Shown: positions 1 to 44,858 of the stretch, one piece after another | How positions within the stretch are numbered: the first letter of the stretch is position 1 | Layout of the letters: the number at the start of each line of letters is the position of its first letter | Assembly: GCF_014180685.1 (NCBI RefSeq) | Contig: NZ_JACEHF010000016.1 | Span: forward strand, 1 to 44,858 | Length of the DNA stretch: 44,858 bases | Direction: 5' to 3' | DNA from: Nocardioides pelophilus | Lineage (GTDB): Bacteria; Actinomycetota; Actinomycetes; Propionibacteriales; Nocardioidaceae | Made by a program: the position numbers and the translations under genes | The notes under the pieces: generated by a model | Seen by the model: the letters and a program-made list of their open reading frames with translations, nothing else | Databases searched by the model: none | Told to the model about the DNA's origin: nothing

Positions 1-40
1 GTCCGTGTGAGCGTGGCCTGTCGGTCACGCTCACACGGAC
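1..40. terminator. Perfect 15-bp stem-loop at window edge
   Basis: Arms GTCCGTGTGAGCGTG (1-15) and its exact reverse complement (26-40) enclose a 10-nt loop. No U-tract follows on either strand, which is common for actinobacterial terminators. It probably ends transcription of a gene lying left of the window. Confidence 0.6.
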
Positions 41-159
41 GACCCAGCGCGAGCCCGCATTATCGCCAGGCTGGTACCTCCCCGCTGACTTATCGCGATT
101 CCCAGACGCTCCCTTCGCCGCTTGATATTTGTGGACGAAGACACAGGGAGCACAACGCA

Positions 160-1158
160 ATGACCATCTCGAGTTCCGGGCCGAGCGCGCGCGCCGATTG
201 GTACCCCGACCCCCGCAACCCCGCCTTGCTGCGGTACTGGGACGGTCACCAGTGGACGGCGCACACATCGCCACGACCCGCGGGTTGGGGTGGTCAGGAG
301 TGGTCGCCCTACTCGCAGCCGTCTCGCACCCAGCGCGTTCCCGACAAAGGGTCGACTCGAACGGGACTTCCGGCTTGGGCGGTCGTCGCGCTGGTCGTGT
401 TCGTTGGTGTGGCCACCCTTGCCGTGATCGGCACCGTGCTTTCGACGCCGGAGCCAACGGAGAGCGCTGGTCGCAGTTCGAACGACAACAGCACTCCGGC
501 CGCCTCGGAGCCGTCGGATGCAGAGGCGTCCACGTCGGCGCCCTCACCAACACCGACACCGACGCCGACGGAGACCGAGCCGCCGAAGTCAGTGGTGCCG
601 CGCCTGACCGGGATGACTCGCGACAAGGCCGAGGAACGTTTGACGACCGCCGGACTGCAGCTAGGTGAGGTGCGTCAGGTCTTCTCCCCGAAAGCGCCCG
701 GCACGGTGCTGAGCCAGAGCAGGAGGGTCGGCGCATCGCTCCTGGCGGGCACGACCGTGGTGCTCGTGGTAGCGAAGGCCTACCCCCAGGTGCCGGGCGT
801 TGTCGGACGACTGAAGGCCGCTGCAGTGGAGCGCCTCAAGGACGCTGGGTTCAAGGTCAGCGTCACGACTGAGTCGCGAACGTCCGGCAAGGACGGCGTC
901 GTCCTCCGCCAGAGCCCGTCCGGCACCGCGCGTGCCAAGCCGGGTTCTTCCATCACGATCGTGGTCTCGTCCGTCATCCGCCCGGTGGCACCGCCGCAGA
1001 ACTGCACGCCCGGATACGACCCGTGCCTGACACCCGCGTCCGACTACGACTGCGCCGGCGGCTCGGGTGACGGTCCGAAGTACACCGGGTTCGTCCGCGT
1101 GACCGGCTACGACCCCTACGACCTGGACGCGGACGGCGACGGAGTTGCTTGCGAGTGA
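160..1158 (+). CDS. DUF2510-TM-PASTA2-Excalibur membrane protein
   Basis: 332 aa if started at the ATG at 160, which has AGGGAG about 10 nt upstream; the frame is open further upstream but that part reads as non-coding. Order of parts: a DUF2510 motif with conserved tryptophans (residues ~13-40, DWYPDP...YWDGHQW), one membrane helix (~70-95), a Ser/Thr/Pro/Glu-rich linker, two PASTA repeats (~144-205 and 207-275), then an Excalibur calcium-binding motif ending DADGDGVACE. PASTA domains bind peptidoglycan or muropeptides and Excalibur motifs are extracellular Ca2+-binding modules, so the C-terminal part is probably outside the membrane. There is no kinase domain, so this is not a PknB-type receptor. 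The role is unknown; cell-wall sensing or anchoring is an inference. Confidence 0.85.
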   Translation: MTISSSGPSARADWYPDPRNPALLRYWDGHQWTAHTSPRPAGWGGQEWSPYSQPSRTQRVPDKGSTRTGLPAWAVVALVVFVGVATLAVIGTVLSTPEPTESAGRSSNDNSTPAASEPSDAEASTSAPSPTPTPTPTETEPPKSVVPRLTGMTRDKAEERLTTAGLQLGEVRQVFSPKAPGTVLSQSRRVGASLLAGTTVVLVVAKAYPQVPGVVGRLKAAAVERLKDAGFKVSVTTESRTSGKDGVVLRQSPSGTARAKPGSSITIVVSSVIRPVAPPQNCTPGYDPCLTPASDYDCAGGSGDGPKYTGFVRVTGYDPYDLDADGDGVACE

Positions 1159-1250
1159 CCGGTTGGACGAGCGAACCGCGGCGCCGGTCTCGGTGAGGAC
1201 GGCCTGATCCCGGGCACGATGGACACCAGGTCGGGTGTGAGGATGGCGGC

Positions 1251-1679
1251 GTGACCTCGTGGACTCCTGGGTGGGACAGCTTTCCGTCGGCGCTCCTCGA
1301 GTTCTGGAGCGAACGACACCTCTGCACCCTGACCACGCTCCGCGCGGACGGGCGGCCCCACGTGACTCCGGTCGGCGTCGCGCTCGACCTGGAACGCCAG
1401 TGCGCTTGGGTCATCACCTCGAGGGACTCGCTCAAGGCCGTGCACGCCGCGGCTGACGGTCGGATGGCGGCGTGCCAGGTCGACGGTCGGCGGTGGTCCA
1501 CCCTCGAGGGCACCGCGGAAGTCAGGACCGACCGCGAGTCCGTCGTACGCGCCGAGGAGCGGTACGCCGCGCGCTACCGGATCCCGCGCCCGAACCCGTC
1601 GCGGGTAGCCCTGCGGATCGACGTCGACCGCTTCCTCGTCTCGTCCGGCCTCGTTCCACCCGCCGAGCCGACTGACTGA
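1251..1679 (+). CDS. PPOX-class (probably F420-dependent) flavin-fold protein
   Basis: 142 aa from GTG 1251. The sequence has the pyridoxamine-5'-phosphate-oxidase split-barrel pattern: LCTLTTLRADGRPHVTPVGV near the N-terminus, then AWVITSRDSLKAVHA and a C-terminal R-x-D-x-D-R-F strand. In actinobacteria, proteins of this length with the TLRADGRPHVTPV signature belong to the F420-binding PPOX group that reduces diverse substrates. The exact substrate cannot be read from sequence. It lies 92 nt downstream of the PASTA gene and is followed by a short palindrome (GTCCG-GT-CGGAC, 1696-1707) that may end its transcript. FMN binding instead of F420 is possible. Confidence 0.85.
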   Translation: MTSWTPGWDSFPSALLEFWSERHLCTLTTLRADGRPHVTPVGVALDLERQCAWVITSRDSLKAVHAAADGRMAACQVDGRRWSTLEGTAEVRTDRESVVRAEERYAARYRIPRPNPSRVALRIDVDRFLVSSGLVPPAEPTD

Positions 1680-1746
1680 CCCTCGGCGGAGCTCTGTCCG
1701 GTCGGACGACGGAGACGCGCAGAAACCAAGGCGGGCGCCCGATTCC

Positions 1747-1761
1747 GGACATAGCGTGTCC
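1747..1761 (+). promoter_or_regulatory. Palindrome GGACA-N5-TGTCC overlapping a -10 box
   Basis: The inverted repeat GGACA-TAGCG-TGTCC spans 1747-1761 and contains TAGCGT (1752-1757), a good actinobacterial -10 that recurs at 39965 and 40516. It lies about 30 nt before the chosen start of the next gene, so it is a candidate promoter with a built-in operator. Confidence 0.45.
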
Positions 1762-1791
1762 CCGAGGAAGCGCAGAGACGGGGAGGAACAC

Positions 1792-2520
1792 GTGGGACTG
1801 GGAGACCTGGCCAAGCAGTGGGCGAAGTCGAAGGCCACCGAGCTGCTGTCGAGTGATAGCCAGAAGGCGCAGAGCGCCTCGGCTCAGGCAGACGCGACCG
1901 AGCGGCAGGCCAAGAGCGACGCGGGCGAACAGCTGATGCGCACGGCGTTCCCCGGGCTCGCGAAGTGGCAGGACAAGCAGGAGGAGAACCAGCGCCAGGC
2001 CGAGGAGGACCGCCTGCAGAAGCACCGCGACGAGATCGCGGCCCTCCCCGTGGCTCAGGTGCAGATGCGGGTCACCGGCTGGGCGGAGGACGCCTGGTTC
2101 GGCCCCATGCGCCTGCGCTGGGAGGTGATCACACCGGAGGAGCCGGATCCGGAGTATCCCGACCCGGACCCCTACGCGCACCGTCCCTACCTGTCGGTTG
2201 AGCTGTACCCCCAGTCCGGGAACTCGGTGTCGCTGTCGAGCCATCAGCTGGCCAGCTGGCGGTTCCAGGTGCCGGGCTACATCGGCGACGGAAGCTACGA
2301 CCTGTTGGCGATCGCGCAGGAGCGCGACGCAGCGGGCGCCGCGCCGACGTACGAAGAGGACTACCTAGACCTCGGCGAGGACTCCGACCTCTTCTACTGC
2401 TACTCCGACACGGGCCCGTGGGCGGTCACTGTCAGCGAGGGTGCGCAGCGGATATCCGTCTCGATGGTGCTCACGAGCTCCATCGGCGACATGACCATGA
2501 CCGCGGAGATCGTGCGGTAG
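1792..2520 (+). CDS. Hypothetical protein, charged coiled-coil N-terminus
   Basis: 242 aa from GTG 1792, preceded by GGGGAGG at 6-nt spacing; an upstream in-frame GTG at 1756 overlaps the predicted promoter and has no ribosome site. Residues ~1-90 are charged and Ala/Gln/Glu/Lys-rich (helical, probably coiled coil). The remainder is rich in aromatic and beta-forming residues (for example RLRWEVITPEEPDPEY and LASWRFQVPGY) with many acidic residues. There is no signal peptide or membrane helix, so it is probably cytoplasmic. No family was recognised. It is convergent with the NERD gene. Confidence 0.75.
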   Translation: MGLGDLAKQWAKSKATELLSSDSQKAQSASAQADATERQAKSDAGEQLMRTAFPGLAKWQDKQEENQRQAEEDRLQKHRDEIAALPVAQVQMRVTGWAEDAWFGPMRLRWEVITPEEPDPEYPDPDPYAHRPYLSVELYPQSGNSVSLSSHQLASWRFQVPGYIGDGSYDLLAIAQERDAAGAAPTYEEDYLDLGEDSDLFYCYSDTGPWAVTVSEGAQRISVSMVLTSSIGDMTMTAEIVR

Positions 2521-2619
2521 CGGCCCTCGCCGTCCTCCGGCGGAACGCGCCGAGTGTGTGCACCGGCTTCGCTTCCGCACTGACGTGCCTGCAGGGCTGA
2601 CCCGGGCGGCGGAGCGGTG

Positions 2620-3477
2620 CTACTCGCTCCGCCGTTCCTTCGCCGGTTGGTCTTTGGGCTCCCGTGCCGGCGGCTCGACCGGCGCCTCGGGATCGGTGCC
2701 ATCGGTCATGAACGACACAAGCGTCTCGCCGATGCGATCGAGAACCTGTGGCTGTCCCACTGCAACTCCGAGGAACCCGATCGCGATCGACGCGCCCACG
2801 AGCGTCGACATAACACTCTGCCTTCTGCGCCCGCGGGACCGACGGCTCGTTCCGGATCGCTCTCTGCTTTCCCGCGCTGTTGTCACCCGCTCCCCGAGTG
2901 TGAGCTGCGCGGTGCTCGGCCGGGTCGAGCTGGATAGTTCCGTCGCCACTCGACTCACGACGACCGCGCGTGCTGCGGAGTCGAGTACGGGGTGCCGCGT
3001 CTGCAACATCTTTGTGACGTTGGCGGTAGAGCACAGGAGGGCGTCGGCTGCTCGACCGAGGACCTCCGCGTCCCGCACGAAGCAGAGCACCCCATAAACC
3101 GGCACCGCAGGCGGAGTCTGGAGCAAATGGCGAATCGCGGCCGCCGCGTCTCCCGAGGAGGCGGCAGCGGTGTCGCGTCGCCGACCGTTCTGCCGAAGGA
3201 TTCCATCCGTGACGGTGATGCTGCCGGTCCAGTTCTTCGAGTCGATTACGAAGACCCCAGGCGGCCCGATTGCGACGTGATCGATGTTCGCGCGAGGCCT
3301 GCCCGGCCAGGGCAGGTCGTGGAGAACGGTCCACTCCTCCGCAGGCAACGTCGAGAGGGCGTGCGCTGTACGTCGCTCCCCTTCCGCGCCGCGCTCCCAC
3401 TTCTCAGCGGCGCGGCCGAGCCGGTCCGCCTTCTCCCTCATCCGCCGCGCCGAACGGCCTGCCGATTCTCCGGCCAC
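2620..3477 (-). CDS. NERD-domain (nuclease-related) protein with C-terminal TM
   Basis: 285 aa from GTG 3477, with GGGAGG upstream. Residues ~28-165 carry a NERD core: GAEGERRTAHAL, then VLHDLPWPGR, then NIDHVAIGPPGVFVIDSKNW. This gives the E, D and D-x-K residues expected of the PD-(D/E)XK-like nuclease fold, so it may be catalytically competent. A basic Arg/Ser linker precedes one hydrophobic segment (~224-243, VMSTLVGASIAIGFLGVAVG) and a Pro/Glu-rich tail, suggesting membrane tethering. It is divergent from the PLD-helicase gene across 116 nt, and the two look like a pair. NERD domains often accompany helicases in defence or DNA-processing loci; the joint function here is inferred. Confidence 0.85.
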   Translation of the reverse strand: MAGESAGRSARRMREKADRLGRAAEKWERGAEGERRTAHALSTLPAEEWTVLHDLPWPGRPRANIDHVAIGPPGVFVIDSKNWTGSITVTDGILRQNGRRRDTAAASSGDAAAAIRHLLQTPPAVPVYGVLCFVRDAEVLGRAADALLCSTANVTKMLQTRHPVLDSAARAVVVSRVATELSSSTRPSTAQLTLGERVTTARESRERSGTSRRSRGRRRQSVMSTLVGASIAIGFLGVAVGQPQVLDRIGETLVSFMTDGTDPEAPVEPPAREPKDQPAKERRSE

Positions 3478-3593
3478 GATTCCTCCCTATTCCCTCCAGG
3501 CCCGGACGGTACTTCTGCTCAAGCCGTCGGCGCAGCACAATCCCTTTACTCATTCACCGGACTCAGTCGGGAGCTCGTGGCAAGCTCCCGCGG
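3478..3593. promoter_or_regulatory. Divergent promoter region with hairpin at the helicase start
   Basis: This is the shared 116-nt gap between the NERD gene (-) and the helicase gene (+). A perfect 8-bp inverted repeat, CGGGAGCT (3568-3575) and AGCTCCCG (3583-3590), ends 3 nt before the helicase GTG. It could be an operator or an RNA hairpin masking the start. No clear ribosome site exists for the helicase. Confidence 0.45.
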
Positions 3594-6500
3594 GTGGAAG
3601 AAGGTCTTTACGAGTCGCTGATCAGCCATGAGCTGCAGACGAAGATCGATTCGCTGGCGGGCCTGACACACGACGAGGCCGCAATCGATCACGCGGAGGA
3701 GCCGCACATACTTGCGCGCCACGTCGCTGATGCGGTTGCCGCCCGTCTGGTAGCGATTAGTGGCGCAGACGAACGGCTGGCATTGGTCAACGATGTCCTT
3801 CACGCCCTCGACCCAGACCTCGCCGTCGACCCGCCGGCGCGCCAGTTGCTCGCAGTTCGGAGCGACGGCTTCGAGGGGGTCCGGCCAGGTCGAACTGCGC
3901 GGCCGCGAACTCCGCTCTCAGAGGCTGCGCTTCTGACGAACTCCCCGGACGAGCCAAGCCTTGCCGCGGAACTCAAGACGGAGATGACATCAGCCGACTC
4001 CGTCGATCTGCTGTGCGCATTCGTCAAGTGGTACGGCGTTCGTCTGCTCGAGCACGACCTTCTGGCGCTGCGCGATGCGGGCGTACCGCTCCGAGTCCTC
4101 ACGACGACCTACCTGGGTTCAACCGAGCGACGCGCGCTGGACCGGATGATCCGCGACTTCGGGGCCGAAGTCCGCATCCAGTACGACGCCCAACGCACCC
4201 GTCTGCATGCGAAGGCGTGGTTGTTCCGACGCCGAACCGGCTTTGACACCGCCTATGTCGGCTCGTCGAATCTGTCGCGGGCAGCGCTACTCGACGGCGT
4301 GGAGTGGAACGTCCGCCTTTCCCGAGTGTCGACACCGACCCTGCTACAGAAGTTCGAGGCCACATTCGACTCGTACTGGAATGACTCGAGCTTCGAGCCC
4401 TACCACCCCGATCGTGACCGTGATCGACTCGACGACGCCCTCGCTGATGCGGCCGGCACTCGACAGCACGACTCCGTCACCATCTCGATCTCAGGCTTGG
4501 AGGTACGTCCATTCCCCTATCAAGCCGAGATGTTGGAAGCGATCGAGGCCGAGCGCGTGGTGCATGATCGCCACCACAACCTCGTCGTCGCGGCGACAGG
4601 CACCGGCAAGACGGTCATCGCTGCACTCGACTATCGACGGCTCTGTGAAGCCCAGCCCGGACCCCGCCCATCGCTTCTCTTCGTTGCCCATCGCAGGGAG
4701 ATCCTGGAGCAGTCGCTGCGGACCTACCGCGAGGTGCTTGCTGACGGCAGCTTCGGTGAGCTCTATGTCGGTGGTGCCCGACCGGAACGGTGGCAGCACG
4801 TGTTTGCCAGCGTTCAGTCCTTGACTTCGTATGGCGTGGCGAACCTTCCGCCAAACCATTTTCAGATCGTGGTGATCGATGAGTTCCACCACGCCGCGGC
4901 GGCGACGTACCGGCAGCTTCTCAGCCATCTGAGCCCCCGTGAGCTCCTCGGTCTCACCGCAACGCCCGAGCGTGCCGACGGGATCGATGTGCGCGAGTTC
5001 TTCGGTGGGCGGACTGCCGCTGAGCTGCGCCTATGGGATGCCCTCGGAGCGGATCTGCTGTGCCCATTCCACTACTTCGCTGTAGCCGACAACACCGACC
5101 TTTCGGCGATCAGGTGGTCCCGCGGACGGTACGACGAGACTCAGCTGTCGAACCTCTATACCGGCAACCGTGCACGCGCTGAGATCGTCATTCGCGAGCT
5201 TCAAGACAAGGTGCTTGACGTCAGCAGCATGCGAGCACTCGGCTTCTGCGTGGGGGTGATGCACGCGAAGTACATGGCCGAGGTCTTCAACGAGGCAGGC
5301 ATCCCAGCCGCTGCCGTCAGCGGTGAGACGCCCGCTGCCGAACGCCAGCAAGCCCTATCCGATCTTCGGCAACGGAAGCTCCAGATCCTCTTCTCAGCGG
5401 ACGTCTTCAACGAGGGCTTGGACATCCCCGACGTCGACACGGTGCTGCTGCTCCGACCGACCGATAGCGCGACGATTTTCCTGCAGCAGTTGGGGCGCGG
5501 GCTGAGACGCACTCGGGAGAAGGCCGTCCTTACGGTGCTCGACTTCGTGGGCTACCAACACCGCCAGTTCAGGTGGGATCAGAAGCTTCGCGCACTGACC
5601 GGCCACACGAAGAAGCGGCTGGTCAAGGGCGTCGAGGATGGGTTCCCTTTCCTCCCTTCGGGCTGCCAGATCGTGCTGGACCGTCAGGCGCAGCAGATGA
5701 TCCTCGACAACGTCAAGTCGCAGATCACGACGAGGTGGAGCCAGATCGTCGGCGAACTCAGAACCTCCGGCGACACCGACCTCGCGGCCTTCCTTGACGA
5801 GTCCGGAATAGAACTGGCAGACATTCTGCGTCGCGGGAGCCACTCATGGACCCGGGCCCGACGCGATGCCGGTCTGCCGACGCCTACTGGCAGTGCGCTG
5901 GAGGATCGACTCCTTCGGCGCGTACGCGCGTTCGCTCACGTCGACGACAGGCTGCGTACTCAGGGATATCGCCGTCTTCTGAACGACGACGGGACGCGCT
6001 TCTCCGAGATGTCAGCGGTCGAGCAACGCGTCGCGCAGATGCTCTTCTTCTCCCTCTGGCCGGACGGCGGCGGCTTCAAGACGATCGACGAGGGACTCAC
6101 TGCTCTCCGTCACGAGCACGCGACACGTGAGGAGCTTCGCAGCGTCATCGACATCTCCTTCGACGCCGCACGTCATCAGGCCATCGAACTCACCGGATCG
6201 CTCATCGACGTGCCCCTCCGTATCCATGCGCGCTATCAGCGCGAAGAGGTTCTCGCGGCCCTCGGCTACGCCTCCCTGGATCGCAAGCCGAACTCGTTCC
6301 GCGAAGGGGTCCTCTTCGTGCCCGAGCGCAAAGTCGACGCCTTCTTCGTCAACCTCAAGAAGTCGGAGGAGGAGTTCTCCCCCACGACGATGTATCGCGA
6401 CTACCCGATCAGCCCGACGCTCTTCCATTGGGAATCTCAGTCAGTCACGAGCATCGACTCACCGACCGGTCAGCGCTACCTCAACCGTCGGAGCACAGTG

Positions 6501-6674
6501 TTGTTCTTCGTACGCGAGGCAAGGACGAACGACTTCGGCACCGCGCCGTACCTCTTCCTGGGACCGGCGACCTACGTCAGCCACCAGGGCGAGCGGCCAA
6601 TCGCGATCACATGGAAGCTCGAGCACGCCATGCCGATCGACTTCTACAACTCGGCCGCCGTCGCAGCCCAGTAG
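3594..6674 (+). CDS. PLD nuclease-like / SF2 helicase / DUF3427 protein
   Basis: 1026 aa from GTG 3594; an open upstream extension overlaps the NERD gene antisense and is Arg/Pro-rich, so it was not used. Parts in order: a helical N-terminus; a phospholipase-D-like domain with HAKAW near residue 204 and GSSNLSRAAL after it (one HxK motif, so a dimer would be needed for a full active site); an SF2 helicase with Walker A ATGTGKT (~334), Walker B variant DEFHH (~428), LTATPER, and motif VI QQLGRGLRR (~630); and a C-terminal region ~700-1026 ending in a DUF3427-like segment (FVREAR...YLFLGPATYVSHQGERPI). Such PLD-helicase-DUF3427 proteins are scattered among bacteria and are often near restriction or defence genes. 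A role in cleaving or remodelling foreign DNA is inferred. Third-position GC looks lower than in neighbours such as nrdJ, suggesting acquisition. Confidence 0.9.
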   Translation: MEEGLYESLISHELQTKIDSLAGLTHDEAAIDHAEEPHILARHVADAVAARLVAISGADERLALVNDVLHALDPDLAVDPPARQLLAVRSDGFEGVRPGRTARPRTPLSEAALLTNSPDEPSLAAELKTEMTSADSVDLLCAFVKWYGVRLLEHDLLALRDAGVPLRVLTTTYLGSTERRALDRMIRDFGAEVRIQYDAQRTRLHAKAWLFRRRTGFDTAYVGSSNLSRAALLDGVEWNVRLSRVSTPTLLQKFEATFDSYWNDSSFEPYHPDRDRDRLDDALADAAGTRQHDSVTISISGLEVRPFPYQAEMLEAIEAERVVHDRHHNLVVAATGTGKTVIAALDYRRLCEAQPGPRPSLLFVAHRREILEQSLRTYREVLADGSFGELYVGGARPERWQHVFASVQSLTSYGVANLPPNHFQIVVIDEFHHAAAATYRQLLSHLSPRELLGLTATPERADGIDVREFFGGRTAAELRLWDALGADLLCPFHYFAVADNTDLSAIRWSRGRYDETQLSNLYTGNRARAEIVIRELQDKVLDVSSMRALGFCVGVMHAKYMAEVFNEAGIPAAAVSGETPAAERQQALSDLRQRKLQILFSADVFNEGLDIPDVDTVLLLRPTDSATIFLQQLGRGLRRTREKAVLTVLDFVGYQHRQFRWDQKLRALTGHTKKRLVKGVEDGFPFLPSGCQIVLDRQAQQMILDNVKSQITTRWSQIVGELRTSGDTDLAAFLDESGIELADILRRGSHSWTRARRDAGLPTPTGSALEDRLLRRVRAFAHVDDRLRTQGYRRLLNDDGTRFSEMSAVEQRVAQMLFFSLWPDGGGFKTIDEGLTALRHEHATREELRSVIDISFDAARHQAIELTGSLIDVPLRIHARYQREEVLAALGYASLDRKPNSFREGVLFVPERKVDAFFVNLKKSEEEFSPTTMYRDYPISPTLFHWESQSVTSIDSPTGQRYLNRRSTVLFFVREARTNDFGTAPYLFLGPATYVSHQGERPIAITWKLEHAMPIDFYNSAAVAAQ

Positions 6675-6756
6675 GCCGGAGCCGCCCATTCCACTCAGGC
6701 GCGGGCGCTCGACTCTTGCCAGCTCAAGGGCGACCCCTTGGGCCGCGGATACGCTC

Positions 6757-6793
6757 GACGGCCGGCACCCGAAGGTGCCGGCCGTCGGCTTTT
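6757..6793 (+). terminator. Intrinsic terminator, 13-bp stem, CGAA loop
   Basis: GACGGCCGGCACC (6757-6769), loop CGAA, then the exact complement (6774-6786), followed by GGCTTTT. It ends the helicase transcript and lies just past the nrdJ stop on the other strand, so it may work both ways. Confidence 0.85.
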
Positions 6794-6809
6794 CGTGTCT
6801 ATGCCCCGA

Positions 6810-9722
6810 TCAACTGCAGCCGCTGGTGCTGCCGCAGCCCTCGCAGACGTAGCACGACCCAGCCGGGCGCATCTTGGTGCCGCAGGTCATGCAGAGCGGG
6901 CTGTCGACGGCGTGGCCGGTGATCTGCTCGAGAAGCTCGGCCGACGTACGGGCCTGGGGGGCGTCGGGGGCCTTGTCGGTGATGACGACCTCGTCGTCGG
7001 CTTCGTCCTTGGTCTCGTGACGGTCGCCAGGGCGACCTCCTCGACCAACGGAGTCGTCGATGAGCTCGGACGCGCTGCCGGTCTCCTCGATCGGCTCGTA
7101 GCTCCCCGTCTCGAGGTGGCGCTGGCGCTCCTCGGCGGAGAAGATGCCGAGGGCGGAGCGGGCCTCGAAGTCGAGGTAGTCGAGGGCCAGGCGGCGGAAG
7201 ATGTAGTCCATGATCGACTGGCTCATCCGGACGTCGGGGTCGTCGGTCAGGCCGGCGGGCTCGAAGCGCAGGTTGGTGAACTTCGAGACGTAGGTCTCCA
7301 GGGGCACGCCGTACTGAAGGCCGATGCTGACCGCGATCGAGAAGGCGTCCATCACGCCGGCCAGGGTCGAGCCCTGCTTGCCGAGCTTGAGGAAGATCTC
7401 GCCCAGCGAGCCGTCGTCGTGGGCACCCGAGGTCATGTAGCCCTCGGCGCCACCCACGGTGAACGACGTGGTGCGGGCCTGGCGCGACTTCGGGAGCCGC
7501 TTGCGGGTCGGCGCGTAGACAACCTTCTCGATGACCTTGGTCTCGAGGCTCGCTTCGCTCGCACCTCGACCAGCGGTCTCCGCGGCGTCGGCGGCGTCCT
7601 TCTTGGCCTTGCCGCCACCGTCGGACAGCGGCTGACCCACCTTGCAGTTGTCGCGGTAGATCGCGGTGGCCTTGAGGCCGAGCTTCCACGACTGCAGGTA
7701 GATGTCCTCGATCTCCTCGACCGTGGCCGACTCCGGCAGGTTGACCGTCTTCGAGATCGCACCGGAGAGGAACGGCTGGCAGGCAGCCATCATCTTCACG
7801 TGGCCCATCGGCTTGAGGGCCCGCTCACCCATCGCGGTGTCGAAGATCTCGTAGTGCTCCGGCTTCAGACCAGGCGCGTCGACCACGTGACCGTGCTCGG
7901 CGATGTAGGCGACGATCGCCTCCACCTTCTCCTCGTCGTAACCGAGCTTCTTCAGCGCCCGCGGGATCGTCTGGTTGACGATCTGCATCGAACCGCCACC
8001 GACGAGCTTCTTGAACTTGACCAGCGAGAAGTCCGGCTCGATGCCGGTCGTGTCGCAGTCCATCATGAAGCCGATGGTGCCGGTCGGCGCGAGCACCGAG
8101 GCCTGCGCGTTGCGGAAGCCGTTAACCTTACCGAGCTCGACGACCTGCGCCCACTCGTCGGTCGCCAGCCTGTGCACCTCGGCGTCGGCGATGTGCAGCG
8201 TGCGCACGGTGTCGTTGGCTGCCTGGTGCTTGCGCATCACCCGGTTGTGCGCCTCCGCGTTGCGGGCGTAGCCGGCGTAGGGGCCGACGATCGCGGCGAG
8301 CTCCGCCGAGCGACGGTACGACGTGCCGGTCATCAGGCTCGTGATGGTGGCCGCCATCGCGCGACCGCCGTCGGAGTCGTAGCCGAGACCCATCGCCATC
8401 AGCAGCGCGCCGAGGTTGGCGTAGCCGATGCCGAGCTGGCGGTAGTCGCGAGTGGTCTTGCCGATCGGCTCGGTCGGGAAGTCTGCGAAGCAGATCGAGA
8501 TGTCCATCGCGGTGATGATCAGCTCGACGGCCTTCGCGAAGAGCGGGGCGTCGAAGGTGTCGTCGTCCTTGAGGAACTTGAGCAGGTTGAGCGACGCCAG
8601 GTTGCAGGAGGAGTTGTCGAGCGACATGTACTCCGAGCACGGGTTGGACGCGGTGATCCGGCCCGTCTCCGGGTTGGTGTGCCAGTCGTTGATCGTGTCG
8701 TCGTACTGCAGACCGGGGTCGGCGCAGGCCCACGCGGCCTCGCTGATCTTGCGGAAGAGCGAGCGGGCGTCGACGGTCTCGATGACCTCGCCGGTCTTGC
8801 GGCCGCGCAGGCCGAACTCGGAGCCGTCCTCGACAGCACGCATGAACTCGTCGGTGACCCGGACGGAGTTGTTGGCGTTCTGGTACTGCACGGACGTGAT
8901 GTCCTTGCCGCCCAGGTCCATGTCGAAGCCGGCGTCACGCAGGGCGCGGATCTTGTCCTCCTCGCGCCACTTGGTCTCGACGAACTCCTCGATGTCGGGG
9001 TGGTCGACGTCGAGCACGACCATCTTCGCCGCCCGACGCGTCGCGCCGCCCGACTTGATGGTGCCGGCCGAGGCGTCGGCGCCGCGCATGAAGGAGACCG
9101 GGCCGGACGCCGTACCGCCGCTGCTCAGCAGCTCCTTGGACGAGCGGATGCGGGAGAGGTTGAGGCCGGCGCCGGAGCCGCCCTTGAAGATGAAGCCCTC
9201 TTCCTTGTACCAGTTCAGGATCGAGTCCATCGAGTCGTCGACGGACAGGATGAAGCAGGCCGAGACCTGCTGCGGCGACTTCGTGCCGACGTTGAACCAG
9301 ACCGGGGAGTTGAACGAGAAGTACTGGTGGACGAGCAGCCAGGTGAGCTCCTGCTCGAAGATGTCGGCGGCCTGCGGGCTCGCGAAGTAGCCGTGCTCGA
9401 TGCCGGCCTTGGTGTAGGTCTTCACGACCCGGTCGATGAGCTGCTTGAGACCCGTCTCGCGCTCGGGGGTGCCGACGGCGCCGCGGAAGTACTTCGTCGT
9501 GACGATGGTGCTCGCGTTGACCGACCAGAAGTCGGGGAACTCCACGCCGCGCTGCTCGAAGACCGTCTCACCGGTCTTCCAGTTCTGCTGGACGACGTCG
9601 CGTCGCTCCCAGGTGATCTCGTCGTACGGGTGCACGCCCTCGGTGCTGAACACCCGCTCGATGCCGAGACCCTTCGGCTCCGTGCTCGGGCTTCCGGCCT
9701 TGTTGCTCACCGTCTCGGTCAT
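6810..9722 (-). CDS. nrdJ: Adenosylcobalamin-dependent ribonucleotide reductase (class II)
   Basis: 970 aa from ATG 9722, with AGGAGA upstream. It reduces ribonucleotides to deoxyribonucleotides using adenosylcobalamin. Visible motifs: YFSFNSPVWFNVG, the redox cysteine in SACFIL, GGSGAGLNLS, the catalytic NPCSEYMSLDNSSCNLASLNL core, and a Cys-rich zinc-ribbon-like tail (CMTC...CYVCEGCG) that is probably the re-reduction tail. Length is normal for the actinobacterial form. Two palindromic repeats are embedded in frame: one encoding RGASEASLETK (7535-7576) in the linker before the VVYAPTRKRL segment, and one encoding RGGRPGDRHETK (7011-7052) in the acidic linker before the Cys tail. It lies 126 nt downstream of nrdR and is presumably repressed by it. 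Confidence 0.98.
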   Translation of the reverse strand: MTETVSNKAGSPSTEPKGLGIERVFSTEGVHPYDEITWERRDVVQQNWKTGETVFEQRGVEFPDFWSVNASTIVTTKYFRGAVGTPERETGLKQLIDRVVKTYTKAGIEHGYFASPQAADIFEQELTWLLVHQYFSFNSPVWFNVGTKSPQQVSACFILSVDDSMDSILNWYKEEGFIFKGGSGAGLNLSRIRSSKELLSSGGTASGPVSFMRGADASAGTIKSGGATRRAAKMVVLDVDHPDIEEFVETKWREEDKIRALRDAGFDMDLGGKDITSVQYQNANNSVRVTDEFMRAVEDGSEFGLRGRKTGEVIETVDARSLFRKISEAAWACADPGLQYDDTINDWHTNPETGRITASNPCSEYMSLDNSSCNLASLNLLKFLKDDDTFDAPLFAKAVELIITAMDISICFADFPTEPIGKTTRDYRQLGIGYANLGALLMAMGLGYDSDGGRAMAATITSLMTGTSYRRSAELAAIVGPYAGYARNAEAHNRVMRKHQAANDTVRTLHIADAEVHRLATDEWAQVVELGKVNGFRNAQASVLAPTGTIGFMMDCDTTGIEPDFSLVKFKKLVGGGSMQIVNQTIPRALKKLGYDEEKVEAIVAYIAEHGHVVDAPGLKPEHYEIFDTAMGERALKPMGHVKMMAACQPFLSGAISKTVNLPESATVEEIEDIYLQSWKLGLKATAIYRDNCKVGQPLSDGGGKAKKDAADAAETAGRGASEASLETKVIEKVVYAPTRKRLPKSRQARTTSFTVGGAEGYMTSGAHDDGSLGEIFLKLGKQGSTLAGVMDAFSIAVSIGLQYGVPLETYVSKFTNLRFEPAGLTDDPDVRMSQSIMDYIFRRLALDYLDFEARSALGIFSAEERQRHLETGSYEPIEETGSASELIDDSVGRGGRPGDRHETKDEADDEVVITDKAPDAPQARTSAELLEQITGHAVDSPLCMTCGTKMRPAGSCYVCEGCGSTSGCS
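7011..7052. repeat. Family-B palindromic repeat inside nrdJ
   Basis: The element starts GGTCTCGTGACGG and ends CTCGACCAACGG like the array copies at 13925-14239, but its inner stem is GGTCGCC-AG-GGCGACC instead of GGTCGC-TGC-GCGACC. It is 42 nt long, so it keeps the nrdJ frame, and it sits in a non-conserved acidic linker. Confidence 0.9.
7535..7576. repeat. Family-A palindromic repeat inside nrdJ
   Basis: A 42-nt copy of the element seen at 17406-17447, beginning CCTTGGTCTCGAGG and ending CCTCGACCAGCGG. Compared with the array copies, the outer stem has changed from GGTT/AACC to GGTC/GACC, a paired change that keeps base pairing. The length is a multiple of three and no stop is introduced. 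Confidence 0.9.
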
Positions 9723-9803
9723 GTTTCTCCTGATCCCCCGTGGCTGGGTCTTCTAGTTCCAGTGTTGCTCGTGGCACCGACATCGGATGCCTGCGTTTGG
9801 TGC

Positions 9804-9840
9804 GCCCGGGCGAGGACGCTTCCCCACGCCTCGCCCGGGC
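9804..9840 (-). terminator. 12-bp perfect hairpin between nrdR and nrdJ
   Basis: GCCCGGGCGAGG (9804-9815) pairs exactly with CCTCGCCCGGGC (9829-9840) across a 13-nt loop, 8 nt beyond the nrdR stop. No T-run follows. It may partly terminate nrdR transcripts, protect the mRNA end or tune nrdJ read-through. No B12-riboswitch features were recognised in the 126-nt gap. Confidence 0.65.
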
Positions 9841-9848
9841 GGTCTGTG

Positions 9849-10319
9849 TCAGCCCGAAGGGGCTGTGGTGAGCTCGCGCTCGGCCCGCATCAACGAAATC
9901 TCGTTCTCGAAGTCGGCCGCGGACTCGAACCCGCGGTAGACCGAGGCGAACCGGAGGTAGGCGACCTCGTCGAGCCGGCGCAGCGGAGCCAGGATCGCGA
10001 GACCCACCTCGTGGGCCGCGATCTCCGGGCTCCCGGCCAGCCGCAGCTGGTCCTCGACCTCCTGGCCGAGCCGGGCGAGGTCGTCCTCGCTGACCGGCCG
10101 GCCCTTGCAGGCCTTCCGGACGCCGGCGACGGCCTTGTCGCGGTTGAACGGCTCGGTGGCGCCCGAGCGCTTCAGCACCGTCAGCTGCATCAGCTCGACG
10201 GTCGTGAACCGCTTCTCGCAGCTCTGGCACACCCGGCGGCGGCGGATCGAGCAGCCGTCGTCGGAGACCCGGGAGTCGAGGACCTTGGTGTCGATGTGCT
10301 TGCAGTAGGGGCAGTGCAT
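9849..10319 (-). CDS. nrdR: Transcriptional repressor NrdR
   Basis: 156 aa from ATG 10319 (MHCPYCKH), the family's invariant start; the open frame upstream is not part of the protein. The N-terminal zinc ribbon has CPYC...CQSC (residues ~3-34), followed by an ATP-cone domain (~46-136) that senses ATP/dATP. NrdR represses ribonucleotide reductase genes when dATP is high. It sits upstream of nrdJ in the same direction, with tandem NrdR boxes 110-165 nt upstream of its start, so autoregulation together with nrdJ is likely. Confidence 0.97.
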
Positions 10320-10432
10320 CGGGCGGCCCTCCTCTCGTGGTCGGGGTGCCTGGGCATGGCGAAACAGACCCTCGAACGGGCCGTGCCTGTGGAAATCGGA
10401 GCAGAATCTGTGCAGTTCCGGCACTGGTTCTG

Positions 10433-10479
10433 TGGACTAGATGTGGAGGAACTACACGCTTGTAACTACTAGATGTAGT
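10433..10479 (-). promoter_or_regulatory. Tandem NrdR boxes upstream of nrdR-nrdJ
   Basis: Two sites share ACTAGATGT (10436-10444 and 10468-10476), spaced 32 bp, about three helical turns. The right site is a palindrome, ACTAC-TAGAT-GTAGT (10465-10479); the left (10433-10447) is degenerate. Paired boxes at this spacing are the known NrdR arrangement. Confidence 0.8.
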
Positions 10480-10483
10480 GGTG

Positions 10484-10764
10484 ACCTTACGCCGCCACCA
10501 CCAGGCGTGCAAGTGGAGTGGCGAAAGAGTTGGCACGAATGTTGAGTGCGTCACGTTTGCGCAGGTCAGGGGCTCCTTCGCCGCCAGAAGTACGGCGCGA
10601 CGCCGGGCGTGTCGCCGTCTCAGATCCGTCTCACACCACCAGCAAATGGTTCGGACGGCGGTACCGGAGGAACAGTCTCGTCACTAGCGTTGGGCTAGCT
10701 CGAAGTCAGGCCTCGGGGCCCACCTTTCGATCCATCCGTCACTGAACCCTGCCCGGAGGCTCCC
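10484..10764. other. Intergenic region, candidate promoter only
   Basis: No convincing gene. TAGCGT at 10685-10690 is a candidate -10 for the lipoprotein at 10765, which has its own GGAGG ribosome site. The rest shows no repeat or clear structure. Confidence 0.4.
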
Positions 10765-11277
10765 ATGCACCAGCCCCGTCGTACTCTTCGCCTGCTCGTC
10801 GCCGCACCCACGCTGCTGCTGGCGCTGTCCCTCACGGGCTGCGGCGACGCCATCGAAGACGCCGTCAAGAACAAGGCCGAGGACGCCGCCAAGAGCGAAG
10901 GGGTCGACCTCGACCTCGACGACCTCGAGGACGGCGAGATCAACATCGACACCACCGACGGTGGCGCCACCACCGGCAAGCTGCCCAAGGACTTCCCGAC
11001 CGACGAGGTCCCGGTCGTCGACGGCGAGATCCTCGGCGGCACCTACACCAAGAACCCCGCCACCTGGAACGCCACCATCGAGGTCGGCGAGCCGGGCGGC
11101 GACAAGCAGGCGGCGTACGACGAGGCGGCCTCGACCCTCGGCGCCGACGTGGTCCAGGAGCCCGTCGACAACGGCACGTCGATCAGCGGCGTCTACGCCA
11201 CGGCGACCTACACGGTGTCCCTGGCGGTCACCGACTCCAACGGCATCGTCGTCAACTACCTGGTCTCGCCGAAGTAG
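10765..11277 (+). CDS. Lipoprotein of unknown function
   Basis: 170 aa from ATG 10765, with GGAGG upstream. A lipoprotein signal peptide (charged start, LLVAAPTLLLALSLTGCG) puts the lipidated Cys near residue 26. A strongly acidic stretch follows (~40-60, LDLDDLEDGEINID), then a compact alpha/beta-looking domain (~75-170) with a repeated pattern of threonine-rich strands (NATIEVGEPGG, YATATYTVSLAVTD). It is anchored on the outer face of the membrane. Similar acidic lipoproteins are common and uncharacterised in Nocardioides-like genomes. No enzyme motif is visible. Confidence 0.85.
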   Translation: MHQPRRTLRLLVAAPTLLLALSLTGCGDAIEDAVKNKAEDAAKSEGVDLDLDDLEDGEINIDTTDGGATTGKLPKDFPTDEVPVVDGEILGGTYTKNPATWNATIEVGEPGGDKQAAYDEAASTLGADVVQEPVDNGTSISGVYATATYTVSLAVTDSNGIVVNYLVSPK

Positions 11278-11387
11278 GCCGCGACCACAGGGCCGGCCGG
11301 TCCGGGGCCGCTCAGCATCGTGGGGACGCTGGGCGGCTCGGATCGGTTGGCGGGTCTTGCCCTTGCCGCCTTTGAACATCGGACACA

Positions 11388-11726
11388 ATGACCGCCGTGA
11401 GCAGCGGCAAGCACGGAGGAGCGCGGCAGAAGCGGGGATTCCGACCCGTGCTGCTCCTCCTCGCCGTCGGCATCACCCTCTGCGTCGTCGCGTGGGGCTA
11501 CCTCGTGTACGCCGCCATCGACTTCGGCTCCGAGGCCCGGCACGACGGCAACTCCGCCGCCTGGGGCTTCCTCGCGGTCGCCGCCGTCGGCGCGGTCGCC
11601 TGCCTCTTCCTCGGCTTCATGCTGGTCGCCCGCTTCTCCCGCGCGCTCGGCTTCACCCACGCCCCCGAGCCGCGGCCGAAGCGCGACCCGAGCGTCCCCA
11701 AGGGTGGCAAGCGCGCCGCTCGCTGA
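11388..11726 (+). CDS. Small membrane protein, two TM helices
   Basis: 112 aa from ATG 11388. Two hydrophobic helices (~20-44 and ~60-82) lie between a basic N-terminus and a basic Lys/Arg/Pro-rich tail (PRPKRDPSVPKGGKRAAR), giving both ends a cytoplasmic orientation by the positive-inside rule. No catalytic motif is seen. It stands alone between a lipoprotein gene and a gene-free stretch with tandem hairpins. Unknown function. Confidence 0.75.
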   Translation: MTAVSSGKHGGARQKRGFRPVLLLLAVGITLCVVAWGYLVYAAIDFGSEARHDGNSAAWGFLAVAAVGAVACLFLGFMLVARFSRALGFTHAPEPRPKRDPSVPKGGKRAAR

Positions 11727-11774
11727 GGCCGGGAACGGTCCACTGCGGGCCGGCCTGACCGGTCGTCCACAGCC

Positions 11775-11880
11775 GCGGGACGTCATACGCAAGTAGACCT
11801 ATCGGTGGCAGGGCGTACGACGTCCGGCGGGACGTCATACGTCAGTTGATCCATGGATGGGCGGCCGCATGACGTCCGCC
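11775..11880. repeat. Tandem long hairpins sharing GGGACGTCATACG
   Basis: This lies in the 300-nt gene-free stretch 11727-12026. Hairpin 1 pairs GGACGTCATACG (11778-11789) with CGTACGACGTCC (11814-11825), one mismatch. Hairpin 2 pairs GGCGGGACGTCAT (11826-11838) with ATGACGTCCGCC (11869-11880), one bulge. The two left arms are direct repeats, but the loops differ. Confidence 0.75.
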
Positions 11881-12026
11881 AGCACATCCGCCACCGGCAG
11901 TCCCACGGGCGTGTCCGATGGTTATCCACAACCCTCGGATCGAGGGGTGTCGAGGGCGGGCGGCGAGGGGCTACGTTCGGCGCGCCGCCGTGGGTCAGGG
12001 CGGCTCGATCTGTCTCGGGAGGCCCC

Positions 12027-12512
12027 ATGAATGCGTCACTTCGTGCACGGTCGGCGACAGGGATCGCTGCGCTGCTGCTGGCCGGCCTGCTGGTCGGTGT
12101 GCTGGCCGGATGCAACGAGCAGGAACGCCGGCCGGCGACCGTGGTCGCGACGCTGGTCGAGTCGAGTCCCTATCCGGGGGCGCCAGTCGGAAGCGCGGCC
12201 GCCAAGGGTGCCGAGCTGTCGGCGGTGGCGACTGTCCAGGCGTGGATCGACGCCCGGAACCGGTCGGTGCGGACCGGCAGCGCCACGGCCGTCGACGACC
12301 TGACGGGACCCGGATGCGATGCCTGCGACAGCTACCTCGACGGCGGCCGCTGGGTGGTCGTTGGTGCACGGGTCACCCGTCACACCGTCCGGACGGCGAC
12401 GGTGCGGGCGTCGATCGAGGACACCCGGCGCCGGGCGCGCGTTGCGCTCGAGTTCGAGGTGGGGCGGGTCGCCGGCCAGTCGGCGATCACCGAGATCCGC
12501 CGGGTCCCGTGA
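12027..12512 (+). CDS. DUF6318-like lipoprotein (copy 1)
   Basis: 161 aa from ATG 12027, with GGGAGG upstream. The lipoprotein signal ends LLVGVLAGC (Cys ~29). The mature part has VATVQAWIDARNRSVRTGS, a CDAC pair (GPGCDACDSYL), GGRWVVVGARV and a C-terminal strand pair. This matches the DUF6318 pattern of actinobacterial lipoproteins (short helix, C-x2-C, NTF2-like strands); the family call is by recognition. It is paralogous to the next gene, and the shared pattern extends upstream into the leader. Function unknown. Confidence 0.85.
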   Translation: MNASLRARSATGIAALLLAGLLVGVLAGCNEQERRPATVVATLVESSPYPGAPVGSAAAKGAELSAVATVQAWIDARNRSVRTGSATAVDDLTGPGCDACDSYLDGGRWVVVGARVTRHTVRTATVRASIEDTRRRARVALEFEVGRVAGQSAITEIRRVP

Positions 12513-12615
12513 GCGTCCACAGGGCAGTGCGGGGGGCTGTCGGAACCCCACGCCTGCGGGGTACCTTCGAGCGCCGCCACTGGGTCGGGGCGGCGCACCA
12601 TCTCGGGAGGCCTGC

Positions 12616-13173
12616 ATGAAGTCATCGCCCACGCGAGCCGCTATCGGCGCGGCCACGCTGCTGCTCACTCTCGCTGTTGCCGGGTGCGAGGAAGCCGAGC
12701 CGGCGGATCCGGTCACCCCCACCGGCAAGCCGATCCCGTCCGCGACGAGCCCTTCGACGGCGCCGACCGCCGGCACGTCCGACGCCACCACCCTCGAGGA
12801 ACCTGTCGACGTCGTGCGCGCTTGGGTGACCGCGTTCAACGCAACCCTGCGCGGGGGAGACCCAGGAGAGGCGACGGATCTCACGACCGCAGACTGTTGG
12901 ACATGCGCTGAACATGTCGATCCGGTCATCAAGGCTCTCGAAAGTGGCGGCTGGTTCCGCGGTGGGAGATGGTCGGTCGTCCGTGCCCGAGTATCAGACA
13001 GAGACGGCAAGACCGCCTCGGTGTACTCGGCGATATCGTCGGCAGGTGGTGTGACACTCTCGCGCCGAGGCGCCGAGCCGGTCAGGTACGGACCTGAGAA
13101 GTTCGTGCTCGACATCCGCCTCGAGCGGTCGGGCGAGGGCTGGCTCATCGCAGAGATCGTGTACCTGTCGTGA
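12616..13173 (+). CDS. DUF6318-like lipoprotein (copy 2)
   Basis: 185 aa from ATG 12616, with GGGAGG upstream. Signal peptide with lipobox TLAVAGC (Cys ~24), a Thr/Pro/Ser linker, then VVRAWVTAFNATLRGGDPGEATDLTTADCWTC split by the same spacing as copy 1, GGRWSVVRARV, and RLERSGEGWLIAEI. The C-x2-C pair could form a disulphide outside the cell. Its last codon overlaps the GTG start of the PKD protein gene, so the two are translationally coupled and may act together at the cell surface. Confidence 0.85.
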   Translation: MKSSPTRAAIGAATLLLTLAVAGCEEAEPADPVTPTGKPIPSATSPSTAPTAGTSDATTLEEPVDVVRAWVTAFNATLRGGDPGEATDLTTADCWTCAEHVDPVIKALESGGWFRGGRWSVVRARVSDRDGKTASVYSAISSAGGVTLSRRGAEPVRYGPEKFVLDIRLERSGEGWLIAEIVYLS

Positions 13174-13925
13174 TTTCCGACCGGCGAACGGCCATGACGC
13201 TGGCCGGCGGAGCGTTGGCGGCACTAATCCAAGTCATACCTGCGCCTGCCGCGCGCGCCGGTCACTGCTATGAGGTGGAGCGAACTCGGATATCGCACGG
13301 GCAGGTCATCACGACGATCGTCCGCGTCTGTCCGGAGCACAGCGAGTCTGCCGAGCAAACAGCGGACGAGCAGAATGCCGCGCCACCAGTGGGGTCTGCC
13401 GCGTGCCTAGCCGCGGCGGCAGTGCTCGGCCTTCCGCCCGAAGACGTGTGCGGCGGTTCGACTGACGCCGCAGCACCCATAGTGACTGACGGAATGGTCG
13501 CGCGAGTGCTCCGCCGAATCGAACTGCCCGCTAGCAGTCTCCATGTCCAGCCGCCAGGTGGACGCACCCTCGTCAACTTCGAGACAAACTTCTTTACGAC
13601 GAACGACCAGCCGTTCACCCGAACAGTCCAGTTGCTCGGCCGGGCAGTCCAGCTTCGGATCTGGCCGACGAGCTACACGTGGCATTTCGGCGACGGAGAG
13701 TCAGTGACCACCGAGTCTCCGGGTGCCCGCTACCCCGATCTGGAGGTCACCCACAACTACCTCGAGAAGGGCGCGTACCGGCCCCGGGTGACAACCACCT
13801 ACACGGCCGAGTGGCGCGTCGAAAGCGGCCCGTGGAGGCCGGTGGCAGGCACCGCCAACATCGCCGGCGAACCCACCGACCTCAGGGCGATCGAGGCGAG
13901 GCCGACGTTGGTGGGCTACGAGTAG
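13170..13925 (+). CDS. Secreted PKD-domain protein
   Basis: 251 aa from GTG 13170, overlapping the previous stop by 4 nt. An N-terminal signal peptide (AMTLAGGALAALIQVIPAPAARA) precedes a Cys-containing region (HCYEVERTR...VRVCPEH, ACLAAAAVLGL, DVCGG). Residues ~165-235 hold a PKD-type beta-sandwich motif (YTWHFGDGESV, VTHNYLEKGAYRPRVTT). PKD domains mediate surface protein or polysaccharide contacts. Codon usage is less GC-rich than in neighbours. The stop codon TAG shares its last base with the first repeat of the following array. Confidence 0.85.
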   Translation: MISDRRTAMTLAGGALAALIQVIPAPAARAGHCYEVERTRISHGQVITTIVRVCPEHSESAEQTADEQNAAPPVGSAACLAAAAVLGLPPEDVCGGSTDAAAPIVTDGMVARVLRRIELPASSLHVQPPGGRTLVNFETNFFTTNDQPFTRTVQLLGRAVQLRIWPTSYTWHFGDGESVTTESPGARYPDLEVTHNYLEKGAYRPRVTTTYTAEWRVESGPWRPVAGTANIAGEPTDLRAIEARPTLVGYE

Positions 13926-14239
13926 GTCTCGTGACGGTCGCTGCGCGACCTCCTCGACCAACGGGCCTCCCGACTCCTCGACCCAACGGGTCTCGTGACG
14001 GTCGCTGCGCGACCTCCTCGACCAACGGGTCGCCAGACTCCTCGACCGCGCGACCTCGTCGACCAACGGGTCTCGTGACGGTCGCTGCGCGACCTCCTCG
14101 ACCAACGAGCAGGCTGCGCGACCTCCTCGACCAACGGGTCTCCAGACTCCTCGACCAACGGGTCTCGTGACGGTCGCTGCGCGACCTCCTCGACCAACGG
14201 GCCCCACGACGGTCGCTGCGCGACCTCCTCGACCGACAG
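13925..14239. repeat. Family-B palindromic repeat array (5-6 hairpin units)
   Basis: Near-identical 40-nt units start GGTCTCGTGACGG, contain the stem GGTCGC-TGC-GCGACC, and end CTCCTCGACCAACGG, at 13925, 13989, 14069 and 14161; degenerate units start at 14029 and 14201. They alternate with ~25-nt units lacking the inner stem (13965, 14137). The array fills the gap between the PKD gene stop and a terminator. It has no unique spacers, so it is not CRISPR. Confidence 0.92.
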
Positions 14240-14251
14240 TGGCGAAAAGCG

Positions 14252-14287
14252 CGAAGGGCGGACCCGGGGTCGCGGGTCCGCCCTTCG
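14252..14287. terminator. 15-bp perfect hairpin terminator
   Basis: CGAAGGGCGGACCCG (14252-14266) pairs exactly with 14273-14287 across a 6-nt loop, followed on + by TCTTCCCC. It separates the convergent PKD and LysM genes. Confidence 0.8.
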
Positions 14288-14358
14288 TCTTCCCCTTCGG
14301 GCCCGGGCAGTGGGCCCTGCCGTCCGCGAGGGTCGAGGTCGCGGACGAAGTCGACGAC

Positions 14359-14703
14359 CTAGTCGGTCGGGATGCGGAGCGTCTGGCCGGCGTAGACCAT
14401 GCTCGAGTCGAGGCTGTTGAGGCTCTTGATGCGGTCGACCATGTCGCCCACGTTGCTCTCGCCGGTTGTGGCGGCAGCGTCGGCGGCGATGTCCCACAGG
14501 GTGTCGCCCGGGGCGACGGTCACGACCTCGACCTGCTCGACGCCGGCCTCGTGAGTGGCGACGGAGCCGGCGGCGAACCACACGCCGAGCGCGAAGGCCA
14601 GGAGCACCCCGAAGGCGAAGACCACCAGTCGACCGCGGCGGGTGAGACGCACCGGGCGCGGGCTGGAGAGAGTGACGTGCGGGGCAAAGGTGATGGTGCT
14701 CAT
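14359..14703 (-). CDS. LysM membrane protein next to lexA (SOS division-inhibitor type)
   Basis: 114 aa from ATG 14703, with GGAGG upstream. A basic N-terminus and one membrane helix (~25-48) precede a LysM domain (~60-113: VTVAPGDTLWDIAADAA...NSLDSSMVYAGQTLRIP). LysM binds peptidoglycan. Its place, divergent from lexA with three LexA boxes between, matches the SOS-induced cell-division suppressors of this type (B. subtilis YneA, the mycobacterial Rv2719c neighbourhood, corynebacterial DivS by position). A checkpoint role is inferred from context. Confidence 0.88.
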   Translation of the reverse strand: MSTITFAPHVTLSSPRPVRLTRRGRLVVFAFGVLLAFALGVWFAAGSVATHEAGVEQVEVVTVAPGDTLWDIAADAAATTGESNVGDMVDRIKSLNSLDSSMVYAGQTLRIPTD

Positions 14704-14808
14704 GGTGACCTCCGGGGAAGGGTGAGATCTCTGGACTTCGTGTTCGACCCGATGTCTATCGAGGACCCCCGACAGATGATCTCGGCGGCCGTCCGATCAA
14801 ACGTTCGA

Positions 14809-14824
14809 TCGAACACATGTACGA
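14809..14824. promoter_or_regulatory. LexA (SOS) box 1
   Basis: TCGAACACATGTACGA: GAAC-N4-GTAC core with full flanks, one base off the actinobacterial TCGAAC-N4-GTTCGA consensus. Nearest to the LysM gene. Confidence 0.85.
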
Positions 14825-14860
14825 GAGTAGATCACCTGTTCGAACGAATCAAGGACCTGT

Positions 14861-14876
14861 TCGAATAGATGTTCGA
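14861..14876. promoter_or_regulatory. LexA (SOS) box 2
   Basis: TCGAATAGATGTTCGA: one base off the palindromic consensus, between the two divergent genes. A further half-site (CCTGTTCGA) lies at 14835-14843. Confidence 0.85.
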
Positions 14877-14898
14877 CGGCGTGTCGCGACACGCCAGT

Positions 14899-14914
14899 TC
14901 GAACAGATGTTTGA
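14899..14914. promoter_or_regulatory. LexA (SOS) box 3
   Basis: TCGAACAGATGTTTGA: one base off consensus, 33 nt before the lexA start, in position to block its promoter (autoregulation). Confidence 0.88.
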
Positions 14915-14947
14915 AATCGGAGCGTGATCGGCGTTACCGTCGACGTC

Positions 14948-15685
14948 ATGCCGAACACCAAGGCGGACAACCCAGCCGGCAAGAAGGTCAGCGAGCTGCC
15001 CGACGGACCCCCGGACGCGACGGGGCTCACCCCTCGCCAGCAGCGGGTCCTGCAGCACATCAAGGACTGCATCGACCAACGCGGCTATCCGCCGAGCATG
15101 CGCGAGATCGGCAAGGCCGTCGGCCTGACCAGCACCTCGAGCGTCACCCACCAGCTGAAGGTGCTGGAGGAGAAGGGGTTCCTCAAGCGCGACCCCAACC
15201 TCCCCCGCGCGCTGCAGGTCGTGCTGCCCGAGGCGATGCGCCAGCGGCGGTCGATCGGCGCGGCCGAGGAGTCGACGTACGACGAGACCGGGTTCGGCGA
15301 CTCCGCCCCCATCCCCACCAACGTGCCCGTGGTCGGCCGGATCGCCGCCGGCGGACCGATCCTCGCCGAGGAGCGGATCGAGGACGTCTTCCCGCTCCCC
15401 CGCCAGCTCGTGGGCGACGGCCAGCTGTTCCTGCTCGAGGTCAGCGGTGAGTCCATGATCGACGCAGCGATCTGCCACGGCGACTACGTCGTGATCCGCC
15501 AGCAGCCCACGGCCGAGAACGGCGAGATCGTCGCCGCGATGATCGACGGCGAGGCCACGGTCAAGACCTTCCAGCGCAAGGGCGACCAGGTCTGGCTGCT
15601 CCCCCACAACGATGCGTTCGAGCCGATCGACGGCACCCACGCCACGATCCTCGGCAAGGTGACGGCCGTGCTGCGGCGGGTGTAG
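14948..15685 (+). CDS. lexA: SOS repressor LexA
   Basis: 245 aa from ATG 14948; a GTG at 14924 would add 8 residues, and neither has a clear ribosome site. The N-terminal winged helix ([34 protein letters not shown]) binds SOS boxes. The C-terminal peptidase has the Ala-Gly self-cleavage site in GRIAAGGPI, the catalytic Ser in SGESM and Lys in GEATVKTF. It represses DNA-damage genes until RecA filaments trigger cleavage. Three LexA boxes sit upstream. A palindromic repeat array starts 4 nt after its stop. Confidence 0.97.
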
Positions 15686-15689
15686 GCCG

Positions 15690-15845
15690 GGTTTCGAGGC
15701 TCGCTTGGCTCGCACCTCAACCAGCGGCCACGCGCGCTTCGCTCGCACCTCAACCAGCGGCCAGGCGCGCTTGGCTCGCACCTCAACCAGCGGCCACGCG
15801 CGCTTCGCTCGCACCTCAACCAGCGGCCAGGCGCGCTTCGCTCTA
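15690..15845. repeat. Family-A repeat array, 33-nt units alternating as 66-nt pairs
   Basis: It opens with GGTTTCGAGGCTCGC and continues as 33-nt units ending CACCTCAACCAGCGG (15728-15826), then a partial unit. Units alternate between CCACGCGCGCTTCGC and CCAGGCGCGCTTGGC, giving a 66-nt higher-order period. The array runs from the lexA stop into the -10 box of the next gene. Confidence 0.92.
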
Positions 15846-15849
15846 GGGT
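15844..15849 (+). promoter_or_regulatory. Leaderless -10 box TAGGGT at the array end
   Basis: TAGGGT ends 6 nt before ATG 15856. The last repeat unit runs directly into it, so the -35 region of the gene is made of repeat sequence. Confidence 0.6.
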
Positions 15850-15855
15850 CAGCGC

Positions 15856-17397
15856 ATGATCCGTCGCGCGCTGGCGCTGCTCGTGTGCTCGGCCCTCGTC
15901 ACAGCGGTGCCCGCCGCGCCCACTGCAGCCGACCCGGTGCCGGTGAACGGCCGCGAGGCGCGGGCGGTCGCGACGCTGGACCGGGTCGAGACACTCGCGG
16001 GCGACCGGACGCTGGCGCTGCGCGACCTGGCTCAGCTGAAGGACGCGCTGCCGGCGGAGCTGCAGCGGCGCGCGGCGTCGTACCTCTCCCGCCCGACGGG
16101 CAACCCGGAAAGGTGCGCCGACTTCTCCTGCTACACGACCCGCGACGTCCGCCGGGTGTGCACGGCCCTGCTGTGCGTGCACTACGTGGAGCGCGCCGAC
16201 GACCGCGCCAACGGCGTGCCGACCCGCGACCGCGACGACGACGGGCGCCCGGACTACGTCGAGACCGTCCTGGCGAGCATGGTGCGGGTGCACCGGACGT
16301 ACGTCGACGCGGGCTACCGCCGTCCGCTCGGCGACGGAACCCGCGGTGGTGACGCGCGCCCCGACGTCTACCTCGCCCAGATCGGCGACCAGGCCCTCTA
16401 CGGCTACTGCGCGACCGACGCGGCCGCGGTGCCGCAGCACGGCGCGACCTGGGCCTACTGCGTGCTCGACAACGACTACCGCAAGCGCGAGTTCCCGCTG
16501 CACACGCCGATCCAGAACATGCAGGTGACGGCGGCGCACGAGTACTTCCACGCCGTGCAGTTCGGCTACGACGTCGGCGAGGACGCGTGGTTCATGGAGG
16601 CCACCGCGACCTGGGTCGAGGACGAGGTGTTCGACCGGGTCGACGACAACGTCAGCTATCTGTCGTGGGGACCGCTCGGACAGCCCGACCTGCCGCTCGA
16701 CTCGCTCCAGGACGGCTACTACTACGGCGCCTGGATCTTCTTCCGCCACCTGACCGAGCGGTTCCGCACCTCGCAGGCGGGGCTGCCGGAGATCGTCCGC
16801 ACCATGTGGCGGTACGCCGACGCGGCCCGGTCCGGCGCGCCCGACCACTACTCGCTGGCCGCGGTCGACCGCGCTCTCGCCGACCAGGGCTCGAGCGTGG
16901 CCGACCAATTCCTGCGGATGTCGGCCGCCAACCAGCACCCCACCCGGTGGTACGCCGAGGGTCGGCGCTACCCCCGCGCTCCGCTCGCCGGCACGTGGTG
17001 GCTCACCCGGACCGATCCGGTGGCGGACATCCGCCTGGTCCAGGACCACCTGACCTCCGACACCTACCGGTTCGAGCCCGCGTCGGGCATGGCCGCCGCT
17101 GACTGGCAGCTGCGGCTCATCCTCGACCTCGCGCCCGAGCGGCGCGGCAGCCGGGCGCTCGCGCGGGTGTTCCTGAAGGCAGGGGGGGTGCGCACCGTCG
17201 TGCTCGACCTGTCGGAGACCGGTGACCACGACGGCACCGTGGCGTTCTCGGCGACCGACGTGACCGCGGTCGAGCTGACCGTGGTCAACGCGAGCACCCG
17301 CTACCGCTGCGGCTTCGGCACCCGGTGGAGCTGCCACGGCCGTCCGCTCGACCAGGACGTCGCGCAGCGGGTGGTGGCGCGGGCCGAGCGCAGCTGA
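15856..17397 (+). CDS. Secreted zincin-like putative metalloprotease
   Basis: 513 aa from ATG 15856, probably leaderless. A signal peptide (ALALLVCSALVTAVPAAPTAA) precedes a helical region, a Cys-bearing segment (ERCADFSCYTTRDVRRVC), an acidic DRDDDGRPDY loop that may bind Ca2+, then AAHEYFHAVQFGYD (HExxH zinc site, residue ~235) and WFMEATATWVED, whose Glu can be the third ligand as in gluzincins. The C-terminal ~150 residues look like a beta-rich domain. It resembles the MXAN_6640-type putative metalloproteases by recognition. The substrate is unknown. Confidence 0.8.
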   Translation: MIRRALALLVCSALVTAVPAAPTAADPVPVNGREARAVATLDRVETLAGDRTLALRDLAQLKDALPAELQRRAASYLSRPTGNPERCADFSCYTTRDVRRVCTALLCVHYVERADDRANGVPTRDRDDDGRPDYVETVLASMVRVHRTYVDAGYRRPLGDGTRGGDARPDVYLAQIGDQALYGYCATDAAAVPQHGATWAYCVLDNDYRKREFPLHTPIQNMQVTAAHEYFHAVQFGYDVGEDAWFMEATATWVEDEVFDRVDDNVSYLSWGPLGQPDLPLDSLQDGYYYGAWIFFRHLTERFRTSQAGLPEIVRTMWRYADAARSGAPDHYSLAAVDRALADQGSSVADQFLRMSAANQHPTRWYAEGRRYPRAPLAGTWWLTRTDPVADIRLVQDHLTSDTYRFEPASGMAAADWQLRLILDLAPERRGSRALARVFLKAGGVRTVVLDLSETGDHDGTVAFSATDVTAVELTVVNASTRYRCGFGTRWSCHGRPLDQDVAQRVVARAERS

Positions 17398-17405
17398 TCG
17401 CAGCG

Positions 17406-17594
17406 CCTTGGTTTCGAGGCTCGCTTCGCTCGCACCTCAACCAGCGGCGGACACACCTCAACCAGCGGCGGACGCACCTCAACCAGCGGCGCTCGCACCT
17501 CAACCAGCGGCGCTCGCACCTCAACCAGCGGCGCTCGCACCTCAACCAGCGGCGGACGCACCTCAACCAGCGGCGCTCGCACCTCAACCAGCGG
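17406..17594. repeat. Family-A repeat array: one full unit plus seven 21-nt units
   Basis: A full 42-nt unit (CCTTGGTTTCGAGG ... CCTCAACCAGCGG, 17406-17447) is followed by seven 21-nt units (17448-17594), each ending CACCTCAACCAGCGG and beginning CGGAC or CGCTC. The 21-nt period is two helical turns. The array fills the gap between convergent stop codons at 17397 and 17608. Confidence 0.93.
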
Positions 17595-17607
17595 CGGCAG
17601 GCGTGTC

Positions 17608-19605
17608 TCAGTCGCCGGCGGAGGCAGACAGCCGGGTCAGCGCCTTACGGACGACGGCCGGGTCGGTCGTCATCCACATCGGCGGCAGGCTCGCCTTGAG
17701 GAAGCTGCCGTAGCGGGCGGTGACCAGCCGTGGGTCGAGAACGGCGACCACGCCCTTGTCGTCATGGGTGCGGATCAGCCGGCCGGACCCCTGCGCGAGC
17801 AGCAGCGCGGCGTGGGTGGCGGCGACCTGCATGAAGCCGTTGCCGCCGCTCTGGTCGGCCGCGCGCTGACGGGCGCTCATCAAGGGGTCGTCGGGTCGCG
17901 GGAACGGGATCCGGTCGATGATCACCAGCTGGCAGGTGTCGCCGGGGACGTCGAGCCCCTGCCACAGACCGAGGGTGCCGAACAGGCAGGTGTGGGGGTC
18001 GGCCACGAACTGCCGCGCCAGCTCGGGGAGCTGGGCGTCGCCCTGCGCGAGGGTGGTGAGGTGGGGCAGCTTCGCACGGACGTGCTCGGCCGCGGTCTCG
18101 GCCGCCCGCCGGCTCGAGAAGAGGCCGAGGGCGCGTCCGTCGGCGGCGTCGACCAGCTCGGTGATCTCGTCGAGCTGGGCCGGGCCGAGGCCGTCGCGAC
18201 CCGGCTGAGGCAGGTGGCGGGCGACGTAGAGGATCGACTGCCGGGCGTAGTCGAACGGGCTGCCGACGTCGAGGCCGACCCAGGGCTCGGCGTCCTCGTC
18301 TGCCTCGGTCTCGACGTTGCCGAGCGGCACCCGCTCGGCGGGCTTGAGGCCGACCGAGGTGGCGACGGAGGTGAAGTCGCCGCCGAGCATCAAGGTGGCC
18401 GAGGTCATCACGACGGTCTTGTCGGAGAGCAGCTTGTCGCGCAGCGGACCCCACACCTGGAGCGGCGCGATGCAGAGCCGGGGTGGGAGCCGCTCGGTGC
18501 CCTCGGTCAGCCAGAGCACGTCGGAGTCGGCGTTGGCGGCCATCCGGTCGGCGGTCACGAAGACCTCCTGGACCGACCCCTTGGCCTGGGTCAGCCCGGC
18601 GTCGGCCTCGTCGCCGGCGTCGGCCTTCGGAAAGGCGCTGACCAGGGCCCGCGCGGCGTCGCGAACCAGCGCCAGCGCGTCGGCGAGATCGTCGGGGACC
18701 GTGTCGAACCGGCCGGGGTTGGCCTCACCGACGGCCGCGCGCAGCGCCACGGCGGCGTCCTCGAGGTCGCCGGCCGGTTCGCCCTTGTCGGACCGGGTGT
18801 GGCGCGCGGACCGGCGCGCGGCGCGCTCGACCTCCGACGCCCAGAGCTCGTCGGTGGCCGCCTGGGTGACCCGCGCCGTGAGCTCGTGGGCCTCGTCGAT
18901 CACCACGACGTCGTACTCGGGGATCATCGGCACGCCCTCGATCGCGTCGATCGCGAGCAGGCTGTGGTTGGTGATGATGAGGTGGGACTTGTGCGCCTTC
19001 TCGCGGGCGCGCTCGGCGAAGCACTCCTCGCCGAACGGGCACTTGGTCGCGCCCAGGCACTCGCGGGCGCTGACGCTGACCTGGCGCCACTCGCGGTCGG
19101 TGTGGCGGGGCGCGGCGTCCTTCTCACCGGTGCCCTTGGCCTTGACCTCGCCCTCGGCCCACTCCCGCAGCTCGAGCACCTTCTTGCCGAGCGAGCCCTC
19201 GGGCACCTCGACCAGCACGCCCTGCTCGTCGGGCACGCCCTCGCGGATCCGGTGGAGGCAGGCGTAGTTGGAGCGCCCCTTGAGCACGGCATAGCTGGTG
19301 TCGACGCCGGTGCGCCCCTCGACGGCCTTGGTCAGCCGCGGCAGGTCACGCTCGACCAGCTGGTGCTGCAGGGCGAGGGTCGCGGTCGCGACGACGACCC
19401 GCTTGTCGTGGCGGAGCGCGGGCACGAGGTAGCCCAGCGACTTGCCCGTGCCGGTGCCGGCCTGGACCAGGAGGTGGCGGTGCTCGGTCATCGCCTCCGC
19501 GACCGCCTCGGCCATCGCGATCTGACCCGTCCGCTCCCGGCCCCCGAGCGCCTCGACAGCCGCCGCAAGCGTGGCGCGCAGCGCCTCGTGGTCGACCCCG
19601 GACAT
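17608..19605 (-). CDS. DinG/XPD-like ATP-dependent DNA helicase
   Basis: 665 aa from ATG 19605. SF2 iron-sulphur helicase: Walker A AGTGTGKS (~50), four cysteines placed as in XPD/DinG 4Fe-4S domains (YACLHR and ECLGATKCPFGEECF), TNHSLL, a DEAH box (VVIDEAHE), and C-terminal motifs including LFGTLGLWQGLDVPGD and QGSGRLIRTHDD. It unwinds 5'-3' and processes damaged or R-loop DNA in related proteins. The start lies 7 nt after TAGGGT, so it is probably leaderless. It is on the opposite strand to lexA, and no LexA box was seen at its promoter. Confidence 0.93.
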   Translation of the reverse strand: MSGVDHEALRATLAAAVEALGGRERTGQIAMAEAVAEAMTEHRHLLVQAGTGTGKSLGYLVPALRHDKRVVVATATLALQHQLVERDLPRLTKAVEGRTGVDTSYAVLKGRSNYACLHRIREGVPDEQGVLVEVPEGSLGKKVLELREWAEGEVKAKGTGEKDAAPRHTDREWRQVSVSARECLGATKCPFGEECFAERAREKAHKSHLIITNHSLLAIDAIEGVPMIPEYDVVVIDEAHELTARVTQAATDELWASEVERAARRSARHTRSDKGEPAGDLEDAAVALRAAVGEANPGRFDTVPDDLADALALVRDAARALVSAFPKADAGDEADAGLTQAKGSVQEVFVTADRMAANADSDVLWLTEGTERLPPRLCIAPLQVWGPLRDKLLSDKTVVMTSATLMLGGDFTSVATSVGLKPAERVPLGNVETEADEDAEPWVGLDVGSPFDYARQSILYVARHLPQPGRDGLGPAQLDEITELVDAADGRALGLFSSRRAAETAAEHVRAKLPHLTTLAQGDAQLPELARQFVADPHTCLFGTLGLWQGLDVPGDTCQLVIIDRIPFPRPDDPLMSARQRAADQSGGNGFMQVAATHAALLLAQGSGRLIRTHDDKGVVAVLDPRLVTARYGSFLKASLPPMWMTTDPAVVRKALTRLSASAGD

Positions 19606-19612
19606 GCCCGGA

Positions 19613-19618
19613 ACCCTA
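19613..19618 (-). promoter_or_regulatory. Leaderless -10 TAGGGT of the DinG-like helicase
   Basis: On the minus strand, TAGGGT (19618-19613) ends 7 nt before ATG 19605, and no ribosome site is present. Confidence 0.6.
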
Positions 19619-19636
19619 GACCGCAGGTCGGACAGG

Positions 19637-20329
19637 TCAGCGCCCGGGCGCGCGGGCTGTGGAGAGAGCCGGGGCGACCAGGTCGCCGAACCGCCGATGG
19701 CCCTCGGGCGTCAGGTGCAGGCCATCGTCGAGGTAGGACAGGTCGGCGTCGAGCATCGAGAGGTAGCCGACCCCGTGCGCGAGGGCGAGGCGGGCGAGCA
19801 GCGCATCCACCTCAGGTACGGCGCCCGCCCGCTCCGGCGCCGGCGCCGGGCCGACCACGAGCACCGGGCGGCCGGCGAGCTCGGACATCAGCTGCTGGAA
19901 GCCGTCGACGATCGCGCGCCGAGGCTGGTCGACGTCGTTGAGCCCGCCCTCGACTACGACCGGACCGGCCACGGACGACGTCCCCTCGGGGAGAGCACGG
20001 GCCGCGCGGGCGCCGTACGACACGTCACCGCAGGGGCTCGCGTCGCGGCTGAACCCCGACCCCGAGAACCCGTTGACGACGACCCGACCGGGGAGCCGGG
20101 TCGGCCAGCTCTCCGAGGCCCGGACGCCGAGCCCGACCGAGTAGGAGTCGCCGATCACCAGGAGCTCGTCACCGGATCCGGTCACGAGCTCCGCGCGCTC
20201 CCGGGCTGCGACGCGGAACCCCGTGCACCGGTCGGCGTCAGCGCCCGCCCGCGTCATCACCAGCAGCCCGGCCGTCACCACAGCAACGGTCAGGCCGACC
20301 GCCACGAACCATGCTCCCCGGATGCGCAC
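19637..20329 (-). CDS. SGNH/GDSL hydrolase, membrane-anchored or secreted
   Basis: 230 aa from GTG 20329. One N-terminal hydrophobic helix (WFVAVGLTVAVVTAGLLVM) acts as signal or anchor. SGNH blocks are visible: VIGDSYSVGLGV (Ser), FSGSGFS (Gly), EGGLNDV (Asn) and LDDGLHLTPEGHR (Asp-x-x-His). It probably de-esterifies an envelope glycan or lipid; the substrate cannot be told. It is downstream of hflX in the same direction (56-nt gap), though the DinG-like helicase follows with its own promoter. Confidence 0.88.
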   Translation of the reverse strand: MRIRGAWFVAVGLTVAVVTAGLLVMTRAGADADRCTGFRVAARERAELVTGSGDELLVIGDSYSVGLGVRASESWPTRLPGRVVVNGFSGSGFSRDASPCGDVSYGARAARALPEGTSSVAGPVVVEGGLNDVDQPRRAIVDGFQQLMSELAGRPVLVVGPAPAPERAGAVPEVDALLARLALAHGVGYLSMLDADLSYLDDGLHLTPEGHRRFGDLVAPALSTARAPGR

Positions 20330-20385
20330 GAGGAGATGGTGCGACGCTCAGGACGACCCTGTCCGGCGAATGGCCAGATCGTTGC

Positions 20386-21885
20386 TCAGACGGCGTACGC
20401 CGCCAGCTCGCCGGCCAGTGCCTCGGTGGCACGCCCGGCGATGCGGGTGCCGTCGGCGGTGTGCTCGAGCGAGGTGATCTCGCCGAGGCGGTGGATCTGG
20501 TCGACCAGGTCGCCGCGGGCGTAGGGCACCAGGGCGTCGAACGCCACCTGCGGTCGCGGCAGGTCAGCCTCGATGGCGGCGAGGGCATCGGCGATGCCCG
20601 CACCCGTGCGCGCGGAGACGGCCACCGAGTGAGGCTCGCGCTGCTTGAGCCGCGACACCACCATCGGGTCGGCCACGTCGACCTTGTTGATCACGATCAG
20701 CTCGGGGATGCCCGAGGCGCCGATCTCGGCGAGCACCTCGCGCACCGCGGCGATCTGGCCCTCGGGGTCGGCGTGGGAGCCGTCGACCACGTGGACGATG
20801 AGGTCGGACTCGGCGACCTCCTCGAGCGTGGAGCGGAACGCCTCCACCAGCTGGTGCGGGAGGTGGCGCACGAAGCCGACCGTGTCGCTCATCGTGTACA
20901 CCCGGCCGTCGGAGGCGGTGGTGCGCCGCGTCGTCGGGTCGAGGGTCGCGAACAGCGAGTCGTCGACGAGGATCCCCGCGCCGGTGAGCTTGTTGAGGAG
21001 CGAGGACTTGCCGGCGTTGGTGTAGCCCGCGATCGCGACCGACGGCACGTGGTTGCGGTGCCGCTCCTGACGCATCGTGGACCGGGTGCCGGCCATCGCC
21101 TTCAGCTCACGACGCAGCTTGGCGATCCGGTCGTTGATGCGCCGCCGGTCGGTCTCGATCTTGGTCTCACCGGGGCCACGGCCACCGATGCCGGCGCCGC
21201 CGGCGACCCGACCGCCGACCTGGCGGGAGAGGTTGCCGCCCCAGCCGCGCAGCCGCTGCTTCATGTAGCTGAGCTGGGCCAGCTCGACCTGCGCCTTGCC
21301 CTCCTTGGACTTCGCGTGCTGGGCGAAGATGTCGAGGATCAGCGCGGTGCGGTCGACGACCTTGACCTTGATCTTGTCCTCGAGGTTGCGCAGCTGGCTG
21401 GGCGCGAGCTCGCCGTCGCAGATCACGGTGTCGGCGCCGGAGGCCTGGACGATCTCGCGGATGCCGTCGACCTTGCCGCGACCGACGTACGTCGCGGGGT
21501 CGGGGTTCTGGCGGCGCTGATAGATCGCGTCGAGCACCTCCGAGCCGGCGGTCTCGGCGAGCAGCGCGAGCTCGGCCATGGAGTTCTCGGCGTCCTCGAT
21601 CGTGCCGGACGTCCAGACCCCGACCAGGACGACGCGCTCGAGGCGCAGCTGGCGGTACTCGACCTCGGTGATGTCCTCGAGCTCGGTGCGGAGGCCGGCG
21701 ACCCGGCGCAGCTCGTGGCGCGCCGCAAGGTCGAGCTCACCGGCGGTGAGCTCTTCGGGGTCGGCACCGTCGAGGTCGGCGTAGCCCGACTCGAAGTCGT
21801 CGGCCTCGTCGAAGTCGTCGGCTTCCCAGCCGGTCGTCTGCGCGAGCTCGGAGTCGAGGGAGAATTCTTCTGCGTGGTTCGTCAT
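20386..21885 (-). CDS. hflX: GTPase HflX
   Basis: 499 aa from ATG 21885; the longer open frame overlaps the regulator gene and was not used. An acidic N-terminal extension (~1-55) precedes the HflX N-domain (DTVICDGELAPSQLRNLE), the glycine-rich linker with RGPGETKIETDRR, and the G domain: G1 GYTNAGKSSL, G3 DTVGFVRHLP, G4 NKVD, G5 SARTG. HflX binds the 50S subunit and splits stalled or heat-damaged ribosomes. The dapF-hflX-helicase-lexA-nrdR order fits related actinobacteria, with extra genes inserted between dapF and hflX here. Confidence 0.96.
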   Translation of the reverse strand: MTNHAEEFSLDSELAQTTGWEADDFDEADDFESGYADLDGADPEELTAGELDLAARHELRRVAGLRTELEDITEVEYRQLRLERVVLVGVWTSGTIEDAENSMAELALLAETAGSEVLDAIYQRRQNPDPATYVGRGKVDGIREIVQASGADTVICDGELAPSQLRNLEDKIKVKVVDRTALILDIFAQHAKSKEGKAQVELAQLSYMKQRLRGWGGNLSRQVGGRVAGGAGIGGRGPGETKIETDRRRINDRIAKLRRELKAMAGTRSTMRQERHRNHVPSVAIAGYTNAGKSSLLNKLTGAGILVDDSLFATLDPTTRRTTASDGRVYTMSDTVGFVRHLPHQLVEAFRSTLEEVAESDLIVHVVDGSHADPEGQIAAVREVLAEIGASGIPELIVINKVDVADPMVVSRLKQREPHSVAVSARTGAGIADALAAIEADLPRPQVAFDALVPYARGDLVDQIHRLGEITSLEHTADGTRIAGRATEALAGELAAYAV

Positions 21886-21929
21886 AGGTCTGTCCAGGGT
21901 AACCACGCAGCGCGCCGAAGGCTTCCCGA

Positions 21930-24671
21930 TTAATCCTCGGTGGTCACCCGCTCGAGCGCAGCGGCGAGCTCGACCCGCGACCGGATGCCGAGCTTGCGGT
22001 AGCAGCGGGTCAGCAGGGACTCGACGGTCTTGACCGACAAGAAGAGCTCCTCGGCGATCTCGGTGTTGCGCCGACCACCGGCCGCGGCCCGCGCCACCCC
22101 GAGCTCGGTCGGGGTGAGCACCTGCCCGTTGCGGCGACCTCCGGCGCGCTCCAGGTCGGCGCGCGCCTGCTCGGCACGGCCGGCGCAGCCGATCTCCTCG
22201 AACAGCGCGACTGCGGTCTGCAGCGCGTCCGTGGCCTGCCGCCGCATCCGCGCCCTCCGGTAGACCTTGCCCGCGGTCCACCAGGCCCGCGCCCGCTCGA
22301 CGGGTTGCACCTCCACGCCCGGCGGCAGGTCGTCGAGCCCGGCCAGCATCGGGGGCACCGCCGCCGCGGCGCCCTCGAGGTCGCCACGCGCCGCGGCCAG
22401 CGCCACGCCGACCCGGGCCAGCTCCGCGACGACTGCGTGGAGGTCGATCTGCTGCGCCCGCGTCCGTACGTCGGCGAGGTACTCCTCCGCCTCGTTGAGC
22501 CGGCTGGTCTCGACCAGCACGTCGAGGACGTTCGGATGGATCATCGGGTCGGCCGGGTGCCGCCAACCGAGCATCGCGACCAGCTCGCGCACCCGCACCG
22601 ACAGCTCGTAGGTCTCCTCCGTGCGGCCCGCAGCCGCCAGCGCGGCCAGCCTCCCGACGGCCCAGGTGACCTCCTGCGACGGGTCGTCGAGCGGGCCGAG
22701 GAGCTCCCGCACCTCCTCGGACCGCTCGAGCGCCCGCGCCGCGTCACCCACGTGCGCGTCCGCCGAGACCAGGACGTTGGTGAGCATGGGCAGGAACGCC
22801 GGCATCGACGCCGAGGCCACGGCGAGGCCCTCCTCGGCCCGCCTGCGCCCCTCGTCGAACCGGCACGCCCTCACCTCGAGCGACGCCAGGTAGGAGTAGA
22901 TCACCGGCAGCGACAGGTCGTCGCCCGACTCCGCGGTGTCGCGGAGGATCGCCTCGAAGTTGGCCCGCGACTCCGCGAACCGGCCGCTCGTCATCTGGCG
23001 CACCGCCTCGAGCATCACCGGCCGGTAGAGCATCCGCTCGCCCGGCTCGCGGCGGTCGTGCTCGATCGCCTCGTCGAGCAGGTGCTGGAACGGCTCCGCC
23101 TGCTGGTAGCGGCTGTACGCGTACGGCACCAGCACCTCGGCGCGCAGGCGGCTCAGGCCCGGCCGGTCGGGCACCTCGGCCAGCCGGCGGTGTGCCTCGG
23201 CGTAGCTCTGCGCGACCTGATCCATCCGGCCGAGCAGCATGTCGACCTCGGCGTGCACGACGGCGCTGGCGTAGTCCTCGGGACAGAGCTCCGCGGCGTC
23301 GAGCTCACGAGCGACGGCGCGCGCGTCGTCGTACCGCTCGTCGAGGGTGTAGAGCTTGCACAGCTCCACCGTCGCCGGCCAGTACGACGGACCTGCCGGG
23401 TCCGCGCGCAGCCGGTGCAGGATCTCCTCCGCGTCGCGGGGATCGCCGTTGGTGACCAGTCGCTGGGCGAGCTCGAGCGCCCGCCGGTCCCGCGCAGCGG
23501 GGTCCTCGCTCCGTTCGACAGCGAGCTCGAGCAGCTCGGTCGCGGACAGCCACGCCGCCCGGGCCCACGCCTTGCGCGAGGCGTCGGTGAGCTCCACGGC
23601 GAGCGGCTCGTCGGGCGCGTCGTCGGCCAGCGCCCGGTGCCGGACCCGGGCCTCCTCCAACGGCTCGACGGGAGCGAGCGCCGCGTGCATGGCCACCCGC
23701 TCCTCCGGCGCCGCGCTGTCGACCGCGGCCTCGAGGTAGAGCGGGTGCAGGAAGCCGATCGACCGGCCGACCCGGATCAGCCGGCCCGCGACCGCGGGCT
23801 CGAGGTCGTCGAGCAGCTGGTCGACGTTGCGTCCCAGCGCCCTGGCCAGCCGCGACGCGGTCGGCGCCGCGCACAGCGCTGCCGCCAGCAGCGCGCTGCG
23901 GGTCGGTCGCGACAGGGCGAGCAGCCGGTCGCTCAGCAACCCCTCGAAGCTCGCGCCGGGGCCGAGCGCCCGGTGCCGGGCGAACTCCAGGGCGTGCAAG
24001 GGGTTCCCGCCCGACGCCTCCGCGACGGCGCGCAGCTCGCTGCGGGTGAGCTGGACGTCGAGGTGCTCGCGGACCACGTGGAAGAGGACGGAGATCGGCA
24101 GCGGCTCGAGCCCGATCTCGGTGTTCGGCCAGTCGGGGAGCCACTCGTCGAACGCCCGGCCCCCGGGCCGGGCCCACGCCACCACGAGGATCGGCGCACC
24201 GGCGAGCCGGGACAGGGACTGGCCCAGGGCGCCGGCGGAGGCGTCGTCGAGCCACTGGGCGTCGTCGACCAGGACGACCACCGGGCTCACCGAGGCACGC
24301 GCGTGCAGGACCCCGCGCACCGCGGCGGCCACTGCCCGCGGGTCGGCGCCGTCGCCGTCGTCGAGCAGCAGCGCGGAGCGGATCGCCGCCCGCTGCGGAC
24401 CCGGCAGGGCGTCGTACTCCTCGTGCGGGACGGGGCCGAGCAGCTCGGTCAGCGCCGAGAAGGACAACCGGCGCTCGGCGATCAACGGACGGGCGGTCAG
24501 GACGGTCAGCTCGCGTCCGACCAACGCATCGCGGAACGCCACGGCCAGCGCGCTCTTGCCCATCCCGGCGGGCGCGACGACCGTCGCCGTCGCAGGCCCG
24601 GATTCCGCGAGGCGATCCACGCAAGCCAGCAAAGCGGCAAGCTCCGCCTCTCGCCCCACGACGACCCCCAC
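21930..24671 (-). CDS. LAL-type LuxR-family regulator with N-terminal ATPase
   Basis: 913 aa from GTG 24671. It begins with GREAELAAL and Walker A APAGMGKSALAVAF, then Walker B VVLVDDAQWLDD, a long helical TPR-like middle (~300-830), and a C-terminal LuxR helix-turn-helix (LTPTELGVARAAAGGRRNTEIAEELFLSVKTVESLLTRCYRKLG). This is the MalT/LAL architecture: ATP- and ligand-gated activators of single operons. The target is unknown. It starts 51 nt downstream of a small unknown gene and ends 44 nt before hflX. Confidence 0.92.
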   Translation of the reverse strand: MGVVVGREAELAALLACVDRLAESGPATATVVAPAGMGKSALAVAFRDALVGRELTVLTARPLIAERRLSFSALTELLGPVPHEEYDALPGPQRAAIRSALLLDDGDGADPRAVAAAVRGVLHARASVSPVVVLVDDAQWLDDASAGALGQSLSRLAGAPILVVAWARPGGRAFDEWLPDWPNTEIGLEPLPISVLFHVVREHLDVQLTRSELRAVAEASGGNPLHALEFARHRALGPGASFEGLLSDRLLALSRPTRSALLAAALCAAPTASRLARALGRNVDQLLDDLEPAVAGRLIRVGRSIGFLHPLYLEAAVDSAAPEERVAMHAALAPVEPLEEARVRHRALADDAPDEPLAVELTDASRKAWARAAWLSATELLELAVERSEDPAARDRRALELAQRLVTNGDPRDAEEILHRLRADPAGPSYWPATVELCKLYTLDERYDDARAVARELDAAELCPEDYASAVVHAEVDMLLGRMDQVAQSYAEAHRRLAEVPDRPGLSRLRAEVLVPYAYSRYQQAEPFQHLLDEAIEHDRREPGERMLYRPVMLEAVRQMTSGRFAESRANFEAILRDTAESGDDLSLPVIYSYLASLEVRACRFDEGRRRAEEGLAVASASMPAFLPMLTNVLVSADAHVGDAARALERSEEVRELLGPLDDPSQEVTWAVGRLAALAAAGRTEETYELSVRVRELVAMLGWRHPADPMIHPNVLDVLVETSRLNEAEEYLADVRTRAQQIDLHAVVAELARVGVALAAARGDLEGAAAAVPPMLAGLDDLPPGVEVQPVERARAWWTAGKVYRRARMRRQATDALQTAVALFEEIGCAGRAEQARADLERAGGRRNGQVLTPTELGVARAAAGGRRNTEIAEELFLSVKTVESLLTRCYRKLGIRSRVELAAALERVTTED

Positions 24672-24722
24672 GGAAGGCAGTTTGCTCCGAGTCAGGGCCT
24701 GTCACCACGAAATCTGGAGAAT

Positions 24723-24983
24723 TCAGCCCGGGTCCCGGTCGAGGAGCCAGCCCGGCCCGATCGAGCCGCTGCCGAGGCCGACCTCCGCCAGCGCACGCCG
24801 TACGTCGGCCGCGCCGCCGGCCACGTGGAGGCCGAACGCGGTTCGCTCGCCGGGGAGTACGACGGTCGCCAGCGCACCCGAGTACGCCAGCCGCTGCGCG
24901 TGCGCGGTCACCAGCTCGGCCGCCATCGCCGGCCAGTAGTGCTCGCTCACCCAGATGTCGGTGACGTGCAGACCCGTTCCCAC
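24723..24983 (-). CDS. Small hypothetical protein upstream of the LAL regulator
   Basis: 86 aa from GTG 24983 (uncertain; the frame is open further upstream and no ribosome site is clear). Residues TDIWVSEHYWPAMAAELVTAHAQRLAYSGALATVVLPGE suggest an alternating helix/strand fold with aromatic residues; the end, SIGPGWLLDRDPG, is well formed. It is read as real because of its amino-acid makeup and its position 51 nt upstream of the regulator in the same direction. No family was recognised. Confidence 0.55.
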   Translation of the reverse strand: MGTGLHVTDIWVSEHYWPAMAAELVTAHAQRLAYSGALATVVLPGERTAFGLHVAGGAADVRRALAEVGLGSGSIGPGWLLDRDPG

Positions 24984-25076
24984 GGCAGCAGCGTGCTGCG
25001 GGCGGTGCGGGCGCAGCAGCGGGGAAAACCCTTCGATCCACCCCCGGACCGCCCCCGGGACGCATGAAGTGCGCTG

Positions 25077-25114
25077 CCGCACTTCTTGCGTATCCGCAGT
25101 TTGTGCGGTATCGT
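25077..25114 (+). promoter_or_regulatory. Promoter with tandem CCGCA-N5-TGCG operators
   Basis: TTGCGT (25086-25091) and TATCGT (25109-25114), with 17-nt spacing, form a good promoter 6 nt before ATG 25121. CCGCA-CTTCT-TGCG (25077-25090) and CCGCA-GTTTG-TGCGG (25094-25108) are offset by 17 bp; the first covers the -35 and the second fills the spacer, an arrangement suited to repression. Confidence 0.6.
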
Positions 25115-25120
25115 CGCCGC

Positions 25121-25555
25121 ATGACCCAGGATCCACCGGTCGACCCGCACCCGTCCGATGTTGCGGGAGGGCCCGACAGGGAGGGGTTGGCAGGTCTGGC
25201 GGACGTACGCCGCGCTCTCGACGAAGCAGAGGGCAAGGATTCCGTCGGAGCCCTCCCCTACCTTCGGGAAGCGGCCGACCGGCTGACCGAGCTGATCGAC
25301 GAGTCGATGGCGGCCGCCGTCCTGACCGGCCAGGCGTCTCTCCGGAGCGCCGGTGCCCAAGCCGGGCTGACGGAGAACGCCGTCGGACCGCGGCTGGCCC
25401 GGACCCGCACCCTCAGCGCTTACGCCGACGAGCGGGGCCGGGTGACCGCCTCGGGAGTCGAGCGGGCGAAGTACGACCTGGAGTCAGGGGTGCCGCGGCA
25501 ACCGGCCGCGGCGCCGGCCCCGATGCGGTTCAAGCCGCGTCGACCCACCAAGTAG
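25121..25555 (+). CDS. Small HTH-like protein under tandem operators
   Basis: 144 aa from ATG 25121, leaderless by its promoter; an upstream ATG at 25064 lies before the operators. After a Pro/Asp-rich start, residues ~30-115 are helical: LADVRRALDEAEGKDSVGAL, AADRLTELIDESMAAAVL, then SLRSAGAQAGLTENAVGPRLART, which reads as a helix-turn-helix. The tail is Pro/Arg-rich. If it binds DNA, the tandem palindromes at its own promoter are natural targets. No named family was recognised. Confidence 0.7.
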   Translation: MTQDPPVDPHPSDVAGGPDREGLAGLADVRRALDEAEGKDSVGALPYLREAADRLTELIDESMAAAVLTGQASLRSAGAQAGLTENAVGPRLARTRTLSAYADERGRVTASGVERAKYDLESGVPRQPAAAPAPMRFKPRRPTK

Positions 25556-25592
25556 GGAGCTGTCGGCAGGCCGCTCCCGGGACGGAGTCACG

Positions 25593-26249
25593 ATGACCCG
25601 AGCGGACCTCACCCACCTGTACTTCCTGCTCGACCGCAGCGGTTCGATGCAGTCCATCAAGACCGACACCGAGGGCGGGTTCGCCGCGTTCATCGACGAG
25701 CAGCGCAAGACCCCCGGCGAGTGCCGGGTGACGCTGGCGCAGTTCGACAACGAGTACGACGTCGTCTACTCCGACAAGGTGCTGGCCGACGTGCCGCCGC
25801 TCGACCTGCAGCCGCGCGGCTCGACCGCCCTGCTCGACGCGATGGGCCGGCTGGTCACCTCCGCGGGTGCGGAGCTCGCGGCACTGCCGGAGGACGAGCG
25901 ACCGGCCACCGTCATCGTCGCCGTGATGACCGACGGCTACGAGAACGCCAGCCACGAGTGGACCCACCCGGCGATCAAGGCGCTGGTCGAGCAGCAGACC
26001 AACGACTACTCCTGGCAGTTCCTCTACATGGGCGCCGACCAGGACGCCATCGAGGTCGGGGTCTCGCTCGGCGTCAGCGCCGCGGCGTCGGTCACCTACG
26101 GCCGCGGCAAGACGCGCGAGGCGATGGCGATGAGCGCCGGCAAGGTCGGCAAGCTGCGCAAGGACCGGATGGCCGCGCACCTGGCAGGCGCGCCCGCGCC
26201 CGCGATGGAGGCCTACACCGCCGAGGAGAGGGCCACGCTCGCCGACTGA
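25593..26249 (+). CDS. VWA-domain protein
   Basis: 218 aa from ATG 25593. A von Willebrand factor A fold begins at once: FLLDRSGSMQSIK supplies the MIDAS D-x-S-x-S metal site, GSTALLDAMG gives the MIDAS threonine and VMTDGYENAS the MIDAS aspartate. No signal peptide, so it is probably cytoplasmic. The end is basic then acidic. VWA proteins of this size often partner ATPases or toxin/stress systems (TerY-like), but none is adjacent. It follows the HTH-like gene by 37 nt. Confidence 0.9.
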   Translation: MTRADLTHLYFLLDRSGSMQSIKTDTEGGFAAFIDEQRKTPGECRVTLAQFDNEYDVVYSDKVLADVPPLDLQPRGSTALLDAMGRLVTSAGAELAALPEDERPATVIVAVMTDGYENASHEWTHPAIKALVEQQTNDYSWQFLYMGADQDAIEVGVSLGVSAAASVTYGRGKTREAMAMSAGKVGKLRKDRMAAHLAGAPAPAMEAYTAEERATLAD

Positions 26250-26262
26250 TCCGGGCGCCGCG

Positions 26263-27039
26263 CTACTTCGGGGGCATCCGGATGCCGCCGTCGACGCGGA
26301 CGACCTCGCCGTTCATGTAGGAGTTGGTGAGGCACTCCATCACCATCGACGCGAGCTCGTCGCCCGAGCCGAGGCGCTTGGGGAACAGCACGTTCTGGCC
26401 GAGGTTGGCCTTGAACGCCTCCGACGCCTCGCCCTCGCCGTAGATCGGGGTGTCGATCAGGCCGGGGGCGACGGTGTTGAGCCGGATGCCGGCGGCCGAG
26501 AGGTCGCGGGCGACCGGGAGGGTCATGCCGACGACGCCGCCCTTCGAGGCGGAGTACGACGCCTGGCCGATCTGGCCGTCGAAGGCGGCCACGCTCGCCA
26601 TGTTGACGATCGCGCCGCGGCAGCCGTCCTCGTCGGGCTCGTTGAGGCTCATCGCGGTGGCGGCCTGGCGGACCATGTCGAAGGTGCCGACCAGGTTGAT
26701 CGCGATCACCTTCTGGAAGGCCTCGAGCGAGTGCGCCGACTCGACCGAGCCGTCGCGGCCGATGGTGCGCTGGGCCCAGCCGATGCCGGCCGAGTTGACC
26801 ACGGCACGCAGCGGGGCGATCTCGGCAGCGGTCTTGACCGCCGCGGCGATCTGCTCGGTGTTGGTGACGTCGACCTGCGCGAAGACGCCGTTGATCTCGG
26901 CAGCGAGCGCCTCGCCCTTGTCGGCCTGGAGGTCGGCGACGACGACGGTGGCCCCGCGAGCGGCGAGCTGACGGGCGCAGGCGGCGCCGATGCCCGACGC
27001 GCCGCCGGTGACGATGGCGGATGATCCGGTGAGTTCCAT
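26263..27039 (-). CDS. SDR oxidoreductase, 3-hydroxyacyl-CoA dehydrogenase type-2-like
   Basis: 258 aa from ATG 27039. A Rossmann fold with TGGASGIGAACA (cofactor site), VVADLQADKG (acidic residue favouring NAD), NSAGIG, the catalytic Ser in NMASVAAFDGQ, and YSASKGG (Tyr-x-x-x-Lys). Overall pattern and C-terminus (PKRLGSGDELASMVMECLTNSYMNGEVVRVDGG in part) resemble HSD17B10-type 3-hydroxyacyl-CoA dehydrogenases of beta-oxidation or isoleucine breakdown. It appears monocistronic, with a leaderless promoter. Confidence 0.9.
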   Translation of the reverse strand: MELTGSSAIVTGGASGIGAACARQLAARGATVVVADLQADKGEALAAEINGVFAQVDVTNTEQIAAAVKTAAEIAPLRAVVNSAGIGWAQRTIGRDGSVESAHSLEAFQKVIAINLVGTFDMVRQAATAMSLNEPDEDGCRGAIVNMASVAAFDGQIGQASYSASKGGVVGMTLPVARDLSAAGIRLNTVAPGLIDTPIYGEGEASEAFKANLGQNVLFPKRLGSGDELASMVMECLTNSYMNGEVVRVDGGIRMPPK

Positions 27040-27046
27040 GCCGCGG

Positions 27047-27052
27047 ACTCTA
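27047..27052 (-). promoter_or_regulatory. Leaderless -10 TAGAGT of the SDR gene
   Basis: Minus strand TAGAGT (27052-27047) ends 7 nt before ATG 27039; no ribosome site. Confidence 0.55.
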
Positions 27053-27108
27053 GCGAGGGCGGGCAGCGGCGCGAGCGGGACCACCCGTCGTGCGGATCAG
27101 TGGTCGAT

Positions 27109-29229
27109 TCAGTGGTCGACGCGCGACGGCTCGGGGGCGCCGAGGAGGAAGCCCTGGCCGTAGGCGATGCCGAGGCGGACGAGGCAGTCGCGCTCCTGGG
27201 CGGTCTCGATGCCCTCGGCGACGACGACTGAGGAGGTCTGCTCGGCGAAGAGGAGAGCGGCGGCCACCACGGCCTGCAGCGTCGGGTCGGCGTCGATGCC
27301 GCGGACGAGCGACATGTCCAGCTTCACGAAGTCGGGTCGGAGGGTGACGACCCGCTGGATGTTGGAGAAGCCGATGCCGAAGTCGTCGATCGCGATCAGG
27401 GCGCCACGGGCGCGCAGTGCGTCGATCGCGAGCATCACCTCCGTCGTGTAGCCGACCAGGTCCGCCTCGGTGATCTCGATGACGATGCCGGTGAGGTCGG
27501 CGGGCAGCACCTCGTTCAGCTGCGGGGTCAGGAGGGCGCTGGGGCTGGTGTTCAGTCCGAGCAGTCCGACGCCGTTCCAGCCGTCCAGTGCCTTGCGGAT
27601 CGCGGCCGACTCCAGCGCCGCCGACGACCCGTCGCGAGCGGCCGCGTCGAACACGTCGCGCGGGTTCTGGCCGGCGAACCGGCTGAGCGCCTCGCTCCCG
27701 ATGACGGTCCCGGTGCGCAGGTCCACGACCGGCTGGTAGACCGACCGCAGTGCCTCCACCATCGGGTTCAGGTCGCTGTGCCGGGTCACCACCGTGGAGG
27801 TCCCGTCCGCGTCGACCGCGATCCGGTTCCGGCCGTTGTGCTTGGCGTGGTACAGCGCGCGGTCGGCTCGGGCCACCAGGGTGCCCGGGGTCTCGACGCC
27901 GTCCCAGGTCGCGAGCCCGATCGAGCACGTCTGACCGTGGGTCACCGACCGCCGCATGTGGTCGAGCAGCGCCACCGCCTCGTCCGTCGACGCGGCGGGG
28001 ATCAGGGCGGTGAACTCCTCGCCGCCGAACCTCGCGAGGAAGCCCCGTCCGTGCAGGATCGACGCCCACGCGGCGGACGTCTCCTTGAGGACCAGGTCGC
28101 CCTTCAGGTGGCCGAAGGTGTCGTTGAACAGCTTGAAGTTGTCCATGTCGAGCACCGCCGCCGTCAGCGGGGTGCCCTCCTCGCGGGCGAGCGCACAGGC
28201 GCGCGAGAGCTCGTGGTCCCACGTACGACGGTTCGGGATGCCGGTGAGGCCGTCCTTGCGGGCGAGCGCGGCCAGCTGGACCGCTTTGCGTTGGAGGTCC
28301 TTCACCAGGTCGCCGAGCCGGAGCACCACGAGGACCGCGGCGACACAGCCGCCGACGAACACCACCCACGTGCCGTGGTCGACGCCCGTCAGGAAGGCGA
28401 CCTGGTTGGTCAGCGGCGCCAGCATCAGCGCGAGGCCGAGCAGCACCATCCGCGTGACGGTGATCCGGGGCGGTCGATCGAGCGTCGGCTCGGAGAGCAG
28501 GTGGGCGGACGGATGGAGCGCAGCGAACCCGAGCCCGACGTAGGACATCAGGTAGGCGTAGTCGATCCAGGACGGGTACGCCGCCTCGTTGACCACGCTC
28601 GCGACGTAGACCAGGTCGGCGACCAGCAGCGCCAAGATCGCCACGACCAGCGTCCAGAGGGCGTCGTTGCGCACGACGCCGGCCGTGAACAGGCCCACCG
28701 CCAGCGCGAGCACCAGCAGGTCCCCGGCGGGGTACGCCGCCGCGACGACCTGGCTCAGCAGGGTCGATCCGCCGTTGGCCGCTGCCGGCCCGACGAAGAA
28801 GACCGTCCCGACGACGGTCAGGCCGGTCGTGAAGATCGCGGCGTCCAGGAAGGCGGCGCGGTCGCGACCTCGGCGCTGCTTGCGGATCAGCCACAGCAGG
28901 CCCACCGCCAGTGCGGGGTACTGCGCCAGGTAGGCCACGTCGGCCACCGAGGGGAACGGCTCGATGTGCAGCACGTCCTCGAAGAGCGTGAACAGCGAGT
29001 CACCGATCAGGCACATCACCTGCCCGACCGCGAACGCCCACCAGATGCGTCGTCGCGCGGGCGGCATCCGCCACGCCGCAACCACTGACAGCAGCGTGCC
29101 GTACAGCCCACCCAGCAGGTAGACGACAGAGCCCGCGGCGGTGTCGATCAACACGCCGAACAGCGCGATGATCAACAGCCCTCCCCCGAGCGCGATGTAC
29201 GCCCAGCGAGCACTCCCCATGGCACTCAT
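27109..29229 (-). CDS. Membrane diguanylate cyclase/phosphodiesterase (GGDEF-EAL)
   Basis: 706 aa from ATG 29229, with GGGAGGGA upstream. About eight to nine membrane helices fill residues ~8-315. The GGDEF domain starts at LARKDGLTGIPNRRTW and has an intact active-site variant GGEEF. The EAL domain has SEALSRF, NTSPSALL, EITEADL, DDFGIGFSN, KLDMSLV and EGIET, so the usual metal and catalytic positions are kept. Both synthesis and breakdown of c-di-GMP are possible. A DosR-like palindrome lies 108-121 nt upstream, hinting at control by hypoxia or dormancy. Confidence 0.94.
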   Translation of the reverse strand: MSAMGSARWAYIALGGGLLIIALFGVLIDTAAGSVVYLLGGLYGTLLSVVAAWRMPPARRRIWWAFAVGQVMCLIGDSLFTLFEDVLHIEPFPSVADVAYLAQYPALAVGLLWLIRKQRRGRDRAAFLDAAIFTTGLTVVGTVFFVGPAAANGGSTLLSQVVAAAYPAGDLLVLALAVGLFTAGVVRNDALWTLVVAILALLVADLVYVASVVNEAAYPSWIDYAYLMSYVGLGFAALHPSAHLLSEPTLDRPPRITVTRMVLLGLALMLAPLTNQVAFLTGVDHGTWVVFVGGCVAAVLVVLRLGDLVKDLQRKAVQLAALARKDGLTGIPNRRTWDHELSRACALAREEGTPLTAAVLDMDNFKLFNDTFGHLKGDLVLKETSAAWASILHGRGFLARFGGEEFTALIPAASTDEAVALLDHMRRSVTHGQTCSIGLATWDGVETPGTLVARADRALYHAKHNGRNRIAVDADGTSTVVTRHSDLNPMVEALRSVYQPVVDLRTGTVIGSEALSRFAGQNPRDVFDAAARDGSSAALESAAIRKALDGWNGVGLLGLNTSPSALLTPQLNEVLPADLTGIVIEITEADLVGYTTEVMLAIDALRARGALIAIDDFGIGFSNIQRVVTLRPDFVKLDMSLVRGIDADPTLQAVVAAALLFAEQTSSVVVAEGIETAQERDCLVRLGIAYGQGFLLGAPEPSRVDH

Positions 29230-29336
29230 GTGCTTCCCTCCCGACCGCCCACCAGTCGGACGGCCACAGCACCTCCCAGTGCCGCTCTCGATGGTCGCAG
29301 CGGTCCCGACCGCCCGTCCCGGAAACGAGGGGCCTT

Positions 29337-29350
29337 GGGACCAAAGTCCC
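29337..29350 (-). promoter_or_regulatory. DosR/DevR-like box upstream of the GGDEF-EAL gene
   Basis: GGGACCAAAGTCCC is a near-perfect match to the core of the DosR/DevR dormancy box (GGGACT-WW-AGTCCC), preceded by TT as in the consensus. It lies 9 nt past the dapF stop and 108 nt before the GGDEF-EAL start. Confidence 0.5.
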
Positions 29351-29358
29351 TGGTCGAC

Positions 29359-30255
29359 CTACAGGCTGGTGGTGCCCGCCGCGACGAGGACGGCGGGTCC
29401 GGTCATGAGGATCCGGTCGTCGGCCGTCCAGCTGATCCGCAGCGTGCCGCCCGGGAGGTCGATCCGGTAGTCGGTGTCGCGGGGCGCTCGGTCGGCGAGG
29501 GCGGCGGCCACCATCACGGCGCAGGCACCGGTGCCGCACGAGCGGGTCTCGCCCGAGCCGCGCTCGTGCACCCGCATCGCGACGTGGCCCGGCCCCCGTC
29601 GTACGACGAACTCGACGTTGACCCCGTCCGGGTAGATCTCCTCGCGGTACGCCGGCGGGTCGGTCAGCGGACCGACGTCGGCCAGGTCCTCGACGAACGC
29701 CACCGCGTGCGGGTTGCCCATGCCGACGTGGAGGGCGGTCCACTCCCGCTCGATCCCGGCGACCTCGACCCAGACCTCGGTCTCCTCCAGCACCTTCGGC
29801 GAACCCATGTCGACGGTGATCTCGCCCTCGGCCACGCCGCCGGCGAAGGTCAGGGTCTTCACGCCGTCGCGGCTGCCGATCGGCACCGGACCGGTCGGAT
29901 CGACGAGCCCCTCGAGCGCGAGGTGGCGCGCGAACACCCGGATCCCGTTGCCGCACATCTCCGAGAGCGACCCGTCGGCGTTGCGGTAGTCCATGAACCA
30001 CTCGGCCTGCTGACCCCGACCCGCGTCGATGGCGGCGGTCCGGATCACCCGCAGCACGCCGTCGCCGCCGATCCCGGCCCGGCGGTCGCACAGCGCGCGC
30101 ACCCGCTCGGCGCCGAGCTCGCCGTGCACCGTGCCGTCGTGGTCGGGCAGCAGCACGAAGTCGTTCTGCGTGCCGTGCCCCTTGAGGAAGGCGTACGGGT
30201 CTCGTGACGGTCGCTGCGCGACCTCCTCGACCGACGAGGTCTCAGCGCTGCTCAT
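29359..30255 (-). CDS. dapF: Diaminopimelate epimerase, N-terminus rewritten by a repeat
   Basis: 298 aa from ATG 30255, the only usable start. It converts LL- to meso-diaminopimelate for lysine and peptidoglycan. Both catalytic cysteines are present (MCGNGIRVFARH and RSCGTGACAVMV), as is GNPHAVAFV. Family members normally begin just before the F-x-K-G-H-G-T-Q-N-D-F motif; here residues MSSAETSSVEEVAQRPSRDP precede it, and SSVEEVAQRPSRDP is encoded by a family-B repeat. The start overlaps the upstream PPOX gene end by 14 nt, implying translational coupling created or kept by the insertion. Confidence 0.96.
   Translation of the reverse strand: MSSAETSSVEEVAQRPSRDPYAFLKGHGTQNDFVLLPDHDGTVHGELGAERVRALCDRRAGIGGDGVLRVIRTAAIDAGRGQQAEWFMDYRNADGSLSEMCGNGIRVFARHLALEGLVDPTGPVPIGSRDGVKTLTFAGGVAEGEITVDMGSPKVLEETEVWVEVAGIEREWTALHVGMGNPHAVAFVEDLADVGPLTDPPAYREEIYPDGVNVEFVVRRGPGHVAMRVHERGSGETRSCGTGACAVMVAAALADRAPRDTDYRIDLPGGTLRISWTADDRILMTGPAVLVAAGTTSL
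30198..30238. repeat. Family-B palindromic repeat forming the dapF N-terminus
   Basis: GGTCTCGTGACGG, then stem GGTCGC-TGC-GCGACC, then CTCCTCGACCGACG. It lies between the dapF start codon (30255) and the first conserved codons. Confidence 0.92.
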
Positions 30256-30877
30256 AGAGACCCCTCTCGTAGCTCGCGCCGTAGTACTCGTCGAGCTCGG
30301 CGATGCTCTGGTCCGGCTTCTCCAGCTGGTGGGAGAGGACCGCCCGGCGGGGGACGATGCCATCGGGGTCCCAGGTCTGGGGATCCCACAGCTTCGACCG
30401 CAGGAACGCCTTCGCGCAGTGGAAGAAGATGGTGTCGATGTCGACGACCACCGCGAGCAGCGGGCGGTGTCCCTTGACGACCATCGCGTCGAAGAACGGC
30501 GCCTCGCTGACCAGCCGCGCCCGGCCGTTGATGCGGAGGGTGTCGCCACGACCCGGGATCAGGAAGTTCAGGCCGACCCGCGGATTGGCGAGGATGTTGC
30601 GGTAGCCGTCGGCCCGCCGGTTGCCGGGCCGCTCGGCGATCGCGATCGTCGTGGCGTCGACGACGTGGGCCAGCATCCCGGCCGGGTCGCCCTTCGGCGA
30701 GACGTCGAGGTTGCCGTCGGCGTCAGCGGTCGCGACGAAGCAGAACGGGGAGGCCGCCAGCCAGTCGCGGTCGACGTCGGTCAGCTCGGACCGCTCCTTG
30801 GCCACCGCCGCCGCCGCGGGCTCGCCGAGCAGCGCGCTCAGCTCGTCGGCGGTGGTGATCTCGGTCCAGGCGGTCAC
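30242..30877 (-). CDS. FMN-dependent PPOX-type flavoprotein (MSMEG_1061-like)
   Basis: 211 aa from GTG 30877, leaderless. A split-barrel flavoprotein: FCFVATADADGNLDVSPKGD, ERPGNRRADGYRNILANPRVGLNFLIPGRGDTLRINGRA, then HCAKAFLRSKLW. Extended N- and C-terminal helices match the MSMEG_1061-type group (by recognition). It probably binds FMN; the substrate is unknown. Its stop overlaps the dapF start by 14 nt, and a 221-nt palindromic element ends 8 nt upstream of its -10. Confidence 0.88.
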   Translation of the reverse strand: MTAWTEITTADELSALLGEPAAAAVAKERSELTDVDRDWLAASPFCFVATADADGNLDVSPKGDPAGMLAHVVDATTIAIAERPGNRRADGYRNILANPRVGLNFLIPGRGDTLRINGRARLVSEAPFFDAMVVKGHRPLLAVVVDIDTIFFHCAKAFLRSKLWDPQTWDPDGIVPRRAVLSHQLEKPDQSIAELDEYYGASYERGLYEQR

Positions 30878-30883
30878 TGCTCA

Positions 30884-30889
30884 AGGGTA
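30884..30889 (-). promoter_or_regulatory. Leaderless -10 TACCCT of the PPOX-dapF unit
   Basis: Minus strand TACCCT (30889-30884) ends 6 nt before GTG 30877. The string TACCCTTGAGC is identical to that in the miaB promoter at 38689. Confidence 0.6.
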
Positions 30890-30897
30890 GAGGGTGG

Positions 30898-31118
30898 CCT
30901 TGGTTTCGAGGCTCCTCGCTGCGCTCGTCGCACCTCAACCAGCGGCGGCACACCGACGGTTCGCATGGACCCCGCCGCTGGTTGAGGTGCGAGCGCAAGC
31001 ACAGCCCGCCGCTGGTTGAGGTGCGAGCGCAAGCACAGCCCGCCGCTGGTTGAGGTGCGAGCGCACCGCAGCCCCGCCGCTGGTTGAGGTGCGAGCGCAG
31101 CGAGCCTCGAAACCAAGG
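30898..31118. repeat. 221-nt composite palindromic element, family A, inverted ends
   Basis: It starts CCTTGGTTTCGAGGCTC (30898) and ends with the reverse complement GAGCCTCGAAACCAAGG (31118). The left part is one unit; the right part is four units in the opposite orientation (each starting CCGCTGGTTGAGGTGCGAGC), two of them followed by GCAAGCACAGCC. The element lies between the DHFR-like stop (31122) and the PPOX promoter. Confidence 0.93.
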
Positions 31119-31121
31119 CAC

Positions 31122-31676
31122 TCAGGCGCGGTCCTCGGTCAGGGGACCGACGAAGCGGTAGCGGGCGGCGATGAACGCCTTGTTCTGCGTCGCCTCGACC
31201 AGCTCGAGGTCGAGGCGGCGCGGCAGGATCGGGCGGCCGGCGCCGAGGGTGACGGGCGCGATGTAGGTGACCACCTCGTCGAGCAGGCCCGCGTCGGCGA
31301 ACTGGCCGACCAGGTCTCCCCCGCCGACCACCCACAGGTCCGTGCCACCCGCGGCGGCCACCATGGCGTCGTACACCTCCTGGACGCTTCCGGTCGCGAA
31401 CCGCACGTCCGCTCCTTCGACGGACGGCAGCGGCAGGTCCCGGTGGGTCATCACCCAGGCGGGCATCGGGTAGAACCACTTGTCGGGCTCGTGGTTCAGG
31501 ATCCACTCGTACGTCGTGGAGCCCATCACGATCGCTCCGATGTCCTTGATGAACTCCTCGTAGTTGAGCGGGCCCTGCTCGTCCTGGTCCTGCCGGAACA
31601 GCCAGTCGAGCGAGTCGTCGGGATCGGCGATGTAGCCGTCGAGCGTGGTCGCCGTGTAGTAGGTCAGCTTTGTCAT
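31122..31676 (-). CDS. Dihydrofolate reductase-like (RibD C-terminal fold) protein
   Basis: 184 aa from ATG 31676, overlapping the upstream AraC-DinB gene by ATGA, so translation is coupled. MTKLTYYTATTLDGYIADPDDSLDW, GAIVMGSTTYEW, WVVGGGDLVGQFADAGLLDE and TLGAGRPILPRR are the landmarks of the dihydrofolate-reductase-like family that shares the RibD reductase fold. It probably binds NADPH; the substrate is unknown and it is not the housekeeping FolA. The stop lies 4 nt from the composite repeat. Confidence 0.9.
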   Translation of the reverse strand: MTKLTYYTATTLDGYIADPDDSLDWLFRQDQDEQGPLNYEEFIKDIGAIVMGSTTYEWILNHEPDKWFYPMPAWVMTHRDLPLPSVEGADVRFATGSVQEVYDAMVAAAGGTDLWVVGGGDLVGQFADAGLLDEVVTYIAPVTLGAGRPILPRRLDLELVEATQNKAFIAARYRFVGPLTEDRA

Positions 31677-32602
31677 GCCCCTGCCCCCGCGTCCTCGCCG
31701 CGCTTGGCGCGCAGCCAACTGATCGGGTCGCCGTCGCCAAACAATGCAGGGTCGACGCCGGCGCCGCGCAGCATCTGCCGCACCAGCTGGCGCCGGTGGG
31801 ACGCGAAGGTCAGCACGTGGGCGACGACGCTCCCCATCTGGAAGCTCTCGGGCGGGTCGCAGAGCGCGTCGATCAAGCGGTCGTCCCAGGCTCCGCGGCT
31901 CTCGGTGTCGCGGACGAAGCCCAGCCAGCGCGCGGCGACCGCGTCGTGCCGCTCGAGCAGGGTGGCGGGGTCGTCGCCCCGGTCCTGCGGGAAGTCGGTG
32001 CCCTCGATCGCCGCGAGCCACACCTCCTTGGTGAACACCTGGTGCTCGAGGACGTTGACGATGGAGGAGTCCTCGCCGTCCCAGCGGAGCACCGTGTGGG
32101 CGGGGAACCGCTCCTTGCGGTACTCCTCGTCCGGCAGGCCCTTGGCGATCTCGAGCAGTCGGCGGGTGTCGTCGAGGTCGTGCCCGACGAGCTGTTCGGT
32201 CAGTGGGTTCATCGGCTGCTCCGTGGTGTGCACCCACAGCGACATGGGCGGATGGAAGTGGATGCCGTTCCTCGCCGGCAGCCAGTGAGTGGTCGCGGGC
32301 GAGCTCGGGGGGCGGCCGAACGCGCGGGTGAAGGCGCGGCTGAAGCCCTCGACGGACCCGTAGCCCGCCGCCCACGCCGCGTCGGTGACGCTCGTCCCCT
32401 GCTGGATCTGCCACGCCGCCCGCTCGAGCATCACCCGCCGCCGCATCGCGACCGGCGCCTCGTAGGCGTTGCGGGAGAGCAGCCGGTTGAAGTGGTACGG
32501 CGACGCGTAGGCGCCGCCCGCCATCTCGTCGAGCGTGTGGTGGTCCTCGTCGAGCACGGCGTCGAGCAGCTCGCGCAGTCGGTCGCGCGGAGTGTCGGCC
32601 AT
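31673..32602 (-). CDS. AraC-type HTH fused to a DinB-like domain
   Basis: 309 aa from ATG 32602. Residues ~1-105 are an AraC helix-turn-helix pair (YASPYHFNRLLSRN and GTSVTDAAWAAGYGSVEGFSRAFTRAFGRPP). Residues ~120-290 look like a DinB/YfiT-type four-helix domain (ERFPAHTVLRWDGEDSSIVNVLEH, FASHRRQLVRQMLR), whose histidines could bind metal. It is coupled to the DHFR-like gene. The pair may sense and detoxify a small molecule (inference). Confidence 0.88.
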   Translation of the reverse strand: MADTPRDRLRELLDAVLDEDHHTLDEMAGGAYASPYHFNRLLSRNAYEAPVAMRRRVMLERAAWQIQQGTSVTDAAWAAGYGSVEGFSRAFTRAFGRPPSSPATTHWLPARNGIHFHPPMSLWVHTTEQPMNPLTEQLVGHDLDDTRRLLEIAKGLPDEEYRKERFPAHTVLRWDGEDSSIVNVLEHQVFTKEVWLAAIEGTDFPQDRGDDPATLLERHDAVAARWLGFVRDTESRGAWDDRLIDALCDPPESFQMGSVVAHVLTFASHRRQLVRQMLRGAGVDPALFGDGDPISWLRAKRGEDAGAGA

Positions 32603-32656
32603 GCAGACAGTCTCACCCGGGATCGCCGGTCGGCGCCTGACCGTTCTTGCTCCGCT

Positions 32657-32749
32657 CCGTTGGTCGAGGAGGTTGCGCAGCAGCCGTCACGAGACCTGCG
32701 GCGGAAACGGGTCTCGTGACGCTCGCCAGAGCGAGCTCCTCGACCTACG
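32657..32749. repeat. Facing pair of family-B repeats; one supplies the miaA stop
   Basis: Copy 1 (32657-32696, minus orientation) has CCGTTGGTCGAGGAGG and ends GAGACC. Copy 2 (32710-32749, plus) starts GGTCTCGTGACGCTCGC and has inner stem GCTCGC-CAGA-GCGAGC, a paired change from GGTCGC/GCGACC. In copy 2, CTCGACC is followed by TACGAG; on the minus strand this gives the miaA stop TAG (32747-32745). Confidence 0.9.
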
Positions 32750-33686
32750 AGCTCCCGACCGAAGCAATCGCGGCAAGGGCCTGGTCGACGCGGTCGGGGG
32801 CGTCGTGCTCGATCCAGGTGATCCGGGGGTCGTCCTTCCACCAGGCCAGCTGGCGGCGGGCGAACTGGCGGGTGGCGATCACGGTGCGCTCGCGGGCCTC
32901 GTCGAGGGTCAGCTCGCCGGCCAGGTGCGCGATCACCTGCTGGTAGCCGATCGCCCGCGACGCCGTACGGCCCTCGGCGAGACCGTCGTCGAGCAGCCGG
33001 CGCACCTCGTCGACCAGGCCCGCCTCGAACATCTCGGCGACCCGCTGCTCCACCCGTTGCTCGAGCAGCTCGCGGTCGATCCGGATGCCGATCTGGACCG
33101 TGGCGGGATCGACGTACTCCTGCTGCGGGAGGGTCGCCGAGAACGGCCGGCCGGTGAGCTCGATGACCTCCAGCGCCCGCACGATCCGGCGGCCGTTGTC
33201 GGGCAGGATCCGGGCCGCGGCGTCGGGGTCGCGCTCGGCGAGGAGGGTGTGCAGCGCCGGCGCACCGCGGACGGCGAGCTCGGCCTCCCACCGGGCGCGC
33301 AGCTCCGGGTCGGTGCCCGGGAACTCGAAGCGGTCGAGCACGGCCCGGGTGTAGAGCGCCGAGCCGCCGACCAGCACCGGCGACTTCCCGGCGGCACGCA
33401 GCGCCGCCATCACCTCCCGGGCCCAGCCCTGGAACTCCGCCACCGTCGCCGGGTCGCGCACCGACAGCACGTCGAGCAGGTGGTGCGGGATCCCGCGGCG
33501 CTCAGCGATCGGCAGCTTCGCCGTACCGATGTCCATGCCGCGGTAGAGCTGCATCGCGTCGGTGTTGACGATCTCGCCGTGCAGCCGCTCCGCGAGATCG
33601 AGCGACAGGCCGGTCTTGCCGGCTGCGGTCGGCCCGACGATCGCGACGATCGGGGTCACCGACCGGGGGGCGCCGCGCTCGTCCAT
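32745..33686 (-). CDS. miaA: tRNA dimethylallyltransferase
   Basis: 313 aa from ATG 33686. P-loop GPTAAGKTGLS, then NTDAMQLYRGMDIGTAKLP (the family's D-S-x-Q-x-Y-x-G motif with Thr for Ser position shifted), GIPHHLLDV, LVGGSALYTRAVLD, and the C-terminal RQFARRQLAWW. It adds the isopentenyl group to A37 of tRNAs, which MiaB (37160-38674) then methylthiolates. The stop codon is provided by a repeat copy, so the native C-terminus may have been altered. Its promoter overlaps that of a divergent antitoxin-like gene. Confidence 0.96.
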   Translation of the reverse strand: MDERGAPRSVTPIVAIVGPTAAGKTGLSLDLAERLHGEIVNTDAMQLYRGMDIGTAKLPIAERRGIPHHLLDVLSVRDPATVAEFQGWAREVMAALRAAGKSPVLVGGSALYTRAVLDRFEFPGTDPELRARWEAELAVRGAPALHTLLAERDPDAAARILPDNGRRIVRALEVIELTGRPFSATLPQQEYVDPATVQIGIRIDRELLEQRVEQRVAEMFEAGLVDEVRRLLDDGLAEGRTASRAIGYQQVIAHLAGELTLDEARERTVIATRQFARRQLAWWKDDPRITWIEHDAPDRVDQALAAIASVGSS

Positions 33687-33698
33687 GGGCGCAGTCTG

Positions 33699-33716
33699 CC
33701 AACCGGTATAGGTTGG
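33699..33716. promoter_or_regulatory. Overlapping divergent -10 boxes inside a palindrome
   Basis: CCAACC-GGTATA-GGTTGG is a perfect 6-bp inverted repeat. It contains TATAGG (33707-33712) for the + gene at 33765 and TATACC (minus, 33710-33705) for miaA, so the two promoters share one melting region. Confidence 0.5.
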
Positions 33717-33764
33717 ATCGGACGCGCCCCACCGCGGGGCCGGCCATCCAGCAAGGGGTTTCTC

Positions 33765-33968
33765 GTGGGCTTCTTCGACAGCGTGAAGAGCAAGGTGACC
33801 AAGGCGGTCGACAGCTCGGGCGACAAGATCGGCGACGGCCTCGACAAGGCCGCCGACCTCGTCGACGACAAGACCGGCGGCAAGCACAGCGACCAGATCG
33901 ACAAGGGTGCCGACAAGGCCAAGGACGTCCTCGACGGGCTCGACGGCAAGAACGACGACATCCGCTGA
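33765..33968 (+). CDS. MT0933-like antitoxin-family protein
   Basis: 67 aa from GTG 33765, with AAGGGG upstream; the long open frame before it is antisense to miaA. The sequence GFFDSVKSKVTKAVDSSGDKIGDGLDKAADLVDDKTGGKHSDQIDKG (in part) is lysine/aspartate-rich and helical, the hallmark of the family named after mycobacterial MT0933 (Rv0909). The partner toxin in mycobacteria is an adjacent SRPBCC-type protein; none lies next door, so this is an orphan or acts alone. It is 64 nt before the Nudix gene. Confidence 0.85.
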   Translation: MGFFDSVKSKVTKAVDSSGDKIGDGLDKAADLVDDKTGGKHSDQIDKGADKAKDVLDGLDGKNDDIR

Positions 33969-34032
33969 GGTCGCGCCCCGCTCCGGACCAACCCGCCAGC
34001 TCACGGACGAACCGACGAAAGGCCCACCTCCC

Positions 34033-34524
34033 TTGACCGTGCAGGACCCCGAGACCGGCGCCGAGCGCTTCGTGGTGGTCCCGGCGTCGTACGTCTTCTT
34101 CCTGCGGTCGGACGGTGCGGCCGGCACGGAGGTGCTGCTGCAGCTGCGCCGCGGCACGGGCTACATGGACGACCACTGGGCAGCGGCCGCCGCCGGCCAC
34201 GTCGAGCGGGGCGAGAGCGCCGCGGCTGCGGCGGCGCGCGAGGCGGCCGAGGAGGTCGACCTCACCGACGTCGAGCTGGAGTTCCTGACCTCGATGCAGC
34301 GCACCGCCCACGACCTGCCGATCGACGAGCGGATCGACTTCTTCTTCGCCGCGCGCTCGTGGAGCGGGGAGCCGCGCATCGTCGAGCCCGCCAAGTGCGC
34401 CGACCTGCGCTGGTTCCCGCTCGACGCCCTGCCCGACCCGGTGGTGCCGCACGAGCTCACCGTGCTCGAGGCGCTGCGGGAGGGCGTCGTACCGCCGCTG
34501 ACGCAGTTCGGGTTCGATCGCTAG
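34033..34524 (+). CDS. Nudix hydrolase
   Basis: 163 aa from TTG 34033, chosen because GAAAGG sits about 10 nt upstream; GTG 34039 is an alternative. The Nudix box reads GHVERGESAAAAAAREAAEEVDL, with G-x5-E-x7-R-E-x2-E-E intact and Asp in place of the last Gly. The rest gives the usual beta-alpha-beta fold ending DLRWFPLDALPDPVVPHE. It cleaves a nucleoside-diphosphate-linked substrate that cannot be named. The stop overlaps the convergent phosphotransferase gene stop by 4 nt. Confidence 0.9.
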   Translation: MTVQDPETGAERFVVVPASYVFFLRSDGAAGTEVLLQLRRGTGYMDDHWAAAAAGHVERGESAAAAAAREAAEEVDLTDVELEFLTSMQRTAHDLPIDERIDFFFAARSWSGEPRIVEPAKCADLRWFPLDALPDPVVPHELTVLEALREGVVPPLTQFGFDR

Positions 34525-35444
34525 CGGCTGAGCGGCCCTGGTGCGTCCGACGTGGCGTGCCAGTCGTTGTCGCGGACGATCGCGCGCAGCTGGGCCTCGG
34601 CCCGGGTGGCGACCGGGTTGGAGCCGCTGCGGACGGCGAGATCGACGAGTGCGGCGAGGTCGGCGCAGCGGGCGAGGTCGGTCGCCTCGGCGGCGGCGGT
34701 GCCGAAGCGGGACGTCCAGGACGCGAGCACCCCGGCCTGGTAGGCGGGCTCGCGGTCGAAGCGGAGCAGGTTGCCGAGGTCGGTGAAGGGGTGGCCGCTG
34801 TGCGCGAACTCCCAGTCGAGCACGCCGGTGACTGCCAAGGTGTCCGGGTCGAGGAGCAGGTTCTTCGGGTTGAGGTCGGAGTGCACGAGGCTGGTGCGGT
34901 CGACGGAGTCGAGCCGGGCCTGCGCGCGCCCGGCGATCGTCGTGAGCCGGTCGAGGTCGCCCGCCGACCAGTCCTGACGCTCGAGGCCGGCCCGGTTCCG
35001 TTCGACCCAGCCCGGGAGGTCGATCTCGAACGGTTCGATGGTCAGCTCGCCGTCGGCGAACCTGCCGCCCCGCAGCGTCGGCATCCCCGCCAGTACGGTG
35101 GCGACCTCTCCCACGCCTTCACCGAGCCGGCGCAGCCCTGCGTCGTCGAGCGTCGGCAGCAGCAGGTCTCCCCGCGTGCCCGGCAGCAGCTCGGTGACGA
35201 GGAGCGCCGGTGTGCCCGCGTCGGGGTCGGCTCGTCGTACCTCCCGGACCTGCGGCACCGGGAGCAGCCCGCGCACCAGCCGCAGCAGCGACGCGGCGAT
35301 CTCGGCCGCGTGCGCGGGGTGCCGCGGGTCCGCGTAGATGCGTACGACGGTCCGCTCCCCGCCCGCCTCGGCCAGGAACGTCTCACCGGACCAGCCGCCG
35401 TCCAGCGGCGTCAGCGACGCGCCGGCGGCGAGGAAAGGGTCCAT
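34521..35444 (-). CDS. Aminoglycoside-phosphotransferase-family kinase
   Basis: 307 aa from ATG 35444. Kinase-like fold: GGWSGETFLAEAGGERTVVRIY (nucleotide loop and Lys/Arg position), LVTELLPG hinge, the catalytic loop HSDLNPKNLLLD and the metal motif LDWEFA. Such APH/ChoK-like proteins phosphorylate small hydroxyl compounds; true antibiotic resistance is not implied. The start overlaps the peptidase gene stop (TGATG), so it is the second gene of a coupled pair. Confidence 0.9.
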   Translation of the reverse strand: MDPFLAAGASLTPLDGGWSGETFLAEAGGERTVVRIYADPRHPAHAAEIAASLLRLVRGLLPVPQVREVRRADPDAGTPALLVTELLPGTRGDLLLPTLDDAGLRRLGEGVGEVATVLAGMPTLRGGRFADGELTIEPFEIDLPGWVERNRAGLERQDWSAGDLDRLTTIAGRAQARLDSVDRTSLVHSDLNPKNLLLDPDTLAVTGVLDWEFAHSGHPFTDLGNLLRFDREPAYQAGVLASWTSRFGTAAAEATDLARCADLAALVDLAVRSGSNPVATRAEAQLRAIVRDNDWHATSDAPGPLSR

Positions 35445-36172
35445 CAGCCGAGGAGCCGGGTCTCGAGGCGGGTCTCGACCGCCCCGTCCGGGCCACGCTC
35501 GACGAGGTAGGCGGCCTTGCCCTTCCGCTCGGTCAGCGCCTCCACGAACTCGGTGCCGCGGTAGTGCACCCCGACCCCGTCGTCGGTCGCGTAGCCGGCG
35601 GGGAGGGTGCCGTCGGCGATCAGCGACTGGAAGAGCGGCCGCCGCTGCTCCTCAGAGTCGTAGTGGACGCCGTTGGAGAAGGGCACCAGCGCGAGCCCGT
35701 TGGTGATCGGTCGCAGGTCCGGGCCGAACGAGTCGGTCGTGCCGCCGACGTGCCAGCAGATCGACCCGGCCGAAACTCCGGTCAGCACGACACCGGCCTC
35801 CCACGCCTCGCGCATCAGGTCGTCCACCCCGTGCAGCTGCCACATCGCGAGCAGGCCGGCGACGCTGCCGCCCCACACCCAGATCACGTCCTGGCCGAGC
35901 AGGAGCTCGCGCATGTCGTCGACGTTGGGCATCGTGAAGAGCTGCAGGTGGGTGCCGTGGAAGCCGGCCTCCTGCGCCATGTCGTAGAAGTCGCGCACCA
36001 CCTGCGGGTTGTCGCCGCAGGCGGTGGCGAGGAAGCACACCCGCGGCGCCCGGCCGGACACGCCCGACAGCTCGACCGCGTAGTCGGTCAGCGGTCCGAC
36101 CGACCACCGGATCCGGTCGCTGGGCACGGCGCCACCGGAGGTGGCCAGGATCGTGGGAGCGTCAGCAGGCAC
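35444..36172 (-). CDS. Peptidase E-like (family S51) protein
   Basis: 242 aa from GTG 36172; the open extension upstream runs into the tandem repeats and was rejected. It has CFLATACGDNP, VIWVWGGSVAGLLAMW, the nucleophile elbow TGVSAGSICWH with the catalytic Ser, and PFSNGVHYDSEEQRRP. Family S51 includes aspartyl dipeptidase and cyanophycinase, which cleave Asp-containing peptides. The pairing with the phosphotransferase is conserved in no pathway known to me. Cytoplasmic. Confidence 0.9.
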   Translation of the reverse strand: MPADAPTILATSGGAVPSDRIRWSVGPLTDYAVELSGVSGRAPRVCFLATACGDNPQVVRDFYDMAQEAGFHGTHLQLFTMPNVDDMRELLLGQDVIWVWGGSVAGLLAMWQLHGVDDLMREAWEAGVVLTGVSAGSICWHVGGTTDSFGPDLRPITNGLALVPFSNGVHYDSEEQRRPLFQSLIADGTLPAGYATDDGVGVHYRGTEFVEALTERKGKAAYLVERGPDGAVETRLETRLLG

Positions 36173-36215
36173 CTGTCGATCCTGCCACCCGGGGGCCGCG
36201 CAGCGCTCCTGCATG

Positions 36216-36390
36216 CTGTCAAGCAGGGCAGCGTGCCTGCTTGACGTCCTGCAGGCTGCTGCCGCCTGGCGGACCCTGCGTGCTGTCAAGCAGGACACCT
36301 TGGCTGCTTGACGTCCTGCAGGCTGCCGCCTGGGCGGGGCCCCTGCGCGCTGTCAAGCAGGACACCCTGGCTGCTTGACGTCCTGCAAGG
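36216..36390. repeat. Tandem hairpin repeat, 67-nt period, three units
   Basis: CTGTCAAGCAGG begins units at 36216, 36283 and 36350. In each unit, GTCAAGCAG pairs with CTGCTTGAC (9 bp) about 10 nt later, followed by GTCCTGCA, which can alternatively pair with GCAGGAC in the left arm of units 2 and 3. It fills most of the 275-nt gap between the peptidase start and the TetR stop. Confidence 0.88.
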
Positions 36391-36447
36391 TGCGGATCCG
36401 AGAACCCCACGGCCGCCGCCTCGCCGTCCTCGCCGCCCTCGTCCAGC

Positions 36448-37053
36448 TCACTGCTGCTCGATCCCGGTGGTCGAGACGCGGATCGCTTCCAGGCGTCGGC
36501 TGAGCAGCCGGTGGGCGTCGTCGAACGACGATCGCGGCACCGAGAGGATCAGGTCCGCGCGGAGTCCGTCCGCCAGCGCGCCCAGCTCGAGCACGTCCTG
36601 ATCCGAGACGTCCGTGCCGAGCCAGCTCGTGGTCCGATCCCGCATCACCTCGCGCTCGAGCTCACGGGTCGCGACGATCGCGGCAGCGGGGTCCGGGTTC
36701 CCGCGCGCAAGCTCGCCGCGGGCGAGCTCGACCAGCGCCGCCCACACCCTGAGCCCGTGCACCTCCTCCGCCGAGCGCGGAAGCGCGGGCACCGGCGGGT
36801 CCTCGAGAAGTGCCGCCTGCACCCAGCCGGCCCATCGATCCGCGAAGGCCACCACCGTCAGCTGAAGGATCCGGCGCCGCGTCCCGCCCGAGGACCAGAG
36901 CCGCTCGCTCAGCGCCTGCCTCGTCACGCCCATCCACCGCGCCAGCGCGCTGACGTTCAGCGCATCCACGCTCCGATCGCGCAGGAGCGCGACCGCCCCG
37001 TCGGCGAGCATCTCGTCGAGGCGGGCGGAGTCTGGCCGGACGAAGGGAGACAC
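36448..37053 (-). CDS. TetR-like transcriptional regulator
   Basis: 201 aa from GTG 37053 (SPFVRPDSARLDEML). An N-terminal helix-turn-helix reads DRSVDALNVSALARWMGVTRQALSERLWSS, with a helical ligand domain following (VWAALVELARGELARG, SDQDVLELGALADGLRADLIL). The HTH is less standard than in typical TetR proteins, so the family call is moderate. It follows miaB in the same direction beyond a terminator-like hairpin. Its target is unknown. Confidence 0.8.
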   Translation of the reverse strand: MSPFVRPDSARLDEMLADGAVALLRDRSVDALNVSALARWMGVTRQALSERLWSSGGTRRRILQLTVVAFADRWAGWVQAALLEDPPVPALPRSAEEVHGLRVWAALVELARGELARGNPDPAAAIVATRELEREVMRDRTTSWLGTDVSDQDVLELGALADGLRADLILSVPRSSFDDAHRLLSRRLEAIRVSTTGIEQQ

Positions 37054-37138
37054 GACGACAGGTTGCCATCGCAGGCCGGCCTCCCCAGCTCTCCATCCAC
37101 AGCCCCCCGCCCAGCCCCGATCGACAGCACCGGGGCCG

Positions 37139-37153
37139 CCCCTTCGAAAGGGG
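37139..37153 (-). terminator. Short hairpin after miaB
   Basis: CCCCTT (37139-37144) pairs with AAGGGG (37148-37153) across CGA, 7 nt past the miaB stop on the minus strand. No T-run. Confidence 0.45.
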
Positions 37154-37159
37154 TCTGCG

Positions 37160-38674
37160 TCAGGTGCAGGCGGGCGCGGCGGGCAGCGGCGCCGGAACGC
37201 CGACGCTCGGCATGCCGAGGGTGACACCGGTCGGAGGGGCAACCGTCCGCCGCTCCCACGCGTCGCCCGAGCGAGTACGACGCAGCGCGCGCACGGGTCC
37301 GTCGGCGACCAGGTGATGGGGGGCGGCGTACGTGATGCCGACCGTGACCAGGTCGCCGGGTCGCGCCCCCTCGTAGGTCGAGCCTGTCGAGACCACCTGG
37401 CTGAAGTCGGCCTCGAAGTGGACCAGCCGGTTGTCGGGTCCACGGCCCGAGAGCCGGTGGGTCGCGGGGTCCTTGCGGCCCTCGCCCTCGGAGACCATCA
37501 GCTCGACCTCGCGGCCCACGAGTCGCTTGCCCTCGTCCCACGCGATGGCGTTGACCAGCTCGACGAGCCGGTTGTAGCGATCGGTGACGACCGCAGGCGC
37601 GACCTGATCGTCGAGCGTGGCGGCCGGGGTGCCGGGCCGCTTGGAGTACTGGAACGTGAATGCTCCGGCGAACCGCGCCTGGCGCACCACGTCGAGGGTC
37701 GCCTGGAAGTCGTCCTCGGTCTCGCCGGGGAAGCCGATGATGATGTCGGTGGTGATCGCGGCCTCCGGCATCGCGGCCCGCACCCGGTCGATGATCCCGA
37801 GGTACTTCGACTGCCGGTAGGACCGGCGCATCGCCTTGAGGATCCGGTCCGAGCCCGACTGCAGCGGCATGTGGAGCTGCGGCATCACGTTCGGCGTCTC
37901 GGCCATCGCCTCGATGACGTCGTCGGTGAACTCCGCCGGGTGCGGCGAGGTGAAGCGCACCCGCTCGAGCCCGTCGATCCCGCCACAGGCGCGGAGCAGC
38001 TTCGAGAACGCCTGCCGGTCGCCGAACTCGACGCCGTAGCTGTTGACGTTCTGCCCCAGCAGGGTGACCTCGGAGACGCCCTCCGCCACCAGTGCCTCGA
38101 TCTCGGCCAGGATCTCCCCCGGCCGGCGGTCCTTCTCCTTGCCCCGCAGGCTCGGGACGATGCAGAACGTGCAGGTGTTGTTGCACCCGACCGACACCGA
38201 CACCCAGGCGGCGTACGCCGACTCCCGCTTGGTCGGCAGCGTCGACGGGAAGACCTCGAGCGACTCGAGGATCTCGACCTGCGCCTCCTCCTGCACCCGC
38301 GCCCGCTCCAGCAGCACCGGCAGCGAGCCGATGTTGTGGGTGCCGAACACCACGTCGACGTACGGCGCCTTCGCGGTGATGGTCGCGCGGTCCTTCTGCG
38401 CCAGGCAGCCGCCCACCGCGATCTGCATGCTGGGGTTGGCGGCCTTGATCGGCGCCAGGTGCGACAGGTTGCCGTAGAGCTTGTTGTCCGCGTTCTCGCG
38501 CACGGCGCACGTGTTGAACACGACCACGTCAGCACAGCCCGCCTGGTCCCCCGCGGCGCTAGGTCGGAAGGCGACGTAGCCCGCGTCCTCCAGCAGCCCG
38601 GACAGGCGCTCGGAGTCGTGGACGTTCATCTGGCACCCGTAGGTGCGGACCTCGTAGGTTCTGGCTGCATTCAT
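37160..38674 (-). CDS. miaB: tRNA-2-methylthio-N6-dimethylallyladenosine synthase
   Basis: 504 aa from ATG 38674, leaderless. The N-terminal MTTase domain has [16 protein letters not shown] and GGCLAQ cysteines for one 4Fe-4S cluster; the radical-SAM triad is CNNTCTFC; a TRAM domain follows (~380-450). It methylthiolates i6A37 made by MiaA. A 27-nt repeat-like string (37371-37397) in frame encodes [10 protein letters not shown] within the TRAM region. The C-terminal tail beyond [21 protein letters not shown] is long and Pro/Ala-rich. Confidence 0.96.
37371..37397. repeat. Minimal palindromic repeat (core ACAGG) inside miaB
   Basis: On the minus strand, GGTGGTCTCGACAGG is followed by CTCGACCTACGA. 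The ends GGTCTCG and CTCGACCTACGA match family-B copy 2 at 32710-32749, with the hairpin core replaced by a few bases. In frame. Confidence 0.65.
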
Positions 38675-38683
38675 GACCGCTCA

Positions 38684-38703
38684 AGGGTACGGCGCCGTAG
38701 TCT
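38684..38703. promoter_or_regulatory. Back-to-back leaderless promoters of miaB and the PLD gene
   Basis: TACCCT (minus, 38689-38684) is 9 nt before miaB ATG; TAGTCT (plus, 38698-38703) is 7 nt before GTG 38711. Only 36 nt separate the two start codons, so each -35 region lies near or inside the opposite gene. Confidence 0.6.
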
Positions 38704-38710
38704 CACCGCT

Positions 38711-39925
38711 GTGATCCGCGTGGCAGCGGCAGTCGTGACACTGCTCGTCGTTCTCGTGAGCTCGACGTCGTCCCCCGCCGCCAGCGATTCCCCTGGTTCA
38801 CGCGAGCTCCCGAGGGCGCAGGCTGCCTTCACCGTCACCCGGGCGATGTCGATGAACGACCCGACCCACAACCGCGGCCAGGTGGCGCGGCAGCTACGGA
38901 CGTTCATCAAGCACACGCCGCGCGGCGCCACGATCTCGATCATGTCGTTCTACATGGCGTCGTCCATCACCTGGCCGGCGCTGAAGGCGGCCTACGAGCG
39001 GGGCGTCGACATCCACGCGATCTTCTACGGCGGACCGGCCGGGAAGCCGCTCTCGGGGGTGTCCTCCGGGGGCGTGAAGCTCACCAAGCTGATCCAGCAG
39101 GGACGGGCGAACGGACGCCGGGGGTCGTGGGTGGTGTGGACCAAGAACTCCGCCCGCGGCAGGGACGGCAAGACCACGATGCATGCGAAGGTCTGGCAGT
39201 TCTCGAGAGTCGGTCGCACCCGCAAGGTCACGATGATCGGCTCGTACAACAACAGCGATGCGGCCGACGCCCGCGCCTACTCCGCGATGGTGACGGTGGC
39301 GTTGCCCCAGCTGTACGACGACGTCCAGCGGGTCTTCCTGCAGTCCGCCAAGGACCGCAAGCCACCCGGCAACCCGCAGCGCCGCGTCTCCGGCGAGGGG
39401 TGGGACGCCTACTTCATGCCGTCGCTGCCCATCACCCGGGACAACGATCCGGTGATGGACCGGCTCAGGGCGATCCGCAGCGGTCCGGGCACCAGGATGG
39501 TGATCTCGATGTACTCCTGGCAGGGCTACCGGGGCGCCTGGCTGGCCCAGAGGTTGGCCAGGATGGTCAACGCAGGCTCGCGCCTGACCGTCGTCGTCGG
39601 ACCCGACGTCGACGCGTCCGTCGTACGGACCCTGCGCAACGCGGGCGCCCGGATGGAGGACGGCTGCTGGCGGACCGGCAGCCGCTCCCGTCCGTACGCG
39701 TACACCCACGACAAGGAGATGACGGCGACCTGGGTCGAGGACGGCAAGACCCGGTACGCCGCCTGGCTCGGCTCCGACGACTGGGGCAACGGGGGCGGCG
39801 GCTCGATGTCGGACCAGGTGACCGTCGGCCTCTACAACAAGTGGGCCTTCGACCGGCTCAACCAGCTCCTCGCCCCGCAGATCGCCCACGAGCCCGACAA
39901 CCTCGCTCCGTGCGACCCGCTCTGA
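38711..39925 (+). CDS. Secreted phospholipase-D-like protein
   Basis: 404 aa from GTG 38711; the open frame upstream is antisense to miaB. A signal peptide (AAAVVTLLVVLVSSTSSPAA) precedes two PLD-fold halves. Half 1 has ISIMSFYMAS, then MHAKVWQF and MIGSYNNSD; half 2 has MVISMYSWQG, then THDKEM and WLGSDDWGN. Each half keeps H-x-K and G-S but lacks the Asp of the classical H-x-K-x4-D motif. It may be an extracellular nuclease or phospholipase; the substrate is unknown. Confidence 0.88.
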   Translation: MIRVAAAVVTLLVVLVSSTSSPAASDSPGSRELPRAQAAFTVTRAMSMNDPTHNRGQVARQLRTFIKHTPRGATISIMSFYMASSITWPALKAAYERGVDIHAIFYGGPAGKPLSGVSSGGVKLTKLIQQGRANGRRGSWVVWTKNSARGRDGKTTMHAKVWQFSRVGRTRKVTMIGSYNNSDAADARAYSAMVTVALPQLYDDVQRVFLQSAKDRKPPGNPQRRVSGEGWDAYFMPSLPITRDNDPVMDRLRAIRSGPGTRMVISMYSWQGYRGAWLAQRLARMVNAGSRLTVVVGPDVDASVVRTLRNAGARMEDGCWRTGSRSRPYAYTHDKEMTATWVEDGKTRYAAWLGSDDWGNGGGGSMSDQVTVGLYNKWAFDRLNQLLAPQIAHEPDNLAPCDPL

Positions 39926-40018
39926 CCCCGCTTCTCAATCGCACACAAGCAGGCCGCGGAGGGCTAGCGTCACCAGGGACGGCTCGACCCCACGAGCTCG
40001 ACCAACACGGAGGAACAG

Positions 40019-40444
40019 ATGCGCAAGATCGCTTCTCTCGTCGCCATCGTCCTGGGCGCCATCATGATCATCGGTGGCGTCGCCACCTGGTTCGTCGTCA
40101 CCAACACCCTCTCCGACCAGAACATCACGGTTGCCGAGGACGCCGACTGCCTCGCCGAGGACGACGTCAACGGGCCGTTCTCCGCCTACTGCGAGGCGAA
40201 GATCATCGACAAGCACACCCTCGACACCACCGGCGGCAAGACCTACGCCGAGCTCGACCGCGAGGACCCGCTGCGCGAGACCGCCATGAACAGCGCCTTC
40301 CTCCAGGCCTCGCTCTTCACCTCCGTGGTCGCCTACGGCGTCGCGGCGATGGCCATCGCGATGGGCGTGCTGTTCATCCTCATCGGGCTCGGCATGCGCG
40401 ACGTCGGTGGCATGCGAGAAACCACCACGACGACGACCACCTGA
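40019..40444 (+). CDS. Membrane protein (family often labelled LigA by error)
   Basis: 141 aa from ATG 40019, with GGAGGAA upstream; TAGCGT at 39965-39970 is a likely -10. Two membrane helices (~5-27 and ~103-127) flank an extracytoplasmic segment with two cysteines (DCLAEDD, YCEAK) and TLSDQNITVAEDA. The protein ends in a run of threonines. This matches an actinobacterial family that databases often call aromatic ring-opening dioxygenase LigA; no dioxygenase feature is present, so that name should not be used. Function unknown. Confidence 0.85.
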   Translation: MRKIASLVAIVLGAIMIIGGVATWFVVTNTLSDQNITVAEDADCLAEDDVNGPFSAYCEAKIIDKHTLDTTGGKTYAELDREDPLRETAMNSAFLQASLFTSVVAYGVAAMAIAMGVLFILIGLGMRDVGGMRETTTTTTT

Positions 40445-40486
40445 GAGGGTCCCGGCAAGGTCACAGATTGGCGCAGCGATCTCCAC

Positions 40487-40521
40487 TGGTCTAGCCGAAT
40501 GGTCTAGAGCAGCGCTAGCGT
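40487..40521 (+). promoter_or_regulatory. gluA leaderless promoter with paired TGGTCTAG sites
   Basis: TAGCGT (40516-40521) ends 7 nt before ATG 40529. Just upstream, TGGTCTAG occurs at 40487-40494 and 40500-40507; the second, TGGTCTAGAGCA, is one base from the GntR/DasR-type half TGGTCTAGACCA. Confidence 0.5.
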
Positions 40522-40528
40522 CCCCTGC

Positions 40529-41311
40529 ATGACGGTTCACCGGGGGGCCGAGGCCGCGCCTACCAATGGCGCCGGCCAGGCGCTCGTGCGCCTGGCCGGC
40601 GTGCAGAAGCACTACGGCAACCTGCACGTGCTGAAGGACATCGACCTCGACGTCGCCCGCGGCGAGGTCGTCGTGGTGATCGGCCCCTCGGGCGCCGGCA
40701 AGTCCACGTTGTGCCGTGCGATCAACCGGCTCGAGACGATCGACGAGGGCGAGATCCTCCTCGACGGCGAGCCGCTGCCCGCGGAGGGCAAGGGCCTCGC
40801 CCGACTGCGGGCCGACGTCGGCATGGTCTTCCAGAGCTTCAACCTCTTCGCCCACAAGACCGTGCTCGAGAACGTCACCCTCGGACCGATCAAGGTCCGC
40901 AAGAAGTCGAAGGCCGAGGCCGAGACACGCGCCAAGGAGCTCCTCGAGCGGGTCGGTGTCGCCCACCAGGCAGCCAAGTACCCCGCCCAGCTCTCCGGCG
41001 GCCAGCAGCAGCGGGTCGCGATCGCCCGGGCGCTCGCGATGGACCCGAAGGTCATGCTCTTCGACGAGCCGACCTCGGCCCTGGACCCGGAGATGATCAA
41101 GGAGGTCCTCGACGTCATGGTCGACCTCGCCGAGCGAGGCATGACGATGATCGTGGTCACGCACGAGATGGGCTTCGCCCGTACGGCGGCCAACCGGGTC
41201 GTCTTCATGGCCGACGGCGCCATCGTCGAGTCGGCCGACCCCGAGACCTTCTTCACCAACCCCGAGAGCGATCGTGCCAAGGACTTCCTCGGCAAGATCC
41301 TCAAACACTAA
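40529..41311 (+). CDS. gluA: Glutamate ABC transporter ATP-binding protein
   Basis: 260 aa from ATG 40529, leaderless. Walker [11 protein letters not shown]-loop [10 protein letters not shown], signature [15 protein letters not shown], Walker [15 protein letters not shown] and H-loop VTHEMGF are all intact. The [17 protein letters not shown] and [10 protein letters not shown] segments are typical of polar amino-acid (glutamate/glutamine) importers. First gene of a four-gene operon in the corynebacterial gluABCD order; it powers uptake at the inner face of the membrane. Confidence 0.95.
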
Positions 41312-41322
41312 GGAGTAGGGAT

Positions 41323-42213
41323 ATGCGCAGGATGAAGCTCGGGATGGCCGCGGTTGCGGTTCTCCTTGCCGGATCGCTGACGGCGTGCGGAGACGCCGGA
41401 GAGGATGACGACGCCCCCGAGGTCGAGGCCGAGTCCGACTGTGACGACAAGTTCGAGGAGGGCTCGCGGATGGCCGAGCTCTCTGACGCAGGCGAGATCG
41501 CAATCGGCAACCGTGTCGACCAGCCTGGCCTCGGCCAGCAGGACACCCCCGACTCGGTGCCGGAGGGCTTCGACATCGACATGGCGAAGCTGCTCATCGC
41601 CGACCTGTGCATCGACCCCGAGTCGGACGCGGTCGAGTGGACCGAGGCCGTGTCCGAGCAGCGGGAGCAGTTCCTCCAGGACGGCGTCGTCGACCTGGTG
41701 GCCGCGTCGTACTCCATCACCGACGACCGTCGCCAGCTGGTCGGCCAGGCCGGGCCGTACATGATCACCGGCCAGCAGGTCCTGGTCCCGATCGACTCCG
41801 ACGTCGAGTCGATCGACGACCTCCAGGGCGAGGAGGTCTGCGCTGCCGAGGGCTCCACGTCCCTCGAGAACATCAACACGGCCGGCGCCGTCGGCGTGCC
41901 TGCGGCGAACTACGGCCAGTGCGCCGAGGACGTCGTCAACGGCACGGTCCCGGCGATGTCGACCGACGGCTCGATCCTCCGCGGGCTCGCCCAGCAGTAC
42001 GAGGGCGAGGTGAAGGTGGTCGGTCCCGAGTTCTCCGAGGAGCGGATCGGCATCGGCTACTCGAAGGACTACCCGGAGATGTGCGAGTGGATCAACGAGG
42101 TCCTCACCGAGGCGTTCGAGGACGGCACCTGGGAGGAGTCCTTCAACGCACACCTCAGCTCGGAGGACGAAGAAGCCCCCGAGCCGCCCACGCTGGACGA
42201 GTGCCAGGCCTGA
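41323..42213 (+). CDS. gluB: Glutamate-binding lipoprotein
   Basis: 296 aa from ATG 41323, with GGAG upstream and 11 nt after gluA. Lipobox LLAGSLTACG. Solute-binding fold type II: IAIGNRVDQPGLG, GFDIDMAKLLIADL, WTEAVSEQREQFLQDGVVDLVAASYSITDDR (in part), and IGYSKDYPEMCEWINEVL. An acidic stretch (DAGEDDDAPEVEAESDCDD) links it to the lipid. It delivers glutamate or a related amino acid to GluCD; specificity is inferred from operon order. Confidence 0.93.
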   Translation: MRRMKLGMAAVAVLLAGSLTACGDAGEDDDAPEVEAESDCDDKFEEGSRMAELSDAGEIAIGNRVDQPGLGQQDTPDSVPEGFDIDMAKLLIADLCIDPESDAVEWTEAVSEQREQFLQDGVVDLVAASYSITDDRRQLVGQAGPYMITGQQVLVPIDSDVESIDDLQGEEVCAAEGSTSLENINTAGAVGVPAANYGQCAEDVVNGTVPAMSTDGSILRGLAQQYEGEVKVVGPEFSEERIGIGYSKDYPEMCEWINEVLTEAFEDGTWEESFNAHLSSEDEEAPEPPTLDECQA

Positions 42214-42219
42214 GCAAGG

Positions 42220-42915
42220 GTGGACGTCGTATGGGAGCACCGTGAGGCGATCGCGCTTGCGTTCGCCTACACGGTGCTCCTGTTCGTCTTCGCGGGCGTC
42301 GGCTCGCTCATCGGCGGCACCCTGCTCACCGCGATGCGGGTCGGCCCGATCAAGGTCCTCCGCTGGGCGGCAGCGATCTACGTGACGCTGGTGCGCAACA
42401 CACCGCTGCTCATCGTCATCTTCTTCTTCCGGCTCGCCGCGCCGAAGATGGACCTGAGGTTCGACTTCGTCGATGTCGTCCTGCCGACCACGGTCGGCGA
42501 TGTGCGGATCAACAACATCTTCGCGGCGTGCACCGTCGGCCTCACCGTCTACACGGCGGCGTTCGTGTGCGAGGCCCTGCGGTCGGGTGTCAACGCCGTC
42601 CCCCTGGGTCAGGCGGAGGCCGCGCGAGCGATCGGCATGCCGTTCGCCGGGGTGATGCGCTACGTCGTGCTCCCCCAGGCGTTCCGCGCATCGATCCCCC
42701 CGCTCGCCAACGTGCAGATCGCGCTGCTCAAGAACACCACGGTCGCCGGCGCGCTCGGCGTCTCGGAGGCGTTCATCAGGATGCGCGGGCTGCTCAACGA
42801 CAACCCCACGGCCCGGATCAGCCTGTTCATCGCGTTCGCGGCCATCTTCGTGGTCCTGGTCGAGGTGCTGTCGTTCGTCGCCAACCGGCTCGAGCGGAGA
42901 GTGAGGGTCGCATGA
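42220..42915 (+). CDS. gluC: Glutamate ABC transporter permease
   Basis: 231 aa from GTG 42220, 6 nt after the gluB stop. About five membrane helices, with the HisMQ-type permease signature LRSGVNAVPLGQAEAARAIGM (the EAA loop that contacts GluA) and VLPQAFRASIPPL. It overlaps gluD by ATGA. Confidence 0.94.
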   Translation: MDVVWEHREAIALAFAYTVLLFVFAGVGSLIGGTLLTAMRVGPIKVLRWAAAIYVTLVRNTPLLIVIFFFRLAAPKMDLRFDFVDVVLPTTVGDVRINNIFAACTVGLTVYTAAFVCEALRSGVNAVPLGQAEAARAIGMPFAGVMRYVVLPQAFRASIPPLANVQIALLKNTTVAGALGVSEAFIRMRGLLNDNPTARISLFIAFAAIFVVLVEVLSFVANRLERRVRVA

Positions 42916-43778
42916 GCGGAAGCGTTCTGTACGACGCTCCGGGGCCGCGGACGATCGCCCGGCACCGGGTCTACACGGTGATCGCGAGCGTCGGGCTGCT
43001 GGCACTGCTCGCGTACGCCGTGCTGCGGCTCCAGCAGAACGGCCAGTTCGAGTACCAGAAGTGGGAGCCGTTCGTCAGCCCGGTCTTCATCGAGACGATC
43101 CTGGTGGACGGGGTCCTCGAGACCCTCAAGATGGCGTTCTCGGCGATCCTGCTCGCGGTCGGGTTCGGCGTGTTGTTCGGCATCGGCAAGCTCTCCGAGC
43201 ACGGTTGGGTCCGCTGGCCGTGCTGGGCGGTCGTGGAGTTCTGGCGAGCCGTCCCCGTGCTGCTGAACATCATCTTCTTCGGCATCCTGCTCGGCCTGGA
43301 CAGCACCACCAACCGCTACTGGGCGGTCGTCATCGCCCTCATGCTCTACAACGGCGCCGTGCTGGCGGAGGTCTTCCGCGCCGGCATCAACGCCGTGCCC
43401 AAGGGCCAGGTGGAGGCGGCGTACGCCGTCGGCATGCGCAAGAGCCAGGTGATGCTGGCCATCCAGCTGCCTCAGGCGGTCAAGATCATGCTGCCCGCAC
43501 TGATCAGCCAGTGCGTCGTCGCGCTCAAGGACACGGCCCTCGGGTACGTCGTACTGGCGCCCGGACTCACGTTCGTGATGCGACTGATCTACGCCAACCC
43601 CGATCACGGCCAGAACCAGATCCCGACCGTCATCGTGATCGGAGGGATCTACGTCCTGCTCAACCTGATCCTCACCGTGATCGCCACCTGGGTGCAGAGG
43701 AAGTTCGTCGGCGAGAAGAAGGTGCTCGAGGTGTCGATGGTCGGCGAAGGAGACCCGAGCGCTGCACCGGTGAAGTAG
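42912..43778 (+). CDS. gluD: Glutamate ABC transporter permease
   Basis: 288 aa from ATG 42912, overlapping gluC. About five to six membrane helices with the EAA loop AGINAVPKGQVEAAYAVGM and QLPQAVKIMLPALISQ. It is longer than GluC at both ends, as usual. The last codons and stop are followed by a near-copy of themselves (CCGGTGAAGTAG twice, 43768-43778 and 43782-43793), so a second stop lies just beyond the first. Confidence 0.94.
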   Translation: MSGSVLYDAPGPRTIARHRVYTVIASVGLLALLAYAVLRLQQNGQFEYQKWEPFVSPVFIETILVDGVLETLKMAFSAILLAVGFGVLFGIGKLSEHGWVRWPCWAVVEFWRAVPVLLNIIFFGILLGLDSTTNRYWAVVIALMLYNGAVLAEVFRAGINAVPKGQVEAAYAVGMRKSQVMLAIQLPQAVKIMLPALISQCVVALKDTALGYVVLAPGLTFVMRLIYANPDHGQNQIPTVIVIGGIYVLLNLILTVIATWVQRKFVGEKKVLEVSMVGEGDPSAAPVK

Positions 43779-43786
43779 GGGCCGGT

Positions 43787-43803
43787 GAAGTAGCGGCTAC
43801 TTC
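43787..43803. terminator. Short hairpin between convergent gluD and DUF4442 genes
   Basis: GAAGTAG (43787-43793) pairs with CTACTTC (43797-43803) across CGG. The right arm contains the DUF4442 stop codon. Confidence 0.5.
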
Positions 43804-44276
43804 GACTTGGGCGTGACCCACAGCCGGATCTCGCCCTCGACGACGACGGTGCCGTCGTCGCGCACGCCCTTGACCCGGACCGCGAGGTCGCCGTCGGCTG
43901 TGTCCCACTGCGCCTGGTCGGTCTCGGCGACGCAGGTGATGTCGCTGCTCGCCTTGGCGGTGTAGGCGACCTCCATCCCCTTGGGGATCCAGCGCTTGTC
44001 CTTGGGGATGGTCACCTCGGCCAGCGCGCCCATCGCGGCCTCGAGACCGTTGCAGAGGGCGATGGCGTGCACGGTGCCGATGTGGTTCTGCACGCTGCGC
44101 CGCTTCGGGATCACCAGCTCGACGTGGTTGGGCTCCACGATCGTGAAGCGCGGGTGGATCGTCGCGAAGTACGGCGCCTTCTGGCTGAACGCGATCGAGA
44201 AGGCCCGCTTGCCGACCGAGTCACCGACGACAGGGAGGCCGGAGACCGTCTTCCACAGCTTTTCCACCTGGCTCAT
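43797..44276 (-). CDS. DUF4442 hotdog-fold putative thioesterase
   Basis: 159 aa from ATG 44276, leaderless. A hotdog fold with APYFATIHPRFTIVEPNHVELVIPKRRSVQNHIGTVHAIALCNGLEAAMG (in part; the N-H-x-G-T-x-H-A segment is the expected active region) and a beta-rich second half. Family members are PaaI-like acyl-CoA thioesterases. A palindrome TTAC-N6-GTAA overlaps its promoter. Confidence 0.9.
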   Translation of the reverse strand: MSQVEKLWKTVSGLPVVGDSVGKRAFSIAFSQKAPYFATIHPRFTIVEPNHVELVIPKRRSVQNHIGTVHAIALCNGLEAAMGALAEVTIPKDKRWIPKGMEVAYTAKASSDITCVAETDQAQWDTADGDLAVRVKGVRDDGTVVVEGEIRLWVTPKSK

Positions 44277-44283
44277 GGGCGTG

Positions 44284-44301
44284 ACATTACTCGTGGGTAA
44301 C
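44284..44301 (-). promoter_or_regulatory. DUF4442 promoter with TTAC-N6-GTAA palindrome
   Basis: Minus strand: GTTACCCACGAGTAATGT. TAATGT (44289-44284) ends 7 nt before ATG 44276. The palindrome TTAC-N6-GTAA (44300-44287) overlaps the -10, a repressor-like position. Confidence 0.5.
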
Positions 44302-44429
44302 AACGCGCCACAACCCCCTCGCCCGAGAGCCACGTCACGCGGGAGCGAGCACCTCGACCCGGCTGCCCGCACCGTCGAAGGCGTGGCAGCGCTGGTAGCC
44401 CTCGAACGACGACCGTTCCCGATGGAGCC

Positions 44430-44858
44430 TCACGTCGACGCCTTCTTCGCCACCGCGAAGATCCGGCGGAACGGCAGCACGACGCCGCGGCCGTCGTCGG
44501 GGTAGGCCGCGCGCAGCCGGCGCTTGAACTCCGCCTCGAACCGAGGGCGCAGGTCGTCGGGCAGCGCCTGCAGGGTCGGGCGCGCACCGGTTGCGGACAC
44601 CCAGGCGAACACGGGGTCCTCGCCGTGGAGCACGTGGAGGTACGTCGTCTCCCACGCGTCCACCTCGCAGCCGAGGTCCTGGAGCACGCGGAGGTAGGTG
44701 GCCGCGTCGTACGACGAAGGCACGGCGACGCCACCCCCGGTGGTCGAGGAGGTCGCCCTGGCGACCGTCTCGAGACCCCCGGCGTACGGCTCCTCGGCAC
44801 CCCCGGTGGTCGAGGAGGTCGCCCTGGCGACCGTCTCGAGACCCCCGGCGTACGGCTC
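44430..44858 (-). CDS. tam: Trans-aconitate 2-methyltransferase, C-terminal part, with in-frame repeats
   Basis: Partial: the 5' end lies beyond the window. SSYDAATYLRVLQDLGCEVDAWETTYLHVLHGEDPVFAWV and LRAAYPDDGRGVVLPFRRIFAVAK (in part) match the C-terminus of Tam, which methylates trans-aconitate with SAM. The frame stays open through two family-B repeats (44733-44858), giving two copies of EPYAGGLETVARATSSTTGG-like peptide, so the start at GTG 44723 is not the true one. The 66-nt repeat period is 22 codons. Alternatively the upstream part could be lost, leaving a pseudogene; the neighbouring sequence would tell. Confidence 0.85.
   Translation of the reverse strand, partial: EPYAGGLETVARATSSTTGGAEEPYAGGLETVARATSSTTGGGVAVPSSYDAATYLRVLQDLGCEVDAWETTYLHVLHGEDPVFAWVSATGARPTLQALPDDLRPRFEAEFKRRLRAAYPDDGRGVVLPFRRIFAVAKKAST
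44733..44858. repeat. Two tandem 66-nt units carrying family-B repeats inside tam
   Basis: Units start at 44733 and 44799; each contains GGTCTCGAGACGG (minus strand), stem GGTCGCC-AG-GGCGACC, CTCCTCGACCACC and a spacer encoding EPYA. The second unit runs to the window edge, so more copies may follow. Confidence 0.92.

Follow-up and report, generated by a model that had tools for sequence, protein, structure and literature searches.

The window, which is the whole 44,858-nt contig C68 of the soil bacterium Nocardioides pelophilus (genome G000; 343 contigs, 4,639,066 bases), ends at position 44858 inside tam, the gene of trans-aconitate 2-methyltransferase, and this last stretch of the contig carries a perfect tandem array (Table 1). 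Tandem Repeats Finder reported the array at 44732-44858 with a period of 66 nt, 1.9 copies, 100% matches and a score of 254, which bears out an earlier note, made from the letters alone, that had described a 66-nt, 22-codon tandem repeat in frame in tam. That note had placed two units from 44733 onwards; the array begins at 44732 instead, and its second unit is present for only 61 of the 66 nt. The coding strand of the array is the minus strand, each unit encodes the peptide GGLETVARATSSTTGGAEEPYA, and between the stop codon at 44430 and the contig end at 44858 the frame stays open, as had been claimed. Three readings of the window's tam end gave no family in Pfam.

Table 1. Features of the tam locus and related repeats of N. 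pelophilus. Positions refer to the window unless a contig or locus is named.
Feature	Position	Strand	Basis or remark
3' part of tam (trans-aconitate 2-methyltransferase)	44430..44858	-	open to contig end; homologues aligned
5' part of tam	contig C89, L002:128-577	-	continues frame of 44430..44858
Perfect tandem array, 66 nt = 22 codons	44732..44858	.	cut by contig end
Element copy 1, family F1, CCTG-loop/CTCGAG-arm variant	44738..44778	+	profile match; hairpin
Element copy 2, family F1	44804..44844	+	profile match
18 nt of native tam inside the repeat unit, coding AEEPYA	44781..44798	-	native in homologues
Second native 18-nt copy, beginning only, remainder on C89	44847..44858	-	sequence
F1 copy in nrdJ (class II ribonucleotide reductase), near C-terminus, peptide VGRGGRPGDRHET	7011..7051	-	profile; Pfam
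F1 copy in dapF (diaminopimelate epimerase), N-terminal end, peptide VEEVAQRPSRDP	30197..30236	-	profile match
F1 cluster, not called intragenic	13925..14236	-	profile match
Inverted F1 pair	32657..32749	.	profile match
Second palindrome family, CGCTGGTTGAGGTGCGAGCGCAGCGAGCCTCGAAACCA, full and half copies in tandem	15690-15825, 17409-17596, 30901-31115
Mutase-gene array, 4 x 54 nt	L123:1986-2187 (G000:C223)		second in-gene tandem array

The gene continues on the next contig, C89 (L002), which overlaps the window by 121 nt, starts within the same array, finishes the second unit and carries tam on to a GTG start at L002:577 on the minus strand. A stop or frameshift just beyond the window would have marked a decaying pseudogene in the eyes of the earlier note; none occurs in C89, and this reading is therefore set aside. 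The N-terminal half of Tam together with the array, a partial protein, scored 211 bits against the trans-aconitate 2-methyltransferase model NF010703, whose cut-off is 320. Measured from the array boundary, the perfect period spans exactly 127 nt on C68 and again on C89. The maximum k-mer of SPAdes is 127, and a graph built with k = 127 would pass unbroken through an array of two units (133 nt); therefore the array should have at least three units, provided that the assembly is a de Bruijn assembly with k = 127. Since no other pair among the 30 contig ends compared overlapped, this argument is drawn from a single junction. With 272 residues at one unit and 22 for each further one, the Tam protein would then be at least 316 residues long. 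The array is real and in frame, and it looks recent. A second strain of the species was not found, and the nearest tam is 83% identical.

In order to see what the unit is made of, we compared tam with its homologues. The search matched 103 of the 118 genomes of the genus, and 30 of those loci were aligned; the comparison of the site covered 110 loci, some species being represented twice, of which L112 was excluded as it ends at the insertion site. The genus homologues usually read ...AEEPYAAHTAGVAVPSS... at this site, and the N. pelophilus protein reads ...AEEPYA, GGLETVARATSSTTGG, GVAVPSS.... The insert is absent from all 109 comparable loci, none of which has more than 3 extra residues at the site. 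In the native homologue DNA an AEEPYA-like segment lies on one side and GVA or GAA on the other, and one element copy stands in place of about 4 native codons, a net gain of 12 residues in Tam. The 66-nt unit thus consists of 18 nt of native tam and 48 nt that contain a 40-nt palindromic element. Since the native 18 nt lie inside the unit, the expansion duplicated host DNA together with the element; in kind, this mechanism of amplification is an ordinary one. Neither the native part of the unit nor the family tie to DUF222-HNH genes described below figures in the earlier note. A structure model of the Tam of a relative (L039, 258 residues), built on 28 sequences with a mean pLDDT of 92.1, puts the insertion site at a short helix spanning residues 154-157 and at the beginning of ten residues that form neither helix nor strand; the next helix runs from 168 to 176. 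This fits a tolerant loop, the tolerance being a prediction from the model. In G101, another genome of the genus, tam likewise lies in two contigs (G101:C172:3-431 and G101:C86:6-506), parted close to the equivalent position (residue 146).

The element belongs to a family, here F1, that is present throughout the genome. From 194 matches in 349,449 nt of N. pelophilus DNA we built a profile, whose 40-nt consensus is CGGTGGTCGAGGAGGTCGCGCAGCGACCGTCACGAGACCC. The genome contains its left arm, TGGTCGAGGAGNNNGC, 356 times, compared with 9 for the pattern read backwards. The same arm was counted 184 times in G033, 134 in G056, 96 in G043, 94 in G035, 68 in G029, 53 in G078 and 40 each in G100 and G012, and most of the 118 genus genomes have roughly 5-25 copies. 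Among 147 genomes of the order, 21 contained a longer pattern; 17 of these belong to this genus, two genomes of a related genus, g10, have 77 and 4 copies, and two others have 1 copy each. With constant outer arms, the element varies in its central stem, where changes are compensated: GGTCG/CGACC, GGTTG/CAACC, GGGAC/GTCCC, GGCCG/CGGCC, GCTTG/CAAGC, AGTCG/CGACT and GCTCG/CGAGC. Pairing of at least 5 bp was possible in 26 of 33 distinct cores, and 1000 rounds of shuffled arms gave a mean of 8.7 and a maximum of 15. When folded as single-stranded DNA, the tam copy reached -12.4 kcal/mol (z -2.2; 3 of 200 shuffles folded as well), in agreement with the hairpin that had been reported, and the z values were -1.5 for the consensus and -0.3 for a second palindrome family.

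The earlier note had also proposed that the element is stop-free in several frames, a property that would favour life inside genes. The first half of this proposal stands: the element is read in at least four ways on both strands (GRGGRPGDRHET, VEEVAQRPSRDP, LETVARATSSTTGG and GSRDGRRATSSTND), and the tam peptide does differ in strand and frame from the nrdJ and dapF copies. The special property does not. None of the six frames of the 42-nt tam element contains a stop, which is equally true of 36% of random 42-nt windows of the genome; the family consensus has a TGA in one frame and is open in the other five. Across two units (132 nt) all six frames are open, compared with 4.6% of random windows of that length; because the second unit copies the first, this is no independent evidence. 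A special stop-free design is not supported, the openness going little beyond composition.

Copies inside genes are not confined to tam. Of the 61 F1 clusters in the stretches of the genome examined, 14 were flagged as lying inside open coding frames, in a biased sample of regions partly chosen by similarity to the tam array. Nine of the 14, in eight genes, were checked by Pfam (five were left out), and a Pfam family was found in all eight genes. Besides tam, at least seven genes carry the copy inside a Pfam domain, between two of them, or close to the far end. A fusion of MeaB and methylmalonyl-CoA mutase contains four in-frame copies with a period of 54 nt (18 codons) between both domains, and recN contains one copy and two half copies. 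In-frame copies also occur in genes for an ABC transporter and a carboxyltransferase, in purC and in cobN. An SNF2 helicase has a copy at its N-terminal end, which is intragenic only given an upstream start, and the copy in dapF is intragenic only if the start is the ATG eight codons upstream. The nrdJ gene also has an in-frame insertion of the second family at window positions 7538-7575, and thus holds one copy of each family.

The two in-gene arrays have periods divisible by three, 66 nt in tam and 54 nt in the mutase gene, the arrays being too few for a test; among those not called intragenic, periods such as 62, 59, 55, 71 and 91-93 nt occur, as do some multiples of three. We examined the spacers of seven arrays, including that of tam, which offers one spacer in the window. 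Spacer similarity within an array was 0.93-0.97 in four arrays, and 0.79 and 0.71 in two, and the first spacers of different arrays were similar to each other at 0.30-0.63. Since spacers are alike within an array and unlike between arrays, tandem duplication of the element with adjacent DNA looks like a habit of the family, as far as spacer sequences can tell. The second palindrome family has the form GGTTGAGG...CCTCGAAACC.

We then examined what lies next to the F1 clusters. In N. pelophilus, clusters flank open reading frames that Pfam assigns to DUF222. DUF222 occurs at 14 places (15 rows), and 10 of these have copies within about 1 kb; at those 10, all left copies are on the plus strand and all right copies on the minus strand. 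Two of the four copy-free places begin at a contig start, with the upstream side cut off; L189 (G000:C53) and L191 (G000:C336) are DUF222 genes at contig starts, as if 5' arrays had broken the assembly. When 67 DUF222 places in six genomes, five of them picked for abundant element, were taken together, 118 of the 119 copies within 1.5 kb were oriented toward the gene (5' side, 93 toward and 0 away; 3' side, 25 toward and 1 away). Counted by occupied side (27 five-prime and 9 three-prime), 35 of 36 were oriented toward the gene. Any copy at all was present at 31 of the 67 places, and at none of the seven in G043. As controls, 15 stretches from hand-chosen places, 297,001 nt in all, contained 10 copies. 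A looser motif gave a similar picture over 115 listed DUF222 places, with 127 copies toward the gene, 7 away and any copy at 43 places. These are 114 distinct places, as L167 duplicates L249 and one toward-copy is counted twice; excluded beforehand were L328 and L337, which lie at runs of N, L166 and L184, whose contigs are clipped, and the duplicates L174, L176 and L179. The looser motif occurred 15 times in the same 297,001 nt of controls, 4 times in 612,773 nt of tam loci and not at all in 140,000 nt of shuffled sequence. In G026, a different core was present at all six places examined of 18, and 14 of 14 copies pointed toward the gene. The repeat that the earlier note had found in tam belongs to a family whose copies keep a fixed orientation to a gene for an HNH-type endonuclease. 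Seven other DUF222 genes of N. pelophilus have the second family on their 5' side, oriented toward the gene; across the six genomes it is less strict than F1, with 12 copies toward the gene and 5 away.

This relation is not a rule of the genus. In element-rich G043, G029, G078 and G100 there was no copy at the 7 of 7, 1 of 1, 2 of 2 and 5 of 9 DUF222 places examined, and G012, with its 40 left arms, had a copy at one of six examined (of 8); five of nine places were examined in G094. Among the 30 best-scoring DUF222 loci of other species, the N. pelophilus type of element occurred at one, and repeats were no commoner round DUF222 loci than round tam (mean 40 and 48 nt, respectively). Based on these two results, we rejected the association as a genus-wide rule. 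We also considered whether the number of elements follows the number of DUF222 genes, and no correlation was seen on reading both tables by eye. A replication-strand bias of the element, suspected at first in G056, was likewise rejected, orientations being mixed among those listed of the 118 places.

The DUF222 genes are parts of repeated units. Among ten unit proteins scanned by Pfam, DUF222 was detected in ten, HNH in two and a transposase domain in none. Two classes are present in N. pelophilus: against the DUF222 cut-off of 24.4 bits, four class A proteins scored 37-50 bits and two class B proteins 88 and 102 bits, and the proteins of G056 scored 22-25 bits, mostly below the cut-off (22.0-24.1 in the four scanned). 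For HNH (PF01844, cut-off 21.4), the class B proteins L198 and L190 reached 23.3 and 21.3 bits, the latter just below the cut-off, and no HNH match was obtained in the four class A and four G056 proteins. In these eight we read by eye a pattern that we take to be H-N-H. In four class A genes of N. pelophilus the block of similarity begins at an element and ends at an inverted element, and six class B units have a copy at the 5' end only. Eight units of G056 are 82-92% identical, and seven have a palindrome copy at the start (six of the first family, L247 of the second, and none in L246). They end just beyond the gene, with a 3' palindrome in none of the eight. The dN/dS values were 0.16 for G056 (417 codons) and 0.30 for class A (450 codons), so the unit proteins have been kept by selection. 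Synonymous change in the last 42 codons of the G056 genes was 0.11-0.15, compared with 0.43 overall, the lowest along the gene (L241-L248), as if the 3' end of this DUF222-type gene doubled as a DNA or RNA signal, to judge from codon comparison. When we searched for an empty site with the joined flanks of two G056 units in 38 other genomes, none was found. Viral contigs gave no match. Four plasmid records contain a related protein, one of them, from Georgenia, over most of the query at 50% identity. A search of solved structures with a DUF222-HNH protein gave one match, at chance level (E 0.12).

Several known systems resemble F1 in part. The REP/RAYT system, as presented in the available part of PMC3733652, has high-copy palindromes of 20-40 nt beside one gene family, some of them intragenic. 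F1 differs from it in three points. First, there is no GTAG at the ends of its consensus. Second, its partner gene is DUF222-HNH; the Y1 transposase (PF01797) had no match in the N. pelophilus genome, the only one concerned here, with positive controls in 5 of 14. Third, F1 clusters are mostly head-to-tail with array-specific spacers. The same part of PMC3733652 describes CGTC repeats and Rickettsia palindromic elements (RPE), palindromes which, like F1, are able to reside inside protein genes; the former lack a dedicated transposase and the latter end in CGTC. In F1, a CGTC follows the central stem, and the outer arms pair beyond it. F1 also differs from both in its occurrence in Nocardioides, in the gene family alongside in fixed orientation and in its in-gene tandem arrays. 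Alike in gene content is REP13E12, the 13E12 family of mycobacteria, a repeated sequence with a DUF222-HNH gene; REP13E12/HNH/DUF222 is a category of repetitive element in PMC10589994, citing Gordon et al. 1999. Palindromic ends and dispersed solo ends are not mentioned in the available part of that source, and this comparison is by description only. Finally, the four class A units, with inverted element ends round one open reading frame, recall an insertion sequence or MITE with terminal inverted repeats, but the ten unit proteins scanned carry DUF222, two of them (class B) also HNH, and no transposase domain. In the open-licence literature, we found no paper on the F1 element or on DUF222-HNH genes tied to palindromic repeats.

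Based on these observations, we lean towards the following explanation. The 66-nt unit would be a stem-loop plus tam DNA, the family would represent the ends of a DUF222-HNH unit, and solo copies would have been spread by the nuclease and then amplified. A 40-nt stem-loop element would have inserted into tam, and the same family forms one end or both ends of a single-gene unit of about 1.5 kb coding for a DUF222-HNH endonuclease. Solo copies would most likely be non-autonomous derivatives of a unit end, spread by the HNH nuclease acting on the hairpin. The inserted element with some neighbouring host DNA may then be amplified in tandem by slippage or by break repair at the hairpin, either route being conjectural, and in coding sequence insertions would persist only if their length is divisible by three and they fall in tolerant loops. 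F1 would accordingly be a repeat of the REP kind with an HNH nuclease as its partner. More tentatively, we suggest a REP-like system of Nocardioides that is driven by DUF222 HNH proteins, in which the nuclease would recognise the stem-loop at its own end, solo copies would settle in frame in housekeeping genes, and local amplification with host DNA would yield loops of Ser, Thr and Gly.

The strongest competitor, though we judge it rather unlikely, is that the element is only a landing site, the nuclease gene homing beside older palindromes that had been spread otherwise, by a lost RAYT or by replication errors. It would account for the four element-rich genomes that lack a copy beside the DUF222 places examined, and for the eight G056 units, none of which has a 3' palindrome and one of which has a palindrome of the second family at its 5' end. 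However, a unit inserted into a head-to-tail array would be flanked by direct copies, while the four class A units have inverted ones, and in G056 one copy belongs to the conserved unit. We regard it as improbable that the arrays are regulatory sites of the DUF222-HNH genes, acting in transcription or as RNA hairpins, with dispersed copies of other origin. Such sites would be expected where most copies do lie, on the 5' side (93 of 119), but the 3' copies are inverted so that 25 of 26 also point toward the gene, and hundreds of copies lie elsewhere, some in unrelated genes. Still less credible is an ordinary slippage VNTR unconnected with mobile DNA: both tam units have the same sequence and the native spacer is repeated as well, as slippage would have it, but slippage accounts for the repetition and not for the arrival of the element, whose sequence is a genome-wide family and is found at none of the 109 homologous sites. 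Least of all do we believe in an assembly artefact, despite the position at a contig edge in a 343-contig assembly, since C68 and C89 both bear the array, flanked by the proper parts of tam, and show exactly the 127-nt signature that a real tandem loop should leave, which is seen at this junction alone.

How in-gene palindromic repeats spread without a transposase is an open question, the CGTC repeats having no dedicated enzyme according to the part of PMC3733652 available. With a candidate partner gene in fixed orientation this question can be tested, and the DUF222-HNH proteins gain a candidate function. The tam case in turn suggests a route by which enzymes may acquire repeated peptide loops. 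Membership in an in-gene family with an oriented HNH-type gene also lifts the tam array above a VNTR.

Two further tandem repeats were observed in the window. A 67-nt repeat at 36208-36387 is present in 2.7 copies and by eye is unrelated to the element, and a 52-nt repeat at 11775-11878 is present in two copies with 76% matches.
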